In this document: one piece after another, positions 1 to 33,679 of the stretch | Layout: each line of letters opens with the position of its first letter | Numbering within the stretch: position 1 is the stretch's first letter | Assembly: GCA_003556605.1 (NCBI GenBank) | Contig: PWQX01000171.1 | Coordinates: forward strand, 1-33,679 | Direction of reading: 5' to 3' | Length of the DNA stretch: 33,679 nt | Source: Spirochaetaceae bacterium | GTDB lineage: Bacteria; Spirochaetota; Spirochaetia; DSM-27196; SLAA01 | Program-made: the position numbers and the translations under genes | Notes under the pieces: generated by a model | What the model was told of the DNA's origin: nothing | The model's input: the letters and a program-made list of their open reading frames with translations, nothing else | Databases searched by the model: none

Positions 1-1
1 C

Positions 2-1015
2 CTTCTCGATCGGCTACCGGGCAATATGCTCGTTGCTATCGCTTTGCTGTGCATGGCCGCCGGCTTGGCGTCGATCCCGGTGCTGCCGGCGCTGGCCGTG
101 CTGGCGGCAGTGTTTCTCGTTGTGGGTACCGCCGGCGGTATGGTGGAAGTAGGCGGCAACACGCTCCTGCTGTGGAGCTACGGCAGCCGCGTGGGGCCCT
201 ATATGGGTGCGCTACACTTCGCTTTCGGTGTCGGTGCAATGCTCGCACCTGCCTTCATCGGGCAGGCTGTGAGCTTGACCGGAGCCCTAACCGGCGCATT
301 CGTCGCCTCCGCGTTGTTAATCGTCCCAGGTGCGGTTGTGCTTTTCCGGGCTCCCACTCCGCGAACCCCCGGGCAAGACCGTAGCGCAACCGCCGCCGGA
401 GGCATCACGGCCACCGTCCTGATCGCGGTGTTTCTCATGCTCTACGTAGGGGCCGAGTCGGGCTTCGGCGGCTGGATCTACACATACGCCGTGCGCATGC
501 ACCGAATCGAACCCGCCCAAGCCGCCCTGCTGACTTCGCTGTTTTGGGGAGCGTTGACCGCCGGTAGGCTTGCGAGTATTCCGCTCGCCGCCCGGTTACA
601 ACCCCGGACGCTGCTGCTTGGGGCGATACTCGGCTGTCTCGTGTGCCTCGGTCTGCTGACCTCTGCAGACGTTAGCACGGGGGCCGCCTTCGTTTGGATC
701 GCCACCGCGGGGACCGGTTTGTCGATGGCTGCGATCTTTCCTTCCACCATGTCGTTCGCCGGAACTCATCTGCGGGTCACCGGTTCGCGCTCGCGCTGGT
801 TTTTTGTAGGTGCCGGAGCCGGCGGTATGAGTGTCCCGTGGGCGCTTGGTCACATTCTCGAGGCATTCGGCGCCCGCGCGGTCATGCTGGGGATATTGCT
901 CGTTGTGGCGGCGATGGTGATGACCTTTGCGGCGTTGCTCACGGTAGTGCTGCGCTCCGGGCGGCGCGAATCCGGCGGCCGGCTGAACGGGTCATCGGCT
1001 GGGGCCGCTGTCTAA
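2..1015 (+). CDS. MFS transporter, sugar-type (5' end outside window)
   Basis: This is a cytoplasmic-membrane secondary transporter of the major facilitator superfamily, probably for a sugar or related small solute. The frame is open from the first bases of the window and reads LLDRLPGN before the first ATG at 26. That segment looks like the cytoplasmic loop 2-3 motif of MFS proteins, so the ATG at 26 is internal and the true start lies upstream. The visible part has about ten hydrophobic segments. The stretch GGMVEVGGNTLLLW recalls the MFSD4/Naglt1-like and FucP-like sugar porters, which carry a conserved Gly-rich helix with an Asn there. The C-terminal tail after the last helix is short and polar. 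It converges with the pyruvate-kinase-like gene 55 bp downstream, and I see no clear terminator between them. The substrate cannot be read from the sequence. Confidence 0.85.
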   Translation, partial: LLDRLPGNMLVAIALLCMAAGLASIPVLPALAVLAAVFLVVGTAGGMVEVGGNTLLLWSYGSRVGPYMGALHFAFGVGAMLAPAFIGQAVSLTGALTGAFVASALLIVPGAVVLFRAPTPRTPGQDRSATAAGGITATVLIAVFLMLYVGAESGFGGWIYTYAVRMHRIEPAQAALLTSLFWGALTAGRLASIPLAARLQPRTLLLGAILGCLVCLGLLTSADVSTGAAFVWIATAGTGLSMAAIFPSTMSFAGTHLRVTGSRSRWFFVGAGAGGMSVPWALGHILEAFGARAVMLGILLVVAAMVMTFAALLTVVLRSGRRESGGRLNGSSAGAAV

Positions 1016-1070
1016 CCGCCGCGTGCGCTCGAGCGCTGTGCCTCACCGTTCCGCGCTTCGGCCCGTTGGC

Positions 1071-2108
1071 CTACCGACCTGCGAGGCCGCGAAACAGCGC
1101 CGCCGCCCGGCAGCTTTCAAGCGCATAAGCGCCTACCGCAGTCTCATCCGAAAGCACTATACCCCCGTAGCCGGCCGCCAGCGCATCGTAGAGCCCGCAC
1201 ACTTCAGCTCGCGTGGGCGTGGGGTGCGAGCTCATGTGCTCAAGCACCTGCCCGGCAAGCAGTACCGGGCGGCCGATTGAGCGCACCCTGAGGCCGAACG
1301 CGCCGGCCGCGCGCGCCATCTCGGCAAGCCCGAGCTCGGCGCCGAGGTCACCACGACATAGCCACAGCTCGTCGGCGTGCTCAGCGATCGCGGCCGCATC
1401 ATCGAGTGCCTCACGGCGCTCGAGCTTCGCTATAAGGTACGCTCCAGAGCCGAACACCCGGCGATACACCGCCATTTCTTGACCGTCGCGCACATACGAC
1501 AACGCATACCGCACACAGCCCGGTACGCGCCCGCCGGCGGCCGCGTCCCCAAGCTTGCCCCCATACCCGCGCCCGCCTTCAGTGAGCGTGAGGAGGTCAC
1601 GGTCCTTCGCTTGGAGCCCCTCGCTGCGAATCCGGGAACCGGGTACCGATAGCCCTTTGTGCCCGCTCAGCTCGCCGCCGCGTTCCACCACCGTGTCGAC
1701 CGAATCCTTGTCACAGCGCTCGGCCCGGAGTCTTGTTTTCGCATCGTTGAGCAAGATGACCCCGGGCGAATCCTCTACAGCTCGAAAGAAATCCGAATGC
1801 GGCACCGGTAACACGCCCGGCCGGTCGGCCGCGTTGGTGTACGCAAGGCGCAAGCGCTCTCCCTCGGCGATCGTGACCGCCGGGTAACGCCCAAGCCGCC
1901 ATTTGCTGCCCTGTAGATCAAGCACCACATGCGCCCCGGGCGCATCGTTCAGCACCGGCTGCAGGCGCACAAGCCATTCCTCGAGCTCAGCGAGCGACAG
2001 ATGCGAGCTGTTGAGCCGGACCGCGCTTGCGCCGGCATCGAGCAGTTGCCGCCACACACGCTTGCCGTTGGTCACCGGGCCAAGAGTAGCAACGATCTCG
2101 TACTGCAT
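1071..2108 (-). CDS. Short, divergent pyruvate-kinase-like protein
   Basis: The product of about 345 aa matches the TIM-barrel part of pyruvate kinase (PEP + ADP to pyruvate + ATP) but lacks the C-terminal allosteric domain of the usual ~470-aa enzymes. Visible motifs in order: IVATLGP near the N-terminus, RLNSSH (family RxNFSHG), DLQGSKWR (DTKGPEIR), GHKGLSVPG (KGVNLPG), AKLERREAL (the K-[LIV]-E active-site signature, with the catalytic Lys and metal-binding Glu), CRGDLGAE (ARGDLGVE, metal-binding Asp) and PTRAEV. The loop ATQMLES reads AGQVLEH here, so the PEP-contacting Thr is Gly. I chose the ATG at 2108 over a TTG at 2132 because it matches the family N-terminus and removes a 17-bp overlap with the upstream cupin gene. 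The two genes are 7 bp apart, so they probably form an operon. It could be a true kinase or a repurposed enoylpyruvate/aldol-type enzyme. Confidence 0.8.
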   Translation of the reverse strand: MQYEIVATLGPVTNGKRVWRQLLDAGASAVRLNSSHLSLAELEEWLVRLQPVLNDAPGAHVVLDLQGSKWRLGRYPAVTIAEGERLRLAYTNAADRPGVLPVPHSDFFRAVEDSPGVILLNDAKTRLRAERCDKDSVDTVVERGGELSGHKGLSVPGSRIRSEGLQAKDRDLLTLTEGGRGYGGKLGDAAAGGRVPGCVRYALSYVRDGQEMAVYRRVFGSGAYLIAKLERREALDDAAAIAEHADELWLCRGDLGAELGLAEMARAAGAFGLRVRSIGRPVLLAGQVLEHMSSHPTPTRAEVCGLYDALAAGYGGIVLSDETAVGAYALESCRAAALFRGLAGR

Positions 2109-2115
2109 TGTACCA

Positions 2116-3318
2116 CTACGTGCGCGGGCCAAAGTGCTTCAGGATAACCAGATCGTCATGTTCGCTCTCATTGGTGATCGCAACACCCTCTCGAGCAGCG
2201 TCATAGCTGACGAACAGCTCATCCTCGGTCATGCGCCGGAACCGAATCATCGCCGGCGAATTAACGCTGAGCGATCCGAAACGCCCGTGACCCTGCACAA
2301 CAATAAGCCCGTACGCAGCGTCATCTGCTATTCGCACCGTCCGTTTCGGGTGCACGCTGAGCTCCTTGGCGCTGAATGCGTCGGACTTATACGCGATCCA
2401 GTTTTCCTCGTACCCGGCGTCGCGCATCTGGGCAAGCGGCCGTACCGGTTTCGGCGGGCTGAATCTGTTACGATAGAGGTCGGGATCAACGTTGAGCTCC
2501 CAATCGAGAAGGCTCATGATGTAGTCAAGGTCGTGCTTGTGTTCGTCGGGCACGTCTTTCACCACAAGCTCCCAGGGGGTATACGCGTCCCAGACAATGG
2601 ACTGGAACATCGAGAAGACGTCCGATGCACCCTGCGGTTCGTAGGTGAGAAACGAGCCGGGGGCATGCAGGAGCCCGGGAGGCACATCCCACCCGGTACC
2701 CGGTGCAAGCCGATAGGCCCTGGAGAGGTCCAGGATACCGTTGTCACCCTTGTTCCAGTCTGCGAGACACTTTCGCACCTGGCCTTTCGTCACGCCGGGG
2801 TTGATACCAAAAAAGGTATACGGGAAGTACCCGCGCTTGTTGTTGAGTTGCGGCGGGAAGTAGTACGCCTCGGGTTTTCCCCGTTGCCCCACCTTCGCCG
2901 CCATCTCATCGCTGTGGTGCAAATGATGCGGAAGCGGTTCCAGATTGTCGAAGAACTTACTGAACATAGTCCAGCCGCCGTGCGCCCGCATCACCTCAGC
3001 ACCTAGTATTACGTCTCCCCGGCTTTCTATTGCGTCTTTCAACAGGACTTTCTCGGCTCGGCCACCGGCTTCGTGGTAAACGTAACTCAGCCCTTCATCC
3101 GGTAATGTCTCGGGCCCGTTATCCGCTTTGACGGTAGAGGAAAGCCACCGTTCGTCGATCCCGCCCCGATGTGCACCGAATGCATAGTAATCACCGGGGT
3201 GCAACTTGAGCCGTTTGCCCGGAATACAGAATGCGCGCGGAACCCATGTCGGAGTCAGACGGAAGACGCCTTGACCGTGTTCCAGCGCATTGTCGATAAC
3301 TCGTTCTACACTGCTCAT
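2116..3318 (-). CDS. Cupin protein of phosphomannose-isomerase-like type
   Basis: This 400-aa soluble protein has no signal peptide. A histidine- and glutamate-rich segment near residue 145, PHHLHHSDEMA, followed about ten residues later by KPEAYYFP, looks like the zinc site of type I phosphomannose isomerases and related metal-dependent cupins (H-x-H plus E/H ligands). A later segment, GTGWDVPPGLLHAPGS, resembles the second cupin motif of those proteins. It probably isomerises or binds a phosphorylated sugar, but the substrate is unknown and it is longer than simple class II cupin isomerases. A GGAG ribosome-binding site lies 6 nt before the ATG. The gene is immediately upstream of the pyruvate-kinase-like gene on the same strand and 103 bp downstream of chorismate mutase. 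A TATAAT sequence on the minus strand at 3352-3357 could start the cupin/pyruvate-kinase transcript, although no good -35 accompanies it. Confidence 0.7.
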   Translation of the reverse strand: MSSVERVIDNALEHGQGVFRLTPTWVPRAFCIPGKRLKLHPGDYYAFGAHRGGIDERWLSSTVKADNGPETLPDEGLSYVYHEAGGRAEKVLLKDAIESRGDVILGAEVMRAHGGWTMFSKFFDNLEPLPHHLHHSDEMAAKVGQRGKPEAYYFPPQLNNKRGYFPYTFFGINPGVTKGQVRKCLADWNKGDNGILDLSRAYRLAPGTGWDVPPGLLHAPGSFLTYEPQGASDVFSMFQSIVWDAYTPWELVVKDVPDEHKHDLDYIMSLLDWELNVDPDLYRNRFSPPKPVRPLAQMRDAGYEENWIAYKSDAFSAKELSVHPKRTVRIADDAAYGLIVVQGHGRFGSLSVNSPAMIRFRRMTEDELFVSYDAAREGVAITNESEHDDLVILKHFGPRT

Positions 3319-3351
3319 GTCGACTCCTGTCGGGCTGCTGTTTCAGAGCCC

Positions 3352-3357
3352 ATTATA
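3352..3357 (-). promoter_or_regulatory. Possible -10 box of the cupin/pyruvate-kinase-like operon
   Basis: TATAAT on the minus strand, about 34 nt before the cupin ATG, would give a leader of about 27 nt containing the GGAG ribosome-binding site. The -35 region at 16-18 nt is poor. The 103-bp gap also holds an inverted repeat, GCCGGTG at 3383-3389 with CACCGGC at 3403-3409. A short T run follows 16 nt later on the minus strand, too distant for a standard terminator of the chorismate mutase gene. Confidence 0.35.
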
Positions 3358-3421
3358 TTGGAAAAACCGCCGAGGATGCGCTGCCGGTGTGGAGCACATA
3401 TGCACCGGCTGAAAGAAGCTG

Positions 3422-4165
3422 CTAAGGCTCGCGCCGCCGCGCGAGCAGGTACTCCACCTGTCCTTCCTTGGTGAGCGGGATGATTGTGTCGCGGTAAAAC
3501 TCCACTACCACTTCCGCGCCAATCACACGCCGCACTCGGCGGTTCACGTGAGCCTGCAGGTGCTGCACCTTGTCGGCCAAGCGCGCGATGATCGCCGCCT
3601 CGACTTCCGCCCGGGTCAGCATGTCGACCAGTTGCCGGCGATCGTTGGACGAAGCGGCAGCCGCGAACTCCCGCGGTGAGCGCCGGTACTTGGCCTCGGC
3701 AACAAACAACGCCCCGTAATGCACGCGCCGGGCGATTGCCTGGATAGCCGCCACGTCGTGCTCCACACTCGAACCGTACTGCCCGTCGTCAGGCTCTTTG
3801 CACAGGAGCGGCAACTGCGCAATAAACGCGCCACAGATCGACCGCGACCTGCTCACCACGTTGTAATCGTCGACCGCCAGCGGCGGCGCAGTCATATGAA
3901 CCTTCCGGCGGGCGCGGGGAAGCTCTCGAAGCACGGGCCGTTCCTCCGGCACTTCGTACCGTCCGAACTCGGCATCCATCCGTTCCTGCGCCGCCAGCCG
4001 CAGCTCAAACAAAGACTCGTTCCCCGCCCCGGCGAAGCCGCTCGCCCCGCGCTCGTAGGCCTGTGCGTTGCGCGCGAACTGCGCCCGGTCGATGAAGCGG
4101 TGGATGATCGTTTCCTCCAGGGCTTCGAGGCGCGCGGCGATCAAATCCAGATCTAGAATATTCAT
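3422..4165 (-). CDS. Chorismate mutase, eukaryotic (yeast-like) AroQ type
   Basis: Converts chorismate to prephenate, the branch point to phenylalanine and tyrosine. The 247-aa all-helical product matches yeast Aro7/plant chorismate mutase along its length. The N-terminal helix reads RLEALEETIIHRFIDRAQF. A central segment reads ARRVHYGALFVAEAK (yeast RRIHFGKFVAEAK, with the catalytic Arg and Lys). The C-terminus reads YRDTIIPLTKEGQVEYLLAR (yeast IVIPITKEVEVEYLLRR). Bacterial AroQ enzymes of the E. coli type are only about 90 aa. I chose the ATG at 4165 because the homology starts there. An upstream in-frame ATG at 4279 would add 38 residues unlike the family. Oddities: Gln236 replaces yeast Glu246, Ala10 lies where yeast has Arg16, and there is one extra residue between the central Arg and Lys. 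A possible GTGAAC-18-TATGGA promoter ends 9 nt before the ATG. Confidence 0.88.
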   Translation of the reverse strand: MNILDLDLIAARLEALEETIIHRFIDRAQFARNAQAYERGASGFAGAGNESLFELRLAAQERMDAEFGRYEVPEERPVLRELPRARRKVHMTAPPLAVDDYNVVSRSRSICGAFIAQLPLLCKEPDDGQYGSSVEHDVAAIQAIARRVHYGALFVAEAKYRRSPREFAAAASSNDRRQLVDMLTRAEVEAAIIARLADKVQHLQAHVNRRVRRVIGAEVVVEFYRDTIIPLTKEGQVEYLLARRREP

Positions 4166-4271
4166 GCTCGCCCGTCCATAGCCGCTACGATACCCCGAGT
4201 TCACCCATGGCGCAAGCTCCCCCGGCCGCGGTGCTCCGGCTGCAGCACGGATGCTGCCCTGATCGTTGCTG

Positions 4272-4310
4272 GAAACCACATTTGCTCCTACGAAACCACA
4301 GATTTACATA
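4272..4310 (+). promoter_or_regulatory. Activator-type promoter of the alpha-galactoside importer operon
   Basis: Two direct repeats GAAACCACA lie at 4272-4280 and 4292-4300, 20 bp apart (about two helical turns). They are followed by TACATA at 4305-4310 as the -10 box. The -35 position (TTGCTC, 4282-4287, 17-nt spacer) is weak and sits between the repeats, as expected for an activator-dependent promoter. Direct repeats about 21 bp apart next to a weak -35 are typical of AraC-family activators, and an AraC/MsmR-type gene is the fourth gene of this cluster. The same layout is found on the minus strand at 10512-10550 before the GH4 gene. The predicted leader to the permease start is about 88 nt. 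Confidence 0.7.
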
Positions 4311-4404
4311 TCGCGCCGGCGAGAACCCGAGTTAGAGTGCAGGGTGTCGCGTACCGTAGTGTGCGCAAACCCTCACGCCCGCCCGCAGCGGAAGGAGGTT
4401 CCTC

Positions 4405-5361
4405 TTGACCGACGCGTCAACAGTTAGCTCAACGCCGGACGTCCCTACGACCACCGCCAAACCTCACAAACAGCCCAAACGAAAGAATGGCTACAAGAAA
4501 GACGAGATCGAGGCGGCGGTCTATTTCATCGTGCCCAGTCTGATCGGTTTTACTCTGTTCTTCCTTTTTCCAGCGGTACGGGGATTATTTATGAGCTTCA
4601 CCGATTGGGATTTGCTGACGGAGCCGGAGTTCATTGGGGTGGCGAACTACAGGCGTCTATTCCAAGATCGCTTTTTCTGGAATTCGCTGCGGGTAACGGT
4701 GATGTACGTGCTTTACAACATCCCGATCCAAACGGTGATCGGGCTGGCGATCGCCGTTCTGATGAATCGAGTGAAAAACTCGACGGCACTTCGCGGCGTT
4801 ATCTTGCTGCCTTGGTTTATCCCGAACGTCGTCGTCGGACTGTTGTGGCTGATGCTCTTAAACCCGCTCGTGGGGCCGATAAACCTTATGCTCACCGGCT
4901 TGGGGCTTGATCGCGTTCAGTTTCTCATGCTGCCGCAAACCGCTCTACCGAGCATCGCAGGAATCAACATCTGGCGCCACATGGGCTACGTTGCCCTGCT
5001 TTTCTTCGCCGGGCTCCAGACGATCCCGAATAACCTCTACGAAGCGTCCCGAATCGACGGGGCCTCGCCGTTTCAGGCGTTCTGGAGAATTACCCTGCCT
5101 CTTCTGCGACCCGTTATGACCTTCGTGGTTGTGACGTCGGTGATCGGCTCGTTTCAGATATTCGACACGGTCGCGGTAACTACCGAGGGCGGGCCGATGC
5201 GCTCGACGGAAGTGATGATCTGGTTCATCTTCGACCACGCCTTCCGGCGCTTCAACATGGGCTACGGCGCCGCAGCAACGGTGGTGTTGTTCTTGATTCT
5301 CGTCGTGTTCACATTCGCCTATATGAAGATCACTCGCGGCGGCGAGTCGGACTTAGGCTGA
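4405..5361 (+). CDS. Sugar ABC transporter permease, MalF/MsmF type (CUT1)
   Basis: This inner-membrane subunit of a carbohydrate-uptake-1 ABC importer has 318 aa with a polar N-terminal stretch of about 35 residues and then six hydrophobic helices. The EAA loop that docks on the ATPase is visible near residue 212: EASRIDGASPFQAFWRITLP. The start is a TTG at 4405, supported by a strong GGAAGGAGG ribosome-binding site 6 nt upstream and by the absence of an ATG before the first helix. The next permease starts 12 bp after its stop. No ATP-binding gene is present in this cluster, as is common for CUT1 systems that share a single MsmK/UgpC-type ATPase encoded elsewhere. The neighbouring GH4 alpha-galactosidase and MsmR-type regulator suggest melibiose/raffinose-type substrates. 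Confidence 0.92.
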   Translation: MTDASTVSSTPDVPTTTAKPHKQPKRKNGYKKDEIEAAVYFIVPSLIGFTLFFLFPAVRGLFMSFTDWDLLTEPEFIGVANYRRLFQDRFFWNSLRVTVMYVLYNIPIQTVIGLAIAVLMNRVKNSTALRGVILLPWFIPNVVVGLLWLMLLNPLVGPINLMLTGLGLDRVQFLMLPQTALPSIAGINIWRHMGYVALLFFAGLQTIPNNLYEASRIDGASPFQAFWRITLPLLRPVMTFVVVTSVIGSFQIFDTVAVTTEGGPMRSTEVMIWFIFDHAFRRFNMGYGAAATVVLFLILVVFTFAYMKITRGGESDLG

Positions 5362-5373
5362 GGGGGAAATGCC

Positions 5374-6336
5374 ATGAGCGAACCACATGCATCAGGCAAA
5401 GGCATAAGAACGAACACGCATCCGCCGGCACAAGATGAAAAGGGTGCCCGTACGCTGTCGGCGGAACGGTGGCGACGCCGAGTTCTGGCCGCAGCGGGCG
5501 TTGCTGTTATCGTAGCCGTCACGCTTGGCCCGTTCTACTGGATGCTCCGAACGGCGTTTACATTTCCACCGGAGATTTTTCGAAATCCGCGCAGCATCCT
5601 TCCACCGCAGTGGACCCTGGGAAACTTCATGCGGGTGCTCGGGCTAGTCAGCCCGGCGGAAGCGGTCGCGCTTGGAGGCACCGGCCAAGCCCTCGGGTTT
5701 GCTCTATCGCTTCGAAACTCACTTATCGTAACCGCGAGCATCACCATATCGCAAGTATTCTTCAGCGCCTGTGCGGCCTACGCCTTCGCACGCCTCCGTT
5801 TTCCGTTCCGCGACAGCCTGTTTAGCATCTACGTGGCGGCGCTGATGATTCCGCTTATCGTGACGGTGATTCCTAACTTTGCGTTCATCCAGGAGCTCGG
5901 CTGGCTCAACACCTTCCGCGGAATCGTCGCGCCGTTCTTCTTGATGACGCCGCTGGCGGTGTTTTTTATGCGCCAGTTCTTTGTGAGCATCAATAAGGAG
6001 CTTGAAGAGTCGGCCTATCTCGACGGCGCGGGCCGGCTTACCACGGCATTTCGCATCGTGTTTCCCATGAGCACGCCGGCGCTGATGACTTGCGCGATAA
6101 TCGTCGCCACGACCACATGGAATGAATACCTGTGGATGCTGATCGTGGGACGCGACAGGGCCGTGCGCGTGCTTACCGTCGCATTAGGTATCTTCCGACA
6201 GCAAACGCCCCAAGGTGCTCCCGACTGGGGCGGACTAATGGCCGGAACGATGCTGGCAACCGTTCCAATCGCGCTCGTGTTCCTGCTCCTTGGAAAGCAC
6301 GTGGTCAACTCAATCGGTCACACCGGTTTCCGTTAA
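5374..6336 (+). CDS. Sugar ABC transporter permease, MalG/MsmG type (CUT1)
   Basis: Second membrane subunit of the same importer, 320 aa. The N-terminal cytoplasmic stretch is about 30 residues, followed by six hydrophobic helices, and the EAA loop reads EESAYLDGAGRLTTAFRIVF in the second half. The ATG at 5374 is preceded by AGGGGGAA as ribosome-binding site. The gene lies 12 bp after the first permease and 105 bp before the binding-protein gene. That gap carries a strong hairpin, which may let the binding protein be made in larger amounts than the permeases. It forms a heterodimer with the upstream permease. The periplasmic loop between helices 1 and 2 is fairly long, as in MalG-type subunits. 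Confidence 0.92.
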   Translation: MSEPHASGKGIRTNTHPPAQDEKGARTLSAERWRRRVLAAAGVAVIVAVTLGPFYWMLRTAFTFPPEIFRNPRSILPPQWTLGNFMRVLGLVSPAEAVALGGTGQALGFALSLRNSLIVTASITISQVFFSACAAYAFARLRFPFRDSLFSIYVAALMIPLIVTVIPNFAFIQELGWLNTFRGIVAPFFLMTPLAVFFMRQFFVSINKELEESAYLDGAGRLTTAFRIVFPMSTPALMTCAIIVATTTWNEYLWMLIVGRDRAVRVLTVALGIFRQQTPQGAPDWGGLMAGTMLATVPIALVFLLLGKHVVNSIGHTGFR

Positions 6337-6384
6337 GGCTCCGCGAGCATAGACTCGCTGAAAAATATTTGCGAACGAATTGAT

Positions 6385-6412
6385 CGGCGGCGGTAGGCGC
6401 TAATCGCCGCCG
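6385..6412 (+). other. Strong intercistronic hairpin between permease and binding-protein genes
   Basis: CGGCGGCG (6385-6392) pairs perfectly with CGCCGCCG (6405-6412) across a 12-nt loop. No T run follows, so it is unlikely to be a terminator. A hairpin in this place could block 3'-5' decay or mark a processing site, separating the amounts of binding protein and permeases. A second small stem, GCGAG/CTCGC, lies just after the permease stop. Confidence 0.5.
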
Positions 6413-6441
6413 CCGGCAGAAACTGGAAAGGAGGATAAGAG

Positions 6442-7782
6442 ATGCCGAAAAGAATGATTATTGTACTTGCGGTGGTGGTTATCGTAATAGTGATTGCGGT
6501 ACTTGCTACCCGCGAGGACCCCGACGTGGTAGTCGACGAGGATGTAGCAATTGAGTACATCCTATGGGACGCTTCGCAGCTTCCGGCCTATACCGAAGTA
6601 GCGGAGTTGTTCATGGAACGAAATCCGGACATCGAAATCAATATTGTCCAGATGGGTTGGGGGGACTATTGGGACGACTTGACCCGCCGCCTCGCTACGG
6701 ACGACGCTCCCGACGTGTGGACCAACCACGTCGCGTTTTTCCGCGATTTCGCGGAGCGCGGACAGATGCTCGCGCTTGATGACCGCATCGAACAGTCGGA
6801 CATCATCGAGCTGAACGCTTTCATGCCGGGTCTCGCGGATCTGTTCGTATTCGAGGGTGCGAACTACGGGTTGCCGAAGGACTGGGACACCATCGCGGTC
6901 TTGTATAACAAGGAGCATGTCGCTGAAGCAGGTATCGATCGCGAAGAGCTCGAAAACTTGACCTGGAATCCAGATGACGGCGGGAGCTACCAGGAGGTCA
7001 TTCAGCGGCTCACGCTCGATGTAAACGGCAACGACGGACTGAGCCCCGGCTTTGATCGAAACAACACCGCACGCCACGGATTCGCGGAGGCCTTCGACGC
7101 TATGAGCGCGTGGGGTCAGACCCAGTTTTCGCTCCTCGCCAAAACTCTCGACTGGGAGTTCCACAACGAAACGGCAACCGAGTTCTACTTCGACGAGCCG
7201 GAGTTCGTCAGCATCATCGAGTGGATGAGAATGATGACCGACGAGGGTTACTACCTGCCATTCGAAGACAGCGAAAGCGTGAACGAGCTGCTCGTTGCCG
7301 GCGAGGTGTCGATGGTTACCGACGGCTCATGGATGATCGGCTTTTACACGGACAATATGGGAGATAACGTGGGCTTTGCTCCGATTCCCCATGGTCCGCA
7401 GGGCCGCAACAGCATGTTCAACGGGCTTTCGGACGCAATCTGGTCCGGCACCGACAATCCGGAAGAGGCGTGGAAGTGGGTTGAGTTCCTTGCTTCGCCC
7501 GAAGCCCAAGAGATTGTCGGAAGCTACGGCGTGGTCTTCCCCGCCGTCGCATCAGCCACCGAGATCGCGCTAGATGTCTACGCGCAGCGCGGGCACGACG
7601 TGTCGGCATACACCGACCTTGCTTTCGACGACGAGAAGAACCACCTTCATCCGATTGCCGCAAACGCCACCCAAATCGACAGCATCATGCAGGACGCCTT
7701 CGAGCGAATCTGGCTGGCCCCGGCGGATCCGGCCGACGAACTGGCGCGCGCGACCGCCGAGATTAACGCGTTGTTCCGTTAA
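6442..7782 (+). CDS. Sugar ABC transporter substrate-binding protein (CUT1, MsmE/MalE type)
   Basis: Extracytoplasmic receptor that captures the sugar and delivers it to the two permeases. The product is 446 aa. It has a short basic N-terminus, one long hydrophobic stretch (about residues 5-22) and then an acidic mature protein. The mature part has family features such as YTEVAELFMERNPDIEINI, DAPDVWT, WDTIAVLYNKEHVAEAGI and the later WKWVEFLASPEAQEI. There is no lipobox cysteine, so it is either cleaved by signal peptidase I (possible VLA/T site) or stays anchored by its N-terminus. Many Gram-negative spirochaete homologues are lipoproteins, so this is a little unusual. The ATG at 6442 has an AAAGGAGG ribosome-binding site. 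It is the last gene of the importer operon, closed by a clear terminator at 7810-7845. Confidence 0.92.
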   Translation: MPKRMIIVLAVVVIVIVIAVLATREDPDVVVDEDVAIEYILWDASQLPAYTEVAELFMERNPDIEINIVQMGWGDYWDDLTRRLATDDAPDVWTNHVAFFRDFAERGQMLALDDRIEQSDIIELNAFMPGLADLFVFEGANYGLPKDWDTIAVLYNKEHVAEAGIDREELENLTWNPDDGGSYQEVIQRLTLDVNGNDGLSPGFDRNNTARHGFAEAFDAMSAWGQTQFSLLAKTLDWEFHNETATEFYFDEPEFVSIIEWMRMMTDEGYYLPFEDSESVNELLVAGEVSMVTDGSWMIGFYTDNMGDNVGFAPIPHGPQGRNSMFNGLSDAIWSGTDNPEEAWKWVEFLASPEAQEIVGSYGVVFPAVASATEIALDVYAQRGHDVSAYTDLAFDDEKNHLHPIAANATQIDSIMQDAFERIWLAPADPADELARATAEINALFR

Positions 7783-7809
7783 GCCGGTAAGAGCTCTCTC
7801 GGAACCTTC

Positions 7810-7845
7810 AAGGCGGTTCGGGGTGTCCCCCGGATCGCCTTTTTT
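7810..7845 (+). terminator. Rho-independent terminator of the importer operon
   Basis: A continuous 14-bp stem (7810-7823 with 7828-7841, two G-U pairs) closes on a TGTC tetraloop. Its 3' arm runs into six T at 7840-7845. It lies 28 bp after the binding-protein stop and separates the importer operon from the AraC-type regulator gene. Confidence 0.9.
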
Positions 7846-7852
7846 CTGTTTC

Positions 7853-7870
7853 TTGTGTGTATACTCACAA
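7853..7870. promoter_or_regulatory. Near-perfect palindrome upstream of the AraC-type regulator gene
   Basis: TTGTGTGTATACTCACAA is an 18-bp inverted repeat with a single mismatched pair, and one more C-G pair extends it on the outside (7852/7871). It covers the -35 region of the regulator promoter (-10 at 7887-7892), so a protein bound here would affect expression of the regulator. The binding factor is unknown. It does not resemble the GAAACCACA boxes proposed for the regulator itself. Confidence 0.45.
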
Positions 7871-7886
7871 GGTCCCACAACCGTGC

Positions 7887-7899
7887 TATACTAACGGTG
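7887..7899 (+). promoter_or_regulatory. -10 box giving a leaderless mRNA of the AraC-type regulator
   Basis: TATACT at 7887-7892 is followed by exactly 7 nt and then the ATG at 7900, so transcription would begin at or next to the start codon. No purine-rich ribosome-binding site can be fitted in. A weak -35 (CTCACA) lies at 7864-7869. The same -10, 7 nt, start arrangement recurs before three other genes in this window. Confidence 0.5.
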
Positions 7900-9012
7900 A
7901 TGAAGCAACTAGAATACGCCGAAAGCACCGCAACCGAGCCGCTGAATGCGTTTGCCGAAGTGCTTCATGCCGGCTACGAGAAATGTAATCCCAAGCACTA
8001 CGCAGCAATCCCACGCGACCATTACCTGCTGCACCTGGTCCTCGCCGGACAAGGGAAGGTGCGCGTCAGTTCAGACGTTTACAAGCTGCGCAGTCATCAG
8101 TGTTTTTTGATCCGTCCCGCTCAAGACCACGCCTACCAGGCCGACGCCGAGAACCCGTGGGAGTACATCTGGTTGGGGTTCGCGGGGGTTACCGATACGG
8201 TGCTGCACCAGACCTACGGGGTGCCCCCGCACGCCGCCGCCTTCACTCCGGCCTCCCCGGCCCGGCTTGAGTTCCACCTTCGCCGCATTCTCACCGCACT
8301 GCAGAGCCCCAACCCGCTCGAACAGTTGTACAGCCAAGCATTAGCCGTGCTGGCACTTGGGTGTCTGGGGGAGCACCACGGGGTTGCCGCCAACGGTCGT
8401 TCGCAGCCGGATTACGTCGACGAGGCGGTGTCGTACATTGAGTCGAACTACGCGAAGCTCAAGAACGTCCAATCGGTCGCCGATTACGTCGGGCTTGATC
8501 GCTCGTATTTTTCGAAGCTGTTCCAGGAGCGTACCGGAATCAGCGTCGGGAGCTTCCTCGCCGAAACGCGCATGAGCCACGCAAAACGCCTGCTGGTCGA
8601 CACCAATTACAAGGTCAACGTTATCGCCGAACTGGTGGGGTACGAGAATTACCAGTCGTTTGAGCGCCGATTCACCAGCCTCGTGGACATGTCGCCGACA
8701 GCGTTTCGCAGCCGGCCGGCCGGCGAGCGCGTGAAGGCCGGTAGGCTCACCACGACCGCCGCGAGAACACTCGCCGCGCCCCAGGCACGCACAATTGGCC
8801 CCAAGCCTATCGCAGCCGCACAGGACCCGCCGCCGGAGCCCCTGACACCGCCGGAATCGGATTCATCGGGCGGCCTGAGCGGTCACGACGAGCATACCTA
8901 CCGGGGCAAGTCTTTCGACCGCTCCGCCCCTCCCCAATCCGATGCGGCGGCGTTACTCAGCGGATCGCGCGGCTGCCCGTCATACATCAAACGCCGCAAA
9001 CGCCGCACCTGA
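7900..9012 (+). CDS. AraC-family transcriptional activator, MsmR/RafR-like
   Basis: Sugar-responsive DNA-binding protein, probably the activator of the alpha-galactoside genes around it. The product is 370 aa. Residues ~10-150 form an AraC-type cupin sensor domain with the MsmR-like stretch CFLIRPAQDHAYQADAENPW followed by EYIWLGFAG. Residues ~170-270 hold the two helix-turn-helix motifs: SVADYVGLDRSYFSKLFQER, then VIAELVGYENYQSFERRF and the closing MSPTAFR. A tail of about 100 residues follows that is rich in Pro, Ala, Ser and Arg. Normal family members end just after MSPTAFR, so the tail is odd. I chose the ATG at 7900 because it fits the family length, lies behind the terminator and follows a -10 box by 7 nt. 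A GTG at 7855 would lie upstream of that promoter. Its likely targets are the paired boxes at 4272-4310 and 10512-10550. Confidence 0.88.
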   Translation: MKQLEYAESTATEPLNAFAEVLHAGYEKCNPKHYAAIPRDHYLLHLVLAGQGKVRVSSDVYKLRSHQCFLIRPAQDHAYQADAENPWEYIWLGFAGVTDTVLHQTYGVPPHAAAFTPASPARLEFHLRRILTALQSPNPLEQLYSQALAVLALGCLGEHHGVAANGRSQPDYVDEAVSYIESNYAKLKNVQSVADYVGLDRSYFSKLFQERTGISVGSFLAETRMSHAKRLLVDTNYKVNVIAELVGYENYQSFERRFTSLVDMSPTAFRSRPAGERVKAGRLTTTAARTLAAPQARTIGPKPIAAAQDPPPEPLTPPESDSSGGLSGHDEHTYRGKSFDRSAPPQSDAAALLSGSRGCPSYIKRRKRRT

Positions 9013-9062
9013 ACTCTCGTCATATTGCACCGCTCGAAGTATCACGCGCTCATGGACGCCTG

Positions 9063-10400
9063 CTACCGGTAGAATCCTTCCGGAAGAAAATCGCGGTGCG
9101 CCTCGAACAGCTCGTCACACAGTGCCACGATATCGTCTAACGAGAGCTCGGCAGCCGTCAGCGGGTCTAACGCCGCGGCTTGATAGACGTTTGTCCGCTC
9201 CTGCGTTCGGGCTGCCTCCATCACTAGCATCTGCACATTGATATTGGTACGATTCAGCGCCGCGCATTGCTCGGGAAGAGCCCCAACGGCAACACCGTGT
9301 ACGCCGTTGTCGTCCACGAGGCAGGGGACTTCCACCACGCTGCCGGTTGGTAGGTTCGCGATATGCCCCGCGTTCAGTATGTTGCCGTGGACGCGGGTCG
9401 GTTCGCCGAAAACAATCCCCCTGATGATGTCGGCAGCGTACTCGATGGTACGCTCGTGCGCGATTGCCGGACTGGCAAGCAGCGCGGTGCGCATGTTGTC
9501 CCATTCTGCGACCTGCTCACGGCACCGGCGGGGATACTCATCCAACGGAATGCGGTAGCGGTCAATCAGTTCCGGGTAGCCGGTTTTGATCCACCACGGC
9601 GTGTACTCGGCGTTGTGCTCCGACGACTCGGTAGTGTAATACCCGAACGTGTTTAGAACCGACAGTCGCACGAGATCGTCGGTCTTGGTTTCCTCGCAGT
9701 GCTGCGCCGCCGCGACGATCTCTCGCGCCCTCCGCCGGGCCTCGGGGTAGATGTCCTGTTCACCGTCACGGAGGCTCAGCAACCACGCCATGTGATTGAT
9801 TCCGGCGACTTCCCAGCGGGGATCCTCGGCCTCGAGGTCAACCGCTTCCAGGAGCTCCTCGGCGCAGCGCTGCACCGAGTGGCACAGCCCCACTGTCTTG
9901 ACCGCAGTCTCACGCAGCATCGCCCCGGTGCAGATCGCCATCGGGTTGGTGTAGTTCAGAAACCAGGCGTTGGGGCAGACCGCGGCTATATCGGCGCCGA
10001 TCTCCCACATCGGCGGAACGGTACGCAACCCGCGGAAGATCCCGCCGATACCCAGCGTATCGCCGATCGTTTGGCGCAGTCCGTACTTCTTGGGAATCTC
10101 AAAGTCGCGCACCGTGCCCGGGTCATATCCTCCAACTTGAATAGCATTAATAACGAAGTCTGCACCACGCAAGGCATCACGGCGATTCTCAGGGCCCACA
10201 TAGCCGTATACGCTCGCCCGACCGGCATTGATGCCGGTGTTGAGCGTGCGAACCAGACGAAGCGAGTCGTCGAGACGCCCGGCATCAATATCGTAGAGCG
10301 CTATCTCAACATCGTGTAAACCGTCTTCGAGCAAGATATCGCCGATGATATTCTTCGCAAATACAGTGCTACCGGCCCCGATGAAGCTGATCTTTACCAT
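9063..10400 (-). CDS. melA: Alpha-galactosidase, glycoside hydrolase family 4 (MelA type)
   Basis: Cytoplasmic NAD- and Mn-dependent glycosidase that cleaves alpha-galactosides such as melibiose by an oxidation/elimination route. The product is 445 aa. It has an N-terminal Rossmann motif GAGSTVFAKNI, then NYTNPMA, the metal-binding Cys173 in GLCHSVQ and His203 in GINHMAW. The CHSVQ form is that of MelA/galacturonidase-type GH4 enzymes acting on unphosphorylated substrates, whereas 6-phosphoglycosidases have a different motif there. This agrees with an ABC importer rather than a PTS. I chose the ATG at 10400, not 10415, because GGAGG sits 5 nt before it. The gene has its own promoter with the same boxes as the importer operon and converges with the regulator gene, 50 bp apart. 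An alpha-galacturonidase activity is the main alternative. Confidence 0.88.
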   Translation of the reverse strand: MVKISFIGAGSTVFAKNIIGDILLEDGLHDVEIALYDIDAGRLDDSLRLVRTLNTGINAGRASVYGYVGPENRRDALRGADFVINAIQVGGYDPGTVRDFEIPKKYGLRQTIGDTLGIGGIFRGLRTVPPMWEIGADIAAVCPNAWFLNYTNPMAICTGAMLRETAVKTVGLCHSVQRCAEELLEAVDLEAEDPRWEVAGINHMAWLLSLRDGEQDIYPEARRRAREIVAAAQHCEETKTDDLVRLSVLNTFGYYTTESSEHNAEYTPWWIKTGYPELIDRYRIPLDEYPRRCREQVAEWDNMRTALLASPAIAHERTIEYAADIIRGIVFGEPTRVHGNILNAGHIANLPTGSVVEVPCLVDDNGVHGVAVGALPEQCAALNRTNINVQMLVMEAARTQERTNVYQAAALDPLTAAELSLDDIVALCDELFEAHRDFLPEGFYR

Positions 10401-10439
10401 CACATCCTCCGTCATTCCGCCGCTTCGAAAGTCCGCGCA

Positions 10440-10471
10440 ACAGCCGTACAGCCTATACAGCCTATACAGCC
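10440..10471. repeat. Four ACAGCC repeats in the GH4 leader
   Basis: ACAGCC occurs at 10440, 10448, 10457 and 10466 (period 8-9 bp; the last units read TATACAGCC). The array lies between the predicted GH4 transcription start (about 10505) and the start codon, so the mRNA would carry four GGCTGT units. It could be a protein site or simply a slipped repeat. Confidence 0.6.
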
Positions 10472-10511
10472 GCTAAACGATCACACGCTACGCCATATCG
10501 CGGCCGGGAGC

Positions 10512-10550
10512 TATGTAAATGTGTTTCTCTGCAACACGAAATGTGGTTTC
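10512..10550 (-). promoter_or_regulatory. Activator-type promoter of the GH4 alpha-galactosidase gene
   Basis: On the minus strand GAAACCACATTT begins at 10550. A second, imperfect half-site, GAAACACATTT, begins at 10527 and runs into TACATA (10517-10512), the -10 box. The distance from the first G of the upstream box to the -10 is 33 bp, identical to the importer promoter at 4272-4310, and TTTACATA is also identical. There is no good -35. The predicted leader is about 105 nt. Confidence 0.7.
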
Positions 10551-10578
10551 GCGCCTGCGACCGCGCCTCCGTATTCGT

Positions 10579-11823
10579 CTACACGTGGTAGCGACGGGCA
10601 AGCATCATCACCGCCGCGGCAATCGCAGCGACGACGGATCCCAGCACGAACCAGCTCAGCGTGTAGTCACCGCTGATGTCCGCCAACAGGCCGAAGATCG
10701 GCGCCGCGAGCACGATGCCGGTGCGAGTAAACACCACCGCGACGCCGGTGGCGACACCGGTGCGCTGCGGCGGGCTCAACTCACTGATGGTGGTCAGATA
10801 TAAGCTCGGCATCCCCAACACGCAGAAGCCGAGCAACAGCGAAACCCCCAAGACCCCGCCGAGCGGGAGGTAGCCCGGCGCGACGAAGGCTGCCATCACG
10901 AACGCCAAGACCGATGTAGACAGCGAAAGCAGCAGCAGACCCCGCCGGCGCCGCCGGCCCAGAAGCTTGTCGTTGATGACACCCCACGAAGGCTGACCGA
11001 CCACGCCACCGACGTGAAACGCCGAAAGCCCCAGCCCCGCATGCGCCGGGCTGTAGCCTAAGTCCTGATTCAGAAACAGCGCCATGTGCGCGGTCGCGCT
11101 CGAGAGCCCAATGCCGAATACCATTCCGATCAGGCAGATTAGCAAGAACGGGCGATTCGCGAGCAACTGCTTGAGATCGTCCTTCAATGATGTCTTGCCT
11201 GCGTCTCCCGCGCTGCTGCCGCCTTGCGGCTCGGGTTCCGGCACCGCCGCCCATCGGTAGCTCCGTAGAATAACGGCGGAGACCACCAGCGCAACTAACC
11301 CACCCACCGAAAGCACTGCGCGCCATCCGTAAGTTTCCGCAAAATACGGCATCAACGCCGTTCCGAATAACGCGCCCGAACCGCCGACTCCGTGCGCAAT
11401 TCCCATCGCTCCGGCACGCCGGCGGCTGGAGACGTTCTCCATCACACCCTTGCTTACCGACGGAGTAATAAGACTGAAGGCGACGCCGGTCACAAATGCC
11501 AGCGCCAGGATCACCTGATACGCGGGAGAGAAGGAGTGCAGCAGCATCATCGCCCCAACCACCCCGGTACCGATGACGAGTCCGCGGCGGGTGCCCAGGC
11601 GATCGACAATACGACCGGAGAACACCGCGATTACAGTCGCGCTCAAGAAGTAGAAGCTGGTGTACAGCCCCGCCTGCGCCCCGCTTATCGTGAACTCCGC
11701 GCGGACGAGCGGCATCATGCCGACGAAGCCTTGAATGTTGAGCGTAATCGCGATATAGGCCGATGAGAGCAGAAGCAGCACGACTGCCGGCTTGCCGGAG
11801 TTCACCGGAGCGTTCCTTATCAT
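10579..11823 (-). CDS. MFS transporter (organic anion/sugar-acid type)
   Basis: This is a 12-helix cytoplasmic-membrane porter of 414 aa. The loop 2-3 motif reads GRIVDRLGTRRGL (family G-x-x-x-D-R-x-G-R-R). A polar central loop follows helix 6 (about residues 190-225), and the second half repeats the motif more weakly (GVINDKLLGRRRRRGL). The substrate is unknown. The class II aldolase gene lies 54 bp upstream on the same strand, so uptake of the aldolase pathway's substrate is a reasonable guess. The ATG at 11823 has AAGGA 8 nt before it. Upstream is a perfect tandem 9-bp repeat that may be a regulatory site. It ends 178 bp before the GH4 start, and that gap holds the GH4 promoter, so the two are transcribed separately. 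Confidence 0.88.
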   Translation of the reverse strand: MIRNAPVNSGKPAVVLLLLSSAYIAITLNIQGFVGMMPLVRAEFTISGAQAGLYTSFYFLSATVIAVFSGRIVDRLGTRRGLVIGTGVVGAMMLLHSFSPAYQVILALAFVTGVAFSLITPSVSKGVMENVSSRRRAGAMGIAHGVGGSGALFGTALMPYFAETYGWRAVLSVGGLVALVVSAVILRSYRWAAVPEPEPQGGSSAGDAGKTSLKDDLKQLLANRPFLLICLIGMVFGIGLSSATAHMALFLNQDLGYSPAHAGLGLSAFHVGGVVGQPSWGVINDKLLGRRRRRGLLLLSLSTSVLAFVMAAFVAPGYLPLGGVLGVSLLLGFCVLGMPSLYLTTISELSPPQRTGVATGVAVVFTRTGIVLAAPIFGLLADISGDYTLSWFVLGSVVAAIAAAVMMLARRYHV

Positions 11824-11834
11824 GCGGTGCGTCC

Positions 11835-11852
11835 TTATGCAAGTTATGCAAG
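11835..11852. repeat. Perfect tandem 9-bp repeat before the MFS gene
   Basis: TTATGCAAG occurs twice in direct succession (11835-11843 and 11844-11852), 12 bp upstream of the MFS start and inside the short gap behind the aldolase gene. On the coding strand this is CTTGCATAA twice, and the second copy merges with the AAGGA ribosome-binding site. It could be an operator or a translational control site. Confidence 0.5.
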
Positions 11853-11877
11853 TACGGTTTCCGAGCCGCTGCGGGTG

Positions 11878-12537
11878 CTACCGAGCGCGCTTGCGCGGCT
11901 GCTGCCGATACCCCTGGAAACGCCGTTGGAGACTGCACATCTCTTCAGGGGGCAACAGCACCGGCTTACCGATGCTTACGGCACGATAATACACACCGGC
12001 GAGAAACTCAATCTCCTCGGCGATGTAAAAGGCCGCTGCCAACGACTCCGCTCCGCAGAGCATACCGTGATTTTGCAGCAGGACAGCGTACCGGTCCACC
12101 ATGGCCTGCAACGTGACCTCGGCGAGCTCGGCGGTTCCGAAAGAGGCATACGGCGCACAGCGTACGTCCTGACCCGCAAGGGCAACGAGATAGTGATGCG
12201 CGGGTATTCCCCACCCTAGACACGAAAGGGTTGTGCAGTAGGGCGGATGGGCGTGCACTACGGCGTTGATATCCGATCGGTTCTTGTAAAAGACGGCGTG
12301 CATTCGGTATTCCGAAGACATCTTGCGGTCACCTTCAACGACCGCACCGTCGAGGTCGGCGACAACCACGTCTTCAGGCAGCGTGTGAAAGTAATCGAGC
12401 CCGCTCGGAGAGATAAGCATCAACCCCGAATCAGGATCAAAGATACTGAGGTTTCCGCCGGTGCCTTTGGTGAGTCCGCTGGTGACCAGCTTTTTGCCGT
12501 ACGCTACGATCTGTTCCCGCTCTCCCCGGAATCGCAT
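11878..12537 (-). CDS. Class II aldolase/adducin family protein (FucA-like)
   Basis: Zinc-dependent sugar-phosphate aldolase or epimerase, most like L-fuculose-1-phosphate aldolase (products dihydroxyacetone phosphate and an aldehyde). The 219-aa length is right for the family. Visible residues are GTGGNLS (phosphate loop, 26-32), SPSG, the catalytic Glu76 in MSSEYRMH, the zinc ligands His95 and His97 in HAHPPY, and His157 in LLQNHG. These lie at nearly the same positions as in E. coli FucA. The C-terminus is short and basic. A GAGGGGGG ribosome-binding site precedes the ATG at 12537. The DNA methyltransferase gene ends only 27 bp upstream on the same strand and the MFS gene follows 54 bp downstream. 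No kinase or isomerase for a fucose or rhamnose pathway is adjacent, so the exact substrate is open. Confidence 0.88.
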   Translation of the reverse strand: MRFRGEREQIVAYGKKLVTSGLTKGTGGNLSIFDPDSGLMLISPSGLDYFHTLPEDVVVADLDGAVVEGDRKMSSEYRMHAVFYKNRSDINAVVHAHPPYCTTLSCLGWGIPAHHYLVALAGQDVRCAPYASFGTAELAEVTLQAMVDRYAVLLQNHGMLCGAESLAAAFYIAEEIEFLAGVYYRAVSIGKPVLLPPEEMCSLQRRFQGYRQQPRKRAR

Positions 12538-12564
12538 ACAGCCCCCCCTCGCAGATACTGCCGG

Positions 12565-13761
12565 TTAGTCGTCGATAGGGAGCGCCAATTGGCCGCAGTT
12601 GCCCTCGGCACGTGCCGTCGCTGCAGCGCGCAGCTGTGCGTTCCCCGTCCCGGTTTGCTCGTCCGGGCGTCCGGCCGACCCGCCGGTGTTCTGCGCGGCA
12701 AAACCCGGCAGCCATGGCGGCAATTGCAGCGGCTTGTGCGCCGCCTGAAAAGTAGTCGCACCGATCTTTCGAACCGCCGTCGGAACGGTCAGCTGCAGTT
12801 CAGTCTCCTGCCGTGTCATCACTGGAAACCCATGAGGAGTGTTCTCGTGCTGCGGTGGCTTGCCTTCCTCGGTGCGCCGTGAAACGAACTCCCGGTGCGC
12901 ATTCACACGCTCGAACACCCGAGCGCTGCCGGCCTCGGGCGCAGCGTTAATCGTCTGCTCAATTACGGGCTCAAACGCGGGATCGCTTTCGTAGCCCACC
13001 GTGCTGCGGGCTGCCGCAATCCCGGCGGCCATCGTGGTACCCGTGCCGACAAAGGGATCAAGCACGGTGTCTCCCTGCAGGCTGTACATATTGATCAGCC
13101 GATAAGCCAGCTCAAACGGAAAAGCACCGCTGCGCGCCCGCTGCGTTCCGTTTCCCAGCTCCTGCCGGATACCTTTGAAGCTCCATACATCCGAAAACCA
13201 CTCGTTGCGCTCTTCCCAGAAGAAAGCGCTGCGCCGGCGGCGAGCTTTGCCGGCTTCCCCAAACTCGCGCTTCTCACCCTTGCGAAAAACGAGAATATAC
13301 TCGTGCTCCAGGGTCACATACGCGCCGGCCGGCAGCATACCCGAGCCCATGAACTTATTCGGTGCGTTCGTCTGTTTGCGCCACAGGATCACGGGAAGCG
13401 ACCGCAGGCCTAGCTGCCGGCAGCGTTGAATCACGCGCGAATGATTCGGGTAGAGTTGAAAGCCGGTGCCGAGCGTTCGCGTCGCATCGCCGATATTGAT
13501 ACAGGCAAACCCGCCGGGCACCAGCACGCGAGCGCACTCCGCCCAGACTGCATCCAGCACTGCGTGCATCAACTCAAACGCCGTAACTCCGTCGCCCGCT
13601 TCCAAGGCCTTGCCGACACCGGGAGCCTGTTCGGCGAAGCTCGCGTCCCACATCTCGATCATCGGGTACGGTGGCGAAGTCAGGACAAGCTCTACCGATG
13701 CGTCGGAAAGCTCGCCGAGCGAACAGCCGCTGCGAAAATATGCCGTGTGCGTCGAAGTCAT
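12565..13761 (-). CDS. Orphan DNA methyltransferase, beta-class N4/N6 type
   Basis: Transfers a methyl group from SAM to an exocyclic amino group of cytosine (N4) or adenine (N6) in DNA. The product is 398 aa. Catalytic motif IV, TSPPYP, is at residues 28-33, and the SAM-binding motif LDPFVGTGTT comes about 200 residues later. This IV-before-I order defines the beta class. S-P-P-Y favours N4-cytosine but does not prove it. After the catalytic domain comes a tail of about 100 residues rich in Gln, Thr, Ala and Pro with no recognisable domain. I chose the ATG at 13761 because the upstream ATG at 13773 lies inside the -10 box TATGCT, which is 7 nt before 13761. No restriction endonuclease gene is next to it, so it is an orphan in this window and may act in regulation or phage protection. 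Confidence 0.85.
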   Translation of the reverse strand: MTSTHTAYFRSGCSLGELSDASVELVLTSPPYPMIEMWDASFAEQAPGVGKALEAGDGVTAFELMHAVLDAVWAECARVLVPGGFACINIGDATRTLGTGFQLYPNHSRVIQRCRQLGLRSLPVILWRKQTNAPNKFMGSGMLPAGAYVTLEHEYILVFRKGEKREFGEAGKARRRRSAFFWEERNEWFSDVWSFKGIRQELGNGTQRARSGAFPFELAYRLINMYSLQGDTVLDPFVGTGTTMAAGIAAARSTVGYESDPAFEPVIEQTINAAPEAGSARVFERVNAHREFVSRRTEEGKPPQHENTPHGFPVMTRQETELQLTVPTAVRKIGATTFQAAHKPLQLPPWLPGFAAQNTGGSAGRPDEQTGTGNAQLRAAATARAEGNCGQLALPIDD

Positions 13762-13768
13762 GAGCCAC

Positions 13769-13774
13769 AGCATA
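13769..13774 (-). promoter_or_regulatory. -10 box giving a leaderless methyltransferase mRNA
   Basis: On the minus strand TATGCT is followed by 7 nt (GTGGCTC) and the ATG at 13761. There is no ribosome-binding site. The -35 region is GC-rich and poor (CTGGCG at an 18-nt spacer). The spacing equals that of three other genes here. Confidence 0.45.
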
Positions 13775-13840
13775 ACAGGCTTCGCGCGCGCCCGCCAGTC
13801 ATCTTACGGAAAGCAGTGATTTGATGTACTATTGGTGCTG

Positions 13841-13880
13841 TTACCATCAACCAACCGATAATGGTACTATGCACCGTACC
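13841..13880 (+). promoter_or_regulatory. NicO gene promoter with nested inverted repeats
   Basis: TTACCA (13841-13846), an 18-nt spacer and TACTAT (13865-13870) make a plausible promoter for the exporter gene. Two inverted repeats overlap it: TACCAT (13842-13847) with ATGGTA (13861-13866), and GGTAC (13863-13867) with GTACC (13876-13880). This is a good position for a metal-responsive repressor. The half-sites do not match the NikR operator I know (GTATGA/TCATAC). The leader is about 46 nt and ends in a GGAGGG ribosome-binding site. Confidence 0.45.
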
Positions 13881-13923
13881 GGCACGAAGGAAACCGTGTC
13901 GGCATTAAGACCGGAGGGCGGCC

Positions 13924-15003
13924 ATGACACTGAAACATATCGTAGCGTGCCTACTGCTCGGCAGCCTGGTACTTTCGGCCCATGCGCAGCAGAACCCGTT
14001 CACCGGACGCCCGGCCCCCGGAGGGCAACCCGGCGCCGACCCCGCGCCCCCCCGCAGTGCGGACGCCGACGCACCCGACACGGCTCAACCGAGCACAGGT
14101 GAGGAACGCTCGCGAGTTTCGCTACTCCCGAATACCCGCAGCGTATTTCCGCGGCTCACCTCGGCGCTGGAACAGCGCCAGCGCGAGCTTCACACCTGGA
14201 TCGGCGCATTGATACGCGGTGAGAGTGCTCGCTCCGCGAGCAGTCCCGGCGCCGGTCTCGCAGTCATAGGCCTTGCGGCTTTCCTCTACGGCATGGTGCA
14301 CGCCGCTTTACCCGGCCATCGCAAGATACTGTTGGTGTCGTACTTCGTTTCTCAAGACGCGCTCATCAGACACGGCGTGCTCGCCGGAATCGGCGTCGCA
14401 ATACTACATTCGGGAGTCGCTACTGCGATCATACTCGGCGCCTACTTCCTGATCGGCGGATCGGTTTCCGCCGCTATTGATACCTCCGGCGCCTATCTCA
14501 ACGCCGTAACCGCCGGCATGATCGTGCTCCTCGGAGCAGTCATACTCGCGGCCAAACTCCGCGAGGTAGCACTCCATCTGCGTGCCGCGCGCAACCGGCG
14601 CTCAGAAGCAAACGGCGCCGGTGGGCACAAGCCCTGCGCACACCACGGCCACCACGAACACGATGAAGACCGGTTCAGGATCGTGCAACGGTTTCAGCAC
14701 CGCATCGGTTTGCTTCCGGCCATTGTCCTTTCGGCGGTGATCCCGTGTCCCGGGTCGGCGTTGATTCTGATGTTCGCAATCTCGCTCGGCGCGGTGTGGT
14801 TGGGGCTGTATGCGGTAGTGGTATTCTCGATCGGCATGGCCCTCACGCTCAGTGCGGTGTCGATCGCCGCTATCGCACTGAAACGCGGAACGCTCAGCGC
14901 GTTCGACGGACCGTTCGGCGAAGCATTGCACATTGGGCTCGAGACCTTCGGCGCGCTGATATTGGTGCTTTTCGGCACCTCGCTCCTGCTCCCGTATCTC
15001 TGA
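13924..15003 (+). CDS. Nickel/cobalt transporter, NicO (RcnA-like) family
   Basis: Membrane protein that exports, or less likely imports, Ni(II)/Co(II). The product is 359 aa. An N-terminal signal peptide ending in SAHAQ is followed by a Pro- and Gly-rich extracytoplasmic stretch of about 80 residues. Helices follow, with the NicO signature GMVHAALPGHRK near residue 122 and a second conserved segment IPCPGSALILM in the second half. Between them, at about residues 233-249, is a histidine-rich cytoplasmic-type loop, HKPCAHHGHHEHDED, as in RcnA, likely to bind metal. About six to seven hydrophobic segments are visible. The ATG is preceded by GGAGGG. It is monocistronic, its promoter carries overlapping inverted repeats, and it converges with the UbiB-family gene 50 bp downstream. 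Confidence 0.88.
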   Translation: MTLKHIVACLLLGSLVLSAHAQQNPFTGRPAPGGQPGADPAPPRSADADAPDTAQPSTGEERSRVSLLPNTRSVFPRLTSALEQRQRELHTWIGALIRGESARSASSPGAGLAVIGLAAFLYGMVHAALPGHRKILLVSYFVSQDALIRHGVLAGIGVAILHSGVATAIILGAYFLIGGSVSAAIDTSGAYLNAVTAGMIVLLGAVILAAKLREVALHLRAARNRRSEANGAGGHKPCAHHGHHEHDEDRFRIVQRFQHRIGLLPAIVLSAVIPCPGSALILMFAISLGAVWLGLYAVVVFSIGMALTLSAVSIAAIALKRGTLSAFDGPFGEALHIGLETFGALILVLFGTSLLLPYL

Positions 15004-15053
15004 GGATGAGCGGCAGGTTCCGCGCGCCCCTTGCTGCACGCGTGAAACCGGGG

Positions 15054-16757
15054 CTACATCCCGCCGGTGCGCATGATTCGAACAAGCAGCCGAAATCCGA
15101 TCACACCGGCGACCACGAAACCCGCGATCCCGATAATCGGCACCTCGTGCCACAGCGGCGGGACGCGCGAATGCACGATAATCGCCGACCCTATGATCAA
15201 GGAACCGAGCACCAACGCGAACACGAGCGCCGAGCTCGCCGTTACTACCATTCGCCGAATCGGCTCGATCGTGTCCTGATCAAGGCGTACCCGCACGCGA
15301 CCCGCTGAGATTGTATCGACCACTTTGTAGTAATCGCCTGGAAAGCTCTGTATGAGCTCGGCGTAATCGCCCGCGCTCGTGGCTACGCGTGTAGCCATCC
15401 GCTTTGGATCGTACTTCTCGCGCACGAGGTCACGCGCAAACGGCTCGAGACGCGCTGCGAAATCGAACTTCGGGTCTAACCCGGTTGCTACCCCCTCGAT
15501 GGTTATCAGCGCCTTCACAAGCAAAAAGAGGTCGGGAGGCAATCCGAGTCCTTTATCTGCGAGCACCTCGGTCAACTCACCAAGCAGCATCGTAAACGTG
15601 AAATCACCCGCCTGGGCGCTCTGGAAGCGGTCGATCAATTCGGCGATTTCGCGCTCTATGCTCTGCGCGGTGTCAAAATCGCGGCTCCCGGCAAGGCGCA
15701 CCACCGCACGTGCCGCCTTCTGCTCGTTGCGTGAGATGATGCTCATGAGAATATCGCTCACGACCTCGCGATCTCGCTGCACCAAACTCCCGGTAAGTCC
15801 GAAATCCAGGTAGCAGATACGCCCGTCGTCGAGCACCATGACGTTCCCGGGATGCGGGTCGCCGTGAAAGAACCCATGCACAAAGATCTGCCGCAGCGTG
15901 AGATCAGCGCCGAGCTCGGCGATGTGCGATCCGTCAGGATACAGCCGCGGTTCACCCTGCCAGTACTCCGACACCGGGTGGGCGTCGATAAACTCCATCG
16001 TCAGCACCCGCTTCGTGCTCACCTCGTGATACACCTTCGGAACCTTAATTCGGTTTTCCCCGGAAAACTGAGCGGCGAAGCGGTCGATTGCCGCGGCCTC
16101 GCGCAAGAAATCAAGCTCCTGACGCATCCCTCGCTCGAACTCATCAACGATCTTCAGCGGTCCAAACCCGCGGGTTTCGGGAACATGGCGTTCTACGAGC
16201 TCGGCGAGCTCTCTGAGTATGCTCAGGTCTACTTCAACGAGCTCATGAAGCATCGGGCGCTGCACCTTCACCGCAACCGACTCGCCGCCCGGCAGAACGG
16301 CGCGGTGAATCTGTGCGATAGACGCCGCCGCAATCGGATCCGGGTCAAACTCGCGAAACAGTTCCACGATTGGACCGCCGAGCTCGGCCTCAACCAGCTT
16401 GACCGCCTCCGTCGACGGAAAGGACGGAACATGCTGCTGGAGTTTCTCAAGCTCACGCTGCAGCTCACGGGGAATCAGGTCCGGGCGGTTGCTGAGGATC
16501 TGCCCGAGCTTGATAAAGGAAGGTCCCAACGCCTCAACAGCGAGGCGTATGCGCACCCAGGTGTTCGATTCTCCCGCAACCCGCTGCTCGTCTTTGCGGC
16601 GTCCCTGAAACGGGCGCCTGAGCATACGGAACACCTTACCGAGACCGGCCTGGTAGGCGATCTCGCCGAACCCGTGCGCCATGAGGGTCGAGAATATCTG
16701 ACGGTACCGCGCAATCCGGAGCCGTCCCTTGCGGGTCAGCAAAGCCAGAACTTTCAT
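15054..16757 (-). CDS. UbiB/ABC1 (AarF) family atypical kinase
   Basis: Membrane-associated protein-kinase-like ATPase. The family supports ubiquinone or other isoprenoid-lipid metabolism, and its exact substrate is not settled. The product is 567 aa. The motifs are KLGQILSNRPDLIP (the KxGQ motif), the alanine-rich loop AAASIAQIHRA that replaces the usual Gly-rich loop, the ATP-binding Lys in VAVKVQRP, HGDPHPGN near residue 296 (catalytic loop) and LDFGL near 317. Two hydrophobic helices at the C-terminus (about 500-520 and 535-555) anchor it. A GGAGG lies 7 nt before the ATG. A TTGACG-18-TAGACA promoter stands at 16822-16851. No ubiquinone biosynthesis gene is nearby, so a role in another quinone or in lipid homeostasis is possible. 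Confidence 0.9.
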   Translation of the reverse strand: MKVLALLTRKGRLRIARYRQIFSTLMAHGFGEIAYQAGLGKVFRMLRRPFQGRRKDEQRVAGESNTWVRIRLAVEALGPSFIKLGQILSNRPDLIPRELQRELEKLQQHVPSFPSTEAVKLVEAELGGPIVELFREFDPDPIAAASIAQIHRAVLPGGESVAVKVQRPMLHELVEVDLSILRELAELVERHVPETRGFGPLKIVDEFERGMRQELDFLREAAAIDRFAAQFSGENRIKVPKVYHEVSTKRVLTMEFIDAHPVSEYWQGEPRLYPDGSHIAELGADLTLRQIFVHGFFHGDPHPGNVMVLDDGRICYLDFGLTGSLVQRDREVVSDILMSIISRNEQKAARAVVRLAGSRDFDTAQSIEREIAELIDRFQSAQAGDFTFTMLLGELTEVLADKGLGLPPDLFLLVKALITIEGVATGLDPKFDFAARLEPFARDLVREKYDPKRMATRVATSAGDYAELIQSFPGDYYKVVDTISAGRVRVRLDQDTIEPIRRMVVTASSALVFALVLGSLIIGSAIIVHSRVPPLWHEVPIIGIAGFVVAGVIGFRLLVRIMRTGGM

Positions 16758-16821
16758 GCGCCACCTCCGTTAGGGACAACGGCCTATGACCTGCAGGGAC
16801 GAGCCGCCCTGCTCTGCGCTA

Positions 16822-16851
16822 TGTCTATTGTGAATCGGCAACGCGCGTCAA
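16822..16851 (-). promoter_or_regulatory. Promoter of the UbiB-family gene
   Basis: On the minus strand TTGACG (16851-16846), an 18-nt spacer and TAGACA (16827-16822) precede the gene by about 64 nt. The rest of the 234-bp divergent gap (16758-16991) holds no gene I can support. A possible plus-strand -10 (TATGCT near 16918) for the reductase gene has only a weak -35. Confidence 0.5.
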
Positions 16852-16991
16852 CCGCCCCAAGCATCTTCGCGGCCGATGTCCTCTGCGGATGGGGTTCAGT
16901 CACATGCATCCATAGTGTATGCTGTTGCCCGAGCGGGCACCGAAGCGTGCACCGATCTGATAATATCGGCCGTTACCGAAAAGGAGAGAAT

Positions 16992-17975
16992 ATGCAATAC
17001 CGTCCACTGCCGCAAAGCGAGCTGCACGTCTCCGCCGTAGCGTTAGGGTGTTGGGCGTTCGCCGGCGGCGGCGATTGGGGCCCGCAGGACGATGCGGACT
17101 CTATCAACACCGTCCGTGCGGCCTTGTCACACGGTATCACCTTCTTTGATACCGCCGAGGCGTACGGCGACGGGCACTCTGAGCACATTGTGGGCCAAGC
17201 GCTCAAGGGCCGCAGGAACGAGGCGGTGATAGCTACCAAACCGAAACCGGGCCGCGCAACACCTGAAGAGCTGCTGCGGGCGTGCGACGAGAGCCTCAGC
17301 CGCCTGCAGACCGATTATATTGATCTGTACCAACAGCACTGGCCGAGCCGGAAGGTGCCGCTTGCCGAAACCATCGGCGGGTTCGAGCGACTGAGAGAAG
17401 CCGGGAAGATCCGCGCCTACGGCGTGTGCAACTACGGCCCCTCCGACCTCGACGAGCTCCTGTCGCTGGCCACCCCATCCACCAACCAACTCGCCTACAG
17501 TCTCGTGTACCGGGCGATAGAGTTCACTATCCAACCGAAATGCGTAGAAAACGGTATCGGGATCCTCTGTTACAGCCCAATGGCTCAGGGGCTGCTCACC
17601 GGAAAATATCGCTCCGCCGACGAGGTGCCCGAGGGCCGCGCACGAACAAAGCATTTTTCCGGCTCCCGCCCACAGGCGCGTCACGGCGGCCCGGGCGCGG
17701 AAGAAGAAACCTTCGCTACAATCGAGGCGATCCGCCGGCTAGCCGAACGGCACGGGACTTCCATGTCTAAGCTCGCGCTCGGGTGGCTGCTCACTCGTCC
17801 GGCGATCACCGCGGTGCTCGCCGGCGCGCGAACGCCGGATCAGTTAGCCGCCAACGCGGCCGCCGGCGAAGGCTCACTTTCGGATGAACTCGTCGCTGCG
17901 CTGACTGAAGCGAGCGAGGGGCTCAAAGTGACCCTGGGCGCAGACCCCGACCCCTGGGATTCCCGAATAAGCTGA
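16992..17975 (+). CDS. Aldo/keto reductase
   Basis: NADPH-dependent oxidoreductase acting on aldehydes or ketones. The 327-aa product is a TIM barrel with the family tetrad visible: Asp and Tyr in FFDTAEAYG, Lys in ATKPKPG and His in LYQQHWPS. Other family marks are YIDLYQQHWPS, AYGVCNYGPSDLDELL, the cofactor-binding SPMAQGLLTGKY and a C-terminal AVLAGARTPDQLAANAAA. It resembles the general-stress/YhdN-type reductases. I chose the ATG at 16992 (ribosome-binding site AAGGAGAG, 4 nt away), because the open frame continues far upstream only as the antisense of the UbiB-family gene. It stands alone, and 93 bp separate it from the Rbs-type operon, which has its own promoter. Confidence 0.9.
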   Translation: MQYRPLPQSELHVSAVALGCWAFAGGGDWGPQDDADSINTVRAALSHGITFFDTAEAYGDGHSEHIVGQALKGRRNEAVIATKPKPGRATPEELLRACDESLSRLQTDYIDLYQQHWPSRKVPLAETIGGFERLREAGKIRAYGVCNYGPSDLDELLSLATPSTNQLAYSLVYRAIEFTIQPKCVENGIGILCYSPMAQGLLTGKYRSADEVPEGRARTKHFSGSRPQARHGGPGAEEETFATIEAIRRLAERHGTSMSKLALGWLLTRPAITAVLAGARTPDQLAANAAAGEGSLSDELVAALTEASEGLKVTLGADPDPWDSRIS

Positions 17976-18031
17976 GGCGGCGTCATCTCGCGGGTGGCGT
18001 CCGGCATGCCGGCCGGAGGGTTCCAGGCGTG

Positions 18032-18068
18032 TTGTAGACCGATAGAGCTTTTTGCTATTATTCGCCTC
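18032..18068 (+). promoter_or_regulatory. Promoter of the Rbs-type operon, leaderless
   Basis: TTGTAG (18032-18037), an 18-nt spacer and TATTAT (18056-18061) are followed by 7 nt and the GTG start at 18069. The predicted transcription start therefore falls on the start codon, and no ribosome-binding site is present. Confidence 0.6.
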
Positions 18069-19673
18069 GTGCCGAACGAAACCGAAGCCATCCTGAGCCT
18101 GCAGGGCCTGTCAAAGGTTTACCCGGGTACGGTCGCGCTGCAAGGCGTAGACCTCCAGATCCGCCGCGGAGAGACGCACGGCATCATCGGCAAGAACGGT
18201 GCCGGCAAGACAACGCTGGTCGGCATTGTCGCCGGTCTGATACGTCCAACCGCCGGGGTTGTCCGGGTCAACGGTCACGACTACGCCCGTCTCACGCGCA
18301 TCGCCGCGCGCAAGCTAGGGGTCGCGATCGTGCCGCAGGAACCACAGATGGTTCAGGAAGCGACGATAGCCGAAAACCTCTTCATGCCCGACTACGTACG
18401 CCGCGCTAACGGCACGCTTGTCGACTGGTTTGCGATGCAGCGTGCCGCTGCCGATATCCTGCGCAAAGGCAACCTCAATCTCGACGTGCGCACCAAGGCG
18501 GCCGATGTCGGCCCCGGCGTGCAACAGATTCTGCTGATGCTGAGGGCGAGCTATGTTGAGCAGGCCGAGATCATCATTCTCGATGAAGCGTTCGCATCGC
18601 TGTCCGAGCGGGAAGAACGTTTGTTCTACGAGCTCATCCGCGAGCGCAAGCAGGCCGGCTGTACCATCTTACATATCTCTCACCGCATCGATGAGCTGTT
18701 GCAGGTCTGCGACCGCATGACCGTGCTGCGAGACGGAAGGTCAATTCGCACCGTGCGGCGCGAGGAGGTAGACAAGGACTCGTTGGCGGCCCTGATCGTC
18801 GGTGAGGATCAGGAGCATCGGGGCGCAGTGCCTACCCGCGCAGTGCCTACCCGCGCAGTGCCTACCCGCGCAGAGGTGAGACGCGGTGACGGCGAACACG
18901 CTGCGCGCAAGGTCTTCCCGGAACAGCCTCCCGTGCTCGTGGTGGAGCGACTCACCCTCGCCGAGCGGTTCCACAACATCAGTTTCGCGGTACACCGCAA
19001 CGAGATCTTGGGCATCGCAGGCTTGATCGGCAGCGGCCGCACCTCCATTCTCAAGTCGATCTTCGGGCTCGAGCCGCACGACTCCGGCGTGGTCCGCCTC
19101 AACGGTAAGGAGGTCGCGATCGACAGCCCCATAACGGCGCTCCGCCACGGGGTGGTGTACTTACCGGAAGAACGCGACGAGGAGGGACTCGTCACCTCTC
19201 TGAGCGTAAGATCGAACCTGGTGCTCAGCGCCCTGCGGCGAGTTGCGAACCGCTTCATGATCGATAAGATCCGCGAGCAGGAGCTTGCCCGCAGTCTCGC
19301 CGGACAGCTCGCGCTGACCTTCGCGTCGTTCGATCAGGAGGTCAGCGAACTGAGCGGGGGCAACCGGCAAAAAGTCGTGGTCGGTAAAGTGCTGTCAACC
19401 GAACCGCAGGTCTTTCTGCTCGACGAGCCTACCAAAGGCATAGACATCGCCGCGAAGACCGGGCTGTTACACATTATCCGCGATGAGCTGCGCGCGAACG
19501 CTGCGATCATCGTAACCTCACCCGGACTCGATGACCTCATGGAGATCTGCGATCGCATCATTGTCGTGTACGACGGCACCCTCCTCGGAAGCTACCGGGC
19601 CCGGGAGTTCCAGGAAGAGCGTCTGTACAAGGCAATTCAGGGTAACGTAGTACAGGGGGATGAGACACCGTAA
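18069..19673 (+). CDS. Sugar ABC transporter ATP-binding protein, RbsA type (two ABC domains)
   Basis: Cytoplasmic ATPase of a carbohydrate-uptake-2 importer. The product is 534 aa with two ABC domains. The first has Walker A GKNGAGKTT near residue 40, a signature region that has degenerated to GPGVQQILLML, and Walker B IIILDEA near 170. The second has the RbsA-type altered Walker A GLIGSGRTS near 318, a proper signature LSGGNRQK near 427 and Walker B FLLDEPTKGID. The linker between the domains contains the pentapeptide AVPTR three times in a row, from a perfect 15-bp DNA repeat. The GTG at 18069 is chosen because family members start eight to ten residues before ILSLQGLSK and because the -10 box lies 7 nt upstream. 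The stop codon overlaps the permease ATG by one base, so the two are coupled. Confidence 0.93.
   Translation: MPNETEAILSLQGLSKVYPGTVALQGVDLQIRRGETHGIIGKNGAGKTTLVGIVAGLIRPTAGVVRVNGHDYARLTRIAARKLGVAIVPQEPQMVQEATIAENLFMPDYVRRANGTLVDWFAMQRAAADILRKGNLNLDVRTKAADVGPGVQQILLMLRASYVEQAEIIILDEAFASLSEREERLFYELIRERKQAGCTILHISHRIDELLQVCDRMTVLRDGRSIRTVRREEVDKDSLAALIVGEDQEHRGAVPTRAVPTRAVPTRAEVRRGDGEHAARKVFPEQPPVLVVERLTLAERFHNISFAVHRNEILGIAGLIGSGRTSILKSIFGLEPHDSGVVRLNGKEVAIDSPITALRHGVVYLPEERDEEGLVTSLSVRSNLVLSALRRVANRFMIDKIREQELARSLAGQLALTFASFDQEVSELSGGNRQKVVVGKVLSTEPQVFLLDEPTKGIDIAAKTGLLHIIRDELRANAAIIVTSPGLDDLMEICDRIIVVYDGTLLGSYRAREFQEERLYKAIQGNVVQGDETP
18825..18873 (+). repeat. In-frame 15-bp tandem repeat (AVPTR x3)
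   Basis: GCAGTGCCTACCCGC occurs three times exactly (18825-18839, 18840-18854, 18855-18869), followed by the first four bases of a fourth copy. The unit is a multiple of three, so copy-number change lengthens or shortens the inter-domain linker without breaking the frame. Confidence 0.95.
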
Positions 19674-20686
19674 TGTGGACTATGAAACGCAGTACCAGAG
19701 TACAGATGTTCTTAATCGACAATCTGATCTGGGTATTGGTGGCCGCGTTCTTTCTGGTCAACGCGATCGTGACCCCACGCTTTGCGTCTTACGCCAACGT
19801 CGTGAATATTCTCTACCATTCAGCCATCATGAGCATGCTGGTGCTCGGACAGGGCCTCGTGCTGATCAACGGCAAGCTCGACCTTTCGATTGAGTCAACG
19901 CTCGGATTCGCCCCGGGGATCGCGATGTTGCTTGCGATGCAGCAGTTTCCGGACCTCATCGGCCCGATCACCGCAATCGTAATCACACTCGTAATCGGAG
20001 GCTCTTTAGGATGGTTCAACGGCGTCTGCATCGCCAAGCTCAAGATCAACCCGCTGCTGCAGACCTTGGCGACGATGATCATGATTCGCGGGATCTTGCT
20101 TTTTATCTTTCCGTTTTCCTTGTTCCCGCTGGACCCGCTGTACCGCTATGCCGGTGCCGGCAGACTTCCCGGCAACATTCCGGTATCGATCCCGCTGATC
20201 CTCGTGATCTTCTTCGTGCTGAACCTCGTGCTGCAGCATACGCCCTTCGGGCGCCGATTCGTCGCCGCCGGCGGAAACCCCAAGGCGAGTCATGTTTCCG
20301 GAATCAATGTCGATCGCATGACGGCGTACGCCTTTGTGCTGGCCGGCGTCTTAGCGGCGGTGGGAGGGCTCTTGGCCGCCGGTCGCCAGGGGTCTATCTC
20401 GAATTCGATGGGCGAGGGCATGGTACTGCTGTCCTTTGCCGGAGCTTTGATGGGCGGCGCAAGTCTGCAAGGCGGTAAGGGCACACCGCTGGGAATGCTC
20501 GGCGGGGCGCTCTTGCTGGGGATGTTCTCGAACTCGCTCAATTTGCTCGGTGTTGGGCCGAGCCTGATTTACGCGTCGAAAGGTGCCCTTATCTTTGTCG
20601 CACTGCTGCTCGACCGCGGGCGCGTTCGCTGGCGGGGTTATCTGCTGCACAAGGAACAGCTCGAAGCACTTGATCTAAAAGAGTAA
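19673..20686 (+). CDS. Sugar ABC transporter permease, RbsC type
   Basis: Inner-membrane subunit of the same CUT2 importer, 337 aa with about nine to ten hydrophobic helices. Family features are VLGQGLVLINGKLDLSIEST near residue 60 (usual form G-x-DLSVG), GWFNGVCIAKLKINPLLQTL and the cytoplasmic segment FGRRFVAAGGNPKASHVSGI, which contacts the ATPase. The usual DLSVGS motif has become DLSIEST, a minor change. The ATG shares its first base with the last base of the ATPase stop, so translation is coupled. The binding-protein gene follows after 56 bp, the last part of which is an AAAAGGAG ribosome-binding site. As one permease gene serves the system, the membrane part is expected to be a homodimer. 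Confidence 0.93.
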   Translation: MWTMKRSTRVQMFLIDNLIWVLVAAFFLVNAIVTPRFASYANVVNILYHSAIMSMLVLGQGLVLINGKLDLSIESTLGFAPGIAMLLAMQQFPDLIGPITAIVITLVIGGSLGWFNGVCIAKLKINPLLQTLATMIMIRGILLFIFPFSLFPLDPLYRYAGAGRLPGNIPVSIPLILVIFFVLNLVLQHTPFGRRFVAAGGNPKASHVSGINVDRMTAYAFVLAGVLAAVGGLLAAGRQGSISNSMGEGMVLLSFAGALMGGASLQGGKGTPLGMLGGALLLGMFSNSLNLLGVGPSLIYASKGALIFVALLLDRGRVRWRGYLLHKEQLEALDLKE

Positions 20687-20742
20687 AACAGTCTAAGAAA
20701 ACAGCACGCGAGGGTGGAAACGCCCGAAAAAGGAGAACTGTT

Positions 20743-21843
20743 ATGAGGACGAAAAAGCACACTACGCCGATCCGTCTGCTGTCGGCCGTCATGCTGCTGG
20801 GAGCGTTGATCTTCGCATCAACCGCCGACCGGCTGCACGCCGCAGGTACCGCAGAAGAGGAGATGACCTTTGGAATGGTCATCAAGTATCCCGGGACGCC
20901 GTACATCGAAGCGTTCATTTACGCAGCCGAGGAGAAGGCTGAGGAGCTCGGCGTGCGCTTGCTGATCCGCGACGGCGAGGGCGATGCGCAAACCATCATG
21001 AACCACATGGACACGTTCATCGTGCAAGACATCGACGGGTTTATCATGGCCGGAGCGGTCGACCAGCGAGCCATCGTGCCCGGCGTGCAGATGCTCAACG
21101 AGGCCGGTATTCCGATCACCGCAATCGACACGAGCCCGGAAGGCGGCCGCGTCGACTACTTCATCAGCGCCGACGTAACCGGCCAAAGCGCCCTCGCGGC
21201 CGAAGCCTTCATCGAGGGCATCAAGGACCGCAACGGCGGCGAAGTTCCTGAAGGCGTGGTGATCGAGATTACCGGCGACGTACGCGATATGTACACGCGC
21301 GCAGCCAACGAAGGCTTCATGTCGGTTGTCGGCGAGTACCCCCAGCTTACCGTTGCGCAAGGCGACGGGCAGTGGAACAACATCGACGCGCACGAGCGTG
21401 CGAGCGACCTCTTGACTCGTCACGGGGACGACGTGCTCGGTATCTATGTCCAAACCCCCGACATCATGGGACCGGGAGTCGTGGAAGCGATCACCGCTGC
21501 CAACCGCAACCCCGCAGATTACGGCATTACCGGCACCTGGATGGGCCCTGAGGGGCAGGAATTGATTAGGAATAACCAGGCGCTCGGAATCGTCGCTATG
21601 CCGGCCTACGTCCCGGCGCAGATGGCGGTAGATCTGTTGTACCGCCTGGTGGTGGGTGAAGACGTCCCGCAACTCGGGGACATACTCGAAGAGGAAGGTG
21701 CGGTGTGGTCGCCTGCGGAAGTGAAGGAAAGCCCGTGGGCCGATGAAGGGTTATACATCGAGCTGCAGGCCCCCATCGTCCCTCTGGACGTCGACGTAGA
21801 CGATCCCCGTCTTTGGGAGAATCGGCTCAACCACCTGTGGTAA
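20743..21843 (+). CDS. Sugar ABC transporter substrate-binding protein, RbsB-like
   Basis: Periplasmic receptor of the CUT2 importer, 366 aa. A signal peptide (basic start, hydrophobic core about residues 11-26, cleavage likely after DRLHA) leads into a two-lobed binding protein of the Peripla_BP_4 kind: MTFGMVIKYPGTPYIEAFIY, then DIDGFIMAGAVDQRAIVPGV, ITAIDTSPEG and the hinge region around VVIEITGDVRD. The acidic residues suit an extracytoplasmic protein. The ligand is unknown. Family members bind ribose, xylose, galactose, allose or autoinducer-2, and no sugar-kinase gene is nearby to narrow the choice. Last gene of the operon, followed by a strong hairpin. Confidence 0.92.
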   Translation: MRTKKHTTPIRLLSAVMLLGALIFASTADRLHAAGTAEEEMTFGMVIKYPGTPYIEAFIYAAEEKAEELGVRLLIRDGEGDAQTIMNHMDTFIVQDIDGFIMAGAVDQRAIVPGVQMLNEAGIPITAIDTSPEGGRVDYFISADVTGQSALAAEAFIEGIKDRNGGEVPEGVVIEITGDVRDMYTRAANEGFMSVVGEYPQLTVAQGDGQWNNIDAHERASDLLTRHGDDVLGIYVQTPDIMGPGVVEAITAANRNPADYGITGTWMGPEGQELIRNNQALGIVAMPAYVPAQMAVDLLYRLVVGEDVPQLGDILEEEGAVWSPAEVKESPWADEGLYIELQAPIVPLDVDVDDPRLWENRLNHLW

Positions 21844-21861
21844 GCCTGTGGTGAGCGAGGC

Positions 21862-21890
21862 ACGAGGCCGGTGCGGGGTTCCGGCCTCGT
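21862..21890. terminator. Strong hairpin between converging genes
   Basis: ACGAGGCCGG (21862-21871) pairs perfectly with CCGGCCTCGT (21881-21890) over a 9-nt loop. It sits in the 51-bp gap between the binding-protein stop and the dehydrogenase stop and could serve both strands. No T run follows on either side, so termination is likely but not of the classical kind. Confidence 0.65.
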
Positions 21891-21894
21891 AGCC

Positions 21895-22872
21895 CTAGTA
21901 CGCGTTGCGCGGGCTGGCCTCGTTGGGCAGCGGCTCCTCTCGAAGATAGCGCCGGAGGTTTTCACACGCTTCCTCGGTACAGGCGTGAACGGCTTGTTTA
22001 GTGAAACCGCCGACATGCGGTGAGAGCACAACATTCGGCAGCCGGTGAATACCATGCTGTGAAGGCTCCCCGCCAACTCCCTTGCTCGGGTAGTTGTACC
22101 AGGTATCGATAGCCGCTCCGTGGAGCACGCCGGTGGAGAGGCAACGGTACAGCGCCTCTTCGTCGACAATGTCCCCGCGGCCTACGTTGACCAACAGGGC
22201 CCCCGGCATCGCCCGCAGTTTTTCTTCAGTGATCAACCCACGGGTTTCGGGCGTAGACGGCAGCGCCACCACCACTATCTGGGCGCCCTCGAGCGCCTCG
22301 TCTAACGAGTACACCATCCGCTCGTACTCCGGCGGGACCTCAGCGACCGCGTTGCGCTTGAACCCAACCGTGCGCACCCCGAACGGCCGCAGTCGCCGTG
22401 CCACGTGCAGACCGATCTCGCCCGCACCGAGTACCGCACAGCGCTTACCCTCGACCGACTCCCAGGTATCGTCCAAACCGCGGCCGACCCAAAACCCATG
22501 CCAGCGGGCGTCGCGCAGGTCGTTGTGAAACTCTACGATGCGGCCGTAGAACGCCAGGATGAGCGCCACCGTGCGCTCGGCCACGTACGGCGCGTTGCCG
22601 TGAGCGTTGGCAATGCGAATGCCGCGCTCGACGACGAGATCGAGCGGGAGATGGCTGATGCCGGTGAACGGCACGATGATCAGTTTCAAACGCTCGGCGC
22701 GGCGGATGAGAGCTTCACTGAGCTTGCCGCCGACGACCACGTCGGCCTCAGGGAAGCGGCGCTCAGCTTCGTCGGGATCACAAATCAGCCGCGCCTGCGG
22801 GAACTCGCGGGCGATCGAATCAATCTGCCGCCGCCACACATCGGTCAACTCTTGATAGAATACTACGGTCAC
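21895..22872 (-). CDS. D-2-hydroxyacid dehydrogenase (NAD-dependent)
   Basis: Reduces 2-keto acids to D-2-hydroxy acids or the reverse. The product is 325 aa. The NAD-binding motif CAVLGAGEIGLHVARRL is central, and the catalytic residues are visible as Arg in VNVGRGDIVDE and His in LSPHVGG. The segment ANAHGNAPYVAERTVALILA is the family's dimer/active-site helix. An aromatic-rich segment, AIDTWYNYPSKG, stands where family members usually read AxDVFEPEP, so the substrate pocket differs. I chose the GTG at 22872 because AGGAGG lies 8 nt upstream of it. The alternatives at 22908 (GTG) and 22893 (ATG) have no well-placed site. It is divergent from the aminotransferase gene, and the pair could work on the same 2-oxo acid. 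Confidence 0.88.
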   Translation of the reverse strand: MTVVFYQELTDVWRRQIDSIAREFPQARLICDPDEAERRFPEADVVVGGKLSEALIRRAERLKLIIVPFTGISHLPLDLVVERGIRIANAHGNAPYVAERTVALILAFYGRIVEFHNDLRDARWHGFWVGRGLDDTWESVEGKRCAVLGAGEIGLHVARRLRPFGVRTVGFKRNAVAEVPPEYERMVYSLDEALEGAQIVVVALPSTPETRGLITEEKLRAMPGALLVNVGRGDIVDEEALYRCLSTGVLHGAAIDTWYNYPSKGVGGEPSQHGIHRLPNVVLSPHVGGFTKQAVHACTEEACENLRRYLREEPLPNEASPRNAY

Positions 22873-22971
22873 GGAACGCGCCTCCTGCTTCATGATGCTG
22901 ATGCTCACACCTTACACGGGAGCGCGGTCGCCTGCAATCGTTGGCACTCGCCGCCAACTGCCGGGACTCCG

Positions 22972-22983
22972 GTTCGGCCGAAC
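22972..22983. promoter_or_regulatory. Perfect 12-bp palindrome in the dehydrogenase/aminotransferase gap
   Basis: GTTCGGCCGAAC is a perfect inverted repeat 17 bp upstream of the aminotransferase -35. A second inverted repeat, TTGGC-N7-GCCAA, lies at 22941-22957. Either could bind a regulator shared by the divergent genes. Confidence 0.35.
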
Positions 22984-23000
22984 ACGCGCCGGGACGCATC

Positions 23001-23037
23001 TTGAACGACCACACAATTGAGCGCTACGCTGTCGGTT
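23001..23037 (+). promoter_or_regulatory. Promoter of the aminotransferase gene, leaderless
   Basis: TTGAAC (23001-23006), an 18-nt spacer and TACGCT (23025-23030) are followed by 7 nt (GTCGGTT) and the ATG at 23038. There is no ribosome-binding site. Confidence 0.55.
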
Positions 23038-24195
23038 ATGAGCGATACCGTCTCCGCCCAACGCCAACAGGGCGATATCATCAACTTAGCCCTCGGTCAC
23101 CCCAGCCCGTCGCTGCTCCCGTTGGCGCTGATACGCCGCGCGGCCGAGCACCGGCTTTCACTGAACAACCCGCTTGTGCTGCAGTACGGTCTGGAGGAGG
23201 GCGATCTGGGATTCCGGACTCAGCTCGGGGAGTTTCTGACGGCGCACGCCTGGACCGCGACGCATCGCGCGGGCCGCATGGCTCCGGAAGCGCTGTTCAT
23301 AAGCGCGGGTGTTTCGGGCGCGCTCGACCTCATCTGCACCGTCTATACGAAACCCGGCGACACCGTGCTGGTGGAGGAACCCACCTATTTTCTGGCGCTC
23401 AAGATCTTCGCCGATCATCACCTGAGGATCGTGAGCGTACCTACCGATGAGAACGGATTGCTGGTAGGCGGGTTGAGCGAACAAATCCGGCACGAGAAGC
23501 CGAAACTCCTGTATGTGGTCCCCTCGTATCAGAACCCCACTGGGGCCACGCTGCCCGAGGAGCGCCGCAAGCGAGTCGCCGAGCTATGCTGCGATCACAC
23601 CGTGCTGCTGCTTGCCGACGAGGCTTATCATTTGCTCGGATACGACCGCGCCCCGCCGCCCTCGTTCGCAAGCTACGCAGCTGAAGGGAACATCTTCACC
23701 CTCGGCTCGTTCTCCAAGATCCTGGGACCGGGACTGCGGCTCGGCTGGGTTCACGCGCATCCGGATCTGCTGCAGCGGCTCATCACAAGCGGGCTCTACG
23801 ACAGCGGGGGTGGAACGAACCCGCTGACAGCGTCAATTGTGCGCAGCGTGCTGGAGTTGGGGCTGCTGGGCAAGCACCTGCAGGACTTACGCGATGTCTT
23901 GGCAGGCAGGCGTGAGGTGCTTTACGAGGCGCTCTGCCGAGAGCTCGGGCGGCGGTATCATGTCGGCTACCCGGCGGGCGGCTACTTCATCTGGGTGCGG
24001 GGCCCAAAGCCGCTTGACCCCGAGGTGCTGGTGTCCGCGGCCGCGCAACACCAGGTCGCGGTGATGCCCGGGGCACGCTGCTCGAGCACCGGCGCCTTGA
24101 CTACCCATCTGCGCGTTAGCTTCTCGTACTACGAGCCGCATCAGCTGCGCGAGGGCGCGCGCAGGCTAGCCGAGGCGCTTGCAACCCTCGACTAA
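23038..24195 (+). CDS. PLP-dependent aminotransferase, class I/II (2-aminoadipate/LysN-like)
   Basis: Transfers an amino group between an amino acid and a 2-oxo acid. The product is 385 aa, fold type I. Features in order are LALGHPSPSLLPL at the N-terminus, QYGLEEGDLGFRTQL, ISAGVSGALDL, DTVLVEEPTYF, VVPSYQNPTGATLPEERR (cofactor ring contacts), LLADEAYHLLGY (Asp to the pyridine N), the PLP-binding Lys in LGSFSKILGPGLRLGW, and Arg in HLRVSFSYY for the substrate carboxylate. It resembles the stand-alone domain of MocR regulators and alpha-aminoadipate aminotransferases. I chose the ATG at 23038 (7 nt after a -10 box) over a TTG at 23017. The gene is divergent from the D-2-hydroxyacid dehydrogenase. 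Confidence 0.9.
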   Translation: MSDTVSAQRQQGDIINLALGHPSPSLLPLALIRRAAEHRLSLNNPLVLQYGLEEGDLGFRTQLGEFLTAHAWTATHRAGRMAPEALFISAGVSGALDLICTVYTKPGDTVLVEEPTYFLALKIFADHHLRIVSVPTDENGLLVGGLSEQIRHEKPKLLYVVPSYQNPTGATLPEERRKRVAELCCDHTVLLLADEAYHLLGYDRAPPPSFASYAAEGNIFTLGSFSKILGPGLRLGWVHAHPDLLQRLITSGLYDSGGGTNPLTASIVRSVLELGLLGKHLQDLRDVLAGRREVLYEALCRELGRRYHVGYPAGGYFIWVRGPKPLDPEVLVSAAAQHQVAVMPGARCSSTGALTTHLRVSFSYYEPHQLREGARRLAEALATLD

Positions 24196-24224
24196 CCACA
24201 GTCGTCACACCACGAACCGGACTC

Positions 24225-25055
24225 TCACTCATCAACACCTTCGCGCATCCCTAAGGAAGGGTCGTACAGGTTCGGCGAGCCGGCCGCCGTGCGAGTAGCC
24301 ACTGCGCGCACAAACCCGATGTAACGGCCTTGGTCGCGCTCCAGCGCTTCGGCGTCGGAGGGGAACACGCTCTTTCCTGCAAGCTCTAGCGCCTGCTCGA
24401 AATCGCGCCAATGACGCCAGCCCTCGGGCTGCGAATCAACGCGAACATCGCAGACGGTGCTGCTGCGGCTCCAGAGTCGCCGCCACCAGTCGGCGGTTTT
24501 AAAGCTCCAGCAGTCGTCTTCCCAGAACGCCTTACCGTTCGCCTGAGGGCGAACCAGGTGTTCCGGGACCGTTTCCTCAAACGCCCGCATCAGCCCGGGC
24601 ACGACCACGCCGATTACTCCTCCGGCACGAACAAATCGGCTCAGGTAACTGAGATACAGCTGGTCGGTACCGAAGTAGTGGTATGCGTCGATTGAGACAA
24701 CAGCGTCGAAGAAATCCTGAGGAAACGGCAATGCATGCGCCTCGGCCCGCAGAGGGCATACGGCGTCGGCCACCTCAGCGTCGCGCACCCGCCGCCAGTT
24801 GTGGTCCGGTGCAATCCACAGATCCGCCGCCCAGACGCGTACACCGAACTCTTTGGCCAAGAAGATGCTGCTGACGGCACGCCCGCACCCAAGATCAAGC
24901 ACCCGCATACCGCGTTCAAGCGGCAGCGCTTCAGTCAGCGATTCGGTCAACCATAACGCGTTGGGGCCCATTTGATTCTCAAGCACCCAAGCTGCTTCGT
25001 AGCGGTTTGATCTGGGAAACTCCGGCTTGTGCAGGAGCTGCTTCGCGTTGTTCAT
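24225..25055 (-). CDS. SAM-dependent methyltransferase, class I
   Basis: Soluble methyltransferase, 276 aa. Motif I reads MRVLDLGCGRAVSSIFLAKE (SAM-binding Gly-rich loop), followed by VWAADLW (acidic ribose-binding Asp), AEAHALPFPQDFFDAVVS (motifs II/III) and VRAGGVIGVVVPG. The N-terminal MGPNALWLTESL and the C-terminal part, rich in Trp, are shared with a widespread family of uncharacterised methyltransferases. The substrate is unknown. I chose the ATG at 25055 because GGAG lies 13-10 nt upstream and the family starts there. An upstream start at 25103 would add a basic 16-residue extension. Its 3' end converges with the aminotransferase gene (30 bp apart), and its start faces the signalling cassette across a 305-bp gap. 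Confidence 0.85.
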   Translation of the reverse strand: MNNAKQLLHKPEFPRSNRYEAAWVLENQMGPNALWLTESLTEALPLERGMRVLDLGCGRAVSSIFLAKEFGVRVWAADLWIAPDHNWRRVRDAEVADAVCPLRAEAHALPFPQDFFDAVVSIDAYHYFGTDQLYLSYLSRFVRAGGVIGVVVPGLMRAFEETVPEHLVRPQANGKAFWEDDCWSFKTADWWRRLWSRSSTVCDVRVDSQPEGWRHWRDFEQALELAGKSVFPSDAEALERDQGRYIGFVRAVATRTAAGSPNLYDPSLGMREGVDE

Positions 25056-25281
25056 GTGGCGCTTCTCCAATCGACAGGCTGATCGCCGTGCCCCTCGAGC
25101 CAACCGGCGACCGCGCTAGAGTTCTACCACGAAAATGGGGCCGCCGGCAGCTCTATTCCCCCCGGTTACGCAGCTTGACGCGGGAAGCGGGAAGCCCCTA
25201 CCCTGCGGGCAAGCCGCATGCCGTTCGAGACGATGCCGCGCTCGGGGACAGTTATTCACCGCCTTCGGCGCCCTATCGGTT

Positions 25282-25363
25282 GAGTTTTCGCGTATTGGAC
25301 GGCACAGCGGTCGAGTTTTCGTGCATTCCGCGCCGTAGTTATCGAGTTTTCGCGAGTTTTGTG
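25282..25363 (+). repeat. Helically phased direct repeats upstream of the cNMP/GGDEF cassette
   Basis: GAGTTTTCG followed by CG or TG begins at 25282, 25313 and 25344, spaced exactly 31 bp (about three turns). The copies agree over about 15 bp (consensus GAGTTTTCGYGNRTT). A further GAGTTTTGTG begins at 25354, 10 bp (one turn) after the third. All copies therefore face the same side of the helix. They fill the end of the 305-bp gap (25056-25360) between the methyltransferase and the signalling genes. In the rest of that gap I see no gene and no convincing promoter. A regulator acting as an oligomer is the simplest reading. Confidence 0.75.
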
Positions 25364-26404
25364 CTACCGTGTAAGCAAATACACCGTAGCTGGGGGGTTG
25401 CTCTGACTGAGAAGACCGTCGATAAGCTCGTCGAGACCGCTCAACTGCTGCGCACGGCGGACCTGTTCGCAGCACTTGACGAAGACGAGCTGACACTCGT
25501 AAGCGAAGCCAGTGAGATTGTAGATCTTGCCGAAGGATCGGTCGTCTTTCGTCCCGGTTCACGCGCCAATAACCTCTACATAATCGACAGCGGCCAAATC
25601 GTCATCCGCTCGGAGCTCGACGACCACTCGGGCCGCGATGTTGCCCGGTTCATCGCCGGTGAGACCTTCGGCGAGCTCGACCTCCTCGTTGAAGCGCCCC
25701 GCACTGCGTACGCCGTCGCCGCAACACCTGCCCGCGTAGTGCGCTTCCCGGCTGAGGATCGCAGTTTCGCCGAAGTGCTGCAGGCGCAACCGGAGATATC
25801 GGCACGGCTCCTGTTCAAGCTGCTCGGCAACATCGCCGGCAGGCTGCGCTCCACCAACAAACTGATCAGCGAAAACACTCCATGGGTCCGCGAGCTGCGG
25901 CGCCAAGTATACGTCGACAAGCTGACCGGGCTGTACAACGCAGCCTTCCTGAAAGAGCAGCTCGCATCATACCAAAGAGACCCGCGGCAGGCGTTCACTC
26001 TGCTGATGATGAAGCCCGACAACTTCAAGGAAATCAACGATACCTACGGCCATGAAGCCGGGGACGCCACGCTGAAACGGTTGGCCACCGTGTTCGCTAC
26101 GGCGGTGAAGGCCGCCGGAGAGGCGATTCGTTACCGAGGCAACGAGCTCGCCGGTTTAATGCCGGGAGAGTCACCGGCAGCAGCCGAAGCGCTCGCCCGT
26201 GATCTCGGTCATGCGGTGCGGACGATGGACATCAGCGACTGTACCGCCGGCGCCCAGGTCACGGTGACGGCCAGTTTCGGTATCGGCAGTTTTCCTGCAG
26301 ATCGAACACAGACCAACGCGTTAGTGACCGAAACCCACGCTCTACTCTTTGAAGCACGTGCGGCGGGCGGCGATCGGATACTACAGCTGGAGGCTGCTCG
26401 GTGA
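25361..26404 (+). CDS. Cyclic-nucleotide-binding domain protein with degenerate GGDEF domain
   Basis: Predicted soluble signalling protein of up to 347 aa. Residues ~25-145 form a CRP-like cNMP-binding domain, with the phosphate cassette GETFGELDLLVEAPRTAYAV. After a helical linker, residues ~180-345 form a GGDEF domain starting DKLTGLYN and containing PDNFKEINDTYGHEAGD. The signature GGDEF reads RGNEL and the first metal-binding Asp of the D-x-D-x-F-K motif is Lys, so diguanylate cyclase activity is very unlikely. It may be a c-di-GMP or GTP sensor or a partner subunit. The start is uncertain: GTG at 25361 has no ribosome-binding site, while a CTG at 25403 has GGGGGG 7 nt upstream. The stop overlaps the next gene's GTG, so the two are coupled. 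Confidence 0.82.
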   Translation: MLPCKQIHRSWGVALTEKTVDKLVETAQLLRTADLFAALDEDELTLVSEASEIVDLAEGSVVFRPGSRANNLYIIDSGQIVIRSELDDHSGRDVARFIAGETFGELDLLVEAPRTAYAVAATPARVVRFPAEDRSFAEVLQAQPEISARLLFKLLGNIAGRLRSTNKLISENTPWVRELRRQVYVDKLTGLYNAAFLKEQLASYQRDPRQAFTLLMMKPDNFKEINDTYGHEAGDATLKRLATVFATAVKAAGEAIRYRGNELAGLMPGESPAAAEALARDLGHAVRTMDISDCTAGAQVTVTASFGIGSFPADRTQTNALVTETHALLFEARAAGGDRILQLEAAR

Positions 26405-28584
26405 GTGCTGTGGACACTGTCGCACGCTTCCTCAAACAATTGGCGATCTTCGCCGACCTGTTGCCTGAGGAGCGCCGATACATCGCCGGTCTACTCTCGC
26501 GCGTGCCATTGGCGCGCAACGAGCGGCTATTCCGCGAAGGCGATCCCGGCGGTACGCTCTATGTCGTTCACACCGGCACGTGCGCGATCACCGTGCAGCT
26601 TCCCGACGGCCAGGAGCTGGAGATCACGCAGTTCACCGACGGCGACTTCTTCGGCGAGATGTCGATCTTTGAGGAAGCGCCGCGTTCGGCCGGCTGCTAC
26701 GCGCGCACCGACGCGGTGCTCTACGCGCTGACCGAAAGTGACTTTCATACGCTGATCGAGAATCGCCCGCCGTTAGCGATGAAGGTCATGTTCCGTATGC
26801 TCACCGCAACCGCGCAGCGACTGACAAACACGAACACCTTCCTGAGCGATATGGTGCAGTGGGGCGAGACGGCGCGCAAACGCGCGGTTACCGACGAGGC
26901 CACCGGCTTGTTCAATCGGCGATTTCTTGACGAAGCGATCGAGGAGCAGTTTCAGAAAACGCGGACGAACAACGGCCGTATTTCGGTGGTGATGCTCGAC
27001 CTTGACCACTTCAACGATATCAATGAGCAGTACGGGCACGAGGTCGGCGACGAAGTGATCAACGCAGTCGTACCGGTATTCCGTAAGCATTTCCGCGACA
27101 CCGATATCGTGGCCCGTTACGGCGGCGACGAGTTCACTGTACTACTCCCCGATACCGGCCCGGCCGAGGCGCTAGCGATCTGCAACGCCGTCCGACAAGA
27201 AGTTGCCCAGTTGCCTATCCTTGCCGCACGCGGCGGCACAATCAGCCGAGTGACTACCAGCCAAGGCATCGCTGCGTTCCCGGACCATGGAGCCACCGTG
27301 CCGCAAGTGAGGGAGACCGCCGACCACGCGCTGTACCGTGCCAAAGAGCAGGGCCGCAACCGGGTGGTCGTTGCAAACGGTGATCAGCACCCGGCGGCTG
27401 CACGAGCGACCGCACCCAAAACGAAGCGGGATATCACAACCATCGCGGAGAAGAACAGGGTGGTGCGCAACATCATCAATGCCTTCGTCACCCGCCGGAG
27501 CTTTGTAGTTGTGGGGCATGAGATCCCGGATGAGGATTGCGTCGCCTCGATGGTCGCGATAGGGCTACTGCTGAGCAAGCTCTCAAAGCCCGTATTCCTG
27601 TGCACCGCCGACGAGGTGCCGGTGCACTTTCGGTATCTCCTCGAAATCTGTCGCTTCAATTCGATTGACGTCAACACCCGCTGTGCCGAGATCGACGACA
27701 TGGTTGACACCGTAATCGTCTGTGATACCGCAAAGCCGGCGATGATTGAATCAACGCCGGCTGTCGATCGGCTGCTGGCAGACCCCACGGTGCTGAAGAT
27801 CGAAATCGACCATCACCTCGACGGCGACAGCTGCTACAATGGTGATGAGGGTTTCTGTTTGGTGGCCGCGGCCTCGTCGGCGGCCGAGCTGGTCGGCTAC
27901 CTCGGGTGCAAACTGAGCGCCGACCGCAGTATCTTGGCTTCGCACGAGATTGACGAAATCTTCACGCGCAACACAGTGCTGGCGATATTGACGGGAATCG
28001 TCGCTGATACCCAGATGGGCAAGTTCATCAAGAGCAAGAAGGAACGACGCCTGTACAAGATCTTCAGCGGCATGTTCAATCAGCTGTTGGCCGAGAAGAC
28101 CACTAAGCAGACCAACCTCTATAACATGGAACAAGTTTACGCAGAACTGCGGCGCCTGTCGGCCTCGCAGCAAGAGTTATACGACGAGCTGCTCGCACGC
28201 CGAACGCGCTTCGCCTCCGTTGCCTGTGTAGCGCTGGATGCCCGCGAGAGCCAGCGCATGTATTCGCGTTTCGACGTGGATACCACCGTAACCGTCGCGC
28301 GCACAGTAGCCGATGCGCTGGCCGAGGAGAGCGGCAGGCTCAGCCTTGTCGCGTATTACGATCACCCCAACGCTTCCAACCTGGTGCAGTTTCGCATGCG
28401 GCGCAGTGCGTCGTTCAGGGACGTGGATCTACGCGACTTGCTTGCAAGCCTCAAGATCGAAAACGGCGGCGGGCACGAAGGCGCGATCGGCTTCCGAATA
28501 CCGAAAACCCAGATCGGCGATTTCGACGCATTCGTCGCCGAGCTCATAAGACGGGTCGAGGCGGCGCTGCAGCCGACTCAGTAG
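26401..28584 (+). CDS. cNMP-binding / GGDEF / DHH-DHHA1 fusion protein
   Basis: Three nucleotide-signalling modules in one 727-aa soluble protein. Residues ~10-135 form a CRP-like cNMP-binding domain (DGDFFGEMSIFEEAPRSA). Residues ~165-320 form an apparently active diguanylate cyclase: DEATGLFNRR, DLDHFNDINEQYGHEVGD, an inhibitory-site RDTD at 232-235 and intact GGDEF at 241-245. Residues ~365-720 form a DHH-DHHA1 phosphodiesterase with the full metal set: H373, D377 and D379 in GHEIPDEDC, D442 in VIVCD, D470-H471-H472, D536 in GIVADT, and GGGH at 689-692. DHH-DHHA1 proteins cleave c-di-AMP, pApA or short RNAs. GdpP has GGDEF plus DHH-DHHA1, but its GGDEF is degenerate and it has membrane and PAS segments rather than a cNMP domain. 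The GTG start overlaps the upstream TGA. The 3' end overlaps the converging GH13-like gene by 7 bp. Confidence 0.9.
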   Translation: MSAVDTVARFLKQLAIFADLLPEERRYIAGLLSRVPLARNERLFREGDPGGTLYVVHTGTCAITVQLPDGQELEITQFTDGDFFGEMSIFEEAPRSAGCYARTDAVLYALTESDFHTLIENRPPLAMKVMFRMLTATAQRLTNTNTFLSDMVQWGETARKRAVTDEATGLFNRRFLDEAIEEQFQKTRTNNGRISVVMLDLDHFNDINEQYGHEVGDEVINAVVPVFRKHFRDTDIVARYGGDEFTVLLPDTGPAEALAICNAVRQEVAQLPILAARGGTISRVTTSQGIAAFPDHGATVPQVRETADHALYRAKEQGRNRVVVANGDQHPAAARATAPKTKRDITTIAEKNRVVRNIINAFVTRRSFVVVGHEIPDEDCVASMVAIGLLLSKLSKPVFLCTADEVPVHFRYLLEICRFNSIDVNTRCAEIDDMVDTVIVCDTAKPAMIESTPAVDRLLADPTVLKIEIDHHLDGDSCYNGDEGFCLVAAASSAAELVGYLGCKLSADRSILASHEIDEIFTRNTVLAILTGIVADTQMGKFIKSKKERRLYKIFSGMFNQLLAEKTTKQTNLYNMEQVYAELRRLSASQQELYDELLARRTRFASVACVALDARESQRMYSRFDVDTTVTVARTVADALAEESGRLSLVAYYDHPNASNLVQFRMRRSASFRDVDLRDLLASLKIENGGGHEGAIGFRIPKTQIGDFDAFVAELIRRVEAALQPTQ

Positions 28585-30797
28585 CAGTATCGATAGACCT
28601 GAGCTACGCCCGGGCGCAGGTTTTCCAGCCGGTAATGGTATCCGTTGTGACCGATCCGCTCGCTGCGAGGCTCCACCGCCGGCTTCCCGGCGCTCTCACC
28701 GGCATCAGGCGCACCCGCCCCCAGTTCCGTTGAGAAAAGCAGTTCCAAGGCGCTCGCCGGTCGCTCGCTGCCGCGCTCGCGGCTGTGCTCACCTGACACC
28801 ACCGGGACCCCGAAACTGCCGGAATCACGGTCAGTGCCGAAGTTCACGATGAACAGGTACTCGGGCCTGGCTGCATCTTGAGTCCAAGCCATGACCGGGG
28901 AACCGTGCTCCGCATCGGGCGCAATCAGTAAACGAGTTCGCCGGCCCCGGATCTCGGGCAGGATGCTCTCGGCGAACACTCGGATCCGGGTGAGCGCCGC
29001 GAACTGAGCTCCGTTTGTGTTCCACCGGTACGGGCCATGCACGGCCTTCGAGGGATAGGTGTTGGACTCGCCCTGTTCCTGAAAAACGTACAGCTTCGTG
29101 TAGTACTCGTTGGGCGCCGGCTGCATGCGGACATCACGGGTTTCAAATCCCAGGGCAACGTAGCTCGGTATGTCGGTGAGAAACAGGGCGGCGAAATAGC
29201 GCGCCGCGTTGCCGGCGCGGTAGAACTCGTCGAAGCGCGGGTCGTCCTTGTCACCGGTGATGATCGTAAAGCTCGGGGTGCAGCCGCGAGTGCGGGCCAG
29301 GTCGAGATACCATCGCACTCGCCGCATGAACTCCGGGGTGCCGGTTGCCTCCGACTGCAAGTCGCCGAGAACCGCGTCGGCCTGCGACGCTTCGAGATGA
29401 TCAATCTCTTCGCCGTAACCGAACACATCACGTGCGGCCAGGAAACTCTCGGCGAAGTAGGCGAAGAACGGCGCCTTGCAGCGCTCGCACACGCGGCGCT
29501 TCACGAATCCGAGGATATCGTAGTAGTCGTCAATCGCAGCAGGCACGCCGCCGGGACGCATCTGTACGTGCGACATATCCCCGCGCATGAAGTCGAACCC
29601 GTACGCGGCACAGGTCTCGGCGTAACACTCGGCGATGTAGTCCCACACCTCGGGGACGGGCTGTGAAAAGTCCAGTGCCCAACTCGAGTCGCCGCGGCCG
29701 CGATAGAGCCGATAGCGGGTCAGCGGACCAAATACCCGTGACATCGCCTGCGGCTCGGTGATGCGGTAGTCGCGCCACACCCGCCCATCCGCGTCGGTGT
29801 AGCGCGTATCGGGGTCAATCGACAGACCGCGAAAAGGCGGCGCCATGGTGGCCGGCACCGGTTCGTACCCGTACCCGTAAAGCTGACCCACCAACTCGCC
29901 CCGGCGCTCGTCGCGCAGCGCTTTGTCGTCCGCTGGTCCGAACAGCAGCAGGGTTCGCTCGGTCTTGCTCAACTCGTAGAAGAGCGTTCCGGGGCTTTCG
30001 GGCACAGACGTTTGAACCGCCGGGCCGCGGACCCGCAGCCACTCGTAGATGACCTGCTCCACTCGAGGGATCAGATGGTCGCCGTGATCGATAAGGGTAA
30101 GATCCTCGCGTTGCAGCCATTCAAAGCACCAGGGCTGCGCCAAGGCGATCTGCGAAAACCGGTCGGTATGCGGGATTACATCAAGCCCGACGGGGCGGCC
30201 CATCAGGTGGATCATGTTGGTCACGAACCGCAGTTGCCGCTCAACCGTGTTCAGGTCCGTCAGCTCAGCGGCAAGCTCCGCCGAAAAGAACTCGCCGTTG
30301 ATCTCCCAACTACTCACCCCGTACAGGCTCCCGATAACGCCGGGCTCCCAGATCGGCAACAAATGCACCGCGTCCCAGGAGGCCGGAACCGTAAGCAGGT
30401 ACGGGAGGACCTTCCAGAACGAGCCCAGCGTGCGGACGTTGATTCCAATTACGTTGCTGCGGGTGAGCCAGTTTCCGTCCGCCTGCCGAGCCACCGGTGA
30501 CGGCACCACGCCGGTAACAGCCTTGTCCACATCGGCGCCGAACCGTTCTCTCAGTATCGCGAGCACCTCCCCGGCTGACAGAGCAAGCGCTTCCTGCGGC
30601 AGACACCACGCCAGGAAGGAGCGCCGCGCGCACGTGTAGTCGGCGAGCAGTTGCGGTTTGTGCGCGCTCCAGTAGTCGAGCACTTCCCGATATACGCGCG
30701 GCTGACCGCCGGCCGGCGGGCTAGGCGTCAGCCGATCGTGCGCGGCGTGCTGCGGCGCCGGCTGCCGGCGCGGCGGCTGCGTTTCTGCCCGGCTCAT
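28578..30797 (-). CDS. Divergent GH13-like (alpha-amylase superfamily) enzyme
   Basis: Predicted cytoplasmic carbohydrate-active enzyme of 739 aa, with no signal peptide. Its TIM-barrel segments recall family GH13. Region I-like is LDVIPHTDRF. Region II-like is FDFMRGDMSHVQ, with Asp407 as probable nucleophile. Region III-like is YFAESFLA, with Glu450 as probable acid/base. Region IV-like is ITGDKDDPRF, where the usual Asn-His-Asp reads Asp516-Lys517-Asp518. The barrel's first strand reads VHLLPIWEPGVIGSLYGVSS. The N-terminal 30 residues are Pro/Gln/His-rich and probably disordered, and an extra beta-domain closes the C-terminus. It is longer than sucrose- or glucosylglycerate-phosphorylase-type GH13 proteins (about 500-560 aa). 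A GGGAGGGAGG ribosome-binding site precedes the ATG, 27 bp after a uridine-kinase-like gene. Hydrolase, transglycosidase and phosphorylase are all possible. Confidence 0.7.
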   Translation of the reverse strand: MSRAETQPPRRQPAPQHAAHDRLTPSPPAGGQPRVYREVLDYWSAHKPQLLADYTCARRSFLAWCLPQEALALSAGEVLAILRERFGADVDKAVTGVVPSPVARQADGNWLTRSNVIGINVRTLGSFWKVLPYLLTVPASWDAVHLLPIWEPGVIGSLYGVSSWEINGEFFSAELAAELTDLNTVERQLRFVTNMIHLMGRPVGLDVIPHTDRFSQIALAQPWCFEWLQREDLTLIDHGDHLIPRVEQVIYEWLRVRGPAVQTSVPESPGTLFYELSKTERTLLLFGPADDKALRDERRGELVGQLYGYGYEPVPATMAPPFRGLSIDPDTRYTDADGRVWRDYRITEPQAMSRVFGPLTRYRLYRGRGDSSWALDFSQPVPEVWDYIAECYAETCAAYGFDFMRGDMSHVQMRPGGVPAAIDDYYDILGFVKRRVCERCKAPFFAYFAESFLAARDVFGYGEEIDHLEASQADAVLGDLQSEATGTPEFMRRVRWYLDLARTRGCTPSFTIITGDKDDPRFDEFYRAGNAARYFAALFLTDIPSYVALGFETRDVRMQPAPNEYYTKLYVFQEQGESNTYPSKAVHGPYRWNTNGAQFAALTRIRVFAESILPEIRGRRTRLLIAPDAEHGSPVMAWTQDAARPEYLFIVNFGTDRDSGSFGVPVVSGEHSRERGSERPASALELLFSTELGAGAPDAGESAGKPAVEPRSERIGHNGYHYRLENLRPGVAQVYRYCY

Positions 30798-30824
30798 AAG
30801 CCTCCCTCCCGTAGTGCCCCGGCG

Positions 30825-31475
30825 TTAGTCTGCGGCGAACTCTACCTGATAATCACGCGTAATAACGATATCGGCGAGCGCGCGATGCTTGCAGATGATT
30901 GCGTGCTCGATCGTGAGCACGTCCTCGATGAACGGGTCCATCACCTCCCGGCCGCGTTTCTTGCGGGACTCCAGCGTTTCAAGTCGGTTGCGCGCAATGA
31001 ACACACGGGTGTCGACATTTTTCAAGAGCGTGGTGTAGGTCCCCTCCGCGATGACCACCGTTATTCCTTCCAGGCGGATGGTCTCCTCGGCGATGCGGTC
31101 CTCGCCGTAGATCACCAGCGGCTTGGTGATTTCAGTAGCGTCACCCAGCGCGGCCTTGAGGTGCCGGTCCAACAGCTCGAGCTTGACCTCCCGGGTACCG
31201 ACCGAGCCGATGTCTGCGCGCCGTGCGGCGTCGTTTGTTTTCGGCGGGTGTACGAAGTAGTCGTCCTGCTGGAGCACAACGCAGCGCAAGTCGCTGAGCT
31301 GTTCAATCGTCTCGGCAATCGCGGCGCCGGTTTCGGACTTACCGCTGCCCGATTCGCCCGCAACCGTAATGATGTAGCGCCCGCGCTGCCGGTGAACTCG
31401 CGGCAAAATTTTCTCAACGATCTCGCGGGCAGCACGGTAGTGATGCTCTTCCACGATGATTACATCACCTTTCAT
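30825..31475 (-). CDS. P-loop kinase of the uridine kinase/phosphoribulokinase family
   Basis: Small-molecule kinase, 216 aa. The P-loop GESGSGKS is at residues 40-47, an Asp pair follows in VLQQDDYF (substrate-binding/catalytic acidic residues of the family), and IAEGTYTTLL corresponds to the EG-x-Y segment of uridine kinases. RNRLETLESRKKRGREV forms the basic lid region. It lacks the extra domains of Udk or PRK, so the acceptor may be a nucleoside, a sugar or a small organic acid. It is the first gene of a two-gene transcript with the GH13-like enzyme, which suggests that the kinase phosphorylates the sugar or aglycone released by that enzyme. AAGGA lies 10 nt before the ATG, and the promoter is at 31512-31541. 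Confidence 0.8.
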   Translation of the reverse strand: MKGDVIIVEEHHYRAAREIVEKILPRVHRQRGRYIITVAGESGSGKSETGAAIAETIEQLSDLRCVVLQQDDYFVHPPKTNDAARRADIGSVGTREVKLELLDRHLKAALGDATEITKPLVIYGEDRIAEETIRLEGITVVIAEGTYTTLLKNVDTRVFIARNRLETLESRKKRGREVMDPFIEDVLTIEHAIICKHRALADIVITRDYQVEFAAD

Positions 31476-31511
31476 CGGACAGCCATCCTTGTGAGCGTGC
31501 AGTGTTTCGTT

Positions 31512-31541
31512 AGTATAGTGGAGTTAGTAACGCGCCGTCAA
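31512..31541 (-). promoter_or_regulatory. Promoter of the kinase/GH13-like operon
   Basis: On the minus strand TTGACG (31541-31536), an 18-nt spacer and TATACT (31517-31512) form the best consensus promoter in the window. The leader to the kinase ATG is about 30 nt. Confidence 0.7.
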
Positions 31542-31625
31542 ACGATTCCTGCACTCGGCGGTGAGAGCTCGCAAACGTCTGCGCGCCGGGAACGGCCCGC
31601 GGTTCGCTGCACACGCAAACTCTTG

Positions 31626-31654
31626 TTGTCTGCTGTTGTTTTGTCGGGTACACT
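31626..31654 (+). promoter_or_regulatory. Promoter of the envelope operon
   Basis: TTGTCT (31626-31631), a 17-nt spacer and TACACT (31649-31654) precede the first gene of the operon. The leader is about 45 nt and ends in a GGGGAGGG ribosome-binding site. It is divergent from the kinase promoter about 85 bp away. Confidence 0.55.
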
Positions 31655-31706
31655 TACGGCACAGTGTTGCTGTGGCATGACATACCGAACGGGGAGGGCC
31701 TTCAAG

Positions 31707-32159
31707 GTGAGAAAGCAATGTCTTGGTCTGTTGGTGTTTGCTTTGATGACCACGAGCCTCGTGGCGCAATCCAATCAAACACTCGATGATATTCTCGCGG
31801 CGCACGAGGCCTCATACGGACAGGCTGCCTACCTGCTGCTGTCGGCGCGCGGCATGATCGGCGAAGAGGCCGACTACGCTGCTGCGGTTGACGCGCTGCA
31901 GGCGGCGGGCATGGCCATTGAGCAGCGCGGTGTCAACGAAGCGATAAACCTCGGCGAGTACGTGTTCCTCGTCCAGCAGCTGTTCGACCTTCCGCGCGGG
32001 GTGCTTGGGTCGCTGCTCGGCGGACCGCGCTATGCAACCCGTGACCTGCGCTTTCTGCGCATCGTACAGGGGCGCTCGTACCCCAACATGAGTATCTCCG
32101 GTGAGCGGATGATGCGGATCCTTGGCCGTACGTTGGCCTATAAGGACGGTGTGTTGTGA
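31707..32159 (+). CDS. Small exported protein of a FecR-linked envelope operon
   Basis: I do not recognise a named family. The 150-aa product starts with a signal peptide (MRKQ, then a hydrophobic core, cleavage probably after SLVAQ). The mature part has two helical stretches: DILAAHEASYGQAAYLLLSA with GMIGEEADYAAAVDALQAAG, and then NLGEYVFLVQQLFDLPRGVL, GGPRYATRDLRFL and a final ISGERMMRILGR. The spacing of hydrophobic and Gly/Ala positions loosely recalls S-layer-homology-like repeats, which is only a guess. The GTG at 31707 is chosen because GGGGAGGG stands 8 nt upstream and because it begins a proper signal peptide. The frame runs open far upstream only as the antisense of other genes. 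Its stop overlaps the next gene's GTG start, so the two are coupled. Confidence 0.75.
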   Translation: MRKQCLGLLVFALMTTSLVAQSNQTLDDILAAHEASYGQAAYLLLSARGMIGEEADYAAAVDALQAAGMAIEQRGVNEAINLGEYVFLVQQLFDLPRGVLGSLLGGPRYATRDLRFLRIVQGRSYPNMSISGERMMRILGRTLAYKDGVL

Positions 32160-33460
32160 GCCGGGCGCTTCGATGGCGGGCGTCGTTCGTGGCGGCCCTC
32201 GCGATGCTGGCGCTGGTAGCGTTTGACACCCGAGCCTACGCGCTGGACGGCGCCGACTGGGGCGTAACCATAGACAGCGCGACCACGATGCGGCGCAGTC
32301 GGGAGCTTGATGATACCGACTGGGAGCAGCGCATCCGCGCTGCCCTGTGGGCCGAAGCCTTTTGGCAACTGTATCACGACGGTACGCTTACGGTGACGGC
32401 CGAGGGCAGCTATACCTACTCGGACGATCGCGATTACCTGTTCGACGTCGACCGCCTACGCATGGCGAGCGTAATGCCCGGCGCGCTGACTCCCGATACG
32501 GTTCTGAGCACCACGCTCGGACGCTTCGTGTTCCGCGATCCCACCGGCACGGTGCTCAGCCACGTGGCCGACGGCGTGAGGATCGCGCAGGCAGGCAGCG
32601 CGGTGGAGGTGGAGCTTTCGGGGGCATACACAGGACTGCTGCTGAACCCGTCCTCGAGCATCCGTATGTCGGCCGCCGATATCGCCGAGGACGATGACGA
32701 TGACGAGCACTTCGGGCCGCGGCGAATCCTGGGTCAGCTGGAGCTGCGGCTGCCGGATCTCCCGGGCCGGCAGCGCGTTGCGGCGGCGCTCCTGGCGCAG
32801 CGGGACCTGCGCGACGCCGACGACACCGAAGACACCGTCAACTCGCAGTACTACACGCTGTTCGGCGCAGGGCCCCTATTCGCAAACGCCTACCACAGCA
32901 CCTTCGTAACGCTCGCAACACTGCAAACGGAGAGAGGCGACGATGATGAGAGCCTCACTGCGCTGTCGGCGGGTACGCGCCTGCGGTACCTGCGCGAGGA
33001 CTGGTTGGCGTCACGTTTCGGTATCGCCGTGCTGTACGGCTCGGGTCCGGGCGATAAGCTCGACCGGTTTCTGCCGATAACGCAGCCGCCGACCGGCACG
33101 GTGTTCCAGCCCAGAATCGCGAACCTGCTGACGTTCGGGGCGAGCTACGCGTTGCGTCCTTGGATCGAGCACAGCGCGCTCACCGCGCAGAACGTGGAGT
33201 TCGGTGCGGGCGCACGCGTATTCCTGCGCGCCCAAGACGACAGCGGCATTGAAACCGGCGGCCTGCTCGCGGGCGCGCTCGTGGACCCGGACTCGTCCAA
33301 GCGCTACCTCGGGACCGAGCTCGAGCTCGCGTTGCGCGCGCGGCTTCTGCCGGACTTGGGCGCTTCGCTGACCGGTGGAATGTTTTTGCCCGGCGATTCG
33401 CTGGGAGACGATGCCGAACCGGAGTACTTGGCTCGCTTCGAGCTGTCGCTGAGCCTGTAA
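32156..33460 (+). CDS. Exported beta-barrel-like protein (predicted outer membrane)
   Basis: Protein of 434 aa with a signal peptide (core ASFVAALAMLALVAF, cleavage likely after RAYA) and no cysteine lipobox. The mature part is built of short alternating polar/non-polar strands, such as GTLTVTAEGSYTYSDD, SAVEVELSGAYTGLLL, LTFGASYALRPW and EFGAGARVFLR. It ends in ARFELSLSL, in the manner of an outer-membrane beta-barrel strand although it lacks a terminal Phe. Acidic loops such as AEDDDDDEHFG are seen. It is probably an outer-membrane protein associated with the FecR-domain protein encoded next. The GTG start overlaps the upstream TGA, with AAGGA 7 nt before it. No family name can be given. 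Confidence 0.75.
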   Translation: MSRALRWRASFVAALAMLALVAFDTRAYALDGADWGVTIDSATTMRRSRELDDTDWEQRIRAALWAEAFWQLYHDGTLTVTAEGSYTYSDDRDYLFDVDRLRMASVMPGALTPDTVLSTTLGRFVFRDPTGTVLSHVADGVRIAQAGSAVEVELSGAYTGLLLNPSSSIRMSAADIAEDDDDDEHFGPRRILGQLELRLPDLPGRQRVAAALLAQRDLRDADDTEDTVNSQYYTLFGAGPLFANAYHSTFVTLATLQTERGDDDESLTALSAGTRLRYLREDWLASRFGIAVLYGSGPGDKLDRFLPITQPPTGTVFQPRIANLLTFGASYALRPWIEHSALTAQNVEFGAGARVFLRAQDDSGIETGGLLAGALVDPDSSKRYLGTELELALRARLLPDLGASLTGGMFLPGDSLGDDAEPEYLARFELSLSL

Positions 33461-33472
33461 GGAGAAGCACAG

Positions 33473-33679
33473 ATGAAACAATCGTTCATCCTGGTTATAG
33501 TTCTGATAGTTCTGACGGTGCTTGCTCCGGCGGCGTGGGGCCAACCTGCGGCGCGGGTGAGCACGCTGACCGGAAGGGTGGAGTACCGCGCGGCGCCGCG
33601 CGCGGCGTGGCAGCCGGTAACGGCGGGGATGCAACTGCCACTTGGCGCGACGATCTCCACGGGGTTCGGAGCGCAGGCA
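33473..33679 (+). CDS. FecR-domain protein (3' end outside window)
   Basis: Only the first 69 residues are in the window. A signal peptide (MKQSFILVIVLIVLTVLAPA, cleavage likely after AWGQ) is followed by the start of a FecR domain: ARVSTLTGRVEYR, then WQPVTAGMQLPLGATISTGF. This is the usual pattern in which a Gly is followed by a beta strand, then G-x-x-L-x-x-GA-x-I-x-TG. FecR domains of this kind are periplasmic or surface modules in spirochaetes and other Gram-negatives and need not be iron regulators. It starts 12 bp after the beta-barrel gene, with GGAG 8 nt before the ATG, and is the third gene of that operon. Confidence 0.85.
   Translation, partial: MKQSFILVIVLIVLTVLAPAAWGQPAARVSTLTGRVEYRAAPRAAWQPVTAGMQLPLGATISTGFGAQA

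Follow-up and report, generated by a model that had tools for sequence, protein, structure and literature searches.

In the streptococcal msm and raf loci, an AraC-type activator (MsmR or RafR) accompanies a CUT1 importer and an alpha-galactosidase of family GH36, and in E. coli melAB the GH4 alpha-galactosidase MelA is paired with the MelB symporter. The locus described here follows the same gene logic as the streptococcal loci but with a GH4 enzyme in place of GH36; with MelR-melAB it shares the combination of an AraC-type regulator and a GH4 alpha-galactosidase, whereas a CUT1 importer stands in place of MelB and both the sequence and the arrangement of the sites differ. At the level of the operator, the half-sites of CphR (Rhodococcus cphA2A1) have been mutated and mapped to -69/-55 and -49/-35, and in each a 6-bp gap separates the 5' sub-box from the 3' sub-box (PMC6205950); the XylS sites at Pseudomonas Pm follow the same half-site plan (PMC5481539), and the AraC operator at E. 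coli araBAD overlaps the -35 region (PMC2893085). The sites reported below resemble those of CphR and XylS in having two 15-bp direct half-sites with sub-boxes 6 bp apart, a period of ∼20–21 bp, and an end at -34/-35 that overlaps the -35 region, a position counted here from a predicted -10; they differ in their sub-boxes (CACA and CATA/CATG, as compared to TGCA and GGNTA) and in serving sugar genes rather than aromatic catabolism. As in E. coli AraC, the regulator combines an AraC_binding domain with a double HTH and the operator overlaps -35, but neither a loop operator nor a divergently placed araC was seen at this locus, where a terminator precedes the regulator gene and its own predicted promoter. 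The S. pyogenes MsmR motifs ACTGTGACCATAA and GAATAGCTATTC, in the form in which a passage of PMC9722767 cites them, are unlike the present operator.

The window, a stretch of 33,679 nucleotides, comes from a Spirochaetaceae bacterium (assembly GCA_003556605.1, contig PWQX01000171.1), and its importer and GH4 genes point in opposite directions with an AraC-family gene between them (Table 1). Profile matches bore out the original prediction that the controlled genes are a CUT1 importer and a MelA-type GH4 enzyme: the former comprises two BPD_transp_1 permeases and an SBP_bac_1 protein, and the latter, well over the alpha-galactosidase cut-off, also matched PF02056 (201.5 bits) and PF11975 (187.8 bits). 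CHSV is the active-site motif of GH4 alpha-galactosidases, and it was found here within GLCHSVQRC. The importer operon contains no MalK-type ATPase; three OB_MalK proteins are encoded elsewhere in the genome. For the binding protein, no specificity model exceeded its cut-off in the NCBIfam search, and its nearest solved relatives (UspC the closest) bind other sugars, so that it is the GH4 family that points to an alpha-galactoside as the probable substrate. Elsewhere in the window, a divergent gene at 3425-4165 shares the intergenic region with the importer operon and matched a plant/yeast-type chorismate mutase model just below its cut-off (161.5 versus 170.9 bits). A DNA methylase gene (N6_N4_Mtase, remotely CcrM-like; 12568-13773) lies beside a class II aldolase and an MFS gene, and an aldo/keto reductase gene is followed by a further ABC operon of the sugar type (17994-21843; double ATPase, BPD_transp_2 permease, Peripla_BP_4).

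Table 1. Positions of genes and predicted regulatory features within the window
Feature	Position	Strand	Remark
Distal half-site, importer operator (CACA-N6-...)	4277..4291	+	Conserved at G255 permF and all compared GH4 promoters
Proximal half-site, importer operator, CACAGATTTACATAT (CACA-N6-CATAT)	4297..4311	+	20 bp after distal; contains TACATA
Probable -10, importer promoter, TAGAGT	4333..4338	+	TATCCT at equal offset in G255
permF, CUT1 permease 1 (MalF/UgpA-like, PF00528)	4405..5361	+	TTG start after GGAGG
permG, CUT1 permease 2 (MalG/UgpE-like, PF00528)	5374..6336	+	Family profile match
Sugar-binding protein (SBP_bac_1)	6442..7782	+	Nearest solved structure UspC
Intrinsic terminator (14-bp hairpin and T run) between binding protein and regulator genes	7810..7844	+	z = -3.04
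Extended -10 of regulator gene, TGC-TATACT	7884..7892	+	7 nt before ATG
AraC-family regulator (AraC_binding sensor, two HTHs, ∼95-aa C-terminal extension)	7900..9012	+	Profile search
GH4 alpha-galactosidase	9063..10400	-	NF011657, 588.5 bits vs cut-off 486; CHSV motif
Probable -10, GH4 promoter, TAGCGT	10485..10490	-	Shared TAnnnT offset
Proximal half-site, GH4 operator, AACACATTTACATAG (AACA-N6-CATAG)	10511..10525	-	Sequence comparison
Distal half-site, GH4 operator (CACA-N6-...)	10531..10545	-	Overlaps box of original prediction (10539-10550)

Two matching 39-bp sites had been predicted upstream of the importer and GH4 genes, and both were recovered exactly: GAAACCACATTTGCTCCTACGAAACCACAGATTTACATA at 4272-4310 (+) and GAAACCACATTTCGTGTTGCAGAGAAACACATTTACATA at 10512-10550 (-), which share the pattern GAAACCACATTT-N19-TTTACATA with an identical distance of 33 bp from the start of the box to TACATA. 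The box GAAACCACATTT of the importer site (4272-4283) overlaps the distal half-site as we now define it. The claim of a second half-site held in part: the importer promoter alone has a clean repeat, the 9-bp GAAACCACA located 20 bp downstream, and the one at the GH4 promoter is weak, with either AACA at the matching register or GAAACACA 23 bp downstream. A scan of the whole source genome (3.88 Mb, 99.4% complete) with this shared pattern returned exactly two sites at 0 mismatches and still only the same two with up to 3 mismatches over the 20 fixed bases, so none preceded an unrelated gene; a reversed-pattern control gave 0 matches. Because a CUT1 permease query had 24 matches in this genome, the site is not general to CUT1 operons. 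The mere two copies might be read as a chance likeness, or as copies of a dispersed repeat with no regulatory role, but the chance expectation for the window was 0.00 (100 dinucleotide-preserving shuffles), there were no other genomic copies, and other genera have kept the positions ahead of orthologous genes despite diverged flanks, which makes this reading extremely improbable.

Orthologues of the regulator were sought in 395 genomes of the class (E <= 1e-40) and found in G003 (84% identical, contig-truncated), G255 (71%, covering the AraC core), G206, G121, and G154 (58–60%), and, remotely, G244; there were no further ones in all 46 genomes of the order. In G255, a member of another family, the locus is complete, with GH4 followed by convergent AraC, SBP, permG, and permF, and its proteins are 54–79% identical to their counterparts. 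Its permF site is GAACCCACAATTGCTTCTACGACACCACAGATATACATA (expectation 0.00 in 200 shuffles), and its permF and GH4 boxes carry the identical two substitutions, giving the altered 12-mer GAACCCACAATT, the outcome expected if a single protein reads the two sites. G001, of the same genus as the source genome, retains the site in front of its GH4 gene (81% identical), and the back-to-back arrangement of that gene with galT and galK is in line with galactose as a product. The source genome's own galT gene (L137) has no site, and the Leloir genes thus seem to lie outside the regulon. The AraC and GH4 genes are adjacent in G255, G206, G121, and G154, as in the window, and an AraC-type gene was found near GH4 in 38 of 80 GH4 loci from many phyla. 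The GH4 promoters of G206, G121, and G154 keep the layout CACA-N17-CACM-N6-[CT]ATGG-N20/21-TAnnnT; in the g8 relatives, whose regulators are 58–60% identical, the half-site plan is recognisable but the long box is not. In two of these loci (L134:9228-9310 and L135:8784-8866) the GH4 -10, TAGTAT, ends 6 nt before the ATG, which suggests a leaderless GH4 mRNA. The divergent neighbour of GH4 in the g8 relatives is another gene (338–349 aa) and not a CUT1 operon, and the gene upstream of araC encodes a permease that, judged from its sequence only, is unlike the CUT1 ones. A box-like match at L134:13050 precedes a gene for a small CxxC-type protein and was not counted as a site.

Aligned, eight promoters share the plan CACA-N16/17-[CA]AC[AC]-N6/7-[CT]ATR, then 21–22 bp, then TAnnnT; the 3' sub-box of the distal half-site is not conserved among the promoters compared. 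This conserved plan agrees with the AraC/XylS-type direct repeat proposed originally, with two direct half-sites ∼20–21 bp apart that overlap the -35 region relative to the predicted -10. A search of seven genomes with CACA-N16/17-nACM-N6-nATR-N21/22-TAnnnT recovered both source sites, both G255 sites, and the GH4 promoters of G206, G121, and G154, missing that of G001 by one extra base; beyond these it matched only two unrelated positions, both in G154, a number close to the control rate of two. A slightly looser plan applied to 119 kb of loci found the 8 promoters and nothing else (simulated mean 0.017), but because the plan was defined after inspection of these promoters, such matches gauge specificity more than independent discovery.

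The promoter itself is where our reading departs from the original one, in which TACATA was the -10 and the upstream boxes, bound by the same AraC-type activator, flanked the -35. TACATA is indeed identical at both source promoters at its fixed 33-bp distance, but it scored low as a -10 under a rough sigma-70 matrix, it is replaced by TCCATG at the G255 GH4 promoter, and it is unlike the conserved -10 of the regulator gene (TATACT/TATAAT). A hexamer TAnnnT, on the other hand, recurs 60–61 bp from where the box begins in all five long-box promoters (TAGAGT, TATCCT, TAGCGT, TACCAT, and TACCCT), as compared to at most three of five in 5000 shuffles, and it was the best -10 match in the scanned stretch for three of the five. 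Were TACATA the -10, the second repeat would fall within the spacer between -35 and -10, where a bound activator should obstruct polymerase and a repressor would be better placed; class-II geometry fits the downstream -10 only. We therefore consider that TACATA as a -10 is probably a wrong reading, an arrangement to which we give little credence, and that TAnnnT is likely the -10 of both promoters, with the CATA within TACATA serving as the putative 3' sub-box of the proximal half-site. That half-site ends ∼20–21 bp before a poor TAnnnT -10 with hardly any -35, and if TAnnnT occupies -12 to -7 the half-sites lie at approximately -68/-54 and -48/-34. TTTACA was rejected as a -35 because TAnnnT lies 23–24 bp further on, an excessive distance for a -35/-10 pair. 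A 10-bp unit, GGCTGTATAG, is also repeated in tandem about three times in the GH4 leader (10434-10473), a repeat not seen in G001 or G255.

We propose, with a probability of about 0.78, that both sites are operators of one small alpha-galactoside regulon and are read by the AraC/XylS-type regulator encoded at 7900-9012. The earlier idea that one regulator serves both units is strengthened by the conservation in G255 of the locus and of both boxes, which have drifted together, as well as by the retention of the GH4 box in G001 and of the GH4 promoter layout in a further three genomes. The sites could instead be shared operators of another regulator acting in trans, such as a LacI- or ROK-type repressor, with the local AraC protein controlling something else. 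In G001 (92% complete, 460 contigs) the site persists although no regulator or importer orthologue was found, through either loss or an assembly gap, and this would favour a regulator in trans, as would an inverted repeat, GGTGTT-N7-AACACC, in the same promoter, matched weakly by GTGTT-N7-AACAC in the source GH4 promoter. That repeat, however, is missing from the other three long-box promoters, namely both permF sites and G255 GH4, and was rejected as the operator; what is conserved is a direct repeat in the position of an activator, and wherever an orthologue had a visible neighbourhood (G003, G255, G206, G121, and G154), the regulator gene accompanied the importer, GH4, or the two together. 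A regulator in trans thus appears unlikely, and because the half-site register is within 1 bp of that of CphR, class-II activation by the neighbouring regulator would be the best explanation.

The regulator has a double HTH (PF12833, 67.9 bits versus a 33.6 cut-off; PF00165 in two stretches) and an N-terminal AraC_binding sensor (PF02311, 53 bits versus 21.1). Its best full-length NCBIfam match was AraC, at 83 bits versus a cut-off of 208, its match to the MelR model was confined to the HTH part (53 bits versus 253), and no MsmR family was among the best 25 NCBIfam matches listed; the original label, MsmR-like, amounts here to a generic AraC-family assignment. Its gene is probably transcribed separately, because it has a strong terminator upstream and its own extended -10, which is matched by TGG-TATACT in G003 and TGA-TATAAT in G255; the short distance from this -10 to the ATG indicates that the message is probably leaderless or nearly so. 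An imperfect palindrome, CTTGTGTGTATACTCACAAG (7852-7871), lies upstream of this -10 and was not evident at the matching region of G003 or G255. The HTH is followed by a low-complexity extension of ∼95 residues (8719-9012) that ends in GSRGCPSYIKRRKRR; that of G255 is longer with a similar end, GSRGCPSRIRKPK, possibly a conserved tail. It is a doubtful conjecture that these proteins form a spirochaete AraC-type lineage with a constant half-site plan, in which the operator sub-boxes change from genus to genus in step at every target, and in which the long C-terminal extension, with its conserved end GSRGCPSxI, is itself regulatory.

In the mechanism that we propose, a dimer of the regulator would sit on two direct half-sites with a spacing of ∼20 bp; both have a CACA-like 5' sub-box, and a CATA/CATG 3' sub-box is clear in the proximal one. 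An alpha-galactoside, or a product thereof, would bind the sensor domain, and the ligand-bound regulator would recruit RNA polymerase from a class-II (-35-overlapping) position, switching on the intracellular GH4 alpha-galactosidase together with the CUT1 importer, whose MalK-type ATPase would come from elsewhere in the genome. From the DNA and protein sequences we infer that this regulator binds the sites and activates transcription instead of repressing it, and we take an alpha-galactoside or its product to be the probable inducer in view of the enzyme's GH4 family and of the nearby galT and galK genes in G001.

To our knowledge, few AraC-type operators have been described in uncultured spirochaetes, and the literature searched contained no description of an alpha-galactoside regulon of this kind for spirochaetes. 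The locus is best regarded as a probable two-target alpha-galactoside regulon of a familiar type, an ordinary sugar regulon whose switch appears conserved in relatives. The shared regulation would tie an otherwise unspecific CUT1 importer to alpha-galactosides, and a conserved A/T-rich hexamer beside a repeat can be operator instead of -10. The paired sites would offer, for uncultured spirochaetes, a compact and conserved model of how the operator of an AraC-type regulator is built.

Follow-up and report, generated by a model that had tools for sequence, protein, structure and literature searches.

The window analysed here, a 33,679-nucleotide stretch that makes up one complete contig (C83) of a Spirochaetaceae genome, carries at its right-hand end a coupled set of three genes encoding P1, P2 and a FecR-domain protein. 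We lean towards viewing this trio as the outer-envelope half of a signalling system that combines a FecR protein, an outer-membrane barrel and a CHASE2 adenylate cyclase. It reads as a split, SLH-bearing version of a kind of system known from other bacteria, duplicated in the lineage of the window. Predicted folds, gene order in 80 regions from relatives, the identity of the most frequent neighbour and a natural gene fusion are the evidence on which this reading is built.

A coupled envelope operon at the contig end

The first-pass annotation described three exported products in tight succession, and this is confirmed by our analysis. Each open reading frame begins with a signal peptide. The P1 stop and the P2 start overlap by 4 nt (GTGA), and the third frame opens with an ATG at 33473, 12 nt past the P2 stop, has a GGAG box and stays open to the contig end (Table 1). 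A simple scan of the divergent intergenic region found no sigma-70-like site towards P1, and simple promoter and terminator scanning gave nothing useful in the P1 direction. Roughly 3 kb upstream of the trio, at window positions 25007-28584, are two consecutive genes for cNMP-binding and GGDEF proteins, the second of which also has DHH and DHHA1 domains; these are possible cAMP-to-c-di-GMP links, or simply lie nearby.

Table 1. Features at the right-hand end of the window.
Feature	Coordinates	Strand	Description
Divergent intergenic region 5′ of P1	31476..31706		Covered by the simple promoter scan
P1	31707..32159	+	Exported 150-aa protein with signal peptide; GTG start preceded by GGGGAGGG; predicted SLH fold at about residues 25-148
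P2	32156..33460	+	434 aa with signal peptide; GTG start; predicted 18-stranded outer-membrane AlgE-type beta-barrel
P2 long loop, residues 159-189	32630..32722	+	Acidic run EDDDDDE; extracellular by strand parity
FecR-domain protein, N-terminal 69 aa only	33473..33679	+	Cut by the contig end; assigned from the match in relatives

P1 adopts a predicted SLH fold

P1 had been annotated as a protein without a recognised family. This stands at the level of sequence, where Pfam, NCBIfam and PDB sequence searches gave no convincing family and only chance-level rows, Pfam SLH matched 0 of 23 P1 members (E up to 1), and hmmsearch of PDB sequences with P1 returned no SLH chain. However, the structural model (pLDDT 92.7, built from 16 sequences) provides a fold. 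The first 14 rows of a Foldseek search with it were all SLH (E 0.037-0.71, probability 0.82-1.00), and the structural matches include the SLH domains of Sap and SpaA. Compared with the PDB by a method in which helical models may reach Z 13 through a common arrangement, P1 scored Z 11.2-11.8 against 13 SLH entries (best 11.8, with 6bt4) and Z 8.7 against an S-layer cytochrome, in alignments spanning 102-125 residues, whereas the first unrelated row scored 2.8. We trust the assignment because of this wide gap between the SLH matches and unrelated rows. As judged from the model, P1 carries an SLH fold that has diverged from the SLH sequence signature. Internal repeats in P1 were not supported by hhalign (best E 0.04). 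P1 is probably periplasmic, where it would contact the cell wall and P2.

P2 is a predicted AlgE-type barrel

For P2, the first-pass annotation proposed a strand-rich, outer-membrane-like protein with a very acidic loop. Both features are real, although the protein also reaches a named family, passing Pfam Alginate_exp with 26.6 bits against a cut-off of 25.2, and the acidity is not family-wide. The P2 model has 18 strands (pLDDT 84.7), and its best structural match is AlgE, the barrel of Pseudomonas aeruginosa alginate export (Z 32.0 over 364 residues, rmsd 3.4). The SLH-porin OmpM1 of Veillonella is also among the matches, with Z 18.6. On this modelling, P2 is an 18-stranded outer-membrane barrel of the AlgE type. 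The likeness is one of structure: identity to AlgE is 15%, a PDB-sequence profile search with P2 found no AlgE, and no alginate genes were recognised near the trio. The acidic stretch AEDDDDDEHFGPR is present at about residues 177-189, but loop 159-189 averages 15% D/E over 128 sequences, and we rejected the acidic loop as a key feature of the family. In the same 128 sequences the mean information of loops 159-189, 128-134 and 296-323 is 1.51, 1.90 and 1.36 bits, making them about as conserved as the strands (1.41 bits).

The trio is widespread in spirochaetes and duplicated in this lineage

Homologues of P1 occur in 45 of 61 relatives and homologues of P2 likewise in 45 of 61, the window's own genome included in both counts, with 1-6 copies of P2 per genome. 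In a draw of 392 genomes across the phylum, P1 was found in 159 and P2 in 151. Among named genomes, a scan located 15 P1 loci, every one in a spirochaete; carriers include Alkalispirochaeta alkalica DSM 8900 and Candidatus Marispirochaeta associata (region L074). The window's genome has two P2 genes, one on C83 and the other on contig C119. In the P2 tree, the window copy pairs with the copies in regions L003 and L004 (support 0.992), which have the order P1-P2-FecR-lipoprotein and no CHASE2 neighbour. The window's trio reads as a duplicate copy within its lineage. In one relative (G344, region L200), two trios stand in tandem within a single 20-kb region.

CHASE2 cyclases are the usual neighbours of the trio

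We surveyed gene order in 80 regions fetched around P1 places listed in the phylum search. This is not a random sample: 40 regions were hand-picked with a preference for long contigs, 40 were taken down the list of P1 places, and several genomes contribute more than one region. P2 lies directly downstream of P1 in at least 75 regions. Five regions failed this rule (L107, L125, L179, L190 and L213), but P2 is nevertheless listed in L107, L179 and L213, and L190 holds a P1-P2 fusion, which makes 75 a minimum. The ordered trio P1-P2-FecR is present in 72 of the 80. Together, these two counts indicate that the coupling of the trio is more than chance.

The fusion, from genome G407 (L190:9646-11877), is a single 744-codon frame that connects a P1 domain at 104-251 (E 2.7e-37) to a P2 barrel at 393-742 (E 2.5e-36) through a proline-rich linker. 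A natural fusion of this type suggests that P1 and P2 most likely work together, and it supports their forming a complex.

A protein matching the CHASE2 cyclase P0004 adjoins the trio in 52 of the 80 regions, at most 500 bp from P1 in 43 of these and on the opposite strand in 46; CHASE2 was seen in none of the remaining 28. P0004, the one neighbour checked, exceeds the cut-offs for both CHASE2 and Guanylate_cyc, the make-up of a class III adenylate cyclase. Of the 392 phylum genomes, 263 contain CHASE2, with few matches in each (about 2-3 per ~3-Mb genome), and simple arithmetic, not simulation, puts the chance expectation for adjacency at about 2 in 80. We conclude that the trio is usually partnered by a CHASE2 class III cyclase rather than by a sigma factor. 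A. alkalica (region L073) is a named example of a CHASE2-linked trio. Two regions, L047 (G021, 8839-10260) and L046 (G015, 9163-10536), have a gene that looks GGDEF-like by eye between the trio and the cyclase.

The window's own trio has no adjacent CHASE2 gene. The full-length CHASE2 cyclase orthologue of its genome is on contig C160, and the 15.8 kb fetched of that contig contain no trio gene beside it. Around the window copy, the P2 tree shows no CHASE2-linked copy until the clade is widened to 28 members, of which 2 are linked; many loci in this clade are too short to tell.

The presence of a CHASE2 cyclase beside 52 of 80 trios points to signalling beyond a structural complex. The trio had been proposed to be an undescribed outer-envelope complex. 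A coupled and conserved envelope operon is well borne out, with the fusion as further support, but a solely structural role does not fit the frequent cyclase. A structural reading would make P1 and P2 a split SLH-porin that forms a pore and anchors the outer membrane on the cell wall, as in OmpM of Negativicutes or Omp-alpha/beta of Thermotoga. The FecR protein would then be an accessory, and the cyclase would only monitor or regulate. The SLH fold of P1 next to an 18-stranded barrel, the OmpM1 match of P2 and the G407 fusion all agree with this; OmpM presumably has an SLH domain, and its domain order would then be the same as that of the fusion. Nevertheless, we regard it as rather unlikely. 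FecR (72/80) and the CHASE2 cyclase (52/80) exceed the needs of a plain tether, P2 is nearer to AlgE than to OmpM1, and P1 has no recognised SLH sequence motifs. The multiple P2 copies per genome, several of them diverged, suit specialised rather than bulk porins. The trio also differs from OmpM1 in usually dividing the two parts between two genes, in its diverged SLH and in having FecR and cyclase neighbours.

The FecR protein and the gene that follows it

The 69-aa stub at the contig end gave no FecR match in domain searches and is too short to be judged alone. It is 52% identical over 62 aa to the N-terminus of P0005, the full FecR protein of a close relative, and the full-length homologues P0005 and P0006 exceed the Pfam FecR cut-off, which bears out the original naming of the third product as a FecR-domain protein cut by the window. 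Past position 33679 the sequence can be followed in part. Contig C250 of the same genome (4,238 bp) has at its end 32 aa that match the C-terminus of FecR (61%) and then a lipoprotein gene, whose product is 42% identical over its whole length to the lipoprotein of the relative. Because this FecR-like tail and lipoprotein are arranged as in the closest relatives, C250 probably continues C83, the two contigs being separated by the missing middle part of FecR. Beyond the lipoprotein, C250 encodes two products that by eye are an oxidoreductase and, before it, a DMT-type permease. The same genome has a different FecR-domain protein on contig C263 (L226:8872-10761), with PEGA and ankyrin matches.

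An open reading frame with a lipobox follows FecR in 26 of the 80 regions, whereas of 642 other genes from these regions 50 are followed by one; by eye, a Cys-lipoprotein directly after FecR is commoner in close relatives. The lipoproteins range from 160 to >1,300 aa and are not one family by Pfam. Although enriched, at 26/80 the lipoprotein was rejected as a universal fourth gene. Its position could mean that the AlgE-like barrel serves to secrete the lipoprotein, or a polysaccharide, or to display it on the surface, with P1 and FecR as periplasmic factors. AlgE is itself an exporter, and C250 repeats the arrangement of the close relatives. We think this unlikely, since 54 of the 80 regions lack such a lipoprotein by the lipobox test, the lipoproteins vary too widely in length and family, the trio has no recognisable polysaccharide genes beside it, and the cyclase is left unexplained.

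A classical iron-signalling system of the FecIR type, its sigma factor and TonB receptor encoded elsewhere, might be suggested by the FecR domain of the full-length homologues but is very improbable, as the first-pass annotation had it. Inspection by eye of the open reading frames next to the trio in the near relatives read recognised no ECF sigma factor or TonB-dependent receptor, nor any Fec locus, sigma factor or TonB receptor on the 4.2 kb of C250. The FecR protein is exported and has no apparent anti-sigma part on the cytoplasmic side, and the frequent partner is a CHASE2 cyclase.

Related systems in other bacteria

The term "undescribed" needs qualification, as similar sets of FecR, outer-membrane and CHASE2 proteins have been published for Campylobacterota, Burkholderia and Sinorhizobium. 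Judged by analogy, the nearest studied relative of the spirochaete set is NsrA-CyaK of Sinorhizobium meliloti. NsrA is an outer-membrane beta-barrel receptor that is reported to perceive the signal for cAMP production by CyaK and CyaD, both CHASE2 cyclases (PMC7529298). We found that an S. meliloti plasmid protein encoded beside a CHASE2 cyclase has a FecR domain (2.8e-15) and TPRs, and record CP140934.1 names this pair nsrA and cyaK. The C-terminal barrel of NsrA is visible by eye and is given in the paper. As at the trio loci, a FecR domain, an outer-membrane barrel and a CHASE2 class III cyclase are encoded side by side. However, NsrA holds FecR, TPRs and barrel in one polypeptide of ~1,220 aa, whereas spirochaetes have separate genes for barrel and FecR and add the SLH-fold gene, and the window's copy has no adjacent cyclase. 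A finding that goes against our model is that a separate S. meliloti FecR gene near cyaD1, smc02177, is reported as dispensable for signal perception (PMC5498481).

In Campylobacterota, a CHASE2 adenylate cyclase is clustered with a FecR-domain outer-membrane protein; the cluster also has a phosphodiesterase and a TPR protein, and the sections of the paper we drew on mention no SLH-fold protein (PMC9239204). The Burkholderia BiofilmReg operon places a LysM-FecR protein beside a CHASE2 sensor kinase, and is thus similar in having FecR and a cell-wall-binding module (LysM) adjoining a CHASE2 sensor. It signals through a histidine kinase and response regulator instead of a cyclase, and a barrel goes unmentioned in the sections drawn on (PMC5192318). 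On plasmids of Paracoccus and Shinella, the gene for a FecR protein immediately precedes that for a CHASE2 cyclase. These FecR proteins (L172:3079-5046 and L173:2513-5062, respectively) have sub-cut-off C-terminal matches to TbpB/FHBP-like barrels and could be subject to Slam-type surface export; their genes are preceded by those of TPR proteins, of which the Shinella one has a weak beta-barrel match.

A model for envelope signalling to cAMP

In the signalling system that we favour, P2 would sit in the outer membrane, and P1 would be its SLH-fold partner, probably periplasmic and in contact with both P2 and the wall. As a periplasmic relay, FecR would be the third component. The trio may in this way pass an external or envelope cue, whatever its ligand, inwards to a class III adenylate cyclase through the CHASE2 domain that this enzyme has in the periplasm, and the level of cAMP in the cytoplasm would change in response. 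The duplicate trio of the window's genome, with its Cys-lipoprotein, may act in trans on the C160 cyclase or have been re-purposed. The gene order, the neighbourhood, the P1-P2 fusion and the folds of the models come from computation; the signalling role and its direction, the ligand, the contacts with the cell wall and between the proteins, and the action in trans are what we infer from them. The similar gene sets of Sinorhizobium, Campylobacterota, Burkholderia, Paracoccus and Shinella are independent parallels in favour of the model. Against it are the window's copy without an adjacent CHASE2 gene, the scarcity of CHASE2-linked copies around it on the P2 tree, the 28 of 80 regions without CHASE2 and the lack of SLH sequence evidence in P1.

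We found no literature on this spirochaete gene set in a search made mainly outside subscription papers, and to our knowledge spirochaete sensing at or beyond the outer membrane that leads to cAMP has been little explored. The analysis yields a conserved and testable four-gene unit of CHASE2 cyclase, SLH-fold protein, AlgE-type barrel and FecR protein that occurs in cultured species, A. alkalica among them, and gives names to two protein families that had no useful annotation. It also suggests a rule across phyla in which FecR, together with an envelope-anchored or outer-membrane partner, feeds a CHASE2 enzyme. More speculatively, and with a low chance of being correct in full, many spirochaetes would monitor the condition of their surface with three proteins that control one CHASE2 adenylate cyclase: an SLH-fold protein probing the wall, an AlgE-like barrel and FecR as the relay. 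In the lineage of the window, duplication of the sensor half would have produced several cassettes, all with surface lipoproteins of their own, and these would signal in trans to one cyclase encoded apart from them. If true, the surface receptors of these spirochaetes would form a modular array whose signals converge on cAMP.
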